Source: Herpetosiphon aurantiacus DSM 785
GTDB taxonomy: Bacteria > Chloroflexota > Chloroflexia > Chloroflexales > Herpetosiphonaceae
DNA length: 64,000 nucleotides
Assembly (NCBI GenBank): GCA_000018565.1
Contig: CP000875.1
Coordinates: 4,293,199 to 4,357,198 of the forward strand
Reading direction: 5' to 3'
Both the position numbers and the translations under genes were made by a program. Below the pieces are notes generated by a model that was not told the origin of the DNA, ran no database searches, and saw only the letters and a program-made list of their open reading frames with translations. How positions within the stretch are numbered: position 1 is the stretch's first letter; each line of letters begins with the position of its first letter. Below, piece after piece: positions 1-64,000 of this stretch.

Positions 1-817
1 CGCGCAAATCGGCAAAAGTTTGTAGCAAGACATCAAGCAAGGTTGGCGCAACGTCGATTCGCACTTGTTGGCGCTCCAAAAGCTCGGTCGTGCGAAACAG
101 AATAATTTCGCGTTCTTGCTTTTTGTTGGTCACAACCGGAATATGCACAAAATTAAAACGCCGTTTGAGCGCCGACGAAAGGTCGTTAACCCCGCGATCA
201 CGGCTGTTGGCAGTGGCAATGATGTTGAAGCCTTGCTTGGCAAACACCACATTATCGTTGCGCAATTCAGGAATCGAAATATATTTTTCGCTCAAAATCG
301 AGATCAGCGCATCTTGGACATCGCTGGTACAACGGGTTAATTCTTCAAACCGACCCATCGCGCCAAGTTGCATACTGGTCATAATGGGCGAAGGAATCAT
401 CGAATCACGCGATTGGCCAGCGGCAATCACCATGGCAATATTCCACGAATATTTAATTTGGTCTTCGGTTGTGCCTGCCGTGCCTTGCACAACGTAGGTC
501 GAATCGCCACAAATCGCTGCCGCCAGCAATTCGGCCAACCAGCTTTTGCCCGTGCCAGGGTCGCCAATCAACAATAAACCGCGATCCGAGGCCAAGGTAA
601 CAATCGCTCGCTCGGCAATGCTGGGGTCGCCATACCATTTTTGGGCAATCTCGCGATCAAGCTTTTGAGCAGGCGTACTGCCAAGCACGAAGGTGCGCAC
701 CATCTGGGGCGAAAGTTGCCAGCGAGCAGGGCGTTGACCGTTATCCCGCTCGGCTAAATAGCGCAATTCATCGGCATATTTGAGTTCGGCGGGCAAGCGC
801 AAAACGGTATCAGACAT
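1..817 (-). CDS. MoxR-type AAA+ ATPase (3' end outside window)
   Basis: Reading leftward from the ATG at 815-817, the frame stays open to the window edge, so the C-terminal end is missing. A Walker A motif GDPGTGKS lies at residues 85-92. A Walker B-like GRFEEL and a sensor region reading ATANSRDRGVNDLSSALKRR follow, the usual arrangement in the MoxR/AAA_5 class. MoxR ATPases usually work with von Willebrand factor A proteins as chaperone-like remodellers of metal-containing or large complexes. Here a VWA gene ends 16 bases upstream in the same direction, which supports that pairing. It is the last visible gene of a four-gene operon. The family call is firm; the client complex is unknown. Confidence 0.9.
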   Translation of the reverse strand, partial: MSDTVLRLPAELKYADELRYLAERDNGQRPARWQLSPQMVRTFVLGSTPAQKLDREIAQKWYGDPSIAERAIVTLASDRGLLLIGDPGTGKSWLAELLAAAICGDSTYVVQGTAGTTEDQIKYSWNIAMVIAAGQSRDSMIPSPIMTSMQLGAMGRFEELTRCTSDVQDALISILSEKYISIPELRNDNVVFAKQGFNIIATANSRDRGVNDLSSALKRRFNFVHIPVVTNKKQEREIILFRTTELLERQQVRIDVAPTLLDVLLQTFADLR

Positions 818-833
818 TATGACAACTCCTTCA

Positions 834-2216
834 TTACAAGGTAATAAATTGCTTAATTTGTTCGATCAGCTTGCGAGGGCTGCCAGCAAAAATTGGCCGA
901 CCCATTTCTTTGAGCTTGGTACGGAACCAATCGTTGACGCTGAAATAGCCCGAACTGGTGACCGCCCCGACCGGAATAAAATGCACACCCGATTCGATCA
1001 TGGCTTTGATTGTATCGAGCAGCACTTGATCCGAACCGCCTTCGTAAAAATCGGTGATCAGCACCACGGCGGTTTTGCGTGGCTCTTGAATTTTTTCGCT
1101 GGCAAAGAGCAAGGCTTCGTTGATGCTTGTGCCGCCGCCAAGCTGAGTGCGCAGCAATACCTCAAACGGGTCGTGCACCCAAGGCGTGAGATCAAGCATG
1201 CGCGTGTCGAAGGCGATCAAATGCATATCAACATGGGGCAAACCGGCAAAAATCGAAGCCAGAATTGTGCATTGCACCATGGCATCAACCATCGAGCCAG
1301 ATTGATCGACGACCACGATCATGCGCATTGGGGTGCGTTTTTTGGCAGTTTGACGATAATACAAGCGATCAACATACAAACGGCCTTCATTGGAATTCCA
1401 ATTGGTCAGATTGCGCCAAATTGTGCGTTTCAAATCGAGGTTGCGAAACACCCGCTTAGGTGGCACTGAACGATCGATTTTGGCTGAAACGGCTTGCATC
1501 ACCTGCAAACGCAACACATCGGCCAATTCATCAACATATTGCTTGATCAGGCGTTTGGCGTTAATCAAGGCATTGCCCGAAAGATGGCTTTTATCGCGCA
1601 GCAATTGCTCAACCACCGCCATCGAAGGCGTAAGTTGGGCGGCAAGCCGATTATCTTGCAGCACTTCGCGCAAAGCCATGCGCTTGATCAAATCTTTTTC
1701 CAGCCCTTGGATAACTTGGCGCAACTCTTCTTCGGAGAGATTGAAGCCTGAGCCAACGCCCTGCCCACCTTGCAAACCACCAGGTTGGCTAGCTTGGCCT
1801 TGACCAGGTTGGCTTTGACGCAACGCTCCAGGCTGAAAACCCAAACAACGTTCAAGATGGGCCACATCTTTGAGCCATTGGGCATACTCGGCAGCGCTGA
1901 TCGAGCGTTTTTGGGTTTGAGGGCCAAAGACATTCAGCAACAACTTCGAAATAATTAACGAACGGCGCAAAGTCGTAGGATCTTGGCGATCGTCAAGCTC
2001 AGTCAGATTGAACTCCGGCTCAAGCTCAGGGTAACGTTGAAACAATTGCTCCAGCGAGAGTGTTGGGTGCAAAATCGACTCAGGCAAGGCCAGATCTTGG
2101 GCAATCTCATGGCTCATGCTGTCGAAATTTTCGCCCTGCTGGTCATAGCCAAACATAGTGCTGAGCATACGCCAATAGAGCACTTGGCGACGATTTAATA
2201 GCTCGGATTGGTTCAT
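834..2216 (-). CDS. VWA domain protein of the MoxR operon
   Basis: This 460-residue protein has a helical N-terminal part, a Gly/Gln-rich linker around residues 140-160, and a C-terminal von Willebrand factor A domain. The MIDAS metal site is DQSGSM at residues 304-309 (DxSxS pattern), and a later GGGTS and ITDFYEGG fit the rest of the fold. The ATG at 2216 overlaps the stop of the upstream gene as ATGA, and an AGGGAGA ribosome site precedes it. MoxR-VWA pairs are known to act together in assembling or activating protein complexes; the specific target is not shown here. No transmembrane segment is evident, so it is probably cytoplasmic. Confidence 0.88.
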   Translation of the reverse strand: MNQSELLNRRQVLYWRMLSTMFGYDQQGENFDSMSHEIAQDLALPESILHPTLSLEQLFQRYPELEPEFNLTELDDRQDPTTLRRSLIISKLLLNVFGPQTQKRSISAAEYAQWLKDVAHLERCLGFQPGALRQSQPGQGQASQPGGLQGGQGVGSGFNLSEEELRQVIQGLEKDLIKRMALREVLQDNRLAAQLTPSMAVVEQLLRDKSHLSGNALINAKRLIKQYVDELADVLRLQVMQAVSAKIDRSVPPKRVFRNLDLKRTIWRNLTNWNSNEGRLYVDRLYYRQTAKKRTPMRMIVVVDQSGSMVDAMVQCTILASIFAGLPHVDMHLIAFDTRMLDLTPWVHDPFEVLLRTQLGGGTSINEALLFASEKIQEPRKTAVVLITDFYEGGSDQVLLDTIKAMIESGVHFIPVGAVTSSGYFSVNDWFRTKLKEMGRPIFAGSPRKLIEQIKQFITL

Positions 2217-3550
2217 GATTTCTCCCTGAGCAAGCGGCTAGCACGCTCTTTGAGAATGCCAACAGCATTATTTTTAGGCGCTTTCTTAAAAACTTTGCCG
2301 TTTTCTAGCCCAATAAATAGCGGCTTGCCTTTTTTCAGGCTGGTTGCCAAAGGTCGCAGCAGCCACTCGCCAGCATCGTAGCGCACCAAGCCAAACAAGC
2401 GTTGAGCCGATTCAAGCACCGCCAAATCGATTTCAGTGCCGTTGATCAACCCAAGCTCAAGCATGAAACTGTGTTCACCAGTCGTTATTGTGCAAGCTTC
2501 GGTAGTTTGATTGAGTTGATAGTTGCTCAAAACAACTGGCTCGGCCACATGGACTGGGTGGCGTTGTTGGGGGGCAAGTTGAGCTTGGGCAATTGATTGT
2601 TTGGGATTCAGGCCAAAATAGCGTTCGGCCACATCAAGCAAATCATATTTAGCGCCCAAACTGGCGGTCTGCGCATCCCACAGCAATTGGCCAGTTGGCA
2701 AGCTTGCTGCATCGCGCAACACTAAGGCTTTGGCTGTGCTCAAGCTATCGAACAACAGGCTCAACTCAGGAAACAGCAACCACAATTGATCCTGCTGAAT
2801 TGCCGCAACTTTATAGGCCGATTGGCTGATTGTAGCCAAGCTAGCCTTGGAATCGGCCTCAAGCACAGCATAGACCACCAAACTAACTAGCGTGGAATGT
2901 TGTCGCCATTCGATGCCCAAGGGGTACAGCGTGCCACTGACAGGTTGGGTTGGTGGGGTTGAATTCAGGCTGAGGGTCGAAAGCATGGCCCGCGTCCACA
3001 AATCGCCCCAACGAAACAAAGGCAATTGTTCAGGCTGAAGTTGCAATTCATGCAGCCAACCAGAGAGAATCGCCGAAGTGCGCAGATAATCGGGGTTAGT
3101 TTGCAGTTGGGCGAGGGTTGGCGTAAAGGCGTTGATCATCGCTGGCTCCAGTCGCGAAAAGCCCATTACTGCTAAATCGGTCAGCCAATGCTGCACGCTA
3201 CCCAACAAGGGCGGAGTTGCGGCAAGCGCCACGGCTTTTGATGTTGATTGATCATTGATTGGGCGACCAAGTTGCACCCGAATTTGCTGCAAAAGTTGAT
3301 CATGCTGGGCAGCTTGCAGCGATGCGCGGGCAACCGCCAGCAACATAAACGCGGCTGGTTGAAACACACCATTGCTCAAATCAGTCACAGCGCTGAGCAT
3401 CGCCTGCTCAAACGGCGTATCGCGATAAACTTGAGCCACCCGCTGCAAACTCATTTGATGGCTATGATTGAGATTGGTAAAGCCTGCCAGCAACAGTTGA
3501 TCGATCGCTTGGATGAGGTCGTTACTCGCGCTAAATTCCGCTGATAGCAT
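2213..3550 (-). CDS. Unrecognised protein of the MoxR-VWA-SWIM operon
   Basis: I do not recognise this 445-residue protein. It is rich in Leu, Ala and Gln, largely helical in the first two thirds, and ends in a basic stretch (FKKAPKNNAVGILKERASR). No signal peptide, membrane segment or catalytic motif is visible. The start was set at the ATG at 3550, whose A is shared with the TGA of the upstream SWIM-like gene; an in-frame GTG or ATG further up would run into that gene. Its 3' end overlaps the VWA gene by four bases. Coupled translation on both sides implies it works with the MoxR, VWA and SWIM-like proteins, perhaps as an adaptor or scaffold; that role is inference only. Confidence 0.75.
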   Translation of the reverse strand: MLSAEFSASNDLIQAIDQLLLAGFTNLNHSHQMSLQRVAQVYRDTPFEQAMLSAVTDLSNGVFQPAAFMLLAVARASLQAAQHDQLLQQIRVQLGRPINDQSTSKAVALAATPPLLGSVQHWLTDLAVMGFSRLEPAMINAFTPTLAQLQTNPDYLRTSAILSGWLHELQLQPEQLPLFRWGDLWTRAMLSTLSLNSTPPTQPVSGTLYPLGIEWRQHSTLVSLVVYAVLEADSKASLATISQSAYKVAAIQQDQLWLLFPELSLLFDSLSTAKALVLRDAASLPTGQLLWDAQTASLGAKYDLLDVAERYFGLNPKQSIAQAQLAPQQRHPVHVAEPVVLSNYQLNQTTEACTITTGEHSFMLELGLINGTEIDLAVLESAQRLFGLVRYDAGEWLLRPLATSLKKGKPLFIGLENGKVFKKAPKNNAVGILKERASRLLREKS

Positions 3551-4029
3551 CACAGGCCCCCTGCAAACCAATCCATCTCGGGCAGTGGCATTGGGCTGAG
3601 CGGAATTTCGAGCAATTGGAGTGAGCCAAGAAAACGGCTAAAAATTGCACCATGAGCTTGGTTGGTATTATGGCCAACAATCCGCAAGAAATCGCCTAAA
3701 TGATTGATTTGGGCTGGATCGTGAGCAGATTGCAGATATTTCAAAATGCCTTCGATGCCAAATTGCTTAATGCCTTCGCCCAGCAAATTGGTGAGATGTT
3801 TGCAAGGGCTGCCACGCAAACCACCACAAGGGCGATTATTGTTGGTGCTACAGTAGAAATTGAGGCTGCGAGCCTCGAAATATGCCACATACACCCGCTG
3901 AATATCCGAGCCACTCGAAACCACGCCTTGCAAACGTCCATCGGCAAGCTCCACAAAGGGCACTTCTTGGACATTGCGTTTATCGGTTTGGCGGAAGATT
4001 TGGGGCGGGTTTAGTGATGAGGGAATCAT
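3550..4029 (-). CDS. SWIM-like zinc finger protein, first gene of the MoxR operon
   Basis: A small 159-residue protein with a Cys/His cluster at C60, C68, C76 and H78, the final CKH matching the CxH end of SWIM-type zinc fingers. The spacing is looser than the classic CxC...CxH, so the assignment to the SWIM family is probable rather than certain. The ATG at 4029 follows AAAGGAGG; a TTG directly before it is a less likely start. SWIM proteins are often linked with MoxR-VWA gene pairs, and here the gene leads the operon and is translationally coupled to the next one. It may bind nucleic acid or protein; no target can be read from the sequence. Confidence 0.72.
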   Translation of the reverse strand: MIPSSLNPPQIFRQTDKRNVQEVPFVELADGRLQGVVSSGSDIQRVYVAYFEARSLNFYCSTNNNRPCGGLRGSPCKHLTNLLGEGIKQFGIEGILKYLQSAHDPAQINHLGDFLRIVGHNTNQAHGAIFSRFLGSLQLLEIPLSPMPLPEMDWFAGGL

Positions 4030-4396
4030 CAAGCCTCCTTTGCGCTATGCAACACTCGATTAATGCTGTATCAACTCTTTATTCCAGCGCAAGCCTAGCA
4101 TACCAAGCAAATGTGACAGCAGCAGTCACACAGAATATAGATTTATTTGCTTGATCCAAGGGGTTCACCACCCTTCCGTCCCGCCTCAAGGCGGGAAACG
4201 CAGGGGGTTTTCATCCCCCTGCACCCCCTAATGTGGGTTCTGTGGAATGTATTTATCTAGGGGTGAATTTGTAATCAATTGAATTTTAGCTTGGTTAAAT
4301 TCAAAAAACGGATTATCATAAAGATACAGCTAGTTTAAGCGTGAATGCGCAACAAGTGTGGTGTAGAATTGCTGATGGTCATCCAAGGGGGCATAT
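4030..4396. other. Intergenic region with one copy of repeat family B
   Basis: About 370 bases separate the MoxR operon, which reads left, from the PIN-like gene, which reads right. The only structure I can support is the double hairpin of repeat family B at 4162-4230. The rest is AT-rich and should hold both promoters, but no clear -35/-10 pair could be picked. Confidence 0.6.
4162..4230. repeat. Dispersed double-hairpin repeat, family B copy 1
   Basis: Two perfect palindromes lie side by side: CCCGCCTCAAGGCGGG at 4180-4195 and GCAGGGGG/CCCCCTGC arms at 4200-4207 and 4215-4222. Nearly the same 70 bases occur in reverse orientation at 48561-48633, inside the MITE. This copy lacks the long terminal repeats seen there, so it is either a core fragment or an older, decayed copy. 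Its GC content is clearly above that of the flanks. Confidence 0.85.
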
Positions 4397-4993
4397 TTGA
4401 GAACCAATTTTGTGCTGATCGATTACGAAAATGTGCAACCAGCCACGATCGAATCATTAAACCACGAGCATATTAAACTGCTGATCTTCGTGGGAGCAAA
4501 TCAGACCAAAGTGCCAATTGAGATTGCGGTCGCGCTTCAGCAGTTAGGCTCACGCGCTAGCTACGTTAAAATCTCTGGTAATGGCAGCAACGCGCTCGAT
4601 TTCCACATTGCGTTTTATATCGGCCAATTAGCCGCCCAAGAGCCTAGCGCATATTTTCATATTGTTTCCAAAGATACGGGCTTTGACCCCTTGATCCAGC
4701 ACCTCAAAAGTAAAAAGATCTTTGCAAATCGCGTTCAAAACGTTAACGATATTCCCAGAGTAAAGATAGCACTAGCCTCAACCTTAGATGCGCAGGTCGA
4801 AGTTATTATTACCAGCCTTCAAGGCAATAAAAGTTCAAAACCTCGCACTATTAAAACCTTGAGCAGTACCATCAACGCAATCTTTCTCAAAAAACTATCT
4901 GAGGCTGAGCTAGAAGCGCTAATCAATCAACTAAAAACCATGGGACTTATTGAGGTGGATGATACGAAGGTGAGTTATAAACTGACAAGTTAA
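4397..4993 (+). CDS. PIN-like/NYN domain protein
   Basis: This 198-residue protein opens with VLIDYENVQ, and carries a later VSKDTGFDPLI, the two acidic motifs typical of NYN/PIN-like nuclease folds. The acidic residues D9 and E11 and the Asp residues of KDTGFD would form the metal site. The last 60 residues look like a small helical, winged-helix-like domain. The likely start is the TTG at 4397, with AAGGGGG five bases upstream; no better ATG exists. NYN proteins are usually RNases, but some are inactive. It stands alone with its own terminator, so no partner is suggested. Confidence 0.75.
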   Translation: MRTNFVLIDYENVQPATIESLNHEHIKLLIFVGANQTKVPIEIAVALQQLGSRASYVKISGNGSNALDFHIAFYIGQLAAQEPSAYFHIVSKDTGFDPLIQHLKSKKIFANRVQNVNDIPRVKIALASTLDAQVEVIITSLQGNKSSKPRTIKTLSSTINAIFLKKLSEAELEALINQLKTMGLIEVDDTKVSYKLTS

Positions 4994-5024
4994 AGCATGG
5001 GCAAGTAATCACCCATGCTTTTTG
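4992..5024. terminator. Bidirectional hairpin terminator
   Basis: AAAGCATGGG at 4992-5001 pairs with CCCATGCTTT at 5012-5021, followed by T residues on the plus strand and by A/T-rich sequence on the minus side. It lies between the convergent PIN-like gene and the transglutaminase-like gene and can serve both. Confidence 0.8.
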
Positions 5025-5033
5025 GATAAAAGC

Positions 5034-5990
5034 TTATTGTTGTTGCTGCATTTGTTGCAACACCGCCGCCACATCGCCACCCTCAACCACCGACCAGCCT
5101 TCTAGTTTCGATGGTTGATCGGCTTGTAATGGCTCGTCGGCAAGGCACACTTGGACAGCTACTTCGAGTGTACTTTGGGTTTCGCCCTTGAAAATGCCAT
5201 GGGTCGGCGGCACATCAGCATAATCACGGCCAAGCGCCACCCGAATATGCCGATCGGCTACCACCACATTGTTGGTTGGATCAAAGCCAACCCAGCCAAG
5301 GCTGGGCAACCACGCCTCAACCCAGGCATGCGAGGCATCAGCCGCCGAACGCACACTGTCGTCGGTGCGATGAAACAGATAGCCGCTCACATACCGCGCC
5401 GGAATTTGTAACCAACGCAAGAGGCTGAGCATAATATGGGTGTAATCTTGGCAAACGCCGCGTCGGGTGGCCAAAGCTTCATCGATTGGCGAATCAGCGC
5501 GGGTGCTCTGCGGAACATACTCAAATTTATCGTAGATTGCTTGGGTAATTTGGCGAATCAAAGTAAGTGGATCAAGCTGTTTGCTCAGGCCAATTTCGTT
5601 GGCAAACGCTTGCAGCAAATCGGTCGAGTGCACAAATTGGCTGGAATTAAGATAATCCCAATCGTGGCCGTTCAAGGCATGATCTTCCAAACCTTGCCAG
5701 GTATTGAGATCAAGCATGAGATCGTCGGCTGGCGCTTGAATCCGATTTTCAACATAGGCTTGGGTGATAATTTCAAGCTGAGTATGCGCCCGTGGAATGC
5801 CAAAATGATGCACCGTATTGCCCTGCGAATCGTAATAAACCAAGACTTTTGATTTTGGCTTGGTGGTTATGTCAAACGATAAGCAGCGTTGATCGCCCTC
5901 GGTGCGCGGTTGTTTGCGAACTTCCATCATGCTTTCGCTAATCGGGTTGCTATAACGAAAGCGGGTAACGTGGCGAATGGTGTAGTACAT
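5034..5990 (-). CDS. Transglutaminase-like cysteine protease
   Basis: A 318-residue protein with the bacterial transglutaminase-like N-terminal beta domain (residues 1-90) followed by the transglutaminase core. The catalytic triad is visible: C180 in RRGVCQDYTH, H221 in SHAWVEAW and D237 in GFDPTN. The ATG at 5990 was chosen over an upstream TTG because GCAGG precedes it. Proteins of this type are generally cytoplasmic and more likely hydrolyse than form amide bonds. It is the last gene of an operon with alpha-E, ADP-ribosylglycohydrolase-like and probably the circularly permuted ATP-grasp genes. That combination is a known conserved peptide-ligase/peptidase gene set whose product is still not established. 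Confidence 0.9.
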   Translation of the reverse strand: MYYTIRHVTRFRYSNPISESMMEVRKQPRTEGDQRCLSFDITTKPKSKVLVYYDSQGNTVHHFGIPRAHTQLEIITQAYVENRIQAPADDLMLDLNTWQGLEDHALNGHDWDYLNSSQFVHSTDLLQAFANEIGLSKQLDPLTLIRQITQAIYDKFEYVPQSTRADSPIDEALATRRGVCQDYTHIMLSLLRWLQIPARYVSGYLFHRTDDSVRSAADASHAWVEAWLPSLGWVGFDPTNNVVVADRHIRVALGRDYADVPPTHGIFKGETQSTLEVAVQVCLADEPLQADQPSKLEGWSVVEGGDVAAVLQQMQQQQ

Positions 5991-6017
5991 AGCACCTGCC
6001 AAACTTCAAGCGTGAAA

Positions 6018-6938
6018 TCAAATAGTTTCGAGGCCAAGGCTGGCCAAAAACCAGCTTGGCAAAGGTTCGCGGGCATGCAGCCATGGCGGTGGAATACAAT
6101 CGCGGCCTAGCGTGCCCGCCAACAAGCCACCAACAATCGCGGCCATCGAGGTAAAGTTGCCGCCAGCTGCACACACCTGCTCGATCGCCGCAGCATAATC
6201 ATCGCGATAATGCACAGCACACCACAAGCACCATGGAACGGTAGCTTGGGCGCTATGCTGATAGCCATTACTTAAGCGTAAAGCAATGTGATGCCACATT
6301 TGGCGATCATTCATTGCCGCCGCTAAGGCCAAACGATGCTCAAGGCTGCTACTTGGCACATATTGCCCAATCTCGGCCAAGATTGCCGAGGGCTGGCGCA
6401 GCGGTTGATCACGTTCGCGCCAGAGAATTGCGCCTGCCACTGCCACTGCCACCGCTCCCGCCACCGCCTCAGGATGGGTATGGGTGGTAAGCGCCGAAAG
6501 TTGCGCTTGTTGAGCAACCTCGTTCAGCGGAGCATCAGCCAAAAATAAGCCCAAGGGAGCCACCCGCATGGCCGCGCCAACTCCAAACGAGCCTTGTCCA
6601 TCAAATAAGTTTTGAGCATCGCTCATGACGGCTGCGCCATCACGCGGCTTGGCCAACAATTGATGCATCGACGTACCATAATCACGAACTGGGGTGTAGC
6701 GCAAGGCCAAATCGGCAGCCAACGCCGCACTATGCACCGCGCCATAATGCCATAATTGATCAACCAACGAACATGCCATCAAGGTTGCGTCTGTCCACAG
6801 CCATGGTGCTGGCAAAAGGCTGGGCTGGTCGGCAACTGCAAGCCCAGTTTGAACTTGCTGCCAAAGCTGTTGACCATAGGCTTCGCCCACCGATAAGCCT
6901 GTTAAGGCCGCCAACATGCGCTGTTGTGCTGCTGTCAT
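6018..6938 (-). CDS. ADP-ribosylglycohydrolase homologue with altered metal sites
   Basis: The 306-residue protein shows the all-helical ADP-ribosylglycohydrolase fold: a GLSVGEAYG start, WTDAT at 48-52, GSFGVGAAMRVAPLG in the middle and a C-terminal AAIVGGLLAGTLG. Active members have WTDDT near the start and GDTDT near the end, whose Asp residues bind two Mg ions. Here the first reads WTDAT and the second reads GGNFTS (259-264), so at least three ligand positions are changed. It may be a binding-only protein or act on another substrate. The ATG at 6938 sits six bases after AAGG; the ATG at 6944 is too close. It starts nine bases after the alpha-E gene ends. Confidence 0.85.
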   Translation of the reverse strand: MTAAQQRMLAALTGLSVGEAYGQQLWQQVQTGLAVADQPSLLPAPWLWTDATLMACSLVDQLWHYGAVHSAALAADLALRYTPVRDYGTSMHQLLAKPRDGAAVMSDAQNLFDGQGSFGVGAAMRVAPLGLFLADAPLNEVAQQAQLSALTTHTHPEAVAGAVAVAVAGAILWRERDQPLRQPSAILAEIGQYVPSSSLEHRLALAAAMNDRQMWHHIALRLSNGYQHSAQATVPWCLWCAVHYRDDYAAAIEQVCAAGGNFTSMAAIVGGLLAGTLGRDCIPPPWLHAREPLPSWFLASLGLETI

Positions 6939-6946
6939 GATCATCC

Positions 6947-7891
6947 TTATACCAATGCTGTCTCCACCGGATAACTAATAAAGGTCTGATAGACGTTGGT
7001 ATGAATTTGTTGGCATTGTTGTTGAATGGTCGCTAAATAGCCGCTCAAGCCATCGGCCATAATCTCGTCAACTTGACCATAATCAAGACTTGCTTGTAAG
7101 CGCCCAGCCAAGCGCTTAACTCGATCGCCGCGTCGCCCAAGGGTATTCGAGGCGATCGCTTGAATCGAGGCCGCAACTTGGTCAGCGGCAAAACGCACCG
7201 AACGCGGCGATTCAGCGTTCAACAACAAAAATTCAGCAATTCGTTCTGGCCGAATATCAGCAGTATATACATTACAATAGGCCTCGAACGATGTACAGGA
7301 CTTTAGCAACCCAACCCAATCTAAATAATTGGTTTGATCATCGGGCGTGCCACCAGTTTCCGCAAAATGCACATCAAGCAAAATCGCTGTGGCCATGGCC
7401 CGCTCCATAAATTGGCCTAAACGCAGCCAGTGCCAGCATTCGCCATGGCTTAGGGTCGCAGTGGTAATGCCTTGAAACAGATGAATGCCCTCTTTCAACA
7501 CATTATGCAGAAATTCATGTGGCTCCTGCCACATCTGATCCATCGTTGTACGCTTGACCTGCAAATAGACCCGATTGAGTTGTTCCCACATTTCCGAACT
7601 AATTTGTTCGCGCACTTGGCGGGCATTCTCGCGGGCAGCGCCAATTCCACTGACCAATGAGCTAGCATTGCTGACATCAAAGGTCAAGGCCTGCACCAAC
7701 GCATAGGTTTGGGGAATACCCTCGTAATTCCAAGCCAAGTAGGTTTGCATGCGCTCCCAGCGACGTTCGGCAGCAGCCGGCGTTTGGTCGAGCATCAACG
7801 ATAAATTCACATCAAGCAAACGGGCGGTATGCTCGGTTCGCTCAAGGTAGCGGCCAATCCAATATAAACTATCAGCAACCCGCGATAACAT
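6947..7891 (-). CDS. Alpha-E domain protein (DUF403)
   Basis: A 314-residue, almost entirely helical protein that begins MLSRVADSLYWIGRYLER, the characteristic opening of alpha-E proteins. The ERTEHTARLLDV that follows and the ECWHWLRLGQFMERA motif in the middle also fit. Alpha-E proteins occur next to circularly permuted ATP-grasp ligases and transglutaminase-like proteases, and are thought to work with the ligase in making a peptide-like product or protein tag. The biochemical role is not proven. The gene lies between those two partners here; it is separated from the ATP-grasp gene by 216 bases holding a palindromic repeat. Confidence 0.9.
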   Translation of the reverse strand: MLSRVADSLYWIGRYLERTEHTARLLDVNLSLMLDQTPAAAERRWERMQTYLAWNYEGIPQTYALVQALTFDVSNASSLVSGIGAARENARQVREQISSEMWEQLNRVYLQVKRTTMDQMWQEPHEFLHNVLKEGIHLFQGITTATLSHGECWHWLRLGQFMERAMATAILLDVHFAETGGTPDDQTNYLDWVGLLKSCTSFEAYCNVYTADIRPERIAEFLLLNAESPRSVRFAADQVAASIQAIASNTLGRRGDRVKRLAGRLQASLDYGQVDEIMADGLSGYLATIQQQCQQIHTNVYQTFISYPVETALV

Positions 7892-7923
7892 CAGCAGCCC
7901 CCAGTTTTTAATGATGATCCATG

Positions 7924-8033
7924 GATGCCCTCACCCCCAGCCCCTCTCCCACGGCGGCGGGCGAGGGGTGCACTGCTAGAGCGGTTCCCCCTCGCCTCGC
8001 GTGCGGGAGTTGGGGCTAGGGGGTGAGGGCATC
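7924..8033. repeat. Dispersed long palindrome, family A copy 1
   Basis: GATGCCCTCACCCCCAGCCC at the left end pairs with GGGGCTAGGGGGTGAGGGCATC-type sequence at the right end, with one extra A, and the inner parts CGGGCGAGGGG and CCCCTCGCCTCGCG also pair. The whole 110 bases can fold into one imperfect hairpin. Related copies lie at 23404-24893 (split), 43474-43578, 45328-45371 (fragment), 48408-48680 (split) and 63482-63632. Confidence 0.9.
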
Positions 8034-8107
8034 GTGCTCCCCAATCCCCAACTCCTATACTCTATGTTCTATGCTCTTTTTCATCCCTCATCCCTCATAC
8101 TTCATCC

Positions 8108-9550
8108 TTAATAAAGAACCCATGTATCTTTGCTGCCGCCACCTTGCGATGAATTGACCACCAACGAGCCACGCCGCAAGGCTACCCGCGTCAGGCCGCC
8201 AGGCACAATGCTAATTTGATCGCCAAACAAAATGTAGGGACGTAAATCGACGTGGCGAGATTCGAGTTTGCCATCAATAAAACAGGGAGCTTTGGAAAGC
8301 GCAAGGGTTGGTTGGGCAATGTAGTTGCGGGGGTTGGCAATAATGCGATCGCGAAACTGGCTACGTTGCTCGATTGTGCTATGTGGCCCAATCAGCATAT
8401 CGTAGCCACCCGATTCGCCGACCGCCTTGACCACCAATGAATCCAAGTTATTCAGCACATGCTGACGTTGACGATCATCGCTGAGCAAAAAGGTTTCGAC
8501 ATTGGGCAAAATCGGGTCTTCATCAAGATAGAATTTAATCATCGCTGGCACATAGGCATAAATCGCTTTATCATCGGCTACCCCTGTGCCCAAGGCATTG
8601 GCCAAAGCCACATTGCCAGCCCGATAGGCATTCAACAAGCCTGCCACGCCCAGCACTGAATCAGGCCGAAATGCTAAAGGATCAATAAATTCATCATCGA
8701 CTCGCCGATAAATCACATCAACGCGGCGCAAACCAGCGGTCGTGCGCATATACACCACATTATCGTGAACAATTAAATCGCGGCCTTCGACCAGCTCAAC
8801 CCCCATCTGGCGGGCCAAAAAGGTGTGTTCGTAGTAAGCTGAATTAAAAACCCCAGGCGTAAGCAGCACAATCGTTGGGTCGCTGCGGCCTTGCGGCGCT
8901 AACGAGCGCAAGGTTGCCAACAAGGCTTGGCCATAATGGTCGATCGAGCGCACCCCATAGCTCGAAAACAACTGTGGAAACACGCGTTTCATCACCAAAC
9001 GATTGGCCAGCATATACGACACGCCACTGGGAACTCGCAAATTATCTTCTAGTACCGCAAATTGGCCGCTTGGCAAACGGATCAAATCGGTGCCAACGAT
9101 CGAAACATAGCGATCGCGTGGCACGCTAACTCCCCGCATTTGGCGCGAAAAATGGCGACAGCTATAGACCAATTCGCGCGGCACAACTCCGGCTTTTAAA
9201 ATTGTTTCCTCGTGGTAAATATCGCGCAAAAACAAATTTAATGCCGTAACCCGCTGCGCCAACCCACGCTCAATCGTATCCCACTCTTTGGCGGTCAACA
9301 GCCGTGGCAGCAAATCATAGGGGAAAATGCGCTCAGTGCCTTCATCGCGACCATAGACTGTAAAGGTAATTCCTTGATTGAGAAAAGCCAAATCCGCCGC
9401 TTGCTGGCGACGAGCCAACTCATCAGGCGGCAACTCGCGCAGCCGTTCCGACAGTAGCCGATAATGTGGACGAGGCGTGTTTGGGCCAAGAAACAACTCA
9501 TCGTAAGCGGTTTCGAGTTGATACTGACGAAAAGGGGCTACATCGGGCAT
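8108..9550 (-). CDS. Circularly permuted ATP-grasp protein
   Basis: The 480-residue protein matches the circularly permuted type of ATP-grasp ligase (DUF404/DUF407). Landmarks are the N-terminal YDELFLG, the stretch [31 protein letters not shown], the [15 protein letters not shown] signature and a late [19 protein letters not shown]-grasp enzymes join a carboxyl group to an amine through an acyl phosphate. The natural substrate of this branch is unknown. The ATG at 9550 has AAGGAG six bases upstream. It is the first gene of the set with alpha-E, the ADP-ribosylglycohydrolase homologue and the transglutaminase-like protein, although a repeat interrupts the spacing downstream. Confidence 0.92.
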
Positions 9551-9805
9551 AGCGTGCTCCTTGCAGTCTGTTCAGCATTGAAGGGATTTGAGGCAACATC
9601 GCCGCGTTGGGGGGAAAGAAGATGGCCTATAGTACCGATCTCCACAGATTTCGTCAAGCACCTAGCTACGTACTAGGCTCGTTGAGCGGCTTGGTTGGCC
9701 CAAAACCGCGTAGATTAAAACTTGCATAGATAGCCTGATCAGTGTAAGGTACAGGCGCGATGTCCAGCACAGGTGCGTTGGCTGGCGGTGTCGAGGGTTT
9801 GAATT

Positions 9806-10609
9806 GTGCCAAGCTTCCAGCAGATTTGGGAACGAGTTTCTTTCTTAGCAGCTCTAGATATTCTGCTTGTTGCTGCCTTGATTTTTTGGCTGCTCGGGGT
9901 CATTCGTGGCACTCGCGCAGTGCAATTATTGCGCGGGGTCGGCATTTTAGTCGTCGTTGCACTACTAGCTGGCTCAACCTTGCCGCTTACCACATTGCGC
10001 TGGATCATTCGCGAAGCCCTCAGCCCAGCCCTATTCGTCGCAATTCCGATTCTGTTTCAGCCGGAATTACGCCGTGCGCTCGAATCGTTGGGCCGCACTG
10101 GCGAATGGTTTAATCGCTTTGGCAGCACTAATCGCTCCGATGTTGAGGAGATGATCAACACCATTTCGCGGGCAGCCAAACAATTATCACAACAAGGCAT
10201 TGGCGCATTAATGGTGATCGAGCGTGATACCGGCTTGCAAGAATATGCCGACCGTGGCGTGATCGTCGATTCGCGCATCTCCGTGCCCTTGCTGGTGAAT
10301 ATTTTCTTCCCCAACGCGCCACTCCACGATATGGCGGTGATTTTTCGGCGCAACCGCATTTTGGCCGCCAACTGTGTGCTACCACTCAGCGAAAATGTGG
10401 TTGGCAGCACGCGCTATGGCACGCGCCACCGTGCCGCTTTGGGCATCAGCGAACAATCTGATGCAATTTCGGTGATCGTTTCCGAAGAAACTGGCAGCAT
10501 TTCGATTACCCACGATGGCCGCATGGTGCGCCATTTAACTGAAGGTCGTTTACGCAAACTGCTGGCTGGCTTATTGCGCGTCGAATTAAGCGAGGAAGAA
10601 GAAGTATGA
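9806..10609 (+). CDS. cdaA: Diadenylate cyclase CdaA
   Basis: This 267-residue enzyme should make c-di-AMP from two ATP at the inner membrane. Three hydrophobic helices fill residues 13-85, followed by a short coiled segment and the DisA_N catalytic domain (about 105-235). The RHR motif is present at 207-209 within GTRHRAALG. The normally invariant DGA motif reads D175-M176-A177 (PLHDMAVIF); the catalytic Asp is kept but the Gly is replaced by Met. The start is a GTG at 9806. The next gene, a YbbR/CdaR protein, overlaps by four bases, the usual pairing. The frequent third partner glmM is absent here. Confidence 0.93.
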   Translation: MPSFQQIWERVSFLAALDILLVAALIFWLLGVIRGTRAVQLLRGVGILVVVALLAGSTLPLTTLRWIIREALSPALFVAIPILFQPELRRALESLGRTGEWFNRFGSTNRSDVEEMINTISRAAKQLSQQGIGALMVIERDTGLQEYADRGVIVDSRISVPLLVNIFFPNAPLHDMAVIFRRNRILAANCVLPLSENVVGSTRYGTRHRAALGISEQSDAISVIVSEETGSISITHDGRMVRHLTEGRLRKLLAGLLRVELSEEEEV

Positions 10610-11985
10610 ATAAGCTTGCAGGTAGCCCATTACGCGCCTTCGTTGCCGCAGTCTTGGCGAGCATCATTTGGGTGTTTGTCAGTTTCACCGAAAATCCGCA
10701 GCAAGTTACGCCATTTACCAATTTGCCGATTCGCGCCGAGGGGCTGAGCAGCAATTTAACCTTAGTTGATGGCGAGGGTCGGCCAATTCCCGTGCCCGAT
10801 GCTGTTGTTAACTTAAATGTTTCTGGCCCGCAAGATACAATCACCCGCATTACCAAGCAAAATGTCCAACCATTTATTAATATCGCCGGGCTAGAGCCTG
10901 GCTCACATGAAGTTGCGGTGCAAGCTCGCAGCATTCCTAGCCGCTCCGATCTCGATTTTCAGAGCTTTCAGCCCGCCACAGTTTTAGTCCAGATCGAACA
11001 GATCATCACAGCCTCGCTGCCGTTGACCATCACCACGGTTGGTCAGCCGCCAACCAGCTATGAAGCCAGTTTGCCAATTGCCAGCGTCAATGGCGAGATG
11101 ATCAAACAGGTAACGATAACTGGGCCAGCCAGCCAAGTTAATAAGGTCGTTGGTGGCGAAATTACGCTTGATCTGTCGTCGCAAACCAGTAATTTGCGTA
11201 CTCGCCGTAATATTATCGCAGTCGATATTGCTGGGCGTGATGTTGAAGGCGTAACGGTTAGCCCTGAGTTGGCTGATATCGAAGTGCGGATTTTATCCAG
11301 CAGCGGGATCAAGCGTGTGCCGATTATCTACACAACCCTCAACAGTCCGCCAGCGGGCTATCGCGCTGAGGTAGTGCTTGAGCCAGCCTTCGTAACATTA
11401 ATTGGTAGCGCTCAGCGCTTAACCGAAGTGGAATTTGTTGAAACTCAACCGCTCAATTTGCCAAATAGCACCCAAAGCTACACCGCAACGATTAAATTGC
11501 GCTTTCCGATTGGGGTAACTCCGCGCGATGCTCAAGCTGCCGATAGCACGATCGCCACGATTCGCTTTGTGCCAATTAGCACCGAAATTGTGCTCAACCT
11601 GCCGCTTGTGCCGCGCAATTTGCCCGCTGGCCTCGAGTTGAGCTACCAGCCCAAACAGCTTGAAGTAACGTTACGGGGCAATGCCCAGAATTTACAAAAC
11701 CTCAATAATTTGGCGTTGGTGTTGGATTTAGCTGGACGGAATGCCGGTAGCCATAGCATTCAGCCCAGCCTTAATCTGCCAACTGGCATCACATTAGCCA
11801 AACCATTGACTACGATTTCAGTAACCTTAAGTGCGATTATCGTACCCACAGCTGAGCCAACTAGCCCGATTGAACCGACTGAGCCAGCAACTACGCCAAT
11901 CGCTACGCCAACCGTGACCGAGCCAATTAGCCCAACCGAGCCAATTAGCCCGACCGAGCCAATCAGCCCGACCTTAACTCCTTAA
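10606..11985 (+). CDS. cdaR: YbbR-domain protein, CdaA partner (CdaR-like)
   Basis: A 459-residue protein anchored by one N-terminal membrane helix (residues 9-27) with the rest outside the membrane. About four YbbR repeats follow, each containing a phrase such as VVNLNVSGPQDTI, VKQVTITGPASQV, FVTLIGSAQRL or LEVTLRGNAQNL. The last 45 residues are a Pro/Thr/Glu-rich tail built on PTEPIS units, unusual for the family and perhaps a spacer through the cell envelope. CdaR proteins bind and regulate CdaA. The ATG overlaps the cdaA stop as ATGA. Its TAA shares the TTAA at 11982-11985 with the convergent regulator gene. Confidence 0.9.
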   Translation: MNKLAGSPLRAFVAAVLASIIWVFVSFTENPQQVTPFTNLPIRAEGLSSNLTLVDGEGRPIPVPDAVVNLNVSGPQDTITRITKQNVQPFINIAGLEPGSHEVAVQARSIPSRSDLDFQSFQPATVLVQIEQIITASLPLTITTVGQPPTSYEASLPIASVNGEMIKQVTITGPASQVNKVVGGEITLDLSSQTSNLRTRRNIIAVDIAGRDVEGVTVSPELADIEVRILSSSGIKRVPIIYTTLNSPPAGYRAEVVLEPAFVTLIGSAQRLTEVEFVETQPLNLPNSTQSYTATIKLRFPIGVTPRDAQAADSTIATIRFVPISTEIVLNLPLVPRNLPAGLELSYQPKQLEVTLRGNAQNLQNLNNLALVLDLAGRNAGSHSIQPSLNLPTGITLAKPLTTISVTLSAIIVPTAEPTSPIEPTEPATTPIATPTVTEPISPTEPISPTEPISPTLTP

Positions 11986-14903
11986 TCCAAAGCACGTTTT
12001 TGCAAAGCTTGCAGCTCTGCCGAAGGGTCTAGCCCATATTCTTCAAACAAGGCCTCACGGTAACGGTCATAGATTGCCAAGGCCTCAAGCCGACGACCTT
12101 GGTTAATCTCCAAGTTCATTGCCTGCGAAACCGCACGCCCATTCGAAATATCTAGTCTCAATGCTTGAGCAAAGGCCTTTTGAGCCTGATCAAAGCGCAG
12201 GGCATCATAGCATTGAATGCCGATTGAAATCCAAATTTCGGCTCCACGTTTGGATAACTGCTTACGTTCCCATTCAATCCAAGGAGCCTCATGGCCCGAT
12301 AAAAACACTTGGCTTGCATAATCGGCGGCTATTTGCAGACGATCAAGCGTCGCATCAGAGCCTTGTAATGGAGTCTGATTGATCACCAAAATATCAGCGT
12401 CGATCTCAGACAATGGGAAACACAAACGATAAATCGAACCATCAGAAATAACGCAATCGGGCAATTCTTTGCGAGTACGTTGCAACATTTTACGCCAGCC
12501 ATCATTGCTACTATCAAATCCCCAAATTTTTGCCCGTAATTCATCAGCAGTCATCCCGCTAGGGTTCATAAGCAACAGGGCAATTAATAAAATACCTTGT
12601 TTAGGAATTTTGACAGGCTTGCCGTGCATCTCGACACGCACCTGCCCCATTAAGCGAATAATCAATTTTGGTGCTTGCGGCATTGGCAAACTATGGTGCA
12701 GCACCCGTGCCGCAAATGGTGAATTCCATTGGGTATAGGCCTCATGAACCAATTCAGGGAGATGCACGGTCAGCGCCGACAATAGCACGGGCAAGCCACT
12801 GCGCCCATCAATAATCAACTTATCAAGGGCTTCCCACGCTTGGCGAGCCTCACCAAATTGATCACGCTGCCAAAAAGCTTCGCTGAGCAAGAGATACAAT
12901 AAACCTTTGGCCAACGCACCTTCGCTATCAAGCCCAGCCAACGCTCGCTGCAATAACGGAATCGTGCCATCAAGCTTCAATGTCAAGTTAGCAGCACTAC
13001 GAGCTACTGCCAACCAAGCCTGATCAAGCGGATTTTGGGCCGTCGTAGTATCGATCTCAATCAATAAGCGTTGCAACTGCTCGATCGAACTATGGCGCGT
13101 AGCTTGCGATTCCAAGGCCAAGGCATAGGTCAAAATATGATAATCGACCATATTACTATTGCGTAATTGCTCACGCGCCGAACGATAACGCGCAATCGCA
13201 CTTGTCCAATCACGATCAGCTAACGCTACATCGCCCAACGTGATCAAGGCACCATTGGCAGCCCGATTATCGGAAATCAAGGCATTATCGAGGGCTTCTT
13301 GAGCGTAGCGGGCTGCATCACGAATTTGGCCACGATGCAGTGCCACCACCGCCCGCAGATTCATCGTCTGCGATAAACCCGCAGGCGAATTTAATTCATT
13401 CCACAGCAACGTCGCTTGGCGTAACAGTCGATCGGCCAACGAGTAGCGTCCGGCGCGTGCCGCCGCATTCGCATAATCACCGAGAATCAACCCGAGCAAA
13501 CGATTAATGCCAGAATGTTGAATATAGCCATATGCCCGCTCAAAATGGGTAATCGCATTATCATCTTGACCCAACGATACAAGATAACTTGCATGCGTTC
13601 GGAGCACCCGCGCCTGATCGGCTGGCGATAAATCAGGGTCATCCAGATAGGGCTGAATTAAACCATCAGCCTCGACAATTGCGCCCTGTGCTCGCAACAT
13701 ATCGGCCTTGAGCAAGCGCAACATGCGCTGATCATCGGGCTGCTGATGAATGCCTAGCAGCTGATTAACCAAAAGCAAGGCTTTCTCACCATTCCGTAAC
13801 CCAAGATGGTAGCTGCGCACCAACAACCAACCTACTTTTGAGCTAAGCTGCTGAACTGGAACCGCATTCAAGGCATTGACAATCTCAGCAAAAAACTGCT
13901 GACGATCAATCAATGCCAAATTGCGCGTTAGGCTATGGTTAATCACATCCCAACGTTGCAAGCGCTGCATTTTTTGTACAAATGGCAATAATTGTTGTTG
14001 CGCCAGATACCAATCGCCAGCCTGCTCAAACCATGGGCTCAGATAGCTGGCCTGTGGATCAGAACGCTGGCGCAGACCGACCTCGGGCAAACGCTGCAAC
14101 TGAAGACTCGACTGCGCCAACAACCCCGCATATTCCCAACTCATCATCAGACGATGCAGATCATAGTGTGGCAGTAACGCTTGGAGCAATTCGGTCGAAT
14201 CGGGGGCAAGCCAAAGCCAAGCTTCAAGCATCTGATGCAACGGCGCTGGCAAACTCGCCATCACATCTTGCATCACCCACTCTACCGCCGATTGATTGAG
14301 CACACCAGAACGATTGAGCGCAAAAATACAAGGAGCAACCCAACCATCGGTCAAGGCGATTAATTGCTCAGCTTGAGCGTGGGTTAGGTGGAGTTGCCGT
14401 TGTTGCGCCAGCTCGATTAATTCTGCGCTGGTGAAGGCCAGTTCCTGCATACCCACTATGCGCAATTGCCGACGAATAATCGATTGTTGAATCATGGGCA
14501 AATTGGGCAGATGTAACGAAGTAGCAGCAATATGCAGGGCTGGGTTTTTCAATAATTCGCTCAGCCAAGCATGCTCAGGCAAGAACGTCCCCCACGCATC
14601 CAAGATCCGATCCAAATCGTCGATCAAAATCCAGCTTGGTTGGCGTAACCTTAAAAGCTGCTCATGTGCATGATCGCTAGGTAAGCCAAGTTGTTGGCAA
14701 ATAGCCTGAAGCAGCGCTAGGGGATCATGCGCTGACTCTTCAAGCCGAATCAAGGCAGACGGGGCGTTGATGGAATGCTTGAGTGCCTCTAACACTGTGG
14801 ATTTGCCGCTGCTTGGCAACCCAATGATTAAAACTACCCGTGGCGCATGTTGGGTCAAAGTGAGTAAACGTGGGCGTTCAACATAGGTCGGATAAAAACT
14901 CAT
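11982..14903 (-). CDS. Large P-loop, TPR and BTAD transcriptional regulator
   Basis: A 973-residue signal-transduction ATPase. It has a Walker A GLPSSGKS at 28-35, a Walker B WILIDDLDR near 90-100, and a MalT/STAND-like helical middle, with TPR-type repeats through about residue 700. A winged-helix domain then follows (around 725-800, with LLIALLLMNPSGMTADELRAK). The protein ends in a bacterial transcriptional activator domain carrying YDALRFDQAQKAFAQALRLD and YDRYREALFEEYGLDPSAEL. SARP-type proteins usually have the winged helix and BTAD at the N terminus; here they are at the C terminus, as in MalT-like architecture. GAGGAAA precedes the ATG. The signal and target genes are unknown. Confidence 0.85.
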   Translation of the reverse strand: MSFYPTYVERPRLLTLTQHAPRVVLIIGLPSSGKSTVLEALKHSINAPSALIRLEESAHDPLALLQAICQQLGLPSDHAHEQLLRLRQPSWILIDDLDRILDAWGTFLPEHAWLSELLKNPALHIAATSLHLPNLPMIQQSIIRRQLRIVGMQELAFTSAELIELAQQRQLHLTHAQAEQLIALTDGWVAPCIFALNRSGVLNQSAVEWVMQDVMASLPAPLHQMLEAWLWLAPDSTELLQALLPHYDLHRLMMSWEYAGLLAQSSLQLQRLPEVGLRQRSDPQASYLSPWFEQAGDWYLAQQQLLPFVQKMQRLQRWDVINHSLTRNLALIDRQQFFAEIVNALNAVPVQQLSSKVGWLLVRSYHLGLRNGEKALLLVNQLLGIHQQPDDQRMLRLLKADMLRAQGAIVEADGLIQPYLDDPDLSPADQARVLRTHASYLVSLGQDDNAITHFERAYGYIQHSGINRLLGLILGDYANAAARAGRYSLADRLLRQATLLWNELNSPAGLSQTMNLRAVVALHRGQIRDAARYAQEALDNALISDNRAANGALITLGDVALADRDWTSAIARYRSAREQLRNSNMVDYHILTYALALESQATRHSSIEQLQRLLIEIDTTTAQNPLDQAWLAVARSAANLTLKLDGTIPLLQRALAGLDSEGALAKGLLYLLLSEAFWQRDQFGEARQAWEALDKLIIDGRSGLPVLLSALTVHLPELVHEAYTQWNSPFAARVLHHSLPMPQAPKLIIRLMGQVRVEMHGKPVKIPKQGILLIALLLMNPSGMTADELRAKIWGFDSSNDGWRKMLQRTRKELPDCVISDGSIYRLCFPLSEIDADILVINQTPLQGSDATLDRLQIAADYASQVFLSGHEAPWIEWERKQLSKRGAEIWISIGIQCYDALRFDQAQKAFAQALRLDISNGRAVSQAMNLEINQGRRLEALAIYDRYREALFEEYGLDPSAELQALQKRALD

Positions 14904-15133
14904 AGCAGTTTCCTCAAGATGCTTGGTACGATGCTACCCCACCAACCATTAAGCAGTACAGCGCAATCGTGCTCAACCGTTGAGAGGCTAGGTTGTTCCA
15001 ATTCGTTACCTATGTTCAATAGGATATACCGAGCTATAGAGCACATCTATGCACGTCCTAGGCTATTTCTAGATCGATTTCTTGTATATCCACTGTATCA
15101 TAGCAAAAGAATCATGAATGTAGTGGAGCAGTT

Positions 15134-15505
15134 ATGCAACTTGTCGCACTCGATCACATCCAATTGGCAATGCCCGCAGGCCAAGAGGCCCAAGCACGTT
15201 GGTTTTACAGCACGCTGCTTGGCCTCGACGAAGTGGCCAAGCCTATTCAATTGCAAGCTCGCGGCGGCTGTTGGTTTCGTAGCGCCACCATCGAACTGCA
15301 CCTTGGGGTTGAAGCCGATTTTCGGCCTGCTCGCAAAGCGCATCCGGCTTTTCGCGTTACCGATCTCGGGCAAGCGCGGGCTGAGTTGAACAGCGCGGGC
15401 ATTGCAATTGTTGAAGATGATAGCCTGCCGCATGTACGCCGTTTCTTCGTCGCCGATCCGTTTGGCAATCGGATCGAGTTTGTCCAAGTTGGTGATGTCT
15501 ATTAA
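15134..15505 (+). CDS. VOC/glyoxalase family protein
   Basis: A 123-residue single-domain member of the vicinal oxygen chelate superfamily. It shows the paired beta-alpha-beta modules: LDHIQLAMP at the start with WFYSTLLGL, and later HPAFRVTDL and FVADPFGNRIEFVQ at the end. Possible metal ligands are H8, H55 and E119. The small size fits the lyase/dioxygenase-like group in which a dimer forms the active sites. GGAG lies six bases before the ATG. No neighbour suggests a pathway, so the substrate cannot be named. Confidence 0.85.
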   Translation: MQLVALDHIQLAMPAGQEAQARWFYSTLLGLDEVAKPIQLQARGGCWFRSATIELHLGVEADFRPARKAHPAFRVTDLGQARAELNSAGIAIVEDDSLPHVRRFFVADPFGNRIEFVQVGDVY

Positions 15506-15820
15506 GGCTGCTTACAGGAATCATTGCAATCCGCATTGATCAATTGTAATGCCGCTCATTGCTTAACTTAGATGCGAGGGATTCCTATTTATTTTGTATT
15601 TTGGGCAGCAACTACTGGCACAACTTATGCACACTAGGAGATCGCCGATCAAAGTATGCTGATTGGCAAGCTACTACACCAACATCCGCTCAACCATGCC
15701 CTGAACGCACCCAAATATGCCGGTATCTTCTGGTATACTGAACAACGGCGCGGCCCTCGAATGCCCGTGCTGGCCACCGCGCTGAGTGCTGCATTGTTGA
15801 CACTGCGAGGGTTGCAGACC
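15506..15820. other. Intergenic leader of the nucleotidyltransferase-min region
   Basis: About 315 bases lie between the VOC gene and the preferred ATG of the nucleotidyltransferase fusion. The frame is open upstream of that ATG from 15656, but the added residues have no family match and low-quality composition, so I treat it as non-coding leader. A possible extended -10 is marked separately at 15731-15739. Confidence 0.55.
15731..15739 (+). promoter_or_regulatory. Possible extended -10 promoter element
   Basis: TGGTATACT fits an extended -10 (TG-N-TATACT) about 80 bases before the ATG at 15821. No good -35 hexamer is seen 16-18 bases upstream, which is tolerated in extended -10 promoters. 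Confidence 0.35.
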
Positions 15821-18328
15821 ATGAAAGCAGTTTTAATGGCTGGGGGTGAAGGCTCTCGGCTCCGACCACTCACCATCAGTCGGCCCAAACCAATGGTTCC
15901 GCTGGTCGATCGACCAGTCATGGGCCATATTATTGAACTTCTGAAACGCCACGGCATCACCGATATTATTATTACGGTGCAATATCTCGCCAATATTATT
16001 CAAGATTTTTATGGCGATGGCTCGGCGTTTGATGTCGATATTTCGTATTCGGTTGAGGAAGTGCCACTCGGCACGGCTGGTGCAGTTAAATATGCTTCAC
16101 GCTTGATCGATGATGATAGCGAACCAATTCTGGTCATTTCAGGCGATGCGCTAACCGATTTTGATTTAACTGCCTTGATCGAAGCCCATAAACGCTCGAA
16201 TGCCAAAGCCACGATTACCCTCACCCGTGTGCCCAACCCGCTGGAATATGGCGTGGTGATCACCGATGATACTGGCCGAATTCGTCAGTTCCTCGAAAAA
16301 CCTAGTTGGGGCGAGGTTTTTTCCGATACCGTCAATACTGGAATTTATGTGATCGACCCCTGTGTGCTTGATGATATTCCGCTGGGCGAGCCGTTTGATT
16401 TCTCCAAAGATTTGTTTCCTGCCTTGTTGCGGCGCGGCGAATTGCTTCATGGCTATATCGCCGAGGGCTATTGGACGGACGTTGGCAACATCGAAGCCTA
16501 TATGCGAGCGTGCTCGGATTATTTGATGGGCATGGTCAATTTGCCGCGCCTCGGCCATGATCGCGGCGATAATGTCTGGATCGAAGGTGAGGTTGAAATT
16601 GCCCCCGATGCCCAAATTCATGGGCCAGTCTTTTTTGGCCATGGGGTCAAGATCAAAGGCGGGGCGATGGTATTCGGGCCATCGGTCATCCGCGATTATA
16701 CCATTATCGATTCACGTGCCACCATCGATCGTTCGATTATGTGGCGCAACTCGTATGTTGGCGAACGCGCCGAATTACGCGGGGCGATTGTTTGTAAGCA
16801 ATGCAATATCAAAAGTCGCTCGTTGCTGTTCGAGGGCGTAGTGGTCGCCGATAGCACGATCATCAACGCTGGGGCGGTGATTCAGCCCAACGTTAAAATT
16901 TGGCCCTCGAAAGAAGTTGAAGAAGGCGCGACCGTTAGTGCCTCGATTATTTGGGGTGCGCAAGGGCGGCGGGTGCTGTTTGGGCGCTACGGCATTACGG
17001 GCTTGGTCAATATCGATCTTACGCCAGAATTTTGCGCCAAACTTGGGGCGGCCTATGGGGCAATTTTGCCCAAAAATACCACCGTCACCATGAATCGCGA
17101 TGCTCACTATACCCCACGAATGCTCAAACGTGGCTTGATTGCCGGCATTCCATCGGCGGGGATTAATGTTTTGGATTTGCATTCGGTGCCAATTCCCACT
17201 GCCCGCTATTTGACCTATGCGCTGAATGCTGCGGGTGGTATGCATGTGCGGCTTTCGCCGTTCGATAATCGCGTGGTCGATATAAAATTCTTCGATCATC
17301 GCGGGCTTGATCTGGGCAGCGATATGGAGCGCAAGATCGAGAATACCTACTTCCGCGAAGATTATCGCCGCGTCTATCTCGATGAAATTGGCCGGATCAC
17401 TGAAAACAGCGATTACAACTCGGTCTATATCGATAAATTCATGGAATCGCTTGACCCACATATTTTGCCCGAGCTAGAAGACCCGTGGAGTATCGTAATC
17501 GATTATGCTTCATCGAATGCTGCGCAAATTTTGGGTATCTTGCTACGGCGCTTGAATGTTGATTTAGTTGAACTCAATGCCCAAATCGATGAAGATCGTC
17601 TGTTCCAAACCGCCGATCAATTTAATGCTGGTATGCAACGACTGACTGCGATCGTGCCCGTGATGAATGCAGATATTGGAGTGCGGCTCGATTCGGGCGG
17701 CGAACGGATTTACGTTGTCGATGATACAGGCCATCGATTAACTGACATTGAATTGTTGGCGGCGGTTACCGCTTTGACCATGGAAGCCAACAAAGGTGGT
17801 ACGGTGGCCGTGCCAGTCACCGCGCCGCGTTTATTCGATAAATTGGCCGAGCGCTATGGCGGGCGCATCCAGCGCACCAAAACCGCCTTGGGAGCGCTGA
17901 TGCAACAAGCTGCCAAATGCAACGATTTATGTGTCTTGGGCGATGCAGCAGGCAGCCTGATTTTCCCATCGTTCTTTCCAGTTGCTGATGGTCTGTTTGC
18001 AATTGTTAAATTGATGGAATTACTGGCCCGCGCCAAAATTCCCCTCTCGGAGATTCGTCGTTCCTTGCCACGCTCAGCCATGGCTAACCACAAAGTGCCA
18101 TGTCGCTGGGAATCCAAGGGCAAAGTTATGCGGATTCTCAACGAACAATATGCCGAGCGTGCTCAAGACAACATCGATGGGATCAAGATTGATCTTGGGC
18201 CGGAGTGGGTGTTGATTCTGCCCGACCCTGATGGCCCCTTCATTCATGTGATTGCCGAGGGAGTGAACGATGATCAAGCCCGCGTGCTAACCGAAAAATA
18301 TGCTGGTTTGGTGATGGGGCTTCAGTAG
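15821..18328 (+). CDS. Mannose-1-phosphate guanylyltransferase/phosphomutase-like fusion
   Basis: This 835-residue protein has three parts. A nucleotidyltransferase domain (1-235) opens [18 protein letters not shown], with KPM and [11 protein letters not shown] left-handed beta-helix of hexapeptide repeats follows (about 250-365). A phosphoglucomutase/phosphomannomutase-like domain fills 370-835. In the mutase part, the usual TASHNP site reads RLSPFD, so a Ser is kept but the rest is changed; mutase activity is therefore doubtful, as in related fusions from cyanobacteria and actinobacteria. It probably makes GDP-mannose or another NDP-sugar for envelope glycans. The ATG at 15821 was chosen because the family begins exactly there. 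minC follows after 125 bases. Confidence 0.88.
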
Positions 18329-18333
18329 AACAA

Positions 18334-18416
18334 AGAACATAGAGCATAGAAAAAGAACCAGGCATATGACTTGTATCAAGGTATAGATAGGTTATAGCTA
18401 CTATGCTCTGTGTTCT
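18334..18416. repeat. Inverted pair of the AACATAGAG intergenic repeat
   Basis: AGAACATAGAGCATAG at 18334-18349 pairs with CTATGCTCTGTGTTCT at 18401-18416 (15 of 16). Similar short strings occur at 8056-8081, 24895-24930, 60010-60080 and 63384-63420. The right arm extends the minC reading frame upstream and should not be taken as coding. Confidence 0.7.
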
Positions 18417-18453
18417 ATGCTCTTATTTTCGTTTTCTTGACGGAGACGGTATA

Positions 18454-19128
18454 ATGCGCGATATGGAAGAGCGCATCACGTTAAAAGGCAGCCGTGACGG
18501 GCTGCGCTTGATTTTACACCCCACCGCAGCGTGGGCAGAAGTCCTTGAAGCCCTGCGCAAGCAACTAGCCCAAGGACCATCGTTTTATCATGGCGCAAAA
18601 TTATTGATCGATGTTGGTGAGCGTTCGATCACCGATGTGGAGCTACAGGCGATCTTGGCGATCATGGCCGAACATGATATTGAGCCAGCCGCATTAATTA
18701 CCATCGCACCAACCAATCGGACTACTGGTCGGCAGGCTGGCGTAGAAACCCGCCATCCCGACAGCCTACGGTCTACTCCTCCACCCGTCGTGCAAGGCGA
18801 AGGCTTATTTTTATGGCGCACCGTGCGTTCTGGTCAGGCAATTCGGCATCAAGGCCATATCGTTGTGGTCGGCGATGTCAATGCAGGAGCCGAAATTAGT
18901 GCTCACGGCAGTGTCATCATTTGGGGGCGCTTACGCGGCTCCGTCCATGCAGGTGTTGGCGGCAATCAACAGGCAATTGTCTGTGCGCTCGAATTGCGCC
19001 CAACCCTCTTGCGGATCGCCGATAACCTTGCCCGCACACCTGATAATCATCGCCCAACTGGCCCTGAACAAGCCAGCCTTGATGGCGACAACATTGTAGT
19101 AGTACCATGGGATGCCCCACGCCGCTAG
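18454..19128 (+). CDS. minC: Septum site-determining protein MinC
   Basis: MinC blocks FtsZ ring formation away from midcell when held at the membrane by MinD. The 224-residue protein has an N-terminal domain (1-100, beginning ITLKGSRDGLRLIL) and the C-terminal beta-helix domain. The latter has RSGQAIRHQGHIVVVGDVN, GAEISAHGSVIIWGRLRGSVHAG and ALELRPTLLRIA, all hallmark motifs. The start is the ATG at 18454, preceded by GGAGACGG. An upstream ATG at 18403 lies within an intergenic repeat and adds residues foreign to the family. It is followed directly by minD and minE. Confidence 0.95.
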   Translation: MRDMEERITLKGSRDGLRLILHPTAAWAEVLEALRKQLAQGPSFYHGAKLLIDVGERSITDVELQAILAIMAEHDIEPAALITIAPTNRTTGRQAGVETRHPDSLRSTPPPVVQGEGLFLWRTVRSGQAIRHQGHIVVVGDVNAGAEISAHGSVIIWGRLRGSVHAGVGGNQQAIVCALELRPTLLRIADNLARTPDNHRPTGPEQASLDGDNIVVVPWDAPRR

Positions 19129-19148
19129 TGGGTCTTTGAGGATCATGT

Positions 19149-19949
<801 letters not shown>

Positions 19950-19994
19950 AATGGCGCGGTTGAGCCATCTTTATCTTCCACATGGAGCGGATGT

Positions 19995-20258
19995 ATGGGT
20001 CTTTTAGATAATCTTTTTGGTCGCAAGCAACAGAACAGTTCGTCGGTTGCAAAAGAGCGTTTATTGACGGTTTTAGTCCATGATCGCGTGCATCTCACGC
20101 CTCACGATATGGAAGAGATGAAACGTGAAATTATTGCCGTGATCGAGCGTTACGTTGAAGTAACCAACCCAGAGGCCATTGAAGTAACCTTGACCCGTGG
20201 CGAAGCTGCCGACCACCTCAAGGCCGATATTCCCCTTGGTCGCTCGCGTCAACAATAA
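19995..20258 (+). CDS. minE: Cell division topological specificity factor MinE
   Basis: An 87-residue MinE that stimulates MinD ATPase and drives its release from the membrane. The N-terminal amphipathic helix MGLLDNLFGRK is the membrane-targeting part; the segment AKERLLTVLVHDRV contacts MinD, and the rest forms the dimer domain with EVTLTRG near the end. GGAG lies seven bases before the ATG at 19995. It completes a standard minC-minD-minE order. Confidence 0.95.
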   Translation: MGLLDNLFGRKQQNSSSVAKERLLTVLVHDRVHLTPHDMEEMKREIIAVIERYVEVTNPEAIEVTLTRGEAADHLKADIPLGRSRQQ

Positions 20259-20284
20259 CGCACTGGCCATGTGGAGGAGATGTT

Positions 20285-21496
20285 ATGCACGTTCAGCCAA
20301 CTAGTCCGATTCGTTTCTCACCTCGCGCAAAGTTTGTAACAGTCCTTTCGATTGTTATTATTAGCCTGTACTTGGTCAACCAAGCTTGGCATATTATGAT
20401 CCCCTTTATTTGGGCGATCATCACGGCCTATATTTTTAATCCAGTTGTTACCTGGATGCAACGGCGTACCAAAACCCCCCGCTTCTGGTGGGTGATTGTG
20501 CTGTATATCATTGGTTTTACGCTGTTAACTTTGCTTGTGAGTAACGTCGTGCCACTGATTACCTCGCAGATTAACGATTTGGCCCAAACCATTCCTATAT
20601 GGCTTGATGATGCTAAAATCTATGTTGAGCAGCATCAAGCGTTGACCATTCGTGGGGTTGAAATTGTTAATCTGCGTGAAGCTGAACGCGAAATCTCGGG
20701 GGCAATTGCGGCGTTTGCCAAAGCCCTGCCTGGTATCGCCCCGCTGTTTCTGTTTGGGCTAGCCGAAGGCTTTATTTTGCTTTTGGTTTATTTCGTCGTA
20801 ACGTTTTATTTATTGCTCCAAGCCGAAACCATCCCCAACAATTTCTATCGCTTAATTCCCGAACGCCATCGTGATGAAATTCGTCAATTGATTGGTTCGA
20901 TCGATCGGGTGCTCTCAGCCTACATTCGCGGTCAGTTTTTGCTGATTATCATTATGTCGGTGTTGAGTTACATTGCCCTATCAATTTTGCAAGTCAAATA
21001 TGCCTTGATTATCGCCATCGCCACCGGCTTCTTGGAAATTATCCCAATCATCGGGCCGTACATGGCCACCGCCATCGCCGCTTTGGTAGGCTTTTTCCAA
21101 GGCACAACCCCATTTGGCTGGGAGCCTTGGGTATTAGCGTTGGTAATTATTGCCGTCTATTTTGCCCTGCGCCAATTCGAAGATCACTTTATTATTCCAA
21201 ATTTGGTCGGACATATCGTCAATGTGCATCCGGTCTTTGTGATCTTTGCAATTTTGGCGGGGGGAGCGGTAGCCGGCGGCTTAGGTTTACTCATATCGAT
21301 CCCGATTGCCGCAGTTGCTCGCATCATTCTTTCATATCTGCATGGCAAGCTTGTCGATTCGCCCAACCCGCAGGCCGATTTGGTCGAACAAGAGGGCAAA
21401 TTGCTTGAAAACCATATAGTGGCTGAGCGTCGCGAAAGTCGGCGCAACCGCCGCGAAGCCAAAAAACAGGTCGAAGGCAGCGATCTCAAACCCTAA
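20285..21496 (+). CDS. AI-2E family membrane permease
   Basis: A 403-residue polytopic membrane protein with about eight hydrophobic segments and the family layout. There is an N-terminal helix pair with IPFIWAIITAYIFNPVV, a periplasmic stretch around residues 90-150, then GFLEIIPIIGPYMATAIAAL and HIVNVHPVFVIFAILAGG near the end. A charged, Arg-rich cytoplasmic tail closes the protein. Members export small molecules or act as Na+/H+ antiporters; the AI-2 link is proven for few. GGAGGA precedes the ATG, 26 bases after minE, so it is probably the last gene of the min operon. A strong terminator follows. Confidence 0.9.
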   Translation: MHVQPTSPIRFSPRAKFVTVLSIVIISLYLVNQAWHIMIPFIWAIITAYIFNPVVTWMQRRTKTPRFWWVIVLYIIGFTLLTLLVSNVVPLITSQINDLAQTIPIWLDDAKIYVEQHQALTIRGVEIVNLREAEREISGAIAAFAKALPGIAPLFLFGLAEGFILLLVYFVVTFYLLLQAETIPNNFYRLIPERHRDEIRQLIGSIDRVLSAYIRGQFLLIIIMSVLSYIALSILQVKYALIIAIATGFLEIIPIIGPYMATAIAALVGFFQGTTPFGWEPWVLALVIIAVYFALRQFEDHFIIPNLVGHIVNVHPVFVIFAILAGGAVAGGLGLLISIPIAAVARIILSYLHGKLVDSPNPQADLVEQEGKLLENHIVAERRESRRNRREAKKQVEGSDLKP

Positions 21497-21520
21497 ACTT
21501 TAAATTTAACCAATGATTTA

Positions 21521-21549
21521 AGCCACAGGCCCAAACCTGTGGCTTTTTT
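21521..21549 (+). terminator. Rho-independent terminator of the min operon
   Basis: AGCCACAGG pairs with CCTGTGGCT across a six-base loop, followed by TTTTTT. It closes the transcript that ends with the AI-2E permease. Confidence 0.92.
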
Positions 21550-21552
21550 GTA

Positions 21553-21622
21553 TTGACAAAACGCCACATATTATGCTAAACATACATATATTATTAAACA
21601 TATGTATATTGGAGAACATATG
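21553..21622 (+). promoter_or_regulatory. Promoter with three 18-bp-phased AACATA repeats
   Basis: TTGACA at 21553-21558 is a consensus -35; no ideal -10 is seen at the usual distance. Downstream, AAACATA at 21578, AAACATA at 21596 and GAACATA at 21614 recur with an exact 18-base period. ATACATAT at 21582-21589 and ATATGTAT at 21600-21607 form an inverted pair. The third unit overlaps the ATG of the next gene. The arrangement looks like an operator array covering promoter and start, possibly for the encoded ribbon-helix-helix-like segment. Confidence 0.55.
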
Positions 21623-22294
21623 ACATTTCCCCAAACCTTTGAACTAGCCACAACCGACAAACTAACGGGCCTTTTTACGCCTGATTACTTTCGCTTTTTG
21701 GTGCGCGAACAAGTGTTGCCAGCCATGCACGAACGGGTTGAACCCTTGAGCATGTTTGTGTTGGATATCGATTATTTTCTAGCCTTGAATACTGAATCAG
21801 GCCGTGAATGTGGCGATGCAGTGTTAGTTGCCGTGGCCCAAGTGCTCAAGCGGGTGTTGCCAGAGCAAGCAATGCTCTCGCGCTACAGTGGCGATGAGTT
21901 TGCCGGAGCGTTGCCTGAACTACGAATCGACGACGCATTTTCGTTGCTCGAAGAAGTGCGCCGTCAAGTGTTGGCAATTCAGCTTGATTGCCTTGGCGAA
22001 ATTAAATTAAGCTGTTCGATCGGCTTGGCTGGCTATCCAGGCCATGGCCGCGATGAAGTTGAGTTGGTGCGTCAGGCCGACGAAGCGCTGTATCACGCCA
22101 AAACAACAGGCCGCAACAAAATTGCCCTGCCCGTCGCCGATAGCCGTATGATCACCAAAACCAGCTACTACACTGCCACCCAACTCGAACGTTTAGCCCA
22201 ACTTGCCAAAGCCCTCAAACGCAACGAAGCTAGTTTGCTGCGCGAAGCGCTCGACGATGTGATCAAAAAATACAACGATCGCTTGAAATCCTAA
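21620..22294 (+). CDS. GGDEF protein with C-terminal ribbon-helix-helix-like domain
   Basis: A 224-residue protein. Residues 10-170 form a GGDEF domain with DKLTGLF, metal-site residues in VLDIDYF (D49, D51), the signature SGDEF at 90-94 in place of GGDEF, and SCSIGLAGYP and AKTTGRNK. The inhibitory RxxD site is absent. Residues 177-224 (ITKTSYYTATQLERLAQLA, then ASLLREALDDVIKKY) follow the strand-helix-helix plan of CopG/Arc-type DNA-binding domains. No sensor domain is present. The ATG at 21620 follows GGAGA. If both halves work, it could link c-di-GMP synthesis or sensing to gene control. The RHH call is from pattern only. Confidence 0.78.
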   Translation: MTFPQTFELATTDKLTGLFTPDYFRFLVREQVLPAMHERVEPLSMFVLDIDYFLALNTESGRECGDAVLVAVAQVLKRVLPEQAMLSRYSGDEFAGALPELRIDDAFSLLEEVRRQVLAIQLDCLGEIKLSCSIGLAGYPGHGRDEVELVRQADEALYHAKTTGRNKIALPVADSRMITKTSYYTATQLERLAQLAKALKRNEASLLREALDDVIKKYNDRLKS

Positions 22295-22301
22295 ACAAGG
22301 C

Positions 22302-22330
22302 TTGACACTTTGAAACATTTGTTCTATATT
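22302..22330 (+). promoter_or_regulatory. Sigma70-type promoter
   Basis: TTGACA at 22302-22307 and TATATT at 22325-22330 are separated by 17 bases, a near-consensus housekeeping promoter about 70 bases before the Sak4-like gene. Confidence 0.8.
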
Positions 22331-22400
22331 TTTTATGTAGATTGACGGATACGGGCCAGCAATGGCTATGGGTAACCGAGTTCATGAAAGGAATCGCACA

Positions 22401-23312
22401 ATGTTTCAGTCGCTAGACCAACTTGAAACAGGCAGTTTATTTATTTTGACAGGGCAAGCAGGCGCAGGCAAATCGCACTTAGCCGCCAGCACCCGCCGCA
22501 GTGGCACGGTCTGGATTTTGGATACCGAGGGCGCTGCCAAGAATCTTTTGGGCAAACCTGGGGTGCACAAATCGATTCAAGCGGTGCAAACGCTCTCGCT
22601 GCAACAACTTTTGGCAGCCATGCAAGAGATTCAACGGCTTGGCAAAAGTGGCGATACAGTGGTGCTCGATTCAGTTTCTAAGGTGCTGCAAGCGATGCGT
22701 GCCCATGCACAACAACGGGCTGGCGCTGAAACCGACCGCAAAACCCAAATAGAGTTTGATGAATATGCCTCCTTCAATCGCAACCTGCAAGCGATTTATA
22801 CTGGCCTGACCGAGCTAAAACAACATGGCTTTCATGTGATTATCATCGGCCACTTGGCCAAACAATATAGCGAACAAAGCGAAGATCGCAATCATGCTGA
22901 TGTGGGCTTGCGGGTGCTGGCCGACGAACATATTACCTACGAGGCCGATGCAATTATTCTCGTCGAGCGTGATGGCGATCAACGCCAGATGCGACCAATT
23001 ATCAAGCCACCGCGGCCTTTGCATCTCAAATTAGGCGCAAATTATCCCGCCAAACTTGCGACGCTCTACCCTGAACTGGCACTGGACGAGGCTTTTGGCA
23101 ATAGTTCCGAGCGCACTGGCCGCCCCGTCGATGCTAGCGAAGCCGAACGGCGTTTCTTTGCCCGCTATGCCTCAGTCGTTGGCGGTAACAATTGGAACGC
23201 CGTCCAACGCTATCTTGGCCGCAAAGATAAAAAACCCAGCACAATCGAAGGCTGGATTAGCGCTGCCGAACAGGTGCGCCAAGCCCCAAACGACCAAGCC
23301 ATGGCCGCCTAA
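22401..23312 (+). CDS. Sak4/RecA-like P-loop ATPase
   Basis: A 303-residue RecA-fold ATPase resembling the phage Sak4 single-strand annealing group. Walker A is GQAGAGKS at 18-25; ILDTEGAAKNL, a Walker B TVVLDSVSKVLQ and VIIIGHLAKQ follow. The last 80 residues (after about 225) carry a separate small domain with an ERRFFARYASVVGG stretch. The ATG at 22401 is preceded by AAAGGA; an upstream in-frame ATG adds an unlikely tail. Sak4 proteins normally sit in phage replication or recombination modules, but no phage genes are nearby. It has its own promoter and terminator and may be a domesticated recombination factor. Confidence 0.8.
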   Translation: MFQSLDQLETGSLFILTGQAGAGKSHLAASTRRSGTVWILDTEGAAKNLLGKPGVHKSIQAVQTLSLQQLLAAMQEIQRLGKSGDTVVLDSVSKVLQAMRAHAQQRAGAETDRKTQIEFDEYASFNRNLQAIYTGLTELKQHGFHVIIIGHLAKQYSEQSEDRNHADVGLRVLADEHITYEADAIILVERDGDQRQMRPIIKPPRPLHLKLGANYPAKLATLYPELALDEAFGNSSERTGRPVDASEAERRFFARYASVVGGNNWNAVQRYLGRKDKKPSTIEGWISAAEQVRQAPNDQAMAA

Positions 23313-23327
23313 AATGGCTAAAATCAC

Positions 23328-23362
23328 AATCCCTCGTCCAGCAAGCAACTAGACGAGGGATT
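23328..23362 (+). terminator. Terminator-like hairpin
   Basis: AATCCCTCGTC pairs with GACGAGGGATT as a perfect 11-base stem with a 13-base loop just after the Sak4-like gene. The T run after it is short, so termination may be weak or factor-assisted. Confidence 0.65.
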
Positions 23363-23465
23363 TGAACTAGAGTTTATTCTGAGGCCAGTTTCTGGCCGCT
23401 AACTGTAATTAATGGTTCATTGGGTTGGCAACCATTTCTCGTTCCCTCACCCCCAACCCCTCTCC

Positions 23466-23475
23466 CACTGCGGCG
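23466..23475. repeat. Left target duplication of the IS
   Basis: CACTGCGGCG directly before the left inverted repeat is repeated exactly after the right end at 24787-24796. In uninterrupted family A copies this sequence occurs once. Confidence 0.93.
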
Positions 23476-24786
23476 TTTAAGGGCGGACAGGTTGGGGAAT
23501 GGGTATTCATCAGTGTTAGGGGATGGCCGTCCCGAGCCGACCACCCCGCGTCACCGTCGTGGCCCACCGTTCGTGCAGCGCCGTTCCCGCCAACGATAGT
23601 CGCGCTCCCAGCGCTGGCTGCGTTCCCGTCCACAGCCAGCGCAGCACCCCATACCGCCCCAACCGAAACAGACTTTCTCGTGCCGCCCATGGGCGGCGCG
23701 GGCTGGGGCGATCCCCGCGTTCGGCCAGCACCGCCTGCGCCTCCGCCGTCCCGACCAGCAGCACCAGCACCGTCGCGATCGCCATGCCCAGCACCAAGGC
23801 CTCCTGCGTCGTCTGGCTCCGCGACTGGCTCGCCTCCCATTGCCAGCCCGCCGTTTTCCAATCGCGAAACAGGGCCTCAATCGCAGAGCGCCGCCCATAC
23901 GCCTGCCGAATCGCCCCAATGCCCTCCAGATTGCTCACCAGCAGTAACGGCTCGTGACACGTCGCCTCCCATGCGGCCACCACTGTCACCGTTCGCCAGC
24001 CCGCCTTCTTGAAGGCATGGCCCCGCCGCACCACGCGATGGCCTCGCGTGACCAGCGTGCGGATCATGGTTTCGGTGTGCCCCCGCAGTTGGATGCGGGT
24101 ATGGCCTTGGACGCGCACGACCCAGCCCCAGCCGTAGGCCGCGACCTGATCGGTGAAGGCGGGGCAGCCAAAAGCACGGTCGGCCACGACGACGACGGAC
24201 ATAGCATTGGGCAGCACCTGCTGCACGCGCTCCAGCAGGGTGGCAACATCGGTCCAGAAGGCGGTGGCGCGGCGGGTATAGCCGGGATGGAGCACCCAGG
24301 CAAGCGGAATGGCGCGACCGTGATACCAGAGGGCGGCGGTGAGCAGGGTCCAGCGGTCGGTGTGGGTGGTTTCATCGATGATGACGGTGACGGATTCAGT
24401 GGGTGCGATGTGGAGGGTGGTGGCGAGGATGGCGCGATGGAGCGACCACGACAGCTGGGAATCCCGATAGGTGCGGCGCAGTCGGCGTTCGTGACTGGCG
24501 GCGTGGGCAGCGGTGGACAGTCCAAGGGCACAGCCCCAGGCCACGACGCGCGTGGTGATGGACGGCATGAGCAGGATGCTGACGAGCCAATCGGTGAGCC
24601 GACGGGCAGTCCAGGGCGAGAGGGTGGGCACGGCGGTGCGCAGGATGGTGTTGATCCAGTGGGCAAGGGCTGGTATACTCGGCATACGACCTCGGTTTTG
24701 GGATGGGTTTGGTTTCGTCACCACCCAGTATACCAACCCGAGGTCGTTGTGTGAACCCATGGTGTGCGTCCCTGTCCGCCCTTAAA
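23476..24786 (-). mobile_element. IS4-like insertion sequence, intact
   Basis: The 1311-bp element has perfect 16-bp terminal inverted repeats (TTTAAGGGCGGACAGG at 23476-23491 and its complement at 24771-24786), a 10-bp target duplication CACTGCGGCG, and a single transposase gene filling most of its length. It is clearly richer in GC than the surrounding genome, which suggests recent arrival. It sits inside a dispersed palindrome and disrupts no gene. An inner inverted pair, CGACCTCGG at 24687-24695 and CCGAGGTCG at 24738-24746, flanks the transposase leader and may control its expression. Confidence 0.93.
23516..24685 (-). CDS. IS4-like DDE transposase
   Basis: A 389-residue transposase. 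The DDE residues are visible in order: D in VTVIIDETTH, D in VVVADRAFGCP, and E in RRSAIEALFRDWK, the last matching the YREK-like signature of the IS4 group (R, E and K kept). A helical N-terminal DNA-binding part precedes the core. The ATG at 24685 was preferred because an upstream in-frame ATG would extend the protein through the inner inverted repeat near the right end of the element. The reading frame is complete, so the element may still be able to move. The opposite strand also carries long open frames caused by the high GC content. Confidence 0.92.
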   Translation of the reverse strand: MPSIPALAHWINTILRTAVPTLSPWTARRLTDWLVSILLMPSITTRVVAWGCALGLSTAAHAASHERRLRRTYRDSQLSWSLHRAILATTLHIAPTESVTVIIDETTHTDRWTLLTAALWYHGRAIPLAWVLHPGYTRRATAFWTDVATLLERVQQVLPNAMSVVVVADRAFGCPAFTDQVAAYGWGWVVRVQGHTRIQLRGHTETMIRTLVTRGHRVVRRGHAFKKAGWRTVTVVAAWEATCHEPLLLVSNLEGIGAIRQAYGRRSAIEALFRDWKTAGWQWEASQSRSQTTQEALVLGMAIATVLVLLVGTAEAQAVLAERGDRPSPRRPWAARESLFRLGRYGVLRWLWTGTQPALGARLSLAGTALHERWATTVTRGGRLGTAIP

Positions 24787-24796
24787 CACTGCGGCG
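24787..24796. repeat. Right target duplication of the IS
   Basis: CACTGCGGCG, an exact copy of the left flank at 23466-23475; it is followed by GGCGAGG as in intact family A repeats. Confidence 0.93.
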
Positions 24797-24930
24797 GGCG
24801 AGGGGGAGTACTCCTGAAGCGATTCCCCACGCCTCGCGTGCGGGAACGAGGGTGAGGAAATAATGGCGGTTGTTAACCTCATAAACCATTACAGCTATGT
24901 TCTTGTTCTATGCTCTATGTTCTATGCTCT

Positions 24931-25494
24931 TTATTGGGCACTAGGCATTTGCACCGGCACTTTGAGCGTAATCGTGCCAGCTTTTTCAAAAGTCAAGCTC
25001 AAATCAATCGTATCGCCAACTTTGAGATCTTGCTTAACTTCCAACAACATTACATGGAAGCCGCCTGGTTTCAAAAGTGCTTCGCCATTAGCTGGCACTT
25101 CGATTTTTTCGACCTGTTCCATCCGCATCACATCGCCATCGGCCACGACGGTATGCAACTCAACTTTGCCTGCAACATCGGTTGAGGCCGAAATTAAGTT
25201 ATCAGCAGTGCCACTATTGCGAATTGTCATATAGGCGGCGCTATTGCTACCCATCATGGCACTGCCACCACTCATACCACCACCCATCGTTGGGCTAACT
25301 GGCGTGGTTGCCATGGTTGGGGTTTGCATAATCGTGGCAGCAGCAAAAGCTGGACGGGCAAATGAGCCTTCAATTGTTAATGAACCAAGCGTGTTTGCTG
25401 CACCATTGCTCGTGCTAGGAGCGGTCGTTGAGGTGGTTTCCGAACCACAAGCAGCCAAGATCAAGACCAATAAACCAAGCATTAAACGTTTCAT
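24931..25494 (-). CDS. Copper chaperone PCu(A)C, Met-rich lipoprotein
   Basis: A 187-residue exported lipoprotein: signal peptide with lipobox LAAC (C16), then a PCu(A)C beta-barrel. The copper motif is complete, H114-X10-M125-X21-H147-X-M149. Between residues 56 and 82 there is an extra Met-rich loop (eight Met within about 27 residues) not usual in the family; it may offer further Cu(I) sites. PCu(A)C proteins deliver copper to the CuA or CuB centre of cytochrome oxidase together with Sco proteins. The sco gene lies 18 bases upstream in the same operon. Confidence 0.92.
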   Translation of the reverse strand: MKRLMLGLLVLILAACGSETTSTTAPSTSNGAANTLGSLTIEGSFARPAFAAATIMQTPTMATTPVSPTMGGGMSGGSAMMGSNSAAYMTIRNSGTADNLISASTDVAGKVELHTVVADGDVMRMEQVEKIEVPANGEALLKPGGFHVMLLEVKQDLKVGDTIDLSLTFEKAGTITLKVPVQMPSAQ

Positions 25495-25512
25495 TGAAAG
25501 ATGCTCCTAGAA

Positions 25513-26118
25513 TTATTCAACATCGATGTATTGCAACATCGTCTCAAGATCAGTTGCTAAAAGTGTTGGATCAACATCGTGGTTGGCCATGGCAAACCAG
25601 CGCCCTTGTTGATCGATAATATACAAGCCAGCGGTATGGTCGATGGTGTATTGCAAGGCCGAATCAGGCAATTCGCGGCGCTCGGCATGCACGCCATAGG
25701 CCTTTTTGACCGCCTCAACCACCTCAGTTTCGCCGTTCAAACCCAAAATCGTCGAATCGAACAGCGAAACATAGCGATCAATCGTTGCGGGATTATCGCG
25801 CTCTGGATCGACCGTTACAAAGGCAATTTGAATCTTATCGGCATCATCTGCAAGTTTTTTGCGAGCCTGCGACGAAAGCCCCAAAGCCAATGGGCAAACA
25901 TCGGGGCACGCAGTAAAGCCAAAAAAGAGAATTACAATTTTGCCACGTTGCTCAGCCAGATGAAAATCGGCACCATGCTGATCAATCAAGGTAAAATCTG
26001 GCGCTGCTGTTGGGTTGTCAATTGGCCGAATAATCTGATAGCTGGCTGTGCCACAACTGCTTAAACTCAAGACAAGCCCTAGCAGCACACAGCCAAACAG
26101 CCAATGAGCGTATTTCAT
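25513..26118 (-). CDS. SCO1/SenC copper protein
   Basis: A 201-residue thioredoxin-fold lipoprotein (lipobox ending at C22) that helps form the CuA site of cytochrome oxidase. The metal and redox residues are C71 and C75 in the CPDVC motif and H161 in TIDHTAGLY. FVTVDPERDNP is another family landmark. The ATG at 26118 was chosen; an ATG three codons earlier is possible. It lies between the PCu(A)C gene and a membrane protein gene, all on the minus strand, forming a copper-delivery operon. Confidence 0.93.
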   Translation of the reverse strand: MKYAHWLFGCVLLGLVLSLSSCGTASYQIIRPIDNPTAAPDFTLIDQHGADFHLAEQRGKIVILFFGFTACPDVCPLALGLSSQARKKLADDADKIQIAFVTVDPERDNPATIDRYVSLFDSTILGLNGETEVVEAVKKAYGVHAERRELPDSALQYTIDHTAGLYIIDQQGRWFAMANHDVDPTLLATDLETMLQYIDVE

Positions 26119-26163
26119 AGCACCCATCCTTATGCAATTTAATCGTAATTGGGATACAAAGAG

Positions 26164-26559
26164 TTAGCCGAATGCGCTAATTCGTGGCGGGGGCGTGATA
26201 ATTTGGGGATGATAGGTTGACCAAAGCGCATGCTGCTGGGCAAAACCTCGCCATCCATGCGAAGCAAGCACCCAACCAGCCAGCAGCAACAGCACCATTG
26301 GGTAAAAGGCTGCCAAGCCAGCGGGTAAGGGGGGGATTGGCTGCGGCGCAGAATCACTATGTTCAGCATGCAATTCACACACCAACATCGTGGCACTATG
26401 CTGCGCTGCGCCAGCCGAATGGCTTGGCATACTCCACCACCAGCAATGGGCAATACAGGCCATTGGGCAAAACAAAGCCAGTTGAATCAGAATAATCCAA
26501 CTGACTGCTTGAATATGCCGAGGCCAATGCCGCGTTGGCTGATGCTTGAATGCGCTCAT
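26164..26559 (-). CDS. Small membrane protein in the copper operon
   Basis: A 131-residue protein of unknown family. It has a hydrophobic segment near the N terminus (IILIQLALFCPMACIAHC), a His-rich central loop (AEHSDSAPQ, SHSAGAAQH), a second hydrophobic segment (MVLLLLAGWVLA) and ends in TPPPR near the C terminus. Cys and His residues near the membrane and the position directly upstream of sco suggest a role in copper handling, in the manner of DUF2946-type proteins; this is inference. The start at 26559 is a guess between two in-frame ATGs. A shorter overlapping frame exists but lacks these features. Confidence 0.6.
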   Translation of the reverse strand: MSAFKHQPTRHWPRHIQAVSWIILIQLALFCPMACIAHCWWWSMPSHSAGAAQHSATMLVCELHAEHSDSAPQPIPPLPAGLAAFYPMVLLLLAGWVLASHGWRGFAQQHALWSTYHPQIITPPPRISAFG

Positions 26560-26618
26560 GATGGCGCTACTATACCATAGCCTGCATGGCTTCAAATCAG
26601 GCATTAAACCGATTATTG

Positions 26619-26819
26619 CTAGGTTGGGCGTGGACGCTTAAACGTTACCAATAAGCGCGAACTCTGGCCATTACCACTATTTATGTCAACAATACTCACC
26701 ATTTCCCAGCCATCGTTGCCAGCTTTGTTGAACATGCGGCTGATAATGCTTGGATCAACATTTGGCCCCCAGAAGCCCCCAATATCCACAAGTTCAACAT
26801 GATATTCCCACTGTTGCAT
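26619..26819 (-). CDS. DUF4177 small protein
   Basis: A 66-residue protein beginning MQQWEYHVELVD and containing AGNDGWEMVSIV, the conserved GWE-M-V core of the DUF4177 family, then a strand ending LLVTFKRP. The family has no known function. The ATG at 26819 is preferred since members begin with this WEY motif; an upstream GTG/ATG adds five residues. It stands between the copper operon and the GT9 gene, each in the same direction. Confidence 0.8.
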   Translation of the reverse strand: MQQWEYHVELVDIGGFWGPNVDPSIISRMFNKAGNDGWEMVSIVDINSGNGQSSRLLVTFKRPRPT

Positions 26820-26867
26820 AACGCTTTTCCTCAAAACAAATTAATTGCCTTGATGATACGTAGCCTG

Positions 26868-28007
26868 CTAAATTGAGGTTCCAGCCTGATCAAGCAGACG
26901 TTTGGCGTGACCGATCACGTGCTGGACGGAAATTGCGGTCATGCACTCGCTGGGTTTGGTTTGGCGTGGGCAATGGGTCAACACACCACATGGCGAGCAG
27001 GCTAATTCGGCATCGATCACAACGTGGCGGGTTGGGTCGCCCCAAGGCCCAAAACGCCGCTTATCGCCTGGCCCAAACAGATGAATGGTTGGGGTTGATT
27101 GACTCACGGCCAAATGCAAAGGGCCGTTATCCACGCCCAACACCAAAGCGCAACGCCCAAACAAGGCCGCCAATTGGCCCAAATTGGCCTGACCAACTGC
27201 ATTCAAATGGGGAATTTGCAACTGTTGGCTGATTGCTGCCACATCAACAGCATCGGCTGGCCCACCAGTTAATACAATTTGGGCTTGATTTGCCAATTGT
27301 TCAGCGACCTGTGCCCAACGCTCAGCCGGCCATAATTTAGCTGCGCCGCCACTGCCAGCCTGAATTGCCACCAATGGTTTTTGAATCTGATGCTGCGCCA
27401 GCCAAGCCTCAGCCCAAGCATGCTCAGCGGCACTTGGCATAAACCGCAACGTTTGGGTTTGTGGTTGATCTGAACCGAGCGCTGCCACCAAATCCAAGGC
27501 TTGCTTGGTAACATGCTCATTGCTATTCCACGCTAGAGCTTTGGTTAAGGTTGGCGCAACCAAGGGATGGGCAAAACCAATTCGGCGGCCACAGCCAGCC
27601 CCAAGCGCCAACAAGCCGCCCCACCAATGATCATCACGGGCAATCAAGGCTGTATCAAAATTCATGCTTCGTAAACGGGCAGCTTCGCGCCAAAGCAAGC
27701 GATAAGGAGCCAAGGTCGAGGGTTGCGCACCGCGCACAAAACCAGGAAACTCACAGGTTTCAATCGCATCAAGATCAGGATTGTCGGCCAAGAGGCGGGT
27801 AGCCCATGAACCAACCAAAACGCTGATCTGGGCGTGCGGTTGGCTATAGCGCAAGGCCCGTAGCGCTGGGGTCAACAGTAAAACATCGCCCAAATGATCG
27901 GGCTTAATCACCAAAATTCGTTGAGGTTGGGCTGGTGCTGGGCGGGTAAAACCAGCCAACGCCAGCGCCAAACCTCGAACCATTGTCGAACGTAGTAAAG
28001 CTTTCAT
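26868..28007 (-). CDS. Glycosyltransferase family 9 (heptosyltransferase-like)
   Basis: A 379-residue GT-B glycosyltransferase. It shows RILVIKPDHLGDVLLLTPALRAL near the start, the acceptor-side motif of GT9, then VAIQAGSGGAAKLWPAERWA, IVLTGGP, and the donor-site motif VLGVDNGPLHLAVSQSTPTIHLFGP. The C-terminal part has a CSPCG...CPRQ...C cluster seen in many GT9 proteins. Because the likely host lacks lipopolysaccharide, the acceptor is probably another envelope glycan. No good ribosome site is visible before either the ATG at 28007 or a nearby upstream TTG. Confidence 0.88.
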   Translation of the reverse strand: MKALLRSTMVRGLALALAGFTRPAPAQPQRILVIKPDHLGDVLLLTPALRALRYSQPHAQISVLVGSWATRLLADNPDLDAIETCEFPGFVRGAQPSTLAPYRLLWREAARLRSMNFDTALIARDDHWWGGLLALGAGCGRRIGFAHPLVAPTLTKALAWNSNEHVTKQALDLVAALGSDQPQTQTLRFMPSAAEHAWAEAWLAQHQIQKPLVAIQAGSGGAAKLWPAERWAQVAEQLANQAQIVLTGGPADAVDVAAISQQLQIPHLNAVGQANLGQLAALFGRCALVLGVDNGPLHLAVSQSTPTIHLFGPGDKRRFGPWGDPTRHVVIDAELACSPCGVLTHCPRQTKPSECMTAISVQHVIGHAKRLLDQAGTSI

Positions 28008-28101
28008 AGAAATCAAAAGGCAAAATCAAAAGGCAAAAATCCTTGGTTATTATAATCGAGTTACACCAACTATTCTGCCTTTTGACTTCTGATTTTTGAC
28101 C

Positions 28102-29487
28102 TTAAAACAGGAGGCTCGCCGATTCGCGGGCGACTTGGCGGAGGCGCTCGACGACTTCCTTACGCCCAGCTTTTTCCATTTGCTCGGCCAATTCGTTGAC
28201 TTCCTTGACGAAATCGCCATTGACCAAAGCCATGTTTTTGCGCAGCAACTTGGTAGCATCACCAGCAGTTTCAGCGCTCAATAATTGATTGATCAAGCGT
28301 TCTTGAGGAGTCATGGCCTCTTGCAACACTTCGGCAGCAGTTTGGCGCAACAACATCAATTGCTCGGCAATAATTTGCTGATTGGTACGCATCGCTGCAT
28401 TCAAGTTGGCATCGATCACCACGAAAAAGGCTTCGCTTAACTCTTTATGGCGCTCAACTAACAACGCCCGCGGATCTTCGGCTTGCAAGGCATCACGCAA
28501 CAGGCCATTGGCTTTTTCAAAAATGGCTTGGGCTTCAGCATCCATACGCTCCAGCGTGGTGTAGATATGATCGCGTCGCGCTTGAGCCTCAGCTTGGTCT
28601 GCTTCGGGCAAGGCAGCAATTTGGGCATCCCAAGCATCAAAGGTTTCATCATCGATCAACGGGCGATAATTGCTAATCACATCTTCGAGGCTGGCATCAT
28701 CGGCATCGCGCAAAGCGGCAACCACATCTTCGACGGCTGGCTCTTGTAACCCAGCGGCTACCGGATCAAAGCCACTCAACTGCATCACCCGTTGGCTCAA
28801 CTCGCCGATCATTTCGGCACTATCTTCGCGACCTTGTTGTAAGGCAGCTTCGATATAGGAATTGAGGGTGAGGAAAAATTCGCCATCCAGTGCCGCCTTG
28901 TTAGCAGCCACCACTTGGGCCAATTTACCTTGATCTGAATCGAGCAAATTCTCGGCTCGATCAGCCTCGAGTGCTTCGGCCAATTGGCTTAGCAACTCGA
29001 CCCGTTGGCGTTGCGCTTGCATCACCTCTTTAGTAATGCCTTCGCTCTCCAACAAGGTTTCGAGCATGGTTTGCATGGTGATGAAACGGCGGGGAGTCAG
29101 CAAATAGCCACGTGGCGCATCGGGTGGCAACAATTGCATAGCCACTTTCGAAGCCTCGCCAACGAAGCGTTCTTGCTCCTCGGTTGGCAAATTCAATTCT
29201 TGCGGAAAGAGCGTCCAAAAAAACTTCTTTTCAGGATCATGGTAGATCAAGGGTGAGGCCAGCATGCCGCCAGCGCCACAGCTAGGGCAAACTGCGACAT
29301 TTAATTGACCTGAAAGCATCGCACCTTTTAATTCAGGCTGCACCCCAACATCGACGTATGTCCAAAGTGCCACCACAAACGGCGTTTGGCAATTTTGACA
29401 GCGAATTTGAACCCGCTGTGGCGGCACGACAGGCCGCTGCGGGCCACCTTGGGTGGTTTCTTCCAGCCCTTGTGGTGGATTGGTCAT
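28102..29487 (-). CDS. CpXC domain protein
   Basis: A 461-residue protein with an N-terminal CpXC zinc-ribbon-like domain: CQNCQTPF near residue 31 and CPSCG near residue 67, followed by LIYHDPEKKFFWTLFP. The rest, about 330 residues, is predicted helical and very rich in Glu, Gln and Ala, probably a long coiled or helical-repeat region. No membrane segment is visible. The function is unknown. AAGGAATT precedes the ATG at 29487. It is divergent from the ECF sigma operon. Confidence 0.8.
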   Translation of the reverse strand: MTNPPQGLEETTQGGPQRPVVPPQRVQIRCQNCQTPFVVALWTYVDVGVQPELKGAMLSGQLNVAVCPSCGAGGMLASPLIYHDPEKKFFWTLFPQELNLPTEEQERFVGEASKVAMQLLPPDAPRGYLLTPRRFITMQTMLETLLESEGITKEVMQAQRQRVELLSQLAEALEADRAENLLDSDQGKLAQVVAANKAALDGEFFLTLNSYIEAALQQGREDSAEMIGELSQRVMQLSGFDPVAAGLQEPAVEDVVAALRDADDASLEDVISNYRPLIDDETFDAWDAQIAALPEADQAEAQARRDHIYTTLERMDAEAQAIFEKANGLLRDALQAEDPRALLVERHKELSEAFFVVIDANLNAAMRTNQQIIAEQLMLLRQTAAEVLQEAMTPQERLINQLLSAETAGDATKLLRKNMALVNGDFVKEVNELAEQMEKAGRKEVVERLRQVARESASLLF

Positions 29488-29702
29488 TGAGCAATTCCTT
29501 TCAACGAACACGATTAAAAGCCACTATGCATTATACGCGAGGTTGTAGCAGAATACTATTAGTGGGCTATTGGATTCACATGATTGATTGCCAAAAAAAT
29601 CATCAAACTTCTAGTAGTAGAAGCCAATTTTGCCATTTAGGCCATCCTTAGGTACCATAGCTTGTATCACACCGATGGGAAACAACAATCCCCTCTCGAC
29701 TA

Positions 29703-29729
29703 TGAAACATTACCCTTGCTCAGCGCGTA
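29703..29729 (+). promoter_or_regulatory. ECF-type promoter of the sigma factor operon
   Basis: TGAAAC at 29703-29708 and CGTA at 29726-29729, spaced by 17 bases, match the consensus bound by many ECF sigma factors of the SigW type. It lies 30 bases before the GTG of the sigma gene, so autoregulation is likely. Confidence 0.7.
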
Positions 29730-29758
29730 CCGAGTATAGTGGTGCGAGGTAGAACCGC

Positions 29759-30316
29759 GTGACAGAGATCAATAGTGAAGAATTGACGCTGGTGCGGGCG
29801 ACAATTCGTGGCGACCAAATTGCATTTCAACGGATTGTCGAGCTGTATCAAGGGCCAATTTTCAACTTGGCCTACCGGATGTTGCACGATGGCCACGAGG
29901 CCGAAGATGCCGCTCAAGAAATTTTCATCCGGGCCTATACCAAGCTTGAAACGTTCGATCAAAGCCGCAAGTTTTCTACATGGCTCTTTTCAGTCGCATC
30001 GAATTACTGCATTGACCGCTTACGCCGACGGCGACCGATAGTGCCACTTGATGATTTGGCATTTGCCCTACCAAGTACCGATGATGGTCCTGAACGTTCA
30101 GCATTGCGTAGTGAGTTGCGCGATGCCGTCCAACGTGCCTTAGCTACTTTGCCCGATCACTATCGGCTGGTAGCAGTGCTGCGCTACTGGAATGATCTCT
30201 CCTATCAGGAGATCGAAAATATTACGGGGCTATCAGAAAGTGCGGTTAAAACTCGGCTGCATCGTGCTCGCAACATGGTGGCTGCCGCGTTGGATAAACA
30301 AGGAGCAGAGCTATGA
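29759..30316 (+). CDS. ECF RNA polymerase sigma factor
   Basis: A 185-residue sigma factor with region 2 (about 25-90; IFNLAYRMLHDGHEAEDAAQEIFIRAY is its first half) and region 4 (125-175, ATLPDHYRLVAVLRYWNDLSYQEI then GLSESAVKTRLHRAR). It directs RNA polymerase to stress-type promoters. The start is a GTG with GAGGT eight bases upstream. It overlaps the next gene, a zf-HC2 anti-sigma factor, by four bases, and an ECF-type promoter lies just upstream. The third gene is a bactofilin-like membrane protein, suggesting an envelope-related signal. Confidence 0.95.
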   Translation: MTEINSEELTLVRATIRGDQIAFQRIVELYQGPIFNLAYRMLHDGHEAEDAAQEIFIRAYTKLETFDQSRKFSTWLFSVASNYCIDRLRRRRPIVPLDDLAFALPSTDDGPERSALRSELRDAVQRALATLPDHYRLVAVLRYWNDLSYQEIENITGLSESAVKTRLHRARNMVAAALDKQGAEL

Positions 30317-30849
30317 CATGCCGTTCAATTCGCGAGCTACGTGCTCAGCAACCAGATGACCCTGACGATCAACAAACCATTTCTCGCCATGTACAGGAGT
30401 GCCCAATGTGCCTCGATGAACTTGGGCAATTGCCCGCCGCCTTAGCCGCTCCCAAATCGGCTATTCCACCGCCGAATTTTGCCGCCAGCCTAATGGCAAA
30501 ATTACCTGCGACTCCTGCGCTTGCCGCAACTCAAGCCCGTAGCCGTGCCTTACGTCAACGTGTGCTGTGGGGTGTGGTTCTGGGCTTCGTCACATTAATC
30601 GTCTTGTGGGGCGGTTATGGGGTCTTGTTTGATAGCTCGTTGCCTGCCACAACCTTTGGCGGGGTCGATTCGACCGCTGGCCGCGGGGTTTTGGCCTTGA
30701 CTCTGGCGGGTAAGCCCATGGCGGCAACGCTTGGCTTGGTTGGCATTCCCTTGCTGCTTGGTGTTCTTGTGCTTGCAGGTGCAGCACTGATGATCTGGCG
30801 ACGTTTGTTGACCCCTTCACCGGCGCTGCTTGTGGAGGTAGAACGATGA
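30313..30849 (+). CDS. zf-HC2 anti-sigma factor
   Basis: A 178-residue membrane protein. The N-terminal zinc-binding anti-sigma motif is H26-x3-C30-x2-C33 (HVQECPMC), with a further Cys at position 3. Two membrane helices lie at about 83-105 and 140-163. It should hold the preceding sigma factor inactive at the membrane until a signal releases it. Four-base overlaps on both sides tie it to the sigma factor gene and to the membrane protein gene that follows. Confidence 0.9.
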   Translation: MTCRSIRELRAQQPDDPDDQQTISRHVQECPMCLDELGQLPAALAAPKSAIPPPNFAASLMAKLPATPALAATQARSRALRQRVLWGVVLGFVTLIVLWGGYGVLFDSSLPATTFGGVDSTAGRGVLALTLAGKPMAATLGLVGIPLLLGVLVLAGAALMIWRRLLTPSPALLVEVER

Positions 30850-31775
30850 ACCGCAATCCACGAGCCTTGTTATTTGGCTGGGTTATTCTAGCCTTAATTA
30901 TTATTGCCTCACCTTCTTTAGTCTTTGCTCAAGCTCTGCGAACCGATGGCGAGGCCTTGGTGGTTCGGGCCGGCTCAACCGAAAGTGGCGACGTTGCGAC
31001 CATCAGCCAGCCTATCGTGATCGATGGGGTAGTTGAAGGCGATGTCACTTCAGTCACCGGCTCCATTATTGTGCGTGGCTCAGTCGAAGGCGATGTGGTC
31101 AGTTTGTTTGGCAATGTGACCTTCGAGGCCGATTCCGTTGCTCAAGGCAATGTGATGGCAGCCACAGGCGAAGTTCAGTTGCAACAAGGTGCTGATGTAG
31201 CCCAAGCTGGGGCTATTTTCAATGGTAATGTCAGCGATAGCGGGGCAACTGCGCTCTTGCCAGTTGAAGGCAATCAAACCCTAACTACCGCAACCCGCGT
31301 GATTCTAGCCGTAGTCTTGGCGATTTTGGCCACGATTATTGCCACCTTGCTCAGCTTGATCTGGCCACGCTCGGTTGCTAGCGGTGCTCAAATTATTCGC
31401 CTAGCCAGCCAACGTGCTTTGGGCTTGGGCTTGATGTGGTCAGTACTCTCGGTGGCGGTTGTTGGGATTGTCGCGCTGCTCTTGATCTTCTCGCTGATTG
31501 GCTTGGCAGTTTTGCCGGTGCTCTTACTGATTGCCCAAGTGCCCTACTTGATTGGCTTGGCCGCAATTGCCATGGTGATTGGTCAACGACTCAATTTGCA
31601 AGGGCCAGCCGCTGTTTTGGTAGGCAGCTTGGTCGTAGTCTTGCCATCCGTTGGTTTGGCAGCAATCAGCTTACCAGCAGCCTTTATCTGGTTTTATCTT
31701 AGCGCTGGGGTTGGTATCGGCGGGATGTTCCTGCTTCGCGCCACTGTGGTTCAACGCCATAGCCTCCAGTTCTAA
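30846..31775 (+). CDS. Exported bactofilin-like membrane protein
   Basis: A 309-residue protein. It has a signal peptide ending near residue 30 (SLVFAQA), a beta-repeat region at about 50-125 with VEGDVTSVTGSIIVRGSVEGD and similar turns as in polymer-forming bactofilin-type proteins, and four hydrophobic helices in residues 148-300. The beta part would lie outside the membrane. It is co-transcribed with the ECF sigma and anti-sigma genes through a four-base overlap, so it is either a target or part of the sensing unit. The exact function is unknown. Confidence 0.8.
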   Translation: MNRNPRALLFGWVILALIIIASPSLVFAQALRTDGEALVVRAGSTESGDVATISQPIVIDGVVEGDVTSVTGSIIVRGSVEGDVVSLFGNVTFEADSVAQGNVMAATGEVQLQQGADVAQAGAIFNGNVSDSGATALLPVEGNQTLTTATRVILAVVLAILATIIATLLSLIWPRSVASGAQIIRLASQRALGLGLMWSVLSVAVVGIVALLLIFSLIGLAVLPVLLLIAQVPYLIGLAAIAMVIGQRLNLQGPAAVLVGSLVVVLPSVGLAAISLPAAFIWFYLSAGVGIGGMFLLRATVVQRHSLQF

Positions 31776-31796
31776 AGCTCTCACAGATTCGCATTC

Positions 31797-31829
31797 GAGG
31801 GAGTTGGCAACCACCAACTTCCTCTTTTT
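31797..31829 (+). terminator. Terminator of the ECF operon
   Basis: GAGGGAGTTGG pairs with CCAACTTCCTC (one mismatch) across a six-base loop, followed by TTTTT. Confidence 0.85.
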
Positions 31830-31847
31830 GATTTAAACGGAGTTGCT

Positions 31848-32348
31848 ATGGTGATTGTGGTTATGGGCGTGAGTGGAGTGGGCAAAACCACGGTTGGCCA
31901 ATTATTGGCAACGGCTCAAGCTTGGCAATTTATCGATGCTGACGATTTACATCCTGAGGCCAATCGCCAAAAAATGGCGAACGGCCAGCCATTAACCGAT
32001 GCTGATCGCTGGCCGTGGCTAGCCTTAGTGCGCGAACAGATTAGCGCCGTCTTGGCCCAAAATTGTAGTTTAGTCTTGGCATGCTCGGCCTTACGGGCTG
32101 AATATCGCGATTATTTAGCAGTCGATCAACAGGTGCATTTTGTGCATTTGGTCGGCGATCCTGCATTAATTCAAGCGCGTTTGCAACAGCGCAGCAATCA
32201 TTTTATGCCGAGCAGCCTGTTAGCAAGCCAATTAGCCACCTTGGAAATGCCCAGTAATGCCCTAACCTTGACGGTCGATGCTGAACCTAAAACGCTGGTT
32301 GAGAGTATTCAAAGATGGATGCTCGATTTAACAACTCCTACCAGCTAG
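31848..32348 (+). CDS. gntK: Gluconokinase
   Basis: A 166-residue P-loop kinase that phosphorylates gluconate to 6-phosphogluconate for the pentose phosphate route. It shows MGVSGVGKTTVGQLLA (Walker A near 7-15), IDADDLHPEANRQKMANGQPL and DRWPWL, the strong signature of the GntK family, and later LACSALRAEYRDYL. GGAG is six bases before the ATG. No gluconate permease or dehydrogenase is nearby. The SWIM protein gene follows eight bases later. Confidence 0.94.
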   Translation: MVIVVMGVSGVGKTTVGQLLATAQAWQFIDADDLHPEANRQKMANGQPLTDADRWPWLALVREQISAVLAQNCSLVLACSALRAEYRDYLAVDQQVHFVHLVGDPALIQARLQQRSNHFMPSSLLASQLATLEMPSNALTLTVDAEPKTLVESIQRWMLDLTTPTS

Positions 32349-32356
32349 AGGTGGTT

Positions 32357-32785
32357 ATGGATTTTCCAGTGATTTCTGATGCGCAAATTCAGGCGATGGC
32401 TGGCGAACGCAGTTTTGAACGCGGCTTAGAATACTTTGAGAGTGGCATGGTTGAATCAGTGCTGCAACGCGGCAATATGATTCAGGCCGTGGTGTGTGGC
32501 AGCGAAGATTATCTCTATGATGTTGCAGTGCACACCAAAAATGCTGAACAGATTTCAACCCAATGCACCTGCCCCTATGATTATGGCCCGATCTGCAAAC
32601 ATAGCGTTGCGGTGCTGCTGTTTCTGCTGTATTGCCCCGAACAAGTTGTGCAGCGCCCGCCAATTCGGGCGACCCTCGATGAACTAGATGATAGCCAAAT
32701 TCGCAGCTTGTTGCTTGATGTAGCCGAGCAACACCCCGAAATTACGACCTTGGTCGAACAACACATCGAGCGGTTGGGGTTTTAG
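32357..32785 (+). CDS. SWIM zinc finger protein
   Basis: A 142-residue protein with a clear SWIM motif C70-x-C72-x7-C80-x-H82 (CTCPYDYGPICKH). It is preceded by the usual region beginning IQAMAGERSFERGLEYFESG, in which a strand-rich unit repeats VESVLQRGNMIQAVVCG. The ATG at 32357 follows GAGG. The domain is thought to bind nucleic acid or proteins. It is the second SWIM-type gene in the window, but is not next to a MoxR or VWA gene here. Confidence 0.9.
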   Translation: MDFPVISDAQIQAMAGERSFERGLEYFESGMVESVLQRGNMIQAVVCGSEDYLYDVAVHTKNAEQISTQCTCPYDYGPICKHSVAVLLFLLYCPEQVVQRPPIRATLDELDDSQIRSLLLDVAEQHPEITTLVEQHIERLGF

Positions 32786-32865
32786 GCAGGGAATCGGTTG
32801 TTATGGGAATAGAAAGCAGCATTTAACGCAGAGGCGCAGAGCGATGTTGGTTGGCTATAGGCTAA

Positions 32866-32928
32866 AGGCTTTTGGCTATCGGAACACATTTAATTTTTCA
32901 GGGGCATGTATTCCATAGCCAAAAGCCT
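32866..32928. repeat. Intergenic hairpin repeat (TTTTGGCTAT family)
   Basis: AGGCTTTTGGCTAT at 32866-32879 pairs perfectly with ATAGCCAAAAGCCT at 32915-32928, extended by GGAA/TTCC with one bulge. Similar TTGGCTATCGGAA strings occur near 63430. The stretch 32936-32965 adds repeats of CTTCGTG. No gene is present between 32786 and 32986. Confidence 0.7.
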
Positions 32929-32986
32929 CATCATCCTTCGTGCTCTTCGTGCTCTTCGTGGATCGGAACTTACTGATCCCTAATTG

Positions 32987-33352
32987 CTACTCGAAATTGC
33001 GGGTTCCACCAAAGACCCGATTAATTGGCATGGTAAAGATCAAGCCAGTATTGGGATTGTTGAGCGAGCCAGTAATTTGCTCGGTCACTGCGACCAATTG
33101 CTCAACTTGGCTACTTTGCACCACAGTCAACAGTGTAAAGTGATGCATCTCATCATCTTCAAGCAATTCACGTAGCGAAGGGAATAAGGGCGCATCATCA
33201 CGATACAGCGCATTGCCAATTCGCCCAAGGCCAGTGCTACGCAAGACCGTCACGCCGCGCACGCCATGTTCTTCCCACACACGCAGCACTTCATTTAACA
33301 GATCAACATCATTCAAAATAAACATTAACGATTCGACTTGTGGTTGATTCAT
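32987..33352 (-). CDS. PII-like regulator of a cation antiporter
   Basis: A 121-residue protein with the ferredoxin-like PII fold: LMFILNDVDLLNEVLRVWEE, GVRGVTVLRSTGLGR, a loop with ALYRDDAPLFPS, and ITGSLNNPNTGLIFTMPINRV at the end. The T-loop tyrosine of true GlnB proteins is missing, so it belongs to the PII-like group that binds nucleotides and controls partner transporters. The partner should be the antiporter gene, which ends 23 bases upstream in the same operon. AAAGGAG precedes the ATG. Confidence 0.82.
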   Translation of the reverse strand: MNQPQVESLMFILNDVDLLNEVLRVWEEHGVRGVTVLRSTGLGRIGNALYRDDAPLFPSLRELLEDDEMHHFTLLTVVQSSQVEQLVAVTEQITGSLNNPNTGLIFTMPINRVFGGTRNFE

Positions 33353-33375
33353 TATTTACTCCTTTGTAAAGCCAA

Positions 33376-34713
33376 TTAATGACCTGCTTCTTCGCCAGCA
33401 TGGGCAGGTTTGAGTACGGGTTTTTCAGATTTGGGCTTTTCTTGATCTTTGGGTGTTTGTTCGTTGCCAAACGACCAGCGTAATAATAAGGGAGTAACCA
33501 AGGTGGTTACAAGTACCATCAGCACGGTCATGGCAAACACATCTTCGCCAATAATGCCTTGGCGAATACCCACGCTGGCCACAATCAAGCCAACTTCGCC
33601 CCGCGAAATCATGCCCAAACCAACTTGCAACGATTCTTTATTGTTCATGCCGCCAATTTTTGCCCCAATTCCACAACCTACAATCTTGGTAACCACAGCA
33701 ATCACACACAGCACAGCGGCGAAGGCCACCAAATCACTTGGCAACGAGAAAATATTGGCATGCAAGCCGATGCTGGCAAAGAAAATTGGCACAAAGAAGG
33801 CATAGGTCAAGGTTTGCACGCCATCTTCAATCCGGTTGTGATAGGGCGTGCGGCCCAAAAATACGCCCATCAAAAATGCCCCCGTAATTGCCGCCACTCC
33901 ACCCAAGGCTTCGGCGCTCCACGAGGCAAATAGCACCAACACCAGTGCCGTACTCACCAGCGGTTGGCTAATTGGCAATTTAGCAGCTTTACGAATAATC
34001 CATGGCAAAGCGCGTAGCCCAAAAATGCTCATCACCACGAAATACAGCAGCATCACACCGACAATGCTCAGCACAGTCATAACCCCGCCGCCGCTGCTCG
34101 CCGTCAAGGCCACAAAGGTCGAAAGCAAGACAATTACCAACACATCATCGACAATCGCCGCACCTAACAACGATAGCCCAACCCGCGAGCGCAGTTTGCC
34201 CAATTCGAGCAAGGTTTGGGCCGAAATCGAAACGCTGGTAGCAGTCAGCAAAATGCCAATAAACAGGCTTTTGGTGAATGAATAGTTATTAGGCCAGAAC
34301 CACGCGAGAGCAAAACCACCAAGCAATGGGATGATGACCCCCAACACTCCAGCAATTGTCGAGACCTTGCCCGCCGCCAGCAGATCGGGCAATTTGACCT
34401 CAAGCCCAGCCACAAACATCAAGAAAATCACCCCAATTTCGGCGATTTCAAAAACCGTATCTTGTAAGTGGGTGCTCGTGAAAAAGCTTAGGTTGAGAAA
34501 ATCCAAAACACTGGGGCCAAGCAAAATCCCCACTAAAAGCTCGCCTAAAACGGCAGGTTGTTTGAGCTTGGTGCTCACAAGCCCACCAATTTTGGCAGCG
34601 GCGATCAAAACGGCCAAAGCCAACACCAACTGCAACAGCGGCGACATTCCATCGCCTCCAGCAGCGGCGGCAGGCGAAGGGGCGACGTTGGATTGAACCA
34701 AGACCAGCGACAT
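33376..34713 (-). CDS. Cation/proton antiporter (CPA2 type)
   Basis: A 445-residue membrane protein with about twelve helices. Typical family stretches are GLVSTKLKQPAVLGELLVGILLGPSVLDF near the N terminus, TATSVSISAQTLLELGKL and AAIVDDVLVIVLLS, the last two providing the ion-binding residues (TS and the DD pair). A short charged cytoplasmic tail follows residue 420. It exchanges Na+ or K+ for protons. AGGAGGA precedes the ATG. It is co-transcribed with a PII-like gene, a known partnership in which the small protein adjusts transport to nucleotide levels. Confidence 0.92.
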   Translation of the reverse strand: MSLVLVQSNVAPSPAAAAGGDGMSPLLQLVLALAVLIAAAKIGGLVSTKLKQPAVLGELLVGILLGPSVLDFLNLSFFTSTHLQDTVFEIAEIGVIFLMFVAGLEVKLPDLLAAGKVSTIAGVLGVIIPLLGGFALAWFWPNNYSFTKSLFIGILLTATSVSISAQTLLELGKLRSRVGLSLLGAAIVDDVLVIVLLSTFVALTASSGGGVMTVLSIVGVMLLYFVVMSIFGLRALPWIIRKAAKLPISQPLVSTALVLVLFASWSAEALGGVAAITGAFLMGVFLGRTPYHNRIEDGVQTLTYAFFVPIFFASIGLHANIFSLPSDLVAFAAVLCVIAVVTKIVGCGIGAKIGGMNNKESLQVGLGMISRGEVGLIVASVGIRQGIIGEDVFAMTVLMVLVTTLVTPLLLRWSFGNEQTPKDQEKPKSEKPVLKPAHAGEEAGH

Positions 34714-34977
34714 ACGCTCCTCCTAATTTGGTCGTGCTTGCGGCTATACCCTGCTATATCCGTCAAATCAACCAAAACTAAACTAAAAAAGCCGCATTAC
34801 TGCGACTGACTCCACCATGGTTGCCTCGACCACGAGACAGTATTTACTTGGGCATGGGCCTCTATGCAAGAACTGTACCCGAAAAAATCGGCTTGGTCAA
34901 ACACACGACCCAACTCACAGTATGATATGATCTAGCCGATTTGATTAACTAGCTCAATTCTAGAAGGATGTTGCCCT

Positions 34978-35346
34978 ATGAGCGATGCACCTGAAATGCT
35001 GCCCGATGAGCAGCCAGATGCTGCGCCGGTTTTCGATAAAGCAGCTGCCCGCGCTCGCTACCGTGCGATGATGCGCAGTTGGCCGATGCGTTTGATGTTT
35101 GCCATGACTGGCGTGGTGATTGTGGCAACTTGGGTTTTTGCCTTTGCCGCCGCCTATGGCCCCGATGTCAAAGAATTGCCAAACCATGATTTGTCGGTGG
35201 CGGTCGCCGATTGCAAAACCTGCCATAACGCGGGATTGCCGACCGCACCCAGTTTTAACCATAGTTTTGCGCCAACCTGTGGCTTTTGCCATGTCCAAAG
35301 CATGCCCGCAACTCTGCCCTTGACCAGCACATCGAGGTTGCGCTAA
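34978..35346 (+). CDS. Membrane-anchored di-haem cytochrome-like protein
   Basis: A 122-residue protein with one membrane helix (about 38-60) and two c-type haem motifs outside it, CKTCH at 79-83 and CGFCH at 101-105. An additional His at 95 could serve as an axial ligand. The N-terminal 35 residues are acidic then basic and should stay in the cytoplasm. AAGGA lies nine bases before the ATG. Its TAA overlaps the mnmE start by one base, so the two are co-translated, an unexpected pairing. Function in electron transfer is inferred; no redox partner gene is nearby. Confidence 0.75.
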   Translation: MSDAPEMLPDEQPDAAPVFDKAAARARYRAMMRSWPMRLMFAMTGVVIVATWVFAFAAAYGPDVKELPNHDLSVAVADCKTCHNAGLPTAPSFNHSFAPTCGFCHVQSMPATLPLTSTSRLR

Positions 35347-36710
35347 TGCTCTATGCTGATACGATCGCTGCGTTGGCTACCCCACCTGGCGTTGGTGGGG
35401 TTGGAATTATTCGGGTCAGCGGCCCTCAAAGCTTAGCTATCGCCCAAGCCTTGATCAAACCGCGCCGCAAAGGCGTTTGGCGCTCCTACCAAATGCGCTA
35501 TGGCCATGTGCTCGATGAGCATGGACAAATTGTCGATGAGGTGTTGGCGGTCTTTTTTAAGGGGCCACGCTCATTCACCGGCGAAGATATTTTGGAGATT
35601 CACTGCCACGGCGGCCCGCTGCCCTTGCGCCGAACCCTGACCTTGGCTCTAGCTCATGGCGCTCGCTTAGCCAACCCAGGCGAATTTAGCTTACGCGCTT
35701 TTGCCAATGGCCGCATCGATTTAGTCCAAGCTGAGGCAACTCTCGATGTGATCGAAGCCCAAACCAACTTGGGGCTTAGCTTGGCGCTCGATCAGCTGGG
35801 CGGCGGGCTTTCGCGTGATCTGCGCACATTGCGCGAGCAGCTGATGTATCCCTTGGCCTATGTCACAGCCCTCACCGATTTTCCCGAAGATGATGTGCCC
35901 AGCGAGGAATTACAACAGCCCTTGCAGCAAGCCCAAAGCCTGCTCAGCCAACTGCTAGCTGGGGCCGATCAAGGTGTGGTTGTGCGCGAAGGGGCACGCG
36001 CTGCCTTGGTTGGTCGGCCCAACGCTGGCAAATCGAGCTTGATGAATGCCCTGTTGCGCACCGAACGAGCCATCGTCACCGCCATTCCCGGCACAACCCG
36101 CGATACCTTGGAAGAAACCGCCAATCTGGGCGGAATTCCAGTGGTGCTGATTGATACTGCGGGGATTACTGAAACCGATGATGTAGTCGAACGAATTGGA
36201 GTCGAACGCTCACGCGCCGCTCTCAGCAAAGCCGATTTAGTGTTGCTGTTGATCGATGGTTCGCAGCCGTTAAGCCCAGAAGATTTGGCAATTGCCCAAT
36301 TAACTCATGAACGACCCACAATCGTGATTGCTACCAAAGCCGATTTAGGCCAACACGCTGATTTAACCGCGCTGACTCAAACTCACCCCAAGCTCCGTGG
36401 CAGCATCGCAATCTCATCGCAGGCTGGCACAGGCTTGGATTATTTAGGTACAATGGTAGCCGAACAGTTGCTTGGTGGTTTGCCGCTCAGTGATGCCCGC
36501 TTAGTCACCAATCCACGCCACCGCGAGGCTTTGCGCCGTGCCAATGCCGCCTTAGAACAAGCCATCCAAGGTTTGCGCGAAGGCCGCCCAGTTGATTTGA
36601 TTGCGATCGATTTGCATGAGGCGATCGCTAGTTTAGGCGAAATTACTGGCGAAACTGTCGAACATGATTTATTGAATATGATCTTTAGTCGCTTTTGTAT
36701 TGGCAAATAA
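35346..36710 (+). CDS. mnmE: tRNA modification GTPase MnmE
   Basis: MnmE with MnmG places the carboxymethylaminomethyl group on the wobble uridine of certain tRNAs. This 454-residue protein has the folate-binding N-terminal domain (DTIAALATPPGVGGVGIIRV), a helical domain, and the inserted G domain. The G domain shows G1 GRPNAGKSS near 222-230, G2 PGTTRDTLEE, G3 DTAG and G4 ATKAD. The invariant C-terminal FCIGK is present. The ATG at 35346 overlaps the preceding stop. mnmG is not in this window. Confidence 0.96.
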   Translation: MLYADTIAALATPPGVGGVGIIRVSGPQSLAIAQALIKPRRKGVWRSYQMRYGHVLDEHGQIVDEVLAVFFKGPRSFTGEDILEIHCHGGPLPLRRTLTLALAHGARLANPGEFSLRAFANGRIDLVQAEATLDVIEAQTNLGLSLALDQLGGGLSRDLRTLREQLMYPLAYVTALTDFPEDDVPSEELQQPLQQAQSLLSQLLAGADQGVVVREGARAALVGRPNAGKSSLMNALLRTERAIVTAIPGTTRDTLEETANLGGIPVVLIDTAGITETDDVVERIGVERSRAALSKADLVLLLIDGSQPLSPEDLAIAQLTHERPTIVIATKADLGQHADLTALTQTHPKLRGSIAISSQAGTGLDYLGTMVAEQLLGGLPLSDARLVTNPRHREALRRANAALEQAIQGLREGRPVDLIAIDLHEAIASLGEITGETVEHDLLNMIFSRFCIGK

Positions 36711-36732
36711 TCACGCCCACAAGGAGCCACCC

Positions 36733-37761
36733 GTGCCCGATTCAAAGCAGCTACCCGTCGAACGTGCCAAATTGTATGCACGAATTATGCTCGGCATTAC
36801 CGCCTTGTTTTTGCCAATTTCAATTTTTGATTGGGCCAATGTTCAATCACAAATTAATTTCTATGTGGCGATTGTCCATGGATTATTAATTGTTGGCTAT
36901 ATGTTCCTACTCAAGCCAAACAATTTATATCCATTAACGTTCGTATTGCATTTTGCTAGTTCGATTACTGTAGCCGTGGTCAATCATAATATTGGTGGTT
37001 TTGTATCGTATAATTTTGCGATTATTTGTATTGAGTTAATGGGCACAGGTTTCATTTTGGGGCGGGCACGCTGGATTATTGCTGCAACAGCAATGAGTAT
37101 TATCATTCATTTGATTGCAATTATCAATGAAATTACGCTTTTTTGGAGCTTTAGCGATCCCAATTCGCTGATCATGATGAGTGTCAGTGATAATTATAAA
37201 TATCTTGCCATCGTTTCACAAACAATTTTATTACTTGGTACCGGCGCAATTATCACTATTTTGACCCACGTCATTAATCAACGTGAATATGAATTAGAAC
37301 AATCGCGCCAAGCAATGCAGCAACGCTCCGACGAACTAGCCGCCTTGGCGATTCGGCTGGAAACCTCGAATCAACAATTAGTTTCAACCGAAACAACACT
37401 GCGCCAAACGGTTGATGCCTTGACTGTGGCGGCCTTGCCCGTCGGCGATGATGTGGTGGTGCTGCCGTTAATCGGAGGCTTCGATACCCAACGCGCCAAA
37501 GCGGTGGAAGATTCCTTGCTAAGCTATATTCACGAACAACGGGCAAATACCTTAATTCTCGATTTAACCAGCGTTCTGGTAGCATCCGATAGCTTGCTGA
37601 CCATGCTTGAACGAATTATCCAAGGGGCAAAATTATTAGGCACGCGGGTGATTTTGGCTGGATTACAACCCGAAGTAGCTCCAATGATGGTACAGTTAAA
37701 GCTCAACCGCCAAACCGTGCTGTCAGCACCGACCTTGGCGGCAGCCTTAGAACTTCGCTAA
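36733..37761 (+). CDS. Membrane protein with C-terminal STAS domain
   Basis: A 342-residue protein with about six membrane helices in residues 15-185, a coiled-coil linker (190-240, with REYELEQSRQAMQQRSDEL), and a STAS domain (about 245-340, VVVLPLIGGFDTQRAKAVED and LILDLTSVLVASDS). The STAS part resembles RsbR-type antagonists of stress signalling modules, with Ser or Thr residues in DLTSV that could be phosphorylated. The start is a GTG at 36733 with AGGAG six bases upstream. No kinase of the RsbT type lies next to it. The membrane part is of unknown specificity. Confidence 0.8.
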   Translation: MPDSKQLPVERAKLYARIMLGITALFLPISIFDWANVQSQINFYVAIVHGLLIVGYMFLLKPNNLYPLTFVLHFASSITVAVVNHNIGGFVSYNFAIICIELMGTGFILGRARWIIAATAMSIIIHLIAIINEITLFWSFSDPNSLIMMSVSDNYKYLAIVSQTILLLGTGAIITILTHVINQREYELEQSRQAMQQRSDELAALAIRLETSNQQLVSTETTLRQTVDALTVAALPVGDDVVVLPLIGGFDTQRAKAVEDSLLSYIHEQRANTLILDLTSVLVASDSLLTMLERIIQGAKLLGTRVILAGLQPEVAPMMVQLKLNRQTVLSAPTLAAALELR

Positions 37762-37774
37762 ATAAGGGGGATAT

Positions 37775-38053
37775 GTGGAAACAACGCGGGCTCATGTGAT
37801 TGTCACTGGAACGGTTCAGGGAGTCAATTTTCGCGCGACCTGCCGCGATCAAGCGCGTTTGGCCAAAATTGGTGGCTGGGTTAAGAATTTGCCCGATGGC
37901 AGCGTCGAAGCGATTTTCGAGGGCAGCCAAGCTGGCGTGCAGCGCATGATCAGCTGGTGTTATAGCGGCCCGATTCATGCCAAAGTGCAACATGTTGAGG
38001 TCACTTGGCAAGAGCCAACCCACCGTGAGCCAACCTTTGATATTGCGTGGTAA
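37775..38053 (+). CDS. acyP: Acylphosphatase
   Basis: A 92-residue enzyme that hydrolyses acyl phosphates. The active-site Arg20 lies in GTVQGVNFRA and Asn38 in GGWVKNLPDGSVEAIFEG. The usual C-terminal RxxF-type end reads REPTFDIAW. The start is a GTG at 37775 with AAGGGGG four bases upstream. It begins 13 bases after the STAS gene and six bases before the DJ-1/PfpI gene, so it probably shares their transcript. Confidence 0.95.
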   Translation: METTRAHVIVTGTVQGVNFRATCRDQARLAKIGGWVKNLPDGSVEAIFEGSQAGVQRMISWCYSGPIHAKVQHVEVTWQEPTHREPTFDIAW

Positions 38054-38059
38054 TTAATT

Positions 38060-38626
38060 ATGAGCATTAAATCAATTGGTATCCTGATTTTCAACGATGC
38101 CGAGGAACTGGATTTTATCGGGCCACTCGAAGTCTTTGGCATGGCGAGCAATTGGGTTGATCTGACGATTAACACCGTTGCCGAGCAAACCCAAACAGTC
38201 AAAGCTCGTTATGGCCTGAAAATTCAGCCCGATTATAGTTTTGCCGATGCCCCAGCATTTGATGTGGTTTTAGTGCCAGGTGGGATTGGCGCACGCACTC
38301 ATGCTCGCCACAACAGCCTGATTCTCGATTATTTGCGCCAGCAACAGCAGCGTGGCTGGGTTGTTTCGGTGTGCACAGGAGCGTTGGTACTCTCAGCGGC
38401 GGGCTTGCTCGATGGCAAACAGGCCACCACCCACTACACCGCACTGGATCTGTTGGCCGAAAATAGCCAGATTACGGTCGAACGCCAACAACGCTATACC
38501 ATCACGCCACCAATCGCCACCTCGGCAGGGGTTTCGGCAGGCATCGATTTGGCGCTAGCCTTATTGGAAACATGGTTTAGCCCCGAACTACGCGCCCAAG
38601 TCGCCGAACGGATCGAATGGCGCTAA
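38060..38626 (+). CDS. DJ-1/PfpI family protein
   Basis: A 188-residue class I glutamine amidotransferase-like protein. The nucleophile is C105 in VVSVCTGALVL, with an acidic partner E24 in DFIGPLEVF and GG in LVPGGIGAR. This version resembles the isonitrile hydratase/transcriptional-regulator branch rather than the PfpI proteases. The substrate is unknown. It is tightly linked to the acylphosphatase gene. Confidence 0.88.
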   Translation: MSIKSIGILIFNDAEELDFIGPLEVFGMASNWVDLTINTVAEQTQTVKARYGLKIQPDYSFADAPAFDVVLVPGGIGARTHARHNSLILDYLRQQQQRGWVVSVCTGALVLSAAGLLDGKQATTHYTALDLLAENSQITVERQQRYTITPPIATSAGVSAGIDLALALLETWFSPELRAQVAERIEWR

Positions 38627-38658
38627 CATCGCTCCAGCTTGGCTAGTTGAGAAACTTT

Positions 38659-40353
38659 ATGTCAAATACTCATCAGCGGCGCATTCAATGGCTGTATTGG
38701 ATTTTGGCCTTGCCTGCGCTAGCTTTTTTTGTGCTCTTTTTTGGTGTGCCACTCTGGGCAATTATGCAACGCGCGTTTGCCGAAAAAGGCCTTGGCGCGG
38801 CCATTCAAATGGTATTCAGTAATCGCAGCCTGTTACAAGTTGTGGCTTGGAGTGCTTGGCAAGCAACGCTTTCAACAATGTTGACCTTGCTTTTGGGCGT
38901 GCCAACCGCCTATATTTTGGCTCATTATCGATTTCCGGGGCGAGCATTGCTGCGCTCACTGATTGCCGTGCCGTTTGTGCTGCCAACCGTTGTGGTTGCT
39001 TTGGCCTTTCGAGCACTATTGGGCGAGCGTGGCTTAATCAATCGCTGGCTCGTGGCTTGGTTGGAGTTGGCGCAGCCGCCGTTGGAGCTTGAGCAAAGCC
39101 TTGGCATGATTTTAATCGCCCATGTTTTTTTCAATTTGACGGTGGTGGTGCGTTTGCTAACAGCCTATTGGAGCAATCACGATCCACGTTTAGAGGCTTC
39201 GGCTCAGGTTTTAGGTGCGCCACGCTGGCGAGTTTGGCTCGAAGTGACCTTACCATTGGCAATGCCCGCCTTGTTGGCAGCAGCATTATTGGTGTTTACC
39301 TTCACGTTTTCAGCCTTCGGCACAGTGCTGTTATTGGGTAGCAGCCAGCAACGCACAATCGAAGTCGAAATTTATGATCAAGCGATTCATCAATTTAACT
39401 TGCCGATCGCAGCAACCCTCTCGCTCTTGCAAATTCTCACCAGTTTGGGCTTGACCTTGGCTTATACGCGGCTGGTTCGGCGTAGCAGCGTGCCTCAAGA
39501 AGCCCAAGCATTGTCCTTACGTCGCGCTCGCACGTGGCCAAGTCGCGTGGCAATTGGCGGGGTTATGCTACTTGCTAGCAGTTTAATCGTGCTGCCGCTG
39601 GCAAGTTTGGTGCTAGGAGCCTTGCGGATCGAAGGTCAGTGGAGCCTTGAGTATTTTCGCATGCTGGGGATCAATCAGCGTGGCAGTTACGCCTATGTGC
39701 CGCCAACCCAAGCCATGCTCAACTCATTGCGCTATGCGGGCATTACCACGATCTTGGCTTTAGTTTTTGGTTTGCCCTGCGCCTATCTATTGGCCCAACC
39801 CCAAGGCCGATTAACCCGCCTGCTCGATGGCGTGTTGATGCTGCCCTTAGGCACCTCGGCGGTAACAGTCGGCTTGGGCTATATTATCGCCTTTCGCTCA
39901 TATGAATTTTGGGGCTGGGAAACGCCTGATTTGCGGCGTTGGTCGGGCTTGTTGCCGCTAGCTCACACCCTATTAGCCTTGCCGTTTGTGATTCGCACCA
40001 TGGTGCCAGCCTTGCGCCGTTTGAACCCACAATTGCGCGAAGCTGCGCGGATGTTGGGTGCAAAACCATGGCAGGCTTGGCGTGAAGTTGATTTAGGCTT
40101 GCTGTTGCCAAGCATCATGGCCGCAGGCTTATTTGCCTTCACTGTATCGTTGGGCGATTTTGGAGCAGCACTGGTGGTAAGCGTAACCAGCCCAGCCACC
40201 GCCACCATGCCAGTCGTGATCTTTCGCTTTTTAGGCCAACCAGGAGCCAGCAACTATGGCCAAGCCTTAGCGATGAGCAGCCTTTTGATGGGTGTGACCT
40301 TCATAAGTTTTCTGCTTTTAGAGCGATTTCGCGACCAAACCAGCGAATGGTGA
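38659..40353 (+). CDS. Two-domain ABC permease (iron or thiamine type)
   Basis: A 564-residue permease with about twelve helices in two homologous halves. Each half has an EAA loop facing the ATPase: EASAQVLGAPRWRVWLEVTLP near 185 and EAARMLGAKPWQAWREVDL near 465. The fused layout is that of Fe(III) or thiamine/polyamine-like importers (FbpB/ThiP). No binding protein or ATPase gene is next to it, so its partners must lie elsewhere. The ATG at 38659 was preferred over an upstream TTG; only a weak GAGAAA precedes it. Confidence 0.9.
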   Translation: MSNTHQRRIQWLYWILALPALAFFVLFFGVPLWAIMQRAFAEKGLGAAIQMVFSNRSLLQVVAWSAWQATLSTMLTLLLGVPTAYILAHYRFPGRALLRSLIAVPFVLPTVVVALAFRALLGERGLINRWLVAWLELAQPPLELEQSLGMILIAHVFFNLTVVVRLLTAYWSNHDPRLEASAQVLGAPRWRVWLEVTLPLAMPALLAAALLVFTFTFSAFGTVLLLGSSQQRTIEVEIYDQAIHQFNLPIAATLSLLQILTSLGLTLAYTRLVRRSSVPQEAQALSLRRARTWPSRVAIGGVMLLASSLIVLPLASLVLGALRIEGQWSLEYFRMLGINQRGSYAYVPPTQAMLNSLRYAGITTILALVFGLPCAYLLAQPQGRLTRLLDGVLMLPLGTSAVTVGLGYIIAFRSYEFWGWETPDLRRWSGLLPLAHTLLALPFVIRTMVPALRRLNPQLREAARMLGAKPWQAWREVDLGLLLPSIMAAGLFAFTVSLGDFGAALVVSVTSPATATMPVVIFRFLGQPGASNYGQALAMSSLLMGVTFISFLLLERFRDQTSEW

Positions 40354-40414
40354 TCGCTAGACAGCATAGAGTATAATAGCAATGGAATCAGTTGGCTTGG
40401 CTAAGGAAGTTTGC

Positions 40415-42790
40415 ATGAAACGCGGGTCGGTACGCCGTACAATGATCACAATTGCAGCGATCATTTTGAGCTTAATGACCGGATTAAATATCATCGGGGT
40501 TGTTGAGCGTAGCATGCTCAATAATGATATTGAATATGTGATCGATTTAGAAGATGCCGAACGTTTAGCTCGCGAAATTAGCCTCTACACTCAATATCAA
40601 GCCCATGCGCTCGATGCCTATGCCTTAGGTGAAATCGAGGAGCGTGAACACTATACCCGTTATCGCCAAGCCTTCGATGACAAACGCCTAGAGCTTGAAC
40701 AATTCTTCAAGAACATGCAGCCGAACCCAGAAACCAAAACAGCCTTTGAGAATGTACAAAAACTTAGCGCCGACTATGAAGATGCCGGAGTTGCCTACCT
40801 CGCCCAAATCGACCTACGCATCCAAGAATCAGCGCCAACCCGCTCAACCGCAGAACTGGCTGCTTGGAAAATCCTCGACGAACAGGCCGATCAACTCGAC
40901 GAGGCCACCCAAGTGCTCTCTGATATCATTGATGATCAATCTGAAGCACTTGAAGCAACAATTACCAAGCAAAATGGCCGCATGATTGTGGCACTGACTG
41001 GGCGCAGTTTGGCGATACTAGTATTGCTAAGTCTGTTCGTCTACTATCTGCTGGGGAGGGTCGGCAATCAATTCAAGTTGGTACGCGACGGAGCGCAACG
41101 CTTTGCCGATGGCGATTTTACCACTGATATTCCAATTCGCCGCTATGATGAAGTAGGCCGCCTCGCTGCGATGTTCAATACCATGGCCCAAACGATTCGT
41201 GGCCAAATCGAGCGACTTGAGCAAGCCAAAGATCATGCCCAACGCTTGCAATTTGTGGCCGAAGAAGCCAATCGCGCCAAAAGTAATTTCTTGGCCAATA
41301 TGAGCCACGAATTGCGCACCCCACTCAATGCGATCATCGGCTATAGCGAAATTCTCCAAGAAGAATGTGAAGACCTCGGCCAAACCGCAATGATCGAAGA
41401 TCTCGATCGGATTCGCCTCTCAGGGCGGCATCTGCTGACCTTGATCAACGATATTTTGGATTTGGCCAAGATTGAATCGGGCAAGGTTGAAATTTTGCCT
41501 GAGGAAATTTCGCTGCCCCAACTGCTGCACGATGTGCGCTCAACCGTCGATCCGATGATCATCAAAAATGAAAATCGCTTGGTGATCGAATCAGCAGCTG
41601 GCTTGCTGACGATGATTAGCGACGAGACCCGTTTACGCCAGATTTTGGTCAATTTGCTGAGCAACGCAGCGAAATTCACCGAACATGGCCGCATTACCTT
41701 GCGCGTCCAACCAAGCGAAGAAGAGGGCTGGATTGATTTCAGCGTGCATGATAATGGCATTGGCATGAGCAACGCCCAATTATCACGCTTGTTTCAGCCA
41801 TTTACCCAAGCCGATGCCTCGACCACCCGCAAATATGGCGGCACTGGGCTGGGTTTGGCCTTAAGTCGGCGCTTGGCTCAATTGCTCGGCGGCGATATTC
41901 GGGTACAAAGTGAATTAGGCGTTGGCTCAACCTTCAGCGTGCACCTACCGCAATCAGTCATCGATATGGCTCCAGTTTCGTTACTTGATGAAGCGCCAGT
42001 TATTATCAGCGATGCCAACAACAACCAACCCAAAGTGCTGATTATCGACGATGATCGCAATGTCCATCATCTGCTTTCGCGCACGCTCAAGCGCGAGGGC
42101 TGGAGCGTCCTTAGCGCATTTGATGGCGAAAATGGCTTAGCAATGGTGCGCAATCATCATCCAACGGCAATTTTGCTCGATGTGTTGTTGCCAGGCCATG
42201 TCAATGGTTGGGAGATTTTGGCCGAAATCAAGGCCGACCCCAAAATTGCCACAATTCCGGTAATTATGCATACGATTGTGGCCGAGCCAAACCAAGGGGT
42301 TTCGTTTGGGGTGTACGATTATTTGATTAAGCCCGTTGATCGCGGCCAATTGCTGCGCACGCTACGGAGTTGTATCGACCCGCAAAATGCCAAAACCCAA
42401 TTGGTTTTGGTGGTCGATGACGATCATGATAGTCGGGCGATGCTGCGACGCATGCTCGAAGGCGCTGGCTGGAAAGTCTATGAGGCTGCCAACGGGCGCG
42501 AAGCCTTGGGCGCATTGCATAGCCGCCCATTTGGCGCGATGATTCTCGATCTAATGATGCCCGAAATGGATGGCTTCGAAACGATCGCTGCCTTACAAGA
42601 GCTTGAGCAATTCCGCGATTTGCCGATTATTGTGGTTTCGGCCAAAGAACTCACTGAAGAAGAGCGGCAACAGCTTGAAGAGACCGTTGAACGGGTGGTC
42701 AGTAAGGGGAATGTGCGGCGTGAAGAGATTTTGGCGTTGGTGCGCGAGCAAGTTCGGCGGCGCGTTGAGCAACCGCCTACAACCACGTAA
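40415..42790 (+). CDS. Hybrid sensor histidine kinase with two receiver domains
   Basis: A 791-residue kinase. There are two membrane helices (about 9-30 and 190-210) around a helical extracytoplasmic sensor, then a HAMP domain and HisKA with the phosphorylated H298 in NMSHELRTPLNAI. HATPase_c follows with DNGIGMS and GGTGLGLALSRRL. Two receiver domains carry D589 (ILLDVLLPG) and D712 (ILDLMMPEMDG). Such a chain may relay phosphate or take input from two sources. No separate output regulator is adjacent. AGGAAG precedes the ATG at 40415. The SanA-like gene overlaps its end in another frame. Confidence 0.93.
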   Translation: MKRGSVRRTMITIAAIILSLMTGLNIIGVVERSMLNNDIEYVIDLEDAERLAREISLYTQYQAHALDAYALGEIEEREHYTRYRQAFDDKRLELEQFFKNMQPNPETKTAFENVQKLSADYEDAGVAYLAQIDLRIQESAPTRSTAELAAWKILDEQADQLDEATQVLSDIIDDQSEALEATITKQNGRMIVALTGRSLAILVLLSLFVYYLLGRVGNQFKLVRDGAQRFADGDFTTDIPIRRYDEVGRLAAMFNTMAQTIRGQIERLEQAKDHAQRLQFVAEEANRAKSNFLANMSHELRTPLNAIIGYSEILQEECEDLGQTAMIEDLDRIRLSGRHLLTLINDILDLAKIESGKVEILPEEISLPQLLHDVRSTVDPMIIKNENRLVIESAAGLLTMISDETRLRQILVNLLSNAAKFTEHGRITLRVQPSEEEGWIDFSVHDNGIGMSNAQLSRLFQPFTQADASTTRKYGGTGLGLALSRRLAQLLGGDIRVQSELGVGSTFSVHLPQSVIDMAPVSLLDEAPVIISDANNNQPKVLIIDDDRNVHHLLSRTLKREGWSVLSAFDGENGLAMVRNHHPTAILLDVLLPGHVNGWEILAEIKADPKIATIPVIMHTIVAEPNQGVSFGVYDYLIKPVDRGQLLRTLRSCIDPQNAKTQLVLVVDDDHDSRAMLRRMLEGAGWKVYEAANGREALGALHSRPFGAMILDLMMPEMDGFETIAALQELEQFRDLPIIVVSAKELTEEERQQLEETVERVVSKGNVRREEILALVREQVRRRVEQPPTTT

Positions 42791-43466
42791 ATTGCTTAAG
42801 CTGGGCTTACGCTTGGCATTGCTGGCAATTTTAGGTCTGTTGCTGGTCAATGGTTGGGTGCGCTGGGCAACCGCCGATTATCGTTTTGCTGATGTGGCCA
42901 GCATTCCAAGCCAACCAGTTGCAATCGTGTTTGGGGCTGGTATTCGCTACAATCAACCAAGCGCCGCCCTGCGTGAGCGGCTAGATGGCGCAATTCAGCT
43001 CTATCAAGCAGGCCGCGTCCAGCATTTGCTCATGAGCGGCGATAATAGCCAAACCAACTACGATGAAGTAAGCGTGATGCGTGATTATGCGATCGCCCAC
43101 GGCATACCAGCCAGCGCCATCACCCGTGATTATGCTGGCTTCAGCACCTACGAAACTTGTTACCGCGCCAAAGCCATTTTCGGCGTAAATCAAGCAATTC
43201 TCGTCACTCAAGATTACCATCTCCCTCGAGCAATTTATACGTGTCGTGAATTGGGCGTGGCCGCGATTGGCCTGAGCATCCCCGATTGGAATTTCAAGCC
43301 CGAGCAAAGCACAACCTATTATCCGCCAGCAACCCAAATTCGCTACACCACCCGCGAATGGCTGGCCCGTTGCAAAGCCCTGTTTGAGGTTCACATCAGC
43401 CAGCCGCAACCAACCTTTTTAGGGCCAGCTGTCGGCTTAGGCGAAATCGCCAGCACCCAAAAGTGA
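42720..43466 (+). CDS. SanA/YdcF-like DUF218 membrane protein
   Basis: A protein of about 248 residues with one membrane helix and an extracytoplasmic DUF218 domain: AIVFGAGIRYNQPSAALRER, LDGAIQLYQAGRVQHLLMSG, then AILVTQDYHLPRA. SanA in Escherichia coli affects envelope permeability; the biochemical role is open. The start is uncertain. GTG at 42720 has AAGGGGA nine bases upstream and overlaps the kinase gene by 71 bases; a TTG at 42792 would avoid the overlap but has no clear ribosome site. The 3' side meets a family A repeat. Confidence 0.82.
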   Translation: MKRFWRWCASKFGGALSNRLQPRKLLKLGLRLALLAILGLLLVNGWVRWATADYRFADVASIPSQPVAIVFGAGIRYNQPSAALRERLDGAIQLYQAGRVQHLLMSGDNSQTNYDEVSVMRDYAIAHGIPASAITRDYAGFSTYETCYRAKAIFGVNQAILVTQDYHLPRAIYTCRELGVAAIGLSIPDWNFKPEQSTTYYPPATQIRYTTREWLARCKALFEVHISQPQPTFLGPAVGLGEIASTQK

Positions 43467-43473
43467 TTATTAG

Positions 43474-43578
43474 GATGCCCTCACCCCAACCCCTCTCCCA
43501 CTGCGGCGAGCGAGGGGCATTCCCTCTTTGATGATTGAGCTAGTTCCCCTCGCCTCGCTAGGCAGCAGATGAGGGGTA
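43474..43578. repeat. Dispersed long palindrome, family A copy 3
   Basis: GATGCCCTCACCCCAACCCC at the left and the GCCTCGCTAGGCAGCAGATG end on the right match other copies, with the inner GGCGAGCGAGGGG and TTCCCCTCGCCTCG pairing. The right arm has diverged more than in other copies. Confidence 0.85.
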
Positions 43579-43686
43579 TTAATCAATGTCAATCCATCTA
43601 GGTACTATAGCTTTTATCTGCCCTATACACCTAACCTTAAGTAGCATCAAAATCTTCTATACGCTTGCTATTATATTACCAAGTTA

Positions 43687-43716
43687 TTGACATTCAATTA
43701 CAGTTTTTGATATATT
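43687..43716 (+). promoter_or_regulatory. Sigma70-type promoter of the WXG100-calpain operon
   Basis: TTGACA at 43687-43692 and TATATT at 43711-43716, spaced 18 bases, lie about 80 bases upstream of the ATG. Confidence 0.7.
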
Positions 43717-43797
43717 CAAGATAATTAATTGAGAGCTGCCATTCGTAGCTATTGAGCCACTTCAATCGTGATCTTTTCCAGCTAGTGAAGGAGTTAT

Positions 43798-44880
43798 ATG
43801 CCAGCACCAATTGTCTTGATTGATTATGAACAAATAGACCAACAGAGTCAGCGCTTCCAACGCCAAGCCGAAATTGTCAGCCAACTCCATCAACAACTCA
43901 ATCAAACCTATCAACAATTACAAGTCGATTGGCATGGAACGGCAGCCAAAGCCTTTTTCGATGAAATGCAAACGACGATTTTTCCAAGCTTAAGCCGATT
44001 AAAAGAGGGATTAATCACTGCTCAACAGGTCACATTAAACGTTAATTCGATTTTGCGTGAGGCTGAAACTGAGGCCGCTAGCCTGTTCAAGGGAGCTTTT
44101 GACGGAATTAGTCTGCCAGTAATTGGCACATATCGAAATCCTTCGGCGAATATCCCTACCCTGACAAACCTTGAATATCGTAGACTGGAGCACCCAGTCT
44201 TTGCCCAAGGAGCTGGGGATAGCAATGCAATTGCGATGGATGATGTCAAACAAGGTTTATTAGGTGATTGTTATTTAATGGCAGGCTTAGCAGCGATTGC
44301 CAAAACCAATCCAGATGTGATTCGCAAGGCTATTCGTGATAATGGCGATGGAACCTATACAGTGACCTTCCATCCTGAAGCCGAGAGTGGGATCAAAAAA
44401 ATTTTTGGTATGCGTTCTACGGTTGAAGTCACTGTAACCAATGAATTTCCTCATACGAAAGGAGCTATTGATCCGGCATTTGCAAAATTAAGCAATGACT
44501 CAGAAATGTGGCCAATGTTAATTGAAAAGGCTTATGCTAAATATAAGGGAGGCTATGCGAATATTGAACTTGGTAATGCTGGTGAGTTTATTGAGCTGCT
44601 TACTGGTAATGATTCAGTCCATACAAATGTTGCCGATGTTGATTTTGCCACATTGAAACGTCAGGTAGACCAAGGCGATGCTGTTACGACTGGGACACCT
44701 GATAAATTAAATAATCCCCCTCAATTTGTTTCTGAAGATCATGCGTATGTGGTACAGCACGTTGACCTGAATAATAAAACTGTGACATTATATAATCCTT
44801 GGGGCACAGAGCATCCCACAATTTCTTTTGATGAATTTAAAGCGAATTATGAGCAAGTAGCGGTTAATGAAAAGGATTAA
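43798..44880 (+). CDS. WXG100-calpain fusion protease
   Basis: A 360-residue protein with an N-terminal WXG100-like helical hairpin (1-100; WHG at 45-47, flanked by Gln-rich helices). It is followed by a papain-fold calpain (C2) protease domain: Q152 and C158 in KQGLLGDCYLMAGLAA, H315 in EDHAYVVQHV and N333 in LYNPWGTE, a complete set. No signal peptide is present; WXG100 domains usually direct export through an ESX/type VII-like system. It may therefore be a secreted effector, for attack on other cells or for handling prey. AAGGAG lies in the leader before the ATG. The next gene, a lipoprotein, starts five bases after the stop. Confidence 0.88.
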   Translation: MPAPIVLIDYEQIDQQSQRFQRQAEIVSQLHQQLNQTYQQLQVDWHGTAAKAFFDEMQTTIFPSLSRLKEGLITAQQVTLNVNSILREAETEAASLFKGAFDGISLPVIGTYRNPSANIPTLTNLEYRRLEHPVFAQGAGDSNAIAMDDVKQGLLGDCYLMAGLAAIAKTNPDVIRKAIRDNGDGTYTVTFHPEAESGIKKIFGMRSTVEVTVTNEFPHTKGAIDPAFAKLSNDSEMWPMLIEKAYAKYKGGYANIELGNAGEFIELLTGNDSVHTNVADVDFATLKRQVDQGDAVTTGTPDKLNNPPQFVSEDHAYVVQHVDLNNKTVTLYNPWGTEHPTISFDEFKANYEQVAVNEKD

Positions 44881-44885
44881 AGCCT

Positions 44886-45272
44886 ATGCGAAAGGTGTTG
44901 AAAACCATTGTCATCAGCAGTCTATTAATCATGTTAGGAGCATGTGGTATGAATAGTAATCCAACCCCAATTACCAACCCAACCCTCCCTGAATATAATC
45001 AAACCAAACCTGATAGTTTTATTTTGAAGCGTAGTGTACCACCAAGTGAGTTTCAGGCAGGGGTTTGGTTGCATCTAAGCAGTTATCGGCGCGGCGAAAC
45101 ATCAGCAGTTATCGAAGTCCGCCCGCAACAATTTGAGGTTGTCGGTGAAAAACAAACGGTTTCGCTCAACCAACCACTGATGATCAACGGTCAGAAATAT
45201 ACTATTTTGGCGATGATGTTTCCTGAAGACCGTGGTGCTTGGCTCGAAATTGATTCGCAGCCCCAACCCTGA
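44886..45272 (+). CDS. Lipoprotein coupled to the WXG100-calpain gene
   Basis: A 128-residue protein of unknown family with a lipoprotein signal peptide (lipobox LGAC, Cys at residue 20). A Thr/Pro/Asn-rich spacer and a small beta-rich domain (FILKRSVPPSEFQAGVWLHL, then VIEVRPQQFEVVGE) follow. It starts five bases after the protease gene ends and has no obvious promoter of its own, so the two are almost certainly co-expressed. A protective (immunity or inhibitor) role against the protease at the cell surface is possible but rests only on the position. Confidence 0.72.
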   Translation: MRKVLKTIVISSLLIMLGACGMNSNPTPITNPTLPEYNQTKPDSFILKRSVPPSEFQAGVWLHLSSYRRGETSAVIEVRPQQFEVVGEKQTVSLNQPLMINGQKYTILAMMFPEDRGAWLEIDSQPQP

Positions 45273-45327
45273 AACGCGCTCAGTAGATAGAGGGTCGTAA
45301 TCCGTGAACCCACAAAATTGTGCCTTA

Positions 45328-45371
45328 TCCCTAACCCCTCGCACACTACGGCGGGCGAGGGGCATTCCAAG
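45328..45371. repeat. Family A fragment, copy 4
   Basis: CCCTAACCCCTCGCACACTA followed by CGGCGGGCGAGGGGCATTCC matches the left half of other family A copies; the right half is missing. Confidence 0.75.
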
Positions 45372-45383
45372 CCTTAGGCAATC

Positions 45384-46367
45384 CTACTCAACCGTCGTTG
45401 GTTCAGTTTGAGCAATAAACGGCAATTCAACCACGGTAGCCTGCTGCTCACCAATAGTCAATTCGCTACCAAGCTCGTGGCCAGTGCGCACATAGCCCAA
45501 ACCAATGTACTGATTCAAGGCTGGCGACCATACCACGCTGGTCAAAGTACCAGCATCTTGGCCATTTTTAGTTAGCGTTGCGGGCACTTCAACTGCGCCG
45601 CTTAGGCCTAAACCTTGTAGCTTTTTGGCCAAACGACCACGGCTATCCATGCGGGCAATAATTTCTTGGCCGATATAACAACCTTTGTTGAAACTGACTG
45701 CATCCCACAAATTAGCTTCAAGCGGAATAAATTCCTCGTTGAGTTCATTCAGCGCCGGATAGCCAGCTTCAACTCGCAATGTGTGGTAGGTTGGGCGATC
45801 AAGCAAGGCGGCATTCGCATCATCGAAGGCTTCACACAAGGCATCGGCTGCCGCAAGATCGGCAAAAATCGCCCAGCCAGCGCCACGCATCGGGCGAATT
45901 CGCGCTAAACGCACCGGGCAGCCGTCGATTTCAGCGCTGAGGTGTTGCCATAAACCGACGTGCTCCAAGCTTTGGCTGGTCAAGCGTTCGAGCATTGCGG
46001 TGGCTTGGCTACCATACACCCGCATCTGATGGACGCTCTCGGTCACATCGCGTACTTTAAATTGGTCGCCATAAAACTTATTGCGGCCAAAATAGGTTGT
46101 TAATTGTGCCCCGCGATTGGCACTGGTAATCACCCAAATCGTATCATCATCAATTGCAAACACCGTAATTAAATCGATAATTCGCCCAATATTGGTGGTT
46201 AGCACGGTGATTTGGCCAGTGCCAAGCGCTAAATTGAGCACTGCATTGGTCGAGAGCCGATTGATCAAGACCAAACGATCGCGCCCAGTAATTTCGATAC
46301 AACCAGCCGACGAGCGATCAAGATAGACTGCATGCTCGCTGGCGGCCCGATAGGCTTGTTCATTCAT
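45384..46367 (-). CDS. ygfZ: YgfZ/CAF17-type folate-binding protein
   Basis: A 327-residue relative of the glycine cleavage T protein that aids iron-sulfur protein upkeep. The family signature KGCYIGQEIIARM is present near residue 230, preceded by IPLEANLWDAVSFN, and an N-terminal DRLVLINRLSTNAV. The ATG at 46367 lies nine bases after GAGGAGG; a TTG three codons upstream is a weaker choice. It follows the DsbA/FrnE gene by 15 bases and may share its transcript. Confidence 0.9.
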   Translation of the reverse strand: MNEQAYRAASEHAVYLDRSSAGCIEITGRDRLVLINRLSTNAVLNLALGTGQITVLTTNIGRIIDLITVFAIDDDTIWVITSANRGAQLTTYFGRNKFYGDQFKVRDVTESVHQMRVYGSQATAMLERLTSQSLEHVGLWQHLSAEIDGCPVRLARIRPMRGAGWAIFADLAAADALCEAFDDANAALLDRPTYHTLRVEAGYPALNELNEEFIPLEANLWDAVSFNKGCYIGQEIIARMDSRGRLAKKLQGLGLSGAVEVPATLTKNGQDAGTLTSVVWSPALNQYIGLGYVRTGHELGSELTIGEQQATVVELPFIAQTEPTTVE

Positions 46368-46382
46368 AATTAACAACCTCCT

Positions 46383-46988
46383 CTAGTTGCTGGCTGGTGG
46401 CTCGTTGGCTTGCTGCAACACATCAGCAAAGACTTCATAGGGTTGTGCGCCGACCACCAAGTAGCGCTTGGCAAATACACTCGCGGGCACGCCACTCAAA
46501 CGGAGTTGCTGGGCTAAAGCAATATCTTCCTCAACCGCAGCATCATACAGTGGATCAGCGAGAATGGCAGCGAGATTGCTAGCATCAAGCCCCACTACTT
46601 CGGCACAGGCAGCTAAAACCGCAGGCTGGCTAATATCTTGGGCCTGCAACCAGTAGGCCGAAAGCACGGCTTGGGCAAACGCATCGCCTTGGCCTTGTTG
46701 CTCAGCCCATTTGGCCGCTCGATGCGCCCAACGGCTATCAATACCAAACGGCCCTTGATTAATATCCACGCCATATTGGGTTTTGGCCATTGCCACCATC
46801 GCTGGCGTTTTCTCAGCGATAAACTGGCGATATTGCGCATCGGGTGGCGGCGAACCAAATGGCCGCAACTCAAAGGCATGCCAAGTTAATTGAATATCGT
46901 GAGTTTCAGCCAAGCGTTTGAGATTGGTTGAAACAAGAAAACAAAAGGGGCAAACAAAATCCGACCAGACATCGACACTAACCGACAT
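46383..46988 (-). CDS. DsbA/FrnE family oxidoreductase
   Basis: A 201-residue thioredoxin-fold protein with an inserted helical domain. The active site is CPFC at residues 13-16 within WSDFVCPFCF, and the cis-Pro loop reads LSGVPASVFAKRYLVVGAQP. No signal peptide is seen, so it acts in the cytoplasm, as FrnE-type disulfide oxidoreductases do, including some linked to oxidative stress. AAAGGATT precedes the ATG at 46988. It is upstream of the YgfZ-like gene. Confidence 0.92.
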   Translation of the reverse strand: MSVSVDVWSDFVCPFCFLVSTNLKRLAETHDIQLTWHAFELRPFGSPPPDAQYRQFIAEKTPAMVAMAKTQYGVDINQGPFGIDSRWAHRAAKWAEQQGQGDAFAQAVLSAYWLQAQDISQPAVLAACAEVVGLDASNLAAILADPLYDAAVEEDIALAQQLRLSGVPASVFAKRYLVVGAQPYEVFADVLQQANEPPASN

Positions 46989-47124
46989 GATCAAAATCCT
47001 TTCCGCGCAAGAACAACCGCCAAGCCCAAACAAGCTTGATTAACTGGCGGCCTTTTCAGTCTACCATGAGCCGCCGATTGTGGTAGACTAACCAAACACA
47101 TGAGCTATTAAAGGTATCTTGGGC

Positions 47125-48369
47125 ATGAAAATTCTTCACCTCGCAGATATTCACATTGGCATGGAAAATTATGGCCGAATCGATAGCACAACTGGCCTCA
47201 ACACCCGCTTGATCGATTATCTTGATCGGTTTGCCGAGGCTTTGCAGATTGGCATCGAGCATGATGTCGATTTGGTGCTGATTGCTGGCGATATTTACAA
47301 AAACCGCACGCCCAACCCAACCCATCAACGTGAATTTGCTCGTCGCCTGCGCAGTGTGCTCGATCGGGGCATTCCCGTATTTATGTTGGTTGGCAATCAC
47401 GATGTTTCAGCCGCCGCAGGCAAAGCTCATTCGGTCGAAATTTTCGATACCCTCGCCATCGATGGGGTAACAATTGCCGATCGGCTTGGGATTCATACGA
47501 TCGAAACTCGCGCCGGTAGCATTCAAATTGTGGCCGTGCCATGGATCAGCCGCCACGCCATTTTGACCAAAGATGATATTCGTGAGTTGCCATTTGCTGA
47601 ACTCGAAGCTGAATTATTGCGGCGGGTAGGGGCTTGGCTCGAACAAGTGCCCGAGCGGTTGCGCGGCGATTTACCAGCGATCTTGACCTTTCATGGCACT
47701 GTTTCCAATGCCACCTATGGCGCTGAACGCTCGGTCATGTTGGGCAATGATCTGATTCTGCCGCCATCACTTTTGGCCCAGCCAGGCATTCAATATGTCG
47801 CCTTGGGCCATATTCACCGCTATCAAGTGCTCAGCGAAAATCCCCCAATGATCTACCCTGGCTCGATTGAGCGCATCGATTTTAGCGAGGAATCTGAGCA
47901 AAAACAAGTGGTAATTGTTGAAATTGAAAATAATTGGGAAGATGCCAGCTATCAGCCAATTGCGGTGCATCCGCGCCCATTCGTCACGATCAAAGTTGAT
48001 GTAACTGGCAGCAGCGACCCCATGGAGCGGGTGGCCCAAGCGATTAGCAAGCGCGATTTAAATGGCGCGGTGGTGCGTTTGTTAATTAGCGCTACTGCTG
48101 AGCAACGCCCACAGCTTGATGAGACTGAACTGCGACGCTTGCTCGAGGCTGCCGAAACCCATGTGATCGCCAGCATTGCGATTGAGGCCCAACGCAGCGA
48201 ACGCACTCGCTATGCTGCGGTTGCCAGCGAATTGAATGAAGGATTAACTCCACGCCGCGCCCTCGAAATCTACCTTGAAAGCAGCAATATCAGCGCCACT
48301 CGCCGCGAACAGATGCTCAAAGCCGCCGATGACTTGATCAAAGCCGAACAAGCACGTGAGCAAGCATGA
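47125..48369 (+). CDS. sbcD: SbcD-type metallophosphoesterase nuclease
   Basis: A 414-residue nuclease subunit resembling SbcD/Mre11, which with SbcC processes hairpin and double-strand DNA ends. The five phosphoesterase motifs appear in order: LADIHIG, LIAGDIYKNR, LVGNHDVS, LTFHGTVS and ALGHIHRYQ, then YPGSIERIDFSEE. The ATG at 47125 follows AAAGG. The partner ATPase gene sbcC, normally next to sbcD, is not present; intergenic repeats and a convergent flavoprotein gene follow instead. Confidence 0.92.
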   Translation: MKILHLADIHIGMENYGRIDSTTGLNTRLIDYLDRFAEALQIGIEHDVDLVLIAGDIYKNRTPNPTHQREFARRLRSVLDRGIPVFMLVGNHDVSAAAGKAHSVEIFDTLAIDGVTIADRLGIHTIETRAGSIQIVAVPWISRHAILTKDDIRELPFAELEAELLRRVGAWLEQVPERLRGDLPAILTFHGTVSNATYGAERSVMLGNDLILPPSLLAQPGIQYVALGHIHRYQVLSENPPMIYPGSIERIDFSEESEQKQVVIVEIENNWEDASYQPIAVHPRPFVTIKVDVTGSSDPMERVAQAISKRDLNGAVVRLLISATAEQRPQLDETELRRLLEAAETHVIASIAIEAQRSERTRYAAVASELNEGLTPRRALEIYLESSNISATRREQMLKAADDLIKAEQAREQA

Positions 48370-48471
48370 AAGGCAAAAGTCAGAAGGCAAAAATCAAAAA
48401 GAGTAAGTGAGCGAGGGGCATTCCAACGTTCATGATTGATACGGTGGTTCCCCCTCGCCTCGCGTGCAGGA

Positions 48472-48482
48472 GAGGGGGTTAG
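48472..48482. repeat. Left target duplication of the MITE
   Basis: GAGGGGGTTAG, repeated exactly at 48661-48671 on the other side of the element. Confidence 0.85.
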
Positions 48483-48660
48483 CTTCCAAGGGTAGGTTGC
48501 TGCGACGAACCACGGATAGGCTGGTTCATCGATGGATGGATGCCAGCCCTGATTGCCATTGAGGGGGTGCAGGGGGATTAAAGCCCCCTGCGTCTCCCGC
48601 CTTGAGGCGGGACGGAAGGGTGGTGATTCACAATGATTGTTGAAAACCTACCCTTGAAAG
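48483..48660. mobile_element. 178-bp MITE-like element
   Basis: The element starts CTTCCAAGGGTAGGTT and ends AACCTACCCTTGAAAG, terminal inverted repeats matching at 15 of 16 bases. An 11-bp duplication GAGGGGGTTAG flanks it. It has no reading frame of note and contains the family B double hairpin in its middle. The terminal repeats differ from those of the IS at 23476-24786, so another transposase must have moved it. Confidence 0.85.
48561..48633. repeat. Double-hairpin repeat, family B copy 2
   Basis: This is the reverse complement of the copy at 4162-4230, with the same two palindromes (CCCGCCTTGAGGCGGG and GCAGGGGG/CCCCCTGC arms). Here it is internal to the MITE. Confidence 0.88.
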
Positions 48661-48671
48661 GAGGGGGTTAG
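48661..48671. repeat. Right target duplication of the MITE
   Basis: GAGGGGGTTAG, identical to the left flank at 48472-48482. Confidence 0.85.
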
Positions 48672-48738
48672 GAGGTGAGGAAAAAATCCAATCAACAGTC
48701 AAAAGCTTCACTTCATTGCCTTTGTGGCCCAAACCCAA

Positions 48739-50469
48739 CTATTCAACCAAACGTCCAGCCATACTATATTCTTGATAATTGAAGGCCGCTTGCACTTGCT
48801 CGCTGGCAGTGGGAATTAATTGGGTATCCAGTTGCAGCCGCAAGCGTTCGTGTTCATCACGATAGGGCTTAATCACGATTGTGCGCTGCCAGAGCGGATC
48901 AGTCGCGGGGTAATCGCTACGTTGATGCGCACCACGGCTTTCGGGGCGCATCAAGGCCGCTAAAATTGTGGCTTCTGCAGTCAATAACATCGATTGTAAA
49001 TCTAAAGTTGCAGCGATATCGGCTGTGCCAACCGAGTGTTGTTGAGCTTGAAAGCGCAGCGTATGCAGTTGATCAAGGCTGGCTTCGAGCGTTTGTTCGT
49101 TGCGTACCACGCCAGCGCCATGCCAAACCAGCTGTTGCAATTGGTCGATTAAGCTGCGTTGGACGGCTCCTGATTGTTGGCTGGCCCAAGCCAAACGCTC
49201 AGCGGCGGCTTGCATTTGGGTTTCATGCAGGCTTTGTTCGCTGTGTTGGCGCACATATTCGCCAGCATGCTGGCCAGCAATCCGCCCAAACACCAGAATT
49301 TCGGCCAAACTATTGCCACCTAGCCGATTGGCCCCGTGCACGCCAGCCGTAACCTCGCCTGCCGCATATAACCCAGCCACATTGGTGGCATGGCTGAAGG
49401 GATCGACCTGCAAGCCACCCATCGAATAATGGGCAGTTGGCGCAATTTGCATGGCTTCGCGAGTAATATCCACCCCAACCGCCTGAAATTGCTCAACCAT
49501 GCGTGGCAAGCGCTCGTGGATTAAGCTTGCTGGAATATGACTAATATCGAGCCAAACCCCGCCATGCTCAGTACCACGGCCTTCAATAATTTCGGTGTAA
49601 TTGGCTAAAGCCACCCGATCACGGGTCGATAATTCCATGCGTTCAGGGTCGTAGTGCTGCATAAAACGTTCACCATGGCGATTGTACAGTCGCCCGCCCT
49701 CGCCACGCACCGCTTCAGTCACCAAGGTTCCAGCCAATTCATGCGGGAAGATCATGCCCGATGGGTGGAATTGCACCAGCTCCATATCGGCCAAGTATGC
49801 ACCGACTTGCAAGCCCAAGGCCATACCATCGCCAGTATTTTCGCGCCGCCGCGACGAGGAACGCTGATAGCTATGAATATGGCCGCCCGTCGCCAAAATC
49901 ACGGCTTTGCTTTCGATCACAAACTCACGTTGATCGGCTAGCCAAAAGCCGTATGCGCCATTGACCCGATTGCCAGTATGCAGCAAATCGCTGATATAGG
50001 CGCGTTCGAGAATCGGAATTTGGCGGCGCTCAACTTCACGGATCAAGGCTTTGATAATTTCAAGCCCAGTGTAATCACCGACAAAACAGGTGCGGCGATA
50101 GCGATGCGCCCCAAAATAGCGCTGATCGATCAATCCTGAACTAGTTCGGGCAAAGGGCATGCCCCAAGCCTCAAGTTCAGCAATCGCTTTGGGGGCTTGT
50201 TGACAGAGCAATTCGACCATGCGCGGGTCGCCCAGCATGCGACCTTCTTGCAAGGTGTCGGCGGCGTGAATCGCCCAAGTATCGTCAACATCGACCGTCG
50301 CTAGGGCTGCGTTGATGCCGCCAGCCGCCAACACCGTATGCGCATCGGTCTTAGGACGTTTGCCCACCAACAAGACCTGCAAGCCTTGATCATGCAGTTC
50401 GATCGCTGCGCGTAAGCCTGCCCCACCTGTGCCAATCACCAAAACATCAGTTGTATAACGCTGCCGCAT
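48739..50469 (-). CDS. FAD flavoprotein of the SdhA/FrdA/NadB family
   Basis: A 576-residue FAD enzyme that oxidises succinate or L-aspartate, or reduces fumarate. VLVIGTGGAGLRAAIEL binds FAD near the N terminus. HRYRRTCFVGDYTG, ELVQFHPSGM, LVTEAVRGEGGRLYNRHGERFM and the HGANRLGGNSLAE motif near the C terminus complete the pattern. No iron-sulfur or membrane subunit genes lie nearby, which leaves both L-aspartate oxidase and a stand-alone SdhA-type subunit open. The ATG at 50469 has GAGG seven bases upstream. A LysR gene is divergent from it. Confidence 0.85.
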   Translation of the reverse strand: MRQRYTTDVLVIGTGGAGLRAAIELHDQGLQVLLVGKRPKTDAHTVLAAGGINAALATVDVDDTWAIHAADTLQEGRMLGDPRMVELLCQQAPKAIAELEAWGMPFARTSSGLIDQRYFGAHRYRRTCFVGDYTGLEIIKALIREVERRQIPILERAYISDLLHTGNRVNGAYGFWLADQREFVIESKAVILATGGHIHSYQRSSSRRRENTGDGMALGLQVGAYLADMELVQFHPSGMIFPHELAGTLVTEAVRGEGGRLYNRHGERFMQHYDPERMELSTRDRVALANYTEIIEGRGTEHGGVWLDISHIPASLIHERLPRMVEQFQAVGVDITREAMQIAPTAHYSMGGLQVDPFSHATNVAGLYAAGEVTAGVHGANRLGGNSLAEILVFGRIAGQHAGEYVRQHSEQSLHETQMQAAAERLAWASQQSGAVQRSLIDQLQQLVWHGAGVVRNEQTLEASLDQLHTLRFQAQQHSVGTADIAATLDLQSMLLTAEATILAALMRPESRGAHQRSDYPATDPLWQRTIVIKPYRDEHERLRLQLDTQLIPTASEQVQAAFNYQEYSMAGRLVE

Positions 50470-50549
50470 AGCATACCTCGTTGTGTAGCGTGAAGCCTTG
50501 GCCCAATCAATCAACTATTGCCCCGTATTGCGCCAAGGCGATTTTGTTG

Positions 50550-50574
50550 TTGTTAAACACTCTACCGTTAACAA
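50550..50574. promoter_or_regulatory. Candidate LysR operator
   Basis: TTGTTAA and TTAACAA form a perfect 7-bp inverted pair with 11 bases between them, close to the T-N11-A layout of LysR sites. It lies between the divergent flavoprotein and LysR genes. Confidence 0.55.
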
Positions 50575-50643
50575 ATCGCTACGTCTAAGATATGATTGCT
50601 CTAGGAATCATAGCCTTGGGCTATCAATTATCAAGGAGCAACC

Positions 50644-51540
50644 ATGGAATTAAGCCAATTGCGCTATTTTGAGGCGGTGGCTCGCTTGGGCAATGTGACG
50701 AAGGCCGCCCACGAACAACACATCGCCCAACCATCGCTAAGCAAAGCCTTACGAGCGCTTGAGCAAGAATTAGGGGTACATTTGTTTGATCGGGTTGGCC
50801 GAGGGGTTGAATTAAGCGATGCTGGCAAATTATTGTTGCCCTATGCGCGACGCGTCTTGGCCGAACTTCAAGCAGCCCGCCATGCCTTACAATCTCGTGC
50901 TGATCTGACGGTGGGCCATGTCTCGTTGGGAGTTACGCCAACCGTGGGCACGCGGCTCATTCCCCAAGCCTTGGCCGCTTTCAATCGGCGCTATCGCGGG
51001 ATTCAGCTTGAATTGCACGAGGCCGGAGCCAGCGAGTTGGTCGAATTGCTCAATGCTGGGGTGGTCGATTTGGCGATTGTTTCGGCCTTGGTGCATGGAG
51101 TTGAATCAACAACCTTGATGAGCGAGCCGTTGGTGGTGGCGGTTGGTTTACAACATCGTTTTGCCCAACGCCAGAGCATTGCCGCCAACGAGCTACGTGA
51201 TGAGGGCTTTATTTTGTTTCCGCAGGGCTACGAGCTGCGCAATTATACCTTGCAACTTTGCGAGCAAGCAGGCTTCGCCCCGCGAATTGTGCTCGATGGC
51301 GGCGAGATGGATACGGTGGTGAGTTTGGTTGCCGCAGGCTTGGGCGTGGCGGTTGTGCCTCAATTAGCCATCGATCAGCGCATGGGCTTGCATGCCTTGA
51401 TGATCGACGCTGGCGGATTGCAACGCACCTTGCGGCTGATCCGCCATAGTCAACGCCAACCCTCGCCTGCTGCCGCCGCCCTACATCGGGTGCTGCACGA
51501 ATGGGTCAGCCAACATTATCCCAGTGCTTCAGCAAATTGA
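50644..51540 (+). CDS. LysR-type transcriptional regulator
   Basis: A 298-residue regulator with an N-terminal winged helix (MELSQLRYFEAVARLGNVTKAAHEQHIAQPSLSK, shown in parts: ELSQLRYFEAVA and AQPSLSKALRALEQELG) and a co-inducer domain from about residue 90 (VGHVSLGVTPTVG). AAGGAG lies six bases before the ATG. It is divergent from the flavoprotein gene, which is its most likely target. Its 3' end overlaps the convergent DUF6915-like gene by 25 bases. Confidence 0.94.
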   Translation: MELSQLRYFEAVARLGNVTKAAHEQHIAQPSLSKALRALEQELGVHLFDRVGRGVELSDAGKLLLPYARRVLAELQAARHALQSRADLTVGHVSLGVTPTVGTRLIPQALAAFNRRYRGIQLELHEAGASELVELLNAGVVDLAIVSALVHGVESTTLMSEPLVVAVGLQHRFAQRQSIAANELRDEGFILFPQGYELRNYTLQLCEQAGFAPRIVLDGGEMDTVVSLVAAGLGVAVVPQLAIDQRMGLHALMIDAGGLQRTLRLIRHSQRQPSPAAAALHRVLHEWVSQHYPSASAN

Positions 51541-52193
51541 CGTGAAAGCGCTTTGGCTCCTTGACTCATCCATGGCTTGACTGGAGTGAATTTTAATATT
51601 TCCAACGGTGCAGGAATATAGCCGCCGCACATTCGGTTGATGATCGCCTCGGCAATAATGCGCGTCGGAATTTGCTTGGCATCGGATGGACGTTGCCAAA
51701 CGATTCCCAAGGTTTGTTCGCATAAAAACGCGGCGAATGTATTCAACACCAACAGTTTATAGCGCGGATCATCGCCATAGCGCTGTGGCCGATTGAACCA
51801 GGTTTCAAAGCTATGGTAATCGGCTTGGTTGCCGACAAAGCGTTCGACACACATTGCAGCAATTGCTGTGCTTGGGCGCAGCCAAGCAGGCGTGGTTGTG
51901 TGGTCAAACCATTGTTCAAGGCTTGGCACAGTGCCAGCAAAATCTTCTTGAATATGCTGGATGGCGATCAGCTCAGTTGGCACGGTTTGGTGATCGGAAG
52001 GGCGTTGCCAAAGCTCGCCAAAAATTTCCAAGCACAATTCGATGCCATAGGGCTGATGCAGCAGCATACGATGGCGTGGGTCGATACAATAACTTTTGCT
52101 GCTATCAAACCAATGTTCAATCGGCCAATAATCTTGCCACACACCACCCCAACGTTGGGCCGCACTGCGAGCGTGATAATAGGGATGCGACAT
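51516..52193 (-). CDS. DUF6915-like protein with internal duplication
   Basis: A 225-residue protein starting MSHPYYHARSAAQRWGG, similar to small proteins of the DUF6915 kind. It contains two related halves. In the first, IEHWFDSSKSYCIDPRHRML is followed by LWQRPSDHQTVPTELIA; in the second, FETWFNRPQRYGDDPRYKLL is followed by VWQRPSDAKQIPTRIIA. His and Asp residues (DPRH) recur in the first half only. The ATG at 52193 shares its A with the stop of the upstream TPR-like gene. No function is known. Confidence 0.72.
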   Translation of the reverse strand: MSHPYYHARSAAQRWGGVWQDYWPIEHWFDSSKSYCIDPRHRMLLHQPYGIELCLEIFGELWQRPSDHQTVPTELIAIQHIQEDFAGTVPSLEQWFDHTTTPAWLRPSTAIAAMCVERFVGNQADYHSFETWFNRPQRYGDDPRYKLLVLNTFAAFLCEQTLGIVWQRPSDAKQIPTRIIAEAIINRMCGGYIPAPLEILKFTPVKPWMSQGAKALSRQFAEALG

Positions 52194-53269
52194 CAATACC
52201 TTCGTTTCTGCCCATTCCAACGCGCTAAATCGACAGTTTGGCGTTGTACTTCTGGCAAATACATCATATACAATTCGGGGTCAGTAGGATGCTGAACGAC
52301 CAAATACGTCTCATTAATCGAGCCGTCTGCTTCCATTTCCTCAAAATCATAGCTTGTCCAAAGCTCGCCCATATACTGCACCACCGCCTTCGCCACTTCA
52401 AGCCGATAAATTCCAAATTGTTGATTGGGGTCTATATGAACACCCCAATCAACATTCATAATGTCCCAAACCATACGCTCTAATTCTTGGTTGACAAAGC
52501 CTGTGCCGAACGATGTAGTCGTGCCATCGGCGAGGGTATAGTTGCGATAGCCAATATCAGCCTCATCGTCATTGTTGTAAATTGCCCATTCGAGTGCAAC
52601 AATCTGCTCGGCTTGCAATAGCTCAAGCAAACGTTGGGCTGGGCTAACGGTTGCTTGAATCAAGGCGGCATCGATGCTCAGCGGTGGGTCGAGGAGCTGA
52701 CAACTAAGCTCATACAAATCCCACAGATTTAGCGGCAGATTGCTCCATGGCTCAAGCCGCTCCTCGCGAATGGCCTCAGCGAGGCGTTGGGCCACAGCCA
52801 AAGCTTGGCTGGCATTGCGATTTAAGCGGGCTTCAGCCAATTGCGCTAAGATTTTGGCTAATGCGATCGTTTGCAGCGAAGCTTCATGGTGGTAGCGCTT
52901 GATACATTCGCGATCATCGCCCAGCCAAAATAGCGCTTGAAAGTAGGCCCATTGATAGGTTGCTTGCGCCCATTGGCCTGAGCCAGCAGGTTTGGTTGGC
53001 AGCTGGCGAAAACAAGCCTGCAGCGCCGCTTGGTCGCCAGCCATCCGATAGAAATTTAAGCTAGCAATTTGAAACTCCATCGGGATAGCTTGCTGGGCTG
53101 CCGCTTGCTGCAAATAGGTTGAGGCCAGTGGATCACGCAAATAGTAGGCACAACGAGCGAGTTTAACCCATTCATAGGCTCGTAGTGTATCGAGGCCTTT
53201 GGCTTGTACATCGCGAAACGCATTCAGCAAACTTTGGCGGTGGAGTTGCAAGGTGGGGAATTCAGCCAC
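52193..53269 (-). CDS. TPR-like protein of unknown function
   Basis: I do not recognise this 358-residue protein. The first 200 residues are helical with TPR-like spacing (WVKLARCAYYLRDPLASTYL, QWAYFQALFWLGDDRECIKR). The C-terminal 150 residues look alpha/beta, with YNNDDEADIGYRNYTLADG and MNVDWGVHIDPNQQFGIYRL. No membrane segment or signal peptide is seen. The start is a GTG at 53269 with a weak GCGAGAG upstream. It is translationally coupled to the DUF6915-like gene. Confidence 0.65.
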   Translation of the reverse strand: MAEFPTLQLHRQSLLNAFRDVQAKGLDTLRAYEWVKLARCAYYLRDPLASTYLQQAAAQQAIPMEFQIASLNFYRMAGDQAALQACFRQLPTKPAGSGQWAQATYQWAYFQALFWLGDDRECIKRYHHEASLQTIALAKILAQLAEARLNRNASQALAVAQRLAEAIREERLEPWSNLPLNLWDLYELSCQLLDPPLSIDAALIQATVSPAQRLLELLQAEQIVALEWAIYNNDDEADIGYRNYTLADGTTTSFGTGFVNQELERMVWDIMNVDWGVHIDPNQQFGIYRLEVAKAVVQYMGELWTSYDFEEMEADGSINETYLVVQHPTDPELYMMYLPEVQRQTVDLARWNGQKRRY

Positions 53270-53360
53270 AATTCGATACTCTCGCTAGATCAATCGTTCT
53301 AGCTATAGCAAGAGCTTGTGTCAACCGCTGTCACATATACCAAAAAGATACGATTTGTAT

Positions 53361-53391
53361 TGTGCGGCACTGCCCAAGACAGTGCCGCACA
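53361..53391 (-). terminator. Hairpin after the arylsulfotransferase gene
   Basis: GTGCGGCACTG and CAGTGCCGCAC form a perfect 11-bp stem with a seven-base loop. The T run on the minus strand is poor (AATAC), so it may be a terminator or an mRNA stability element. Confidence 0.6.
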
Positions 53392-53404
53392 GCGATTCAA
53401 ACAG

Positions 53405-55261
53405 TTATTGGGTGGTTAGGGCTGGCAAATACATGCGGTTAGGAGTACAGGTATCGCTGGCCAAGAAGGCAATTTCCGAGGAACCTAAAACTGTGCCTTG
53501 GCTATTACGGGCACGGACTTGGGCAAAACAATGGTCACTATTAACCACCGTCGTATTGGTTTCAAAGCTAGTTTTGGGTGTGGTATTTTGCAAACTCAAG
53601 GTTGTGCTAGTAACCCCAGTAAACACCTGATAATCGGCAACTTCGGTCGCACCATTCCAGCTATAGTATAAGTTGGTGGTGTTAGCAAGGCTTTGGGTCA
53701 CTAAAGTTGGCGGCCATGGTGGGTCACCTTGCCATTCAAAGCGCATCGAGCGATAACTCACCATCGGTGCCGCCGCAGTTAATTCAAAAACTGCTTGGCC
53801 TTGAGAGTTGAATTCGGTATACAAGGGCTGAATGCTGCCCCAGCCGATGCCAGTATTGCCGTTGGGCAGGCGTTGCGCATTGCCCATCGCTGTGGCAAAA
53901 TAGTCGGGAGTTGCCCGATAGCGCTTAACCAAACGCACAGTTTTCGCAACTTCATCGATCTCATATTCCAGCGCCGCCGAGAACGAATCCGGCGAGCGGG
54001 GCAAGGTGTTCCAATTGTTATACAACATAATATTGCCATTGGCCAAGCGCCGAATATCATGCTGATGGTAGAATCGCGGGCTATCTTCCAAATAGAGAAA
54101 TTGATTGCCCTCGCCACCTAAGCGCCAAATAACCGCGCCCGTTTGGCGATTAATCTTGGTAATTTCGTCGGTATGGCGGCTTGAAACCAGCCAATGACCA
54201 TCGGTATCAACATCAATCGCATTGCCATGAATATAATCGACCGGAGCCGTTCCAGCCAAACTATGGCTACTATCATAAACTGGAATATGCTCAGTCGAGC
54301 GCCATTGGAAGACGACGTTACCAGCAGTATCCAGCTCTTGCAACACCAATTCGGTCAGGATGGCATTCTCTTCGCCGCCGTAAGGGCTTAAATCATAGGG
54401 AATATCATCGTAGATCATAAAAATGACATGGCCATTTGGCAGCATCAAAAATTCATGAAAATCGATCTGATAGCCATTGCCAGCCCGATATTGGCCAAGC
54501 TCTTGGTATTGCTGATTCATCACGTGGTAGCTGAGGGTACTGGTATCGAAATAGACCAGTTTATCCTCGGCAATTTTGCGAAAATCGAGTGAAAAGCGGC
54601 CACTACCTAGCCCCTTGTAGTAGATTGGCGCACCAGTGTTATCAACCATCATTAAATAGCGATTGGGCGTGACATTGCTGATCCAGCTAAATGGACTAAC
54701 AAAAATATAGCCAGGGGTATTGCTAATCGCTAGCGTAACCGTCAACGGCGGCAGATTAAAGGGCACAGTGCGCAAGACCGGGCTGCTACCACTTGGTTGT
54801 GCTGCTTTAGCTTGAGTAGCCAATTCGGCGGCAAGCTCAGTTTGCAGTTGCTTGACCTGATCAGTTTGTTTAACCAAGCGCTCAACTACTTCAAACGACC
54901 ATGTTTGCTGATCAAGCTCGGCAATATCGCTGCTTTTAATCGATACGCGCACGGTTTCGCCAAACACAAATGGGCTGGCTGGCTTAAAAATAACCGTGCG
55001 TTGATCCTCGGCTAGCACAACGTCGCCTGCATGCAAACCACTGCGTGAGCCAACAACCTGAAATTCTACGGTTGCAACGGCGGCTTTGGTCAGGCTTGGC
55101 CCTAAGCGAATCGCGATCGTGTTGGTGGGTTTTACCGCTTTAGAAAAGGGAGCAGGATCACGATACTCGATCATCGGAGCCGCTTGGGCTGGCTGGCGCG
55201 GGGAAAAACTGAAACTCAGCACCACGATCAGGATGCAAAGACATCCAAATAATTGTCGCAT
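53405..55261 (-). CDS. Secreted arylsulfotransferase (ASST-like)
   Basis: A 618-residue exported protein with a signal peptide (1-28), a bacterial Ig-like domain (about 30-135), a coiled linker with KQLQTELAAELATQ, and the arylsulfotransferase beta-propeller (about 160-520). The propeller shows DFHEFLMLPNGHVIFMIYDD, YIHGNAIDVDTDGHWLVSSR and RFYHQHDIRRLANGNIMLY. A C-terminal fibronectin-like domain (530-610) follows. The His residues in HEF, HGN and HQHD correspond to those used in sulfate transfer. Substrates are probably phenolic, but many homologues have unproven activity. GGAGGAAG precedes the ATG at 55261. Confidence 0.88.
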   Translation of the reverse strand: MRQLFGCLCILIVVLSFSFSPRQPAQAAPMIEYRDPAPFSKAVKPTNTIAIRLGPSLTKAAVATVEFQVVGSRSGLHAGDVVLAEDQRTVIFKPASPFVFGETVRVSIKSSDIAELDQQTWSFEVVERLVKQTDQVKQLQTELAAELATQAKAAQPSGSSPVLRTVPFNLPPLTVTLAISNTPGYIFVSPFSWISNVTPNRYLMMVDNTGAPIYYKGLGSGRFSLDFRKIAEDKLVYFDTSTLSYHVMNQQYQELGQYRAGNGYQIDFHEFLMLPNGHVIFMIYDDIPYDLSPYGGEENAILTELVLQELDTAGNVVFQWRSTEHIPVYDSSHSLAGTAPVDYIHGNAIDVDTDGHWLVSSRHTDEITKINRQTGAVIWRLGGEGNQFLYLEDSPRFYHQHDIRRLANGNIMLYNNWNTLPRSPDSFSAALEYEIDEVAKTVRLVKRYRATPDYFATAMGNAQRLPNGNTGIGWGSIQPLYTEFNSQGQAVFELTAAAPMVSYRSMRFEWQGDPPWPPTLVTQSLANTTNLYYSWNGATEVADYQVFTGVTSTTLSLQNTTPKTSFETNTTVVNSDHCFAQVRARNSQGTVLGSSEIAFLASDTCTPNRMYLPALTTQ

Positions 55262-55341
55262 TGCTAGCTTCCTCCTTAGGCTAAGCAACCCACAACTGGG
55301 CTGCCTTAAGGTTTAAGCGAGCATCAAAGGGGCGATGCTCA

Positions 55342-55373
55342 TAAAAAAACAGGGCAGTTTGGGCTGCCCTGTC
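55342..55373 (-). terminator. Rho-independent terminator of the kinase operon
   Basis: On the minus strand CAGGGCAG and CTGCCCTG pair across a six-base loop and are followed by seven T. It lies directly after the stop of the kinase gene at 55379. Confidence 0.93.
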
Positions 55374-55378
55374 TGAAT

Positions 55379-58255
55379 TTATTTGTGTTGGGGAAGATAT
55401 ACATTGAAGGTTGTGCCCTCGCCGATCACACTTTGCACCTCGATCGTGCCGCCATGCTCATCGACAATGCTTTTGGTAATTGCTAAGCCAAGGCCAGTCC
55501 CTTCAATCGGCGAATCAATATCCCGCTTGACACGATAGAAGCGCTCAAAAATATGCGGCAAGGAATCTTCGGGAATTCCTAAGCCGCTATCTTGAATTTG
55601 CACATGCATTTTAGCATCGCCATTATTGGCGCGAATTTGGACCTGCCCCCCGCTTGGCGTGTATTTAATTGCATTCGAAAGAATGTTGGTAAACACTTGG
55701 CGCATCCGCGAGGGATCAGCCACCAAGGGCAAGCTGGGCGGAATTTCAGGCTGGACGCTGATTTGACCCATTTTGGCCCGCAATTTCAGCTCGTCGATAA
55801 CTTCGCGCAACACCACCGCCAAATCAGTTTCTTGCGGCGAAATGCCAATCCCTGCTTCGATTTTGCCCAAATCGAGCAAATCGCTGATCAAGGCAGTCAT
55901 TGCGCCTGTGTTGCGCACAACTGCTTGCAAGGCATCACGCTGCATCTCGTTGACCGTGCCCATATGCCCGTCGGCAACCAATTGGGCATAGCCTTGAATT
56001 GCGGTCAGCGGCGACTTGAGGTCGTGCGAAACCATCGAAACAAAGCGGCTCTTGATTTGGTCTAGCTCTTTGAAATGGGTAATATCCTGCAAGACGATCA
56101 CTTGGCCGCCCAAGGAACTGTTTTGCAATGGCGCAGTATTGACCGCATAATAACGGTTGCTGATGGCAATTTCTTTGCTTTCGTGATCTTCGCGGCGAGC
56201 TAGCATTGCCAACATTGGGAAGAAGGTCAGCAAGGGTTGATTAACCAAGCGACTATTAGAAACGCCCGCAATTGCGCCAGCGGCAGGGTTAGCAACCACA
56301 ATTTGGCCTTCATCAGTCAGCAAAATGCCATCACTGACCGATTCAATCACTGCTGCCAAGAGCGTTCGCTCCTCGGATGCAGTGACATACAGTCGCGCAC
56401 TTTCCATTGCTACCGCTGCTTGGCCTGCCAAGGCTGTGAGTAATTGTCGTTCGTAAGCATCGAAGGCATCGCGGCGCTCATCGGCGGCAATCAATAAGCC
56501 GTTGATCCCATCACCCAGCATCAAGGGCACGCCAATCCAGCTTTCGCCCAAGGGTTCTTCGTTATTCACCAACAGTTCAATTTGGCTGCCAGCCGAGTTT
56601 AATAGCACAGGTTCTGGATCATTCAGAGCAGCGCTAATCGGCCCCAATTTCAATAACGGCTGTTCTTGGCCGTTAATCAAGGAAACCAAGGGCAATGTGC
56701 CTTGTTTATCATCGACATGCAGCAATGCTACCATTGAGGCATCGAGCATTTCAGCACAGCGATAAGCCACTTTTCGCGCTACTTCCAATGGATCAAGCGA
56801 GCTAGCCAATTCGCGGCTGGTCGAATTTAAGCCCTCAAGATCGAATACCCGCTGCTCTAGCTCAGCAAACAAATTGGCATTTTCAATCGCGACGGCTGCT
56901 TGAGCCGAAACCGAACGCACCAATTCCAAGTCGGCAGCGCTAAAATGATCGATCCGTGGGTGCGTCAAGGTCATCACGCCAAGCACTTGATCTTCGCGCA
57001 ACAAGGGCACTGCCAAGGCCGAACGCACCCGACCACGAGTTGAGGGCAATTCGACCCAGCGTTTATCAACGCGCACATCGGCAATTCGCGCGGCTTCACG
57101 TTGGCGAAAGACCCAGCCCGAAAGCCCGGCTTGCAACAAGGCCGCCGCTACCGATTCAGTCACCGATTGATCCATGCCATAACGGGCAACAATCCGCTGA
57201 GTCGTGCGGCCATCTTGCGATGAAATGATAATGCTGCCACGTTCGGCGTTAACTGCTGCCACCGTGTGTTGAATAATTCGCGAAAGTAATTGATCGGGGT
57301 CGAGCGAGCTAGCCAACTCACGGCTGATGCCATAGAGCAAGCGCAAGCGGTCGCGTTCCTCGCGCACTGCATTGAACAAGCGCGTATTGACCAAGGCCAT
57401 GCTCAAGGCATTGCCCAACGAAATGAGAAATGGCGGCGACCAAGCTTGAGTTTTGCGACTTGAGCCAACCAAGACCAGCGACATAAGCGCTTGCGGGCCG
57501 GCATCGAGTGGCAATGCGCCCCAAGCGACTTTGCCGCCAACGCTGCTGCACAGGCCTTGAAGCAATTCGTAGGGCATCTCGGCCAACCAAGGCGGACGAT
57601 CTTCCCAAACGATTGTGGCTTTGCTCAGCGGGCTGGGCGGAAATAATTCGGCTAATTGTTGAATAAGTTGCTCATTCAGGCCAACGTGTCGCCATAAATG
57701 CCAGCGCATGCCATTTTCAGCGGCGGTGTAGAGCAAGGCCACTTGAGCGCCAGTTGATTCGGCAATTGCGCTCAAGGTGGCATCGGCCATGGCCACTGGC
57801 TCTAGCGAGCGCCCCATTTGGCGGGCGATTGCCGCAATTGCTGAAAGCTCGGCGGTGCGCTGACCATCGGCACGCCGCTTGGAAACCGCCGCCGAAGCGC
57901 GATTCAAGGCTGCTTGCACTGTTGGCAACGAAAAGGGCTTCAAAATATAATCGTAAGCCCCTAAGCGCAACGCACGGGTGGCACTTTCCAGCGAACCATA
58001 GCCAGTCATGACGATAATCGGCATGTCTGGGCGATTTTCGCGCACCCATTGCAACACCGTATAGCCATCAACATCAGGCATGGTGACATCAGTCAGCACG
58101 ACATCAACGTCGCTTGCTTGGAGCGTGGCAATGCCCGCAGCACCCCCAACCGCCGTGGTTACGCTGTAGCCTTGCCCTTCCAATAACAACCGCAACTGAC
58201 CACTTAAGCGTGGCTCGTCATCGACCACCAAGATCTGTAATGGCAACTCATTCAT
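55379..58255 (-). CDS. REC-GAF-PAS sensor histidine kinase
   Basis: A 958-residue soluble kinase. It starts with a receiver domain (phospho-acceptor D56 in VLTDVTMPDVDG), continues with three GAF-like domains (about 155-305, 320-470 and 480-635, with ISRELASSLDPDQLL and SRELASSLDPLEVA), then a PAS domain (about 645-730). HisKA follows, with H744 in MVSHDLKSPLTAI, then HATPase_c with GLGIPEDSLPHIFERFY and GTGLGLAITKSI. Having the receiver first implies it is driven by another kinase. It starts four bases after the preceding gene, which has a similar plan, so the two probably work in series. A strong terminator follows. Confidence 0.93.
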   Translation of the reverse strand: MNELPLQILVVDDEPRLSGQLRLLLEGQGYSVTTAVGGAAGIATLQASDVDVVLTDVTMPDVDGYTVLQWVRENRPDMPIIVMTGYGSLESATRALRLGAYDYILKPFSLPTVQAALNRASAAVSKRRADGQRTAELSAIAAIARQMGRSLEPVAMADATLSAIAESTGAQVALLYTAAENGMRWHLWRHVGLNEQLIQQLAELFPPSPLSKATIVWEDRPPWLAEMPYELLQGLCSSVGGKVAWGALPLDAGPQALMSLVLVGSSRKTQAWSPPFLISLGNALSMALVNTRLFNAVREERDRLRLLYGISRELASSLDPDQLLSRIIQHTVAAVNAERGSIIISSQDGRTTQRIVARYGMDQSVTESVAAALLQAGLSGWVFRQREAARIADVRVDKRWVELPSTRGRVRSALAVPLLREDQVLGVMTLTHPRIDHFSAADLELVRSVSAQAAVAIENANLFAELEQRVFDLEGLNSTSRELASSLDPLEVARKVAYRCAEMLDASMVALLHVDDKQGTLPLVSLINGQEQPLLKLGPISAALNDPEPVLLNSAGSQIELLVNNEEPLGESWIGVPLMLGDGINGLLIAADERRDAFDAYERQLLTALAGQAAVAMESARLYVTASEERTLLAAVIESVSDGILLTDEGQIVVANPAAGAIAGVSNSRLVNQPLLTFFPMLAMLARREDHESKEIAISNRYYAVNTAPLQNSSLGGQVIVLQDITHFKELDQIKSRFVSMVSHDLKSPLTAIQGYAQLVADGHMGTVNEMQRDALQAVVRNTGAMTALISDLLDLGKIEAGIGISPQETDLAVVLREVIDELKLRAKMGQISVQPEIPPSLPLVADPSRMRQVFTNILSNAIKYTPSGGQVQIRANNGDAKMHVQIQDSGLGIPEDSLPHIFERFYRVKRDIDSPIEGTGLGLAITKSIVDEHGGTIEVQSVIGEGTTFNVYLPQHK

Positions 58256-58259
58256 CGGA

Positions 58260-59894
58260 TTAACCAATCAACAATTCATCGGAATCAAGATCGGGCGATT
58301 GGCTGCGTTGGGCTGCAACCGGAATGCGCAAGGTAAAGTTCGAGCCTTTATCCACGATGCTCTCTACCGAAATTGCGCCGCCAACTTGTTGCAAAATACC
58401 ATAAACAACTGAAAGCCCAAGCCCCGTTCCCGTCACACCTTTAGTGCTAAAGAATGGCTCAAAAATACGTTCGCGATGTTCGGGCGGAATCCCAATTCCG
58501 CTATCTTCAACATTGACAAAAATTTGACCCTTTTGATGGGCCGTGCGAATGGTCAATTTGCCGCCATCGGGCATCGCATCAATCGCATTGCGCACCAAAT
58601 TGATCAAAACTTGCTTACAAGCATCGCTGCTAATGTTTGGCGCTGGCAGATCGGTCGCCAACTCCTGATACAGTTTAACATTGGCTTTATCAAGTTGTGG
58701 TTTGGTGATGTGCATCAGTGAAATGATCAAATGATTGAGATCAGGCGGCACACCATCGTTATTGGGCTGATAGAAATTCACCAAGGTATAGAGCAACCGC
58801 GCAATCCGCGCCACTTCTTCATCCAGTCCTTGCACCAAATCGCCAAGCGCCGTGCCAGGTGTGTGTTGTTGCGCCACCAACTCCAAGCCTGAGCGAATAA
58901 TCGCCAGTGGATTGTTGATTTCGTGGGCTAGCGAAGCCGCCATGCGCCCCATGCCCGATAATTTTTCAGCTTCAACCAAGCGACCTTGGGTTTCGCGCAG
59001 TGCGCTGTAGGTGCGGGCGTTGTGCAAGGCAATCGAGGCGTAGTCGGCCAGCATCTGCATCAAGCGCTCATCGCCTTCATCAAAATTGCGGCGATGGGTT
59101 GTCGCAGCCACGGTCAGCACGCCCAAGGCTTCAGTCCCCACCAACAACGGCACCATGAGCACAGCTTGGGCCAAATAATTGGCTTGCACCCGAATTCCAT
59201 CGCGCTCGGAATTGATCCGAATTGGTTTGTTGGTTTTAATTGTGCGCGTTGCCAATTCATAATCGGTATGTTTGCTTAGCTCACGCAAATGCAATGGGTT
59301 AATATTGTGTGAGGCTCGCACAACCAACTGATTATCATCAATTAATTGCACAAAACCTTCATCGGCATTCGAAAGAAAAACTGAGGCTTCAACAATTCGT
59401 TCAAGCAAATTGCTGGCATCAAGTTGGGCAGTTACCGCCTTACCAACCCGATGCAAAACCGTTAATTGGCGCACTTGGCCTTGTAATTGACCAAGCAAAA
59501 TTTCTTTTTCACGTTGCAAACGCCACTCACGCAGCGCCCGATCGATCGCCTGAGCAACATCTTGCGGCTCAAAAGGCTTGATCAAATAATCGCGCACGCC
59601 CATTTTGAAGGCCGTTACGGCGATGCGTTCGGAACCTTCGGCAGTCATCAGCAAAATTGGCACGGTGTTGCCATCGGTGCGCAGCTTACGCAGCAAATCC
59701 AACCCAGTGGTATCAGGCAGCTGATAATCGAGCAAAATGAGGTGCGGATGATGTTGGGTAATCGCGTTTAGCCCATTTCGCCCAGTTTCAGCCAACACGA
59801 CCTGATAGCCCAGCGAACGCAATTGAGCCTGAAGTTTGACCCGAATTGCTTCGCTATCGTCGATCACTAGAATCGTTTCTTGACCACTTGCCAT
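58260..59894 (-). CDS. REC-GAF sensor histidine kinase
   Basis: A 544-residue soluble kinase: a receiver domain (D56 in LILLDYQLPD), a short coiled linker (LQREKEILLGQLQGQVRQLT), a GAF domain (about 160-295) and a kinase core. The core has H324 in LAHEINNPLAIIRSG and an ATPase domain with NLVRNAIDAMPDGG and GTGLGLSVVYGILQ. The layout matches kinases of the NtrB-like HisKA type. No membrane segment is present. It is the first gene of the two-kinase operon. Confidence 0.93.
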   Translation of the reverse strand: MASGQETILVIDDSEAIRVKLQAQLRSLGYQVVLAETGRNGLNAITQHHPHLILLDYQLPDTTGLDLLRKLRTDGNTVPILLMTAEGSERIAVTAFKMGVRDYLIKPFEPQDVAQAIDRALREWRLQREKEILLGQLQGQVRQLTVLHRVGKAVTAQLDASNLLERIVEASVFLSNADEGFVQLIDDNQLVVRASHNINPLHLRELSKHTDYELATRTIKTNKPIRINSERDGIRVQANYLAQAVLMVPLLVGTEALGVLTVAATTHRRNFDEGDERLMQMLADYASIALHNARTYSALRETQGRLVEAEKLSGMGRMAASLAHEINNPLAIIRSGLELVAQQHTPGTALGDLVQGLDEEVARIARLLYTLVNFYQPNNDGVPPDLNHLIISLMHITKPQLDKANVKLYQELATDLPAPNISSDACKQVLINLVRNAIDAMPDGGKLTIRTAHQKGQIFVNVEDSGIGIPPEHRERIFEPFFSTKGVTGTGLGLSVVYGILQQVGGAISVESIVDKGSNFTLRIPVAAQRSQSPDLDSDELLIG

Positions 59895-60236
59895 AGGCTC
59901 GCCGTTCTACAATGCTCAACAAGGAGATTCTCGCCAAAATCATACGACAGAGAAGCGTAGAACGCAAGGACGAATGAAAAGTCAAAAGGCAGAAGGCAGA
60001 AGGCAAAAGAGTATAGAACATAGAGCAAAGATGGAAAATCAAAAGGCAGAAGTCAAAAGGCAAAAAGAACATAGAGCAAAGGATGAAGGATGAAAATAAA
60101 AGCCAAAGGCAAAAGATTGTGCTGGATTAACCGCGAAGGAACACGAAGAGCACTAAGCTTATAGGATAAAAAGCCTTAGTGTGCTTCGTGTGCTTCGTGG
60201 TTAAAATCTGTGTGGCTTCTTTCCCCGATCCCCAAG
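59895..60236. other. Repeat-rich intergenic region before the kinase operon
   Basis: The stretch 59975-60115 contains many near-copies of AAAAGGCAGAAGGCA and GAACATAGAGCAAAG. A long hairpin follows at 60127-60204, and a CCCCGATCCCCAAGTTAC string ends it near panC. No gene is evident. Confidence 0.75.
60127..60204. repeat. Intergenic hairpin repeat (CACGAAGAG family)
   Basis: TTAACCGCGAAGGAACACG through GAGCACTAAG pairs with CTTAGTGTGCTTCG through TGTGCTTCGTGGTTAA with a few mismatches. The same CTTCGTG words occur at 32936-32965. Confidence 0.78.
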
Positions 60237-61067
60237 TTACATCACTAAATTATCGATCAAGCGGGTTTTGCCGATGCGCACGGCTAGCGATACCAACACG
60301 CCCTGTTGATCGATCGTGGTTAGTTCTTGTAAACTGCGCGGATCGGCGATGCTAACATAATCGACTTGGGCTAGTGGCTCTTGGGCCAGCGTTTCCAACA
60401 TCAATTGGCGAATAGCCTCAGCATCGGTTTGACCTGCGGCATAGGCGGTTTGAGCGGCTGTTAACGCTCGATATAGCACTGGAGCTGCGGCACGTTGCTC
60501 AGCATTCAGGTAACTATTGCGGCTGCTCATCGCCAAACCATCGGCCTCACGAATCGTCGGGGCGATGACTACTTCTACAGGCATGGCTAAATCGCGCACA
60601 AATTGGCGAATTACCACAGTTTGCTGGGCATCTTTTTGGCCAAAATAGGCTTTGGTTGGCTGAACGACATTAAATAGTTTGGTCACAACCGTGGCTACAC
60701 CGCGAAAATGGCCAGGTCGGCGAGCACCCTCAAGCGGAGCCGTAACCCCCTCAACTTCCACATAACTGCTAAATCCCGCTGGATAAATTTCCTCGACGCT
60801 AGGCATCCAGACCAAATCGCAACCAGCTGCTTCCAACAAGGCGAGGTCGCGCGGCGTATCCCGTGGATAGCTGGCAAAATCTTCGTTGGGGCCAAACTGC
60901 GTGGGATTGACAAAAATCGAGGCGATGGCTACCCCGTTTTCGGCTTTGGATTGTTGAACTAAGCTTAAATGCCCAGCATGCAAAAAGCCCATGGTTGGCA
61001 CAAAACCAACCTCAGCCCACTGGCGACGCGCCGCCCGAACTTCTTCAATCGTTGTTACAACCTGCAT
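60237..61067 (-). CDS. panC: Pantothenate synthetase
   Basis: A 276-residue ligase that joins pantoate and beta-alanine using ATP. Signatures are PTMGFLHAGHLSLV, FVNPTQFGPNEDFASYPRDT, FGQKDAQQ and the KMSKS-like MSSRNSYL. The ATG at 61067 has AAGGAA about seven bases upstream; a further ATG would add residues outside the family pattern. panB and panD are not in the window. Confidence 0.96.
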   Translation of the reverse strand: MQVVTTIEEVRAARRQWAEVGFVPTMGFLHAGHLSLVQQSKAENGVAIASIFVNPTQFGPNEDFASYPRDTPRDLALLEAAGCDLVWMPSVEEIYPAGFSSYVEVEGVTAPLEGARRPGHFRGVATVVTKLFNVVQPTKAYFGQKDAQQTVVIRQFVRDLAMPVEVVIAPTIREADGLAMSSRNSYLNAEQRAAAPVLYRALTAAQTAYAAGQTDAEAIRQLMLETLAQEPLAQVDYVSIADPRSLQELTTIDQQGVLVSLAVRIGKTRLIDNLVM

Positions 61068-61901
61068 GGTTCGTTCCTTATCCACAAAAACGCTTGCTAA
61101 CAAATATCTTAATTCAATCTAGGCGAAAGCGCCAAATTGGCAGTTTTGTAACGGGAAATATTAATTTATACCAAATTCCTCCTAACATTCAGATACCACG
61201 AAATGCCTCTTTTTGATTGAAACTTGCTGAATTGCCGCTATCGGTATGCTATAGATCTGGATATTTTATTAAAAAAATCTAAAAAATTAAGTTGCGTTAA
61301 TTATTTAACTATGTTAGCATCATGCGCATATGAACAAATTTGCATGAATATAGAAGTATTCCAATGATTGTAATAAGTTTCTATGAATGCAATTTGTTAA
61401 ACAATGAACTGACAAAAAATGATTATTTCAAGCCTAGTCAGAATTATTGAGAATCATTCTTGGTTAAATTAACCTAAGCTTGGCTCAGATTTTGATTGAA
61501 TTAATCATTCGATTGTCTAATTTATTCATGCTGGTACTGACTTTGAAATAATGAATTGAACATTATTTCTAAGATTTGGTTCGATTTGCGCTGAATAATG
61601 TATCTTGTCATTTCATTATTCCTCCTATTCAGCTCACTCTTTTTTTAGGCATGATTTTTAATGATTGTTAATAATTTGCCGATTAATTCAATTGTTGCGA
61701 TGCACCGCAGCGTTGCAACGTGGTTGCTAGGGATCGAAACATACTTGGATGTCAGTTGTCGTTGGGAGCGGTCTCAAAAGTGTATTAAGCATTGTAGGGT
61801 TCAGGGTCTAGAATTCAGGGCTATGTTCGCTGCTGTTTGTTCTCTCATTTCCCGATCCCTAACAACCGATCCCCAACAGCCAGTTTACAAGGAGTTTACC
61901 A
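61068..61901. other. 834-base AT-rich intergenic region
   Basis: Between panC, read left, and the pectate lyase gene, read right, lies a long AT-rich stretch, most extreme at 61240-61640, with no credible gene. The last 60 bases hold CCGATCCCTAACAACCGATC and similar strings just before the ribosome site, shared with the leader of the gene at 63730. The unusual length suggests a complex control region for the secreted enzyme. Confidence 0.6.
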
Positions 61902-63362
61902 ATGAAATTATCAATTGCCCGACGTTGGGTTATTGCCACCGGCTTAGCCACTGCCTTGATTGGCGCAATCCAAAGCCCAATCACCAACGCCCAAACTGGC
62001 CTAAGCTGCCAAGTCAATTATACGCTTACTAACCAATGGGGCAGCGGGTTTCAAGCCGATGTGGTGGTGCGCAACACCGGAACCAGTGTGATCAACGGCT
62101 GGACGGTTGCTTGGAGTGCTGCCAGCGGCCAGCAAATTGGCCAAATGTGGAATGCGACGTTTACCCAAAGTGGCAGCCAAGTCAGTGCCAAAAATGTTGA
62201 TTGGAACGCCAGCATCGCTGCTGGTGGCAGCCAAAGCTTTGGCTTTACCGCTACCACGACTGGTAGCTTGGCCGTGCCCAGCAGCTTTACGGTCAATGGC
62301 GTTGTTTGTGGCGGTAGTGTTAGCCCAACCGCAACCCGCACGCCAGCCGCGACTGCCACGCGTACTCCAATTGCCACTGCAACCCGCACGCCAGCTGTAA
62401 CCGCCACGCGCACCCCTGTGGCAACTACTACCCGTACTCCAATTGCCACGGCTACCGTCGTTCCAACCAATCCACCAGTCAGCAATGGCTTGATTGGCTG
62501 GGCCACGGTTGCTGGTTCGGGCTTAAGCACAACTACTGGCGGCACTGGTGGTAGCACAGTTACCGCAGCCAACTTTACTGAATTGCAAAACTACGCCAAA
62601 TCGTCATCGCCCATGATTATCAAGTTCTCGGGTACGATGCAAGGCACACTGACGGTTGCCTCGAACAAAACGATTATCGGCAGCAATGGAGCCTTGATCC
62701 AAGGTAATGTCAAAATCTCAGGCGCTCAAAATATTATTTTGCAAAATTTTGCGATCAACGGCAATAGCTGCTCAAGCTACGATAACTGCCGCGCTGGAAG
62801 CGATGCCTTGGGGATTAGCAATTCGCACCATATTTGGGCCGACCACTTGACGATTACCAATGGCCAAGATGGCAATTTCGACATTAACAATGGCTCTGAT
62901 TTCATTACGGTTTCGTGGAGCAAATTCGGCTATACCACCAACAAAGAGCATCGTTTCTCGAACTTGATTGGTAGCTCAGACGATGCAGCCTCGACCGATA
63001 GCGGTAAATTGAACGTGACCTTCCATCATAACTGGTGGTTTGGTGGGGCAATGCAGCGCATGCCACGTACGCGCTTCGGCAAAATTCACGTATTCAATAA
63101 TTTGTACACCACCACTGGCAACGATTATTGTGTTAGCTCAGGCTATCAATCCAAAGTGTTGCTCGAAAATAATGCCTTCATTGGGGTCAACACGCCGCAC
63201 CGCTTGCACGATGGCGATCTCAAGGCGGTGGGCAATCTCTACCAAAACACCAGCGGCGATCAAATTAGTACTGGCGTTGCCTTCACGCCGCCCTACAGCT
63301 ATAGCGCCGAAGCTGCTAGCTCACTCAGCAGTTCAGTCCAAGCTGGCGCAGGAGCGAAGTAG
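61902..63362 (+). CDS. Secreted CBM2-pectate lyase
   Basis: A 486-residue secreted enzyme. A signal peptide (1-31) is followed by a family 2 carbohydrate-binding module (about 33-138, with conserved Trp residues in NQWGSGF, NGWTVAW and DWNAS, and C35/C136 as the likely disulfide). A linker built on TRTP units (142-192) comes next, then a family 1 polysaccharide lyase domain (about 198-486). In the lyase, GSDALGISNSHHIWADHLT, DINNGSDFITVSWSKF and MQRMPRTRFGKIHVFNNL give the calcium and catalytic Arg sites. It should bind cellulose-containing cell wall and cleave pectate. AAGGAG precedes the ATG. Confidence 0.94.
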   Translation: MKLSIARRWVIATGLATALIGAIQSPITNAQTGLSCQVNYTLTNQWGSGFQADVVVRNTGTSVINGWTVAWSAASGQQIGQMWNATFTQSGSQVSAKNVDWNASIAAGGSQSFGFTATTTGSLAVPSSFTVNGVVCGGSVSPTATRTPAATATRTPIATATRTPAVTATRTPVATTTRTPIATATVVPTNPPVSNGLIGWATVAGSGLSTTTGGTGGSTVTAANFTELQNYAKSSSPMIIKFSGTMQGTLTVASNKTIIGSNGALIQGNVKISGAQNIILQNFAINGNSCSSYDNCRAGSDALGISNSHHIWADHLTITNGQDGNFDINNGSDFITVSWSKFGYTTNKEHRFSNLIGSSDDAASTDSGKLNVTFHHNWWFGGAMQRMPRTRFGKIHVFNNLYTTTGNDYCVSSGYQSKVLLENNAFIGVNTPHRLHDGDLKAVGNLYQNTSGDQISTGVAFTPPYSYSAEAASSLSSSVQAGAGAK

Positions 63363-63729
63363 CATATTAGGGGCTGGGGATCGGGAAATAGAACATAGAG
63401 CATAGAACATAGAACATTGTGAATATGGCTATTGGCTATCGGAATATGCTTGGAATTCCAATGATTCAGTAATTCTATAGCTGTAATGGTTCATTCCCTC
63501 ACCTCCAGCCCCTCTCCCACTGCGGCGGGCGAGGGGCGCATGCCTGGAGCCGTTCCACCTCGCCTCGCGTGCGGGAGAGGGGGTCAGGGGGTGAGGGAAC
63601 GCTAGCGGTTGTTCAGGCGATAAACCATTACACTATCGCCAATGTTCTTCGTATGCTTCACGATTAAGCAATGTCCCGATCCCCTATCCCCAACAACCGA
63701 TCCCCACGTTACAAAGGAGCACCAAAACC
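63363..63729. other. Repeat-filled intergenic region between CBM2 genes
   Basis: It contains AACATAGAGCATAGAACATA repeats (63384-63420), the fullest family A palindrome, and a CCCGATCCCCTATCCCCAAC leader string before the next gene. No gene is visible. Confidence 0.8.
63482..63632. repeat. Dispersed long palindrome, family A copy 6 (full length)
   Basis: TGTAATGGTT at 63482-63491 pairs with AACCATTACA at 63623-63632, and the GC-rich core in between (CCCTCACCTCCAGCCCCTCT and GAGAGGGGGTCAGGGGGTGA) pairs as well. At about 151 bases this is the best preserved unit and defines the outer limits of the family. Confidence 0.88.
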
Positions 63730-64000
63730 ATGAACTATCGCTGGCGAATATGCCTGCTATTAATTGCAACAATACTGAGTACATTTAGTTACACCAATAC
63801 CAATGCCCAAAGTGGCCTAAGTTGCCAAGTTAATTATGCGCTTACCAACCAATGGGGCGGCGGGTTTCAAGCCGATGTGGTGGTGCGCAACACCGGAACC
63901 AGCGCGATCAACGGCTGGACGGTTGCTTGGAGTGCCGCCAGCGGCCAGCAAATTGGCCAAATGTGGAATGCAACCTTTACCCAAAGTGGCACGCAAGTTA
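63730..64000 (+). CDS. Secreted CBM2 protein (3' end outside window)
   Basis: Only the first 90 codons are visible: a signal peptide (1-27, LLLIATILSTFSYTNTNAQS) and most of a family 2 carbohydrate-binding module. The module is almost identical in DNA sequence to that of the pectate lyase gene at 61902, whereas the signal peptides differ. AAAGGAG lies 11 bases before the ATG. The catalytic part, if any, is outside the window; another plant-polysaccharide lyase or hydrolase is the likely continuation. Confidence 0.88.
   Translation, partial: MNYRWRICLLLIATILSTFSYTNTNAQSGLSCQVNYALTNQWGGGFQADVVVRNTGTSAINGWTVAWSAASGQQIGQMWNATFTQSGTQV

Follow-up and report, generated by a model that had tools for sequence, protein, structure and literature searches.

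A probable genus-wide pseudo-ADP-ribosylhydrolase of Herpetosiphon that has lost most of its magnesium-binding Asp residues and persists in a genome that lost its host operon

The chromosome of Herpetosiphon aurantiacus DSM 785 carries, within an ATP-grasp/Alpha-E/transglutaminase operon, a homologue of ADP-ribosylhydrolases (ARHs) whose Mg-binding site has been largely dismantled. The protein is probably a genus-wide bacterial form of the known ADP-ribosylhydrolase pseudoenzymes. We regard it, with moderate confidence, as a selected and genus-specific pseudo-hydrolase that would bind an adenine-nucleotide or ADP-ribosyl ligand without cleaving it, in a role independent of the operon. The sequences themselves show the homology, the missing ligands, the conservation, the position of the gene and its survival where the operon has gone; from these we infer the mechanism, with loss of activity, ligand binding and a non-catalytic role. 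A literature search, with subscription papers mostly outside it, returned no report of a bacterial ARH pseudoenzyme and no ARH-type gene in an Alpha-E operon.

The gene, its protein and its neighbours

The window, which is the whole stretch of 64,000 nucleotides that was analysed, contains the four genes of the cluster on the minus strand in the order ATP-grasp, Alpha-E, pseudo-hydrolase, transglutaminase.

8108..9550, minus strand: circularly permuted ATP-grasp protein, first gene in the cluster (PF14403, E=1.7e-169)
6947..7891, minus strand: Alpha-E protein (PF04168, E=7e-86), its stop codon and the ATG at 6944 being 2 bases apart
6018..6944, minus strand: ARH3/DraG-fold pseudo-ADP-ribosylhydrolase, 308 aa (PF03747, 139.5 bits; mean pLDDT 94.5; Z 34.9 to ARH3 7aks)
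5034..6002, minus strand: transglutaminase-like protein, next after the pseudo-hydrolase (PF01841 and PF08379)

The ATP-grasp, Alpha-E and transglutaminase setting, recognized in an earlier note made from the sequence alone, was confirmed with Pfam. A role in peptide synthesis is proposed for this gene set in an excerpt of PMC5666114, which cites Iyer 2009. The pseudo-hydrolase frame starts with the ATG at 6944 and stops at 6018; of the span 6018-6938 given in the earlier note, the stop end was retained and the start was moved, as 6938 is the second in-frame ATG and 6944 the first. The product is by profile a member of the PF03747 superfamily covered over its full length (E=2.3e-40, residues 12-286 on positions 1-286 of 287; cut-off 26.2 bits). 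Its AlphaFold model (pTM 0.94) is predicted to have the all-helical ARH fold. The solved structures closest to the model were those of ARH3 (Foldseek E 2.8e-11), with human ARH3 7aks superposing at a VIA Z of 34.9 and an rmsd of 2.8 over 290 aligned residues, and ARH3 was also the best sequence match in the PDB. An intact relative was modelled too, at a pLDDT of 95.5. The genome of the window has two further PF03747 genes elsewhere, both with intact motifs.

Several neighbouring elements were recorded. A G/C-rich inverted repeat lies at 8006-8055 of the window, between the ATP-grasp and Alpha-E genes; its CCCTCACCCCCTAGCCCC-like arm has four matches across the window at no more than 3 mismatches (0 expected), the others being near 23444, 48664 and 63580, and the repeat is perhaps a dispersed element of the H. 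aurantiacus genome. A PIN7-domain gene (4397-4993, plus strand) stands beside the operon; it occurs in some Herpetosiphon genomes and was undetected in the loci taken from genomes G078 and G043. At 9806-11985 of the window are two genes that we take to be diadenylate-cyclase-like and YbbR-like. All six Herpetosiphon genomes have this divergently oriented pair beside the site of the operon, but the 80 Alpha-E loci of other Chloroflexota gave no tallied match to DacA or YbbR.

Loss of the metal site

In ARH3, the two Mg ions are liganded by T76, D77, D78, D314, D316 and T317, with Glu41 nearby (excerpt of PMC9738213). The corresponding set in the pseudo-hydrolase reads T51, D52, A53, N263, T265 and S266. 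The two motif changes described in the earlier note were both found, WTDDT being replaced by WTDAT at residues 50-54 and the C-terminal GDTDT by GGNFTS at residues 261-266. Its count of at least three altered Mg-binding positions also held: by comparison with ARH3, three of the four Asp residues are lost (D53A, D263N and D265T), and T266S is changed in addition. The residues concerned, and two further pocket residues, are encoded as follows.

6786..6791, minus strand: D52 (kept) and A53 (ARH3 D78 position, lost), from alignment columns
6579..6581, minus strand: V122, where all 97 intact relatives have Asn
6243..6245, minus strand: A234, where 92 of the 97 intact relatives have Asp
6147..6158, minus strand: N263, F264, T265 and S266, at the positions of ARH3 D314, T315, D316 and T317, from the alignment

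The two Asp pairs for the two Mg ions are absent in all six Herpetosiphon orthologues, in which D52 alone remains, and all four columns are Asp in 79 of 79 relatives from outside the genus. These 79 are the best 80 of 528 confirmed matches in genome_contigs minus one, from H. llansteffanensis. Two of the three search patterns lay off the metal columns, but the ranking was tilted to close relatives, so ligand-less members may exist elsewhere. The column of ARH3 Glu41 has Trp in the pseudo-hydrolase; among the relatives it is mostly Phe (70/79) and Glu in one (1/79), and the difference at Glu41 is therefore a subfamily trait.

The six Herpetosiphon sequences were also compared with 97 intact rows (18 from the Chloroflexota alignment and 79 from genome_contigs, at least one organism probably being present twice). 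Fixed changes at near-invariant columns were D21E, D53A, N122V, A133L, G225S, D263N, D265T and T266S, and D234A falls just under the near-invariance threshold. E21 retains an acid at a D position. As judged from alignment columns, none of the acids gained in Herpetosiphon stands at a metal-ligand column. The fold motifs between the metal motifs are retained, as the earlier note had it: 42 of the 53 columns that are at least 95% conserved in the intact rows are the same in all six orthologues.

Mutation of a single Mg-coordinating residue abolished the activity of hARH1 and LchARH3 (excerpt of PMC6309922). The ARH3 mutants D77A, D78A, D314A and D316A were inactive on Ser-ADPr, and D314A alone among them had some residual PAR activity (excerpt of PMC8141533). 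Classical two-metal ADP-ribosyl hydrolysis has in all likelihood been lost in the pseudo-hydrolase, because the mutation of one ligand is sufficient to inactivate characterised ARHs.

Retention of the nucleotide-site residues

In LchARH3, Phe129 and Tyr135 flank the adenosine, which Gly133 and Ser134 also help to hold, and the contacts of the pyrophosphate include Gly138 and His168 (excerpt of PMC6309922). The corresponding places in the pseudo-hydrolase are occupied by F114, G118, S119, F120, G123 and H155, all kept in the six orthologues, and the ARH3-like motif F-x3-G-S-[YF]-x2-G and the conserved His are present. This conservation of pocket residues points to a protein that would still bind a ligand. 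N122V and D234A suggest that the pocket has been altered beyond the metals; binding of ADP-ribose may fail, or the ligand may have changed.

Comparison with known ARH proteins

The closest parallel is ADPRHL1/ARH2, the vertebrate cardiac pseudo-ADP-ribosylhydrolase. Mammalian ADPRHL1 lost D56, D302 and D304 (ARH1 numbering), keeps D55 and has no comparable hydrolase activity (excerpt of PMC7390403). The two proteins share the ARH fold, the loss of the same three Asp residues and conservation despite this loss, whereas the adenosine/ribose-site residues are changed in ADPRHL1 and those of the ARH3 type are kept in the pseudo-hydrolase. The losses probably arose independently and by convergence, because the Herpetosiphon clade is nested among bacterial ARH3-like rows in a 51-row tree, which has no vertebrate rows. 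ARH3 (ADPRS) and the bacterial ARH3-like hydrolases resemble the pseudo-hydrolase in structure and in the adenosine/pyrophosphate motif; unlike ARH3, the pseudo-hydrolase has lost the Mg site, and its bacterial subfamily is mostly without the Glu41 of ARH3. The dinitrogenase reductase-activating glycohydrolase DraG belongs to PF03747 as well and has the same fold (2woc, Z 25.5), but the pseudo-hydrolase, with its metal ligands lost, is far below the cut-off of the NCBIfam DraG equivalog TIGR02662 (25.1 against 337.05 bits). An ARH fold is also seen in ARHL of the chloroplast Orf2971/Ycf2-FtsHi motor complex (8xks chain Q, Z 30.7, 19% identity to the pseudo-hydrolase), a subunit of a large complex according to PDB records; 6sga chain FP is recorded there as a further ARH-fold subunit of a large complex.

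Distribution of the gene and its operon

Among 400 Chloroflexota genomes sampled, 114 had Alpha-E (6 Herpetosiphon and 108 others). From the 108, 80 loci were taken with up to 5 kb on each side or to the contig end. ATP-grasp, Alpha-E and transglutaminase occurred together in 74 of these 80, and a profile search detected an ARH-type frame in none of them, in contrast to the Herpetosiphon operon with its inserted ARH-type gene. The profile, built without row L031 and the fragments L026, L027 and L033, found its target in 20 of 20 control loci, which were the loci behind the profile or came from the genomes behind it. In the phyla of Nonomuraea, Lysobacter and Calothrix, where part of the Alpha-E matches were taken, an ARH-type frame was absent from all 83 Alpha-E loci (30, 30 and 23, respectively, with 1.5 kb on each side; controls 5/5 found). 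On the loci sampled, insertion of an ARH-type gene in the Alpha-E operon is confined to Herpetosiphon. In some firmicutes, according to an excerpt of PMC4431377, R2K ATP-grasp genes flank an ARG gene, in an operon that differs from the Alpha-E one.

Within the genus, the orthologue with the same metal losses is present in six of six genomes at 93-100% identity, that of G102 having GGNVTS in place of GGNFTS, and no internal stop was found in any of the six. The gene lies between Alpha-E and transglutaminase in all five intact operons. Pairwise dN/dS was 0.012-0.071 for the pseudo-hydrolase (15 pairs), 0.060-0.097 for the transglutaminase, 0.029-0.077 for Alpha-E and 0.007-0.025 for ATP-grasp (10 pairs each), and 0.071-0.127 for an intact ARH paralogue (3 pairs, with 3 more left out because they include the frameshifted G102 copy). 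Loss of catalytic residues under purifying selection is the pattern of a pseudoenzyme. According to the earlier note, Asp residues retained in close homologues of the same operon would point to decay in this strain; instead, the losses are shared by all five intact operons and by the sixth genome, whose operon is ruined. Decay in a single strain was thus ruled out by the same changes in six genomes under strong constraint.

In the 51-row tree, the six orthologues form one clade with a shallow crown on a stem of 1.47 changes per site, the longest branch of the tree. This is a burst of change followed by stasis. The clade is sister to an intact gene of genome G070, with support (93/73) that is not strong; G070 represents the sister genus, the only other genus sampled in the family. 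Beside the intact G070 relative is a NADAR gene, of the guanine ADP-ribosyl hydrolase family (locus L043, 9416-9883). We draw no general link between NADAR and ARH genes, a NADAR-like frame being found in just 2 of 100 loci, G070 itself among them; locus L213 likewise has a NADAR gene close by.

A second ARH-type gene with intact motifs lies about 1-4 kb from the operon site in four of the six Herpetosiphon genomes, at the following places.

L038, 5756-6634: second ARH-type gene
L040, 4048-4947: second ARH-type gene
L041, 9313-10212: second ARH-type gene
L042, 9834-10718: second ARH-type gene

The copy in G102 carries an internal stop, and the other two genomes gave no match to this gene. An origin of the pseudo-hydrolase from it was discarded, since this paralogue groups with another G070 gene (99/96).

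Persistence of the gene after operon loss

The pseudo-hydrolase is linked to the operon genes in five of the six Herpetosiphon genomes, and the sixth, G034, retains it without them. At least three deletions have removed the transglutaminase from G034 and reduced ATP-grasp to about 47 codons and Alpha-E to two pieces, and the pseudo-hydrolase frame is intact amid these remnants. The affected stretches are the following.

L041, 6998-7400: stretch of the dismantled operon in G034
L041, 8326-8475: stretch of the dismantled operon in G034

G034 is one draft genome, and the contig concerned (256,854 bases) has no N in this stretch. Elsewhere in the genome there was no other full Alpha-E gene, no ATP-grasp above the cut-off and no PF08379 match; a weak ATP-grasp match in G034 and G070 fell below the family cut-off, and we did not count it as a sign of another operon.

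Codon changes specific to G034 were counted where G102 and G043 agreed, leaving out deletion-edge codons. The operon remnants had 12 non-synonymous and 6 synonymous changes in 113 codons (9:1 in the ATP-grasp piece, 0:3 and 3:2 in the Alpha-E pieces), against 0 non-synonymous and 25 synonymous changes in 306 codons of the pseudo-hydrolase (Fisher p=1.2e-6); the remnants are short, and their relaxed signal comes mostly from the ATP-grasp piece (9 of 12 non-synonymous changes). The pseudo-hydrolase in two relatives with live operons gave 2:30 and 3:25. As its partners are deleted or decaying in G034 while the pseudo-hydrolase stays at 0:25, its role there is independent of them. The suggestion of the earlier note that the protein was recruited into the operon set is thus favoured by position, between Alpha-E and transglutaminase in this genus only, and disfavoured by G034.

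Discussion

The following course of events would account for these observations. An ARH3-like gene, whose orthologue in the sister genus is probably the intact one described above, would have been inserted into the Alpha-E operon no later than the base of Herpetosiphon. Three of the four Mg-binding Asp residues would have been lost during the burst of change, after which the sequence became almost fixed. The protein has kept its fold and the pocket's nucleotide half and may use them to bind, report or scaffold, the uncleaved ligand being bound by a reader or sensor or by a subunit of a complex, in a role that would need neither ATP-grasp nor Alpha-E nor transglutaminase.

Three other explanations were weighed against a selected pseudo-hydrolase acting apart from the operon. 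The protein could instead serve the ATP-grasp/Alpha-E/transglutaminase pathway, perhaps by acting as a scaffold or by binding a substrate as a subunit, its survival in G034 being mere inertia. Its place wedged between Alpha-E and transglutaminase in every intact Herpetosiphon operon, with 2 bases separating it from the Alpha-E stop in the window, speaks for such a function, as does the absence of an ARH-type gene from every other Alpha-E locus examined; but the 80 other Chloroflexota loci examined have the operon without an ARH gene, and in G034 the partners decay while the pseudo-hydrolase shows no non-synonymous change, and we consider this explanation rather unlikely. It is improbable, to a clearly greater degree, that the protein still works as an enzyme through a rebuilt site, with one metal or none taking part in its chemistry and with an ADP-ribosyl compound or something else as substrate. 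The very strong constraint, the long stem followed by stasis, the kept D52 and the coordinated pocket changes in all six genomes would fit a rebuilt site, and a different reaction, as offered in the earlier note, is conceivable; against a rebuilt site, characterised ARHs are inactive once a single ligand is lost, and the acids gained in the genus include none at a metal-ligand column.

Plain decay of a redundant gene, a pseudogene in the making, would agree with the lost ligands and with the other ARH-type genes available: four of the six genomes have one nearby, and the genome of the window has two intact PF03747 genes at other places. It is refuted by the dN/dS values, low in 15 of 15 pairs, the uninterrupted frames and the codon-change rates in G034, and we give it next to no weight.

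The selected pseudo-hydrolase might, more specifically, have arisen from an ARH3-type eraser, through a single recruitment at the root of Herpetosiphon, as a metal-free reader of ADP-ribosyl groups or adenine nucleotides with its target outside the operon, in independent parallel to vertebrate ADPRHL1; we put this forward tentatively. The adjacent, divergent diadenylate-cyclase-like gene is one candidate for an adenine-nucleotide partner.

The ADP-ribosylhydrolase pseudoenzymes known so far are mainly vertebrate, as represented by ADPRHL1, and the Herpetosiphon protein would add a bacterial, genus-wide case. The loss of the host operon in G034 amounts to a natural knockout, which separates the role of this gene from that of its neighbours. 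One small protein thereby allows direct tests of ADP-ribose binding without catalysis and of independence from the operon.

Follow-up and report, generated by a model that had tools for sequence, protein, structure and literature searches.

The window analysed here is a stretch of 64,000 nucleotides from Herpetosiphon aurantiacus DSM 785, whose genome comprises 6,785,430 bp in three contigs. Between the gene of an AI-2E family transporter and that of an AAA_24 ATPase (Pfam), the window carries a gene that encodes an N-terminal GGDEF domain and a C-terminal ribbon-helix-helix (RHH) domain in a single polypeptide. The features of the locus are as follows (clades are defined below).

21520..21545, + strand: terminator hairpin of the upstream AI-2E transporter gene; the insertion point lies directly after it
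21550..22297, no strand: segment missing from five other genomes of Herpetosiphon; boundaries accurate to within a few nucleotides
21553..21558, + strand: −35 element TTGACA; TTGAC stands ahead of the sites in all clade-1 homologues read
21578..21589, + strand: predicted operator copy A, AAACATACATAT, a degenerate copy that differs from ATACATATGTAT at 3 positions and lies 18 nt upstream of copy B
21596..21607, + strand: predicted operator copy B, AAACATATGTAT, the main palindrome, 1 mismatch; the same 12-mer occurs in L050
21602, + strand: in-frame ATG upstream of 21620, without an obvious ribosome-binding site (open reading frame 21602/21620-22294)
21611..21614, + strand: Shine-Dalgarno sequence GGAG, preceding the ATG at 21620
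21614..21625, + strand: possible third copy (C), GAACATATGACA; a weak candidate that overlaps with the start codon, proposed from the period of 18 only
21620..22294, + strand: GGDEF-RHH gene, 224 amino acids, start ATG 21620; homologues share the start Met
21647..22120, + strand: GGDEF domain, residues 10-167 (Pfam PF00990 and AF2 model)
21887..21901, + strand: SGDEF signature, residues 90-94; PEQA replaces RxxD just upstream
22148..22276, + strand: RHH domain, residues 177-219, a MITKTSYYT ribbon followed by two helices (Pfam RHH_3)

The protein was assigned a length of 224 residues because GGAG at 21611-21614 lies ahead of the ATG at 21620. The segment that carries the gene appears as an insert of about 747 bp, consisting of one gene, its promoter and its candidate operator. 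In the genomes of the five other Herpetosiphon species tested, the genes on either side of the insert are direct neighbours, and the terminator T-tract runs almost straight into the AAA_24 promoter. No target duplication or terminal repeat was seen at the insert. The simplest reading of this arrangement would be one gain in Herpetosiphon. As to the surroundings, minC, minD and minE lie consecutively upstream (18403-20255, + strand). The AAA_24 ATPase gene (22404-23309, + strand) shows a weak match to the defence-associated mad8 model, and the DNA of this ATPase gene is conserved throughout the Herpetosiphon genomes searched. In addition, the GGDEF-RHH gene is followed, at a distance of about 1.2 kb, by an insertion sequence with a DDE transposase gene (Pfam DDE_Tnp_1; 23519-24760, − strand).

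The N-terminal half was identified as a GGDEF domain both by profile (residues 10-167, Pfam PF00990, E 2.2e-28) and by the AF2 model, in which this part has a pLDDT mostly above 90 and aligns to 3ign with a Z of 25.4 and an rmsd of 1.8 over 165 residues. After a short linker, the C-terminal segment DSRMITKTSYYTATQLERLAQLAKALKRNEASLLREALDDVIKKY matches Pfam RHH_3 (PF12651) above the curated cut-off, residues 181-219 scoring 22.7 bits in the whole protein against a cut-off of 21.6, and the C-terminus alone scoring 26.1 bits. All nine homologous C-termini tested, each on its own, were also found to match RHH_3. The AF2 monomer model contains helices at residues 186-199 and 203-223 with a pLDDT of about 77, and the strand/ribbon region (residues 175-183) is below 50. 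A search of solved structures with the RHH profile gave chance matches only, and the matches of the fold search were GGDEF chains, so that its coverage is that of the GGDEF part only. The initial annotation had described a GGDEF domain and a strand-helix-helix segment of CopG/Arc type in one polypeptide. This description is borne out by the Pfam profiles for both domains; residues 177-224 are indeed the C-terminal segment in the 224-residue numbering, and the C-terminus, on whose fold the claim had been made to depend, is an RHH domain by profile.

Is the fusion conserved? The search for it in Chloroflexota that had been proposed with the initial annotation recovered a real, conserved family of this phylum. 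A profile search detected the fusion in 10 of the 400 genomes sampled from Chloroflexota, in 7 of the 158 from the window's class, and in 19 of the 28 from one other family. One close-relative scan of 84,980 species, which is also the coverage for phyla beyond Chloroflexota, gave four full-length homologues, 59-69% identical over residues 1-224. In a tree of GGDEF domains, all fused domains fall on one side of a single branch (92/91), with the ordinary GGDEF domains from relatives on the other, which fits a single origin of the fusion. Two clades were distinguished: clade 1, comprising the window, L050-L053 and L056, with L103-L106 placed by sequence, and clade 2, comprising family f37 and L057. 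For the closest pairs, dN/dS of the GGDEF domain is about 0.10-0.16, and dN of the RHH domain is about 0, with almost no replacement changes, indicating that both halves are maintained under purifying selection. Conservation in the closest clade is higher for the RHH segment than for the GGDEF domain, and the putative DNA-facing ribbon of the RHH segment is almost invariant throughout clade 1. The homologues lie in differing gene contexts, and L050 and L053, the two clade-1 loci that were read completely, showed no conserved neighbour gene. No relative was found on viral contigs, nor was any relative of the RHH part found on plasmids and phages. Whole-protein plasmid matches were discarded as relatives, being matches to the GGDEF domain only at less than 60% identity. 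The label Candidatus Gracilibacteria attached to L050 was likewise set aside as apparently wrong, an identical sequence sitting in a genome placed within the window's order. Two additional weak matches of the profile among the 400 Chloroflexota genomes are RHH-like frames of only about 100 amino acids that lack a GGDEF domain. Short stand-alone RHH-like proteins were noted at L080 and L081 (around 1465-1790); these are weak profile matches and not fusions.

The GGDEF domain retains its GDE core and its metal and guanine ligands. D49, N57, D66 and G91-D92-E93 are invariant in the 13 aligned members and, with equivalence to PleD numbering assigned by motif, correspond to D327, N335, D344 and the GDE core including E370, residues reported to be essential or to bind metal or base (PMC7288161). 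The K442 equivalent is also invariant across these 13 members. The first glycine of the GGDEF motif is serine in the window protein, confirming the SGDEF variant noted earlier at residues 90-94; SGDEF is compatible with activity in at least one enzyme, ECA3270, although another enzyme was inactivated by the change to serine (PMC3974145). All fusions preserve the GDE core, and 21 of 24 have a GGDEF/GGDEL motif.

The inhibitory site had been described as lost in the initial annotation, and PEQA was indeed found to occupy the place of RxxD. None of the 24 fusions scored has RxxD, as against all 28 ordinary GGDEF domains compared, a control set that favours canonical domains, since it was found by similarity to the window protein and a clean motif was required by pattern. 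The position of K332, which has been described as a transition-state stabiliser (PMC12943098) and for which a main-chain contact is described in published text (PMC7288161), is occupied by L, M, V, H, Y or Q in 23 of the 24 fusions, and by L in the window protein. The R446 equivalent is kept in clade 1 and missing from most clade-2 members; the window protein keeps both K442 and R446. Alone among the fusions scored, L057, at the base of clade 2, has retained both K and D of the canonical active site, and it may show the ancestral state. Because the K332 position is changed in 23 of 24 fusions and the R446 equivalent is absent from most of clade 2, catalysis may be weak or lost. Overall, the residues appear to permit nucleotide binding and possibly synthesis; c-di-GMP synthesis is probably retained in the window's clade, although we are less sure of this.

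Upstream of the gene, the word AACATA recurs at 21579, 21597 and 21615, that is, three times with a period of exactly 18 nt, as had been reported. The third copy is the weakest because it overlaps with the start codon (ACAT then ATG). Genome-wide, there are four exact AACATA-N12-AACATA pairs, two of which are the window's own array. Comparison of homologues showed the underlying unit to be the palindrome ATACATATGTAT, which is more informative than the AACATA words. In the clade-1 loci first found, a TTGAC(A/G) −35 element precedes the sites, whose best centres are near +15, +33 or +50 counted from this element. Pairs of sites exactly 18 nt apart were observed in the window, L052, L053 and L056. 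The spacing does recur, but the notion of a phased array in the helical sense has to be abandoned, as 18 nt does not correspond to an integral number of helical turns. Motif words counted over the upstream 100 nt of 12 homologues total 48, compared with a shuffled mean of 8.5 and a shuffle maximum of 21. Moreover, all four homologues not used to define the motif (L103-L106) carry ATACATATGTAT with 0, 0, 1 and 2 mismatches, at most 50 nt upstream of the ATG and behind TTGAC. The conserved upstream repeat that the initial annotation had called for is therefore present in homologues. In the window alone, one site with at most 2 mismatches is not significant, and the significance of the motif comes from the homologues rather than from the single-window count. 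Clade-2 promoters contain a different, loosely defined AT-rich motif, GATATAT / ATATATGT, in a similar place and usually behind TTGAC. A search of 21400-22450 against Rfam returned nothing.

The strong sites are nearly private to the gene. Genome-wide searches were made for ATACATATGTAT with at most 1 mismatch and hence cover strong sites only. The L052 and L056 genomes (one of 3.2 Mb, one of 3.6 Mb) have two sites each, all of them ahead of the GGDEF-RHH gene only, and the 5.8 Mb L050 genome has one site, in front of the GGDEF-RHH gene. The L053 genome has no site at this threshold, its own copy having 2 mismatches, and the sole such site in the Oscillochloris genome lies elsewhere than at the GGDEF-RHH gene, because the gene's own copies there have 2 mismatches. 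Over its 6.8 Mb, the window's genome contains six such sites, of which one is at the GGDEF-RHH gene. A wider regulon in this genome was considered and rejected, the other five sites showing no convincing pattern (one lies in a CRISPR-like array and one on a plasmid). A CRISPR-like array with the repeat GTTCCATAAATAAAGAATCCCTACAAGGGATTAAAAC was recorded in the window's genome at L064, around 1440-1600. A protein with such a target set would mostly regulate itself. The near-private strong site makes a role in controlling other genes look less likely than that of an effector or enzyme which restrains its own expression.

Judged from sequence comparison, autoregulation, most simply autorepression, appears well supported, because the palindrome recurs in four of four out-of-sample homologues and is nearly unique in the genomes searched. 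The initial reading of the protein as a regulator of its own promoter that responds to GTP or c-di-GMP is thus sustained in its first part, by the RHH domain, the conserved fusion and the presence of operator-like sites in the promoter of the gene itself; the ligand response is weighed below. Mechanistically, the C-terminal RHH domain would dimerise and bind the palindromic ATACATATGTAT between the −35 element and the start codon, and the bound RHH dimers would block transcription of the gene itself. The GGDEF domain would be the effector, binding a guanine nucleotide and probably acting as a diguanylate cyclase of weak or conditional activity. Synthesis requires paired GGDEF domains, and dimerisation through the RHH domain could also bring about this pairing. 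The amount of enzyme may be limited by transcriptional self-repression in place of product inhibition, given that no member scored has the product-inhibition site. If the only strong sites are the gene's own, another output is needed, which points to the GGDEF domain. Overall, we consider it probable that this is a self-repressing GGDEF protein whose RHH domain blocks its own promoter and whose GGDEF domain is the working part. The best reading appears to be a diguanylate cyclase (or guanine-nucleotide binder) limited by self-repression and not by product inhibition.

The second part of the initial reading amounts to a ligand-controlled autorepressor, in which a catalytically dead GGDEF domain senses GTP, c-di-GMP or another guanine nucleotide and thereby alters operator binding. 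The loss of K332 from 23 of 24 fusions and of R446 from most of clade 2, with the guanine and metal ligands staying, would suit such a sensor, as would the release of DNA by the RHH protein CdbA on binding c-di-GMP (PMC7156744). However, retention of the GDE core in all fusions and of GGDEF/GGDEL in 21 of 24 is not the usual pattern for a domain that could decay freely, the canonical K and D are present in L057, and with a nearly private operator a pure sensor would control nothing else recognisable. We therefore regard this reading as tentative and the less probable one, although it is the principal rival. Rather unlikely, and proposed by analogy, is a one-protein loop in which an operator-bound RHH tetramer would pair the GGDEF domains, so that operator DNA would control c-di-GMP synthesis and the c-di-GMP made, or GTP bound, would release the protein from its promoter, in the manner of CdbA and c-di-GMP. 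If this were true, a single chain of 224 residues would combine enzyme, sensor and repressor, and one gene could carry all three functions, together with the operator, from place to place.

The remaining explanations concern the RHH domain and its sites. A CdbA-like chromosome-associated protein, whose RHH domain binds many weak sites of which the promoter array is merely the strongest, would escape genome searches that covered strong sites only, and CdbA itself binds more than 500 sites with a minor effect on transcription (PMC7156744). Specific, spaced palindromes at the same promoter position and almost absent elsewhere make this explanation very improbable. An RHH domain that does no more than dimerise the GGDEF domain, with the promoter sites serving some other regulator, also seems highly improbable. 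GGDEF catalysis does require a dimer, and RHH domains are obligately dimeric, but the sites accompany the gene in differing contexts and in a one-gene insertion, and clade 1 shows almost no variation in the ribbon that putatively faces the DNA. Finally, the single-protein RHH_3 score is barely above the cut-off, the region is AT-rich, and the lone window site with at most 2 mismatches could be taken for chance. That both the RHH match and the repeats are spurious is nevertheless hardly credible, given the nine of nine homologues matching RHH_3, the out-of-sample recovery of the motif in four of four, and the near-uniqueness of the sites in the genomes searched.

How does the predicted self-repressing GGDEF protein compare with known systems? 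No description of a GGDEF-RHH fusion was found in a literature search among open-licence papers. CopG, Arc and RHH antitoxins are small domains that act at palindromic or repeated sites over their own promoters. The window protein resembles them in its small RHH_3-type domain and in the palindromic or repeated candidate sites over its own promoter, whereas CopG, Arc and RHH antitoxins stand alone or pair with a toxin. To our knowledge, no RHH autorepressor of this type carries a GGDEF domain. AmrZ of Pseudomonas is likewise an RHH protein tied to c-di-GMP control, but it is a separate protein acting on other genes, and it did not bind c-di-GMP (PMC7156744). CdbA of Myxococcus xanthus, in which c-di-GMP and DNA binding compete, provides a precedent for a link between an RHH domain and c-di-GMP; it binds its own cdbAB promoter, and its homologues have been reported only in Myxococcales (PMC7156744). 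Compared by description, the window protein is like CdbA/CdbB in placing an RHH domain in a c-di-GMP context (PMC7156744). CdbA is a lone RHH domain without GGDEF and with more than 500 sites, whereas the RHH domain here is fused to GGDEF and its strong sites are nearly private. With the degenerate GGDEF receptors PopA, PelD and FimX (PMC3974145), the window protein shares a possible loss of catalysis; receptors of this type may bind c-di-GMP at RxxD, whereas the window protein lacks RxxD and retains the GDE core. The window protein has the same fold as PleD, WspR, DgcR and DosC (Z about 23-25) and keeps their metal, guanine and GDE residues, with the R446 equivalent kept in clade 1. Unlike these four enzymes, it lacks RxxD, K332 and a sensor domain, has a C-terminal domain of DNA-binding type, and has serine for the first glycine of the motif. 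Control of GGDEF proteins normally comes from sensor domains and from binding of the product to RxxD. The whole family described here has lost the product-inhibition site and gained a domain of DNA-binding type together with its own conserved candidate operator, which suggests a different means of restraining a second-messenger enzyme.
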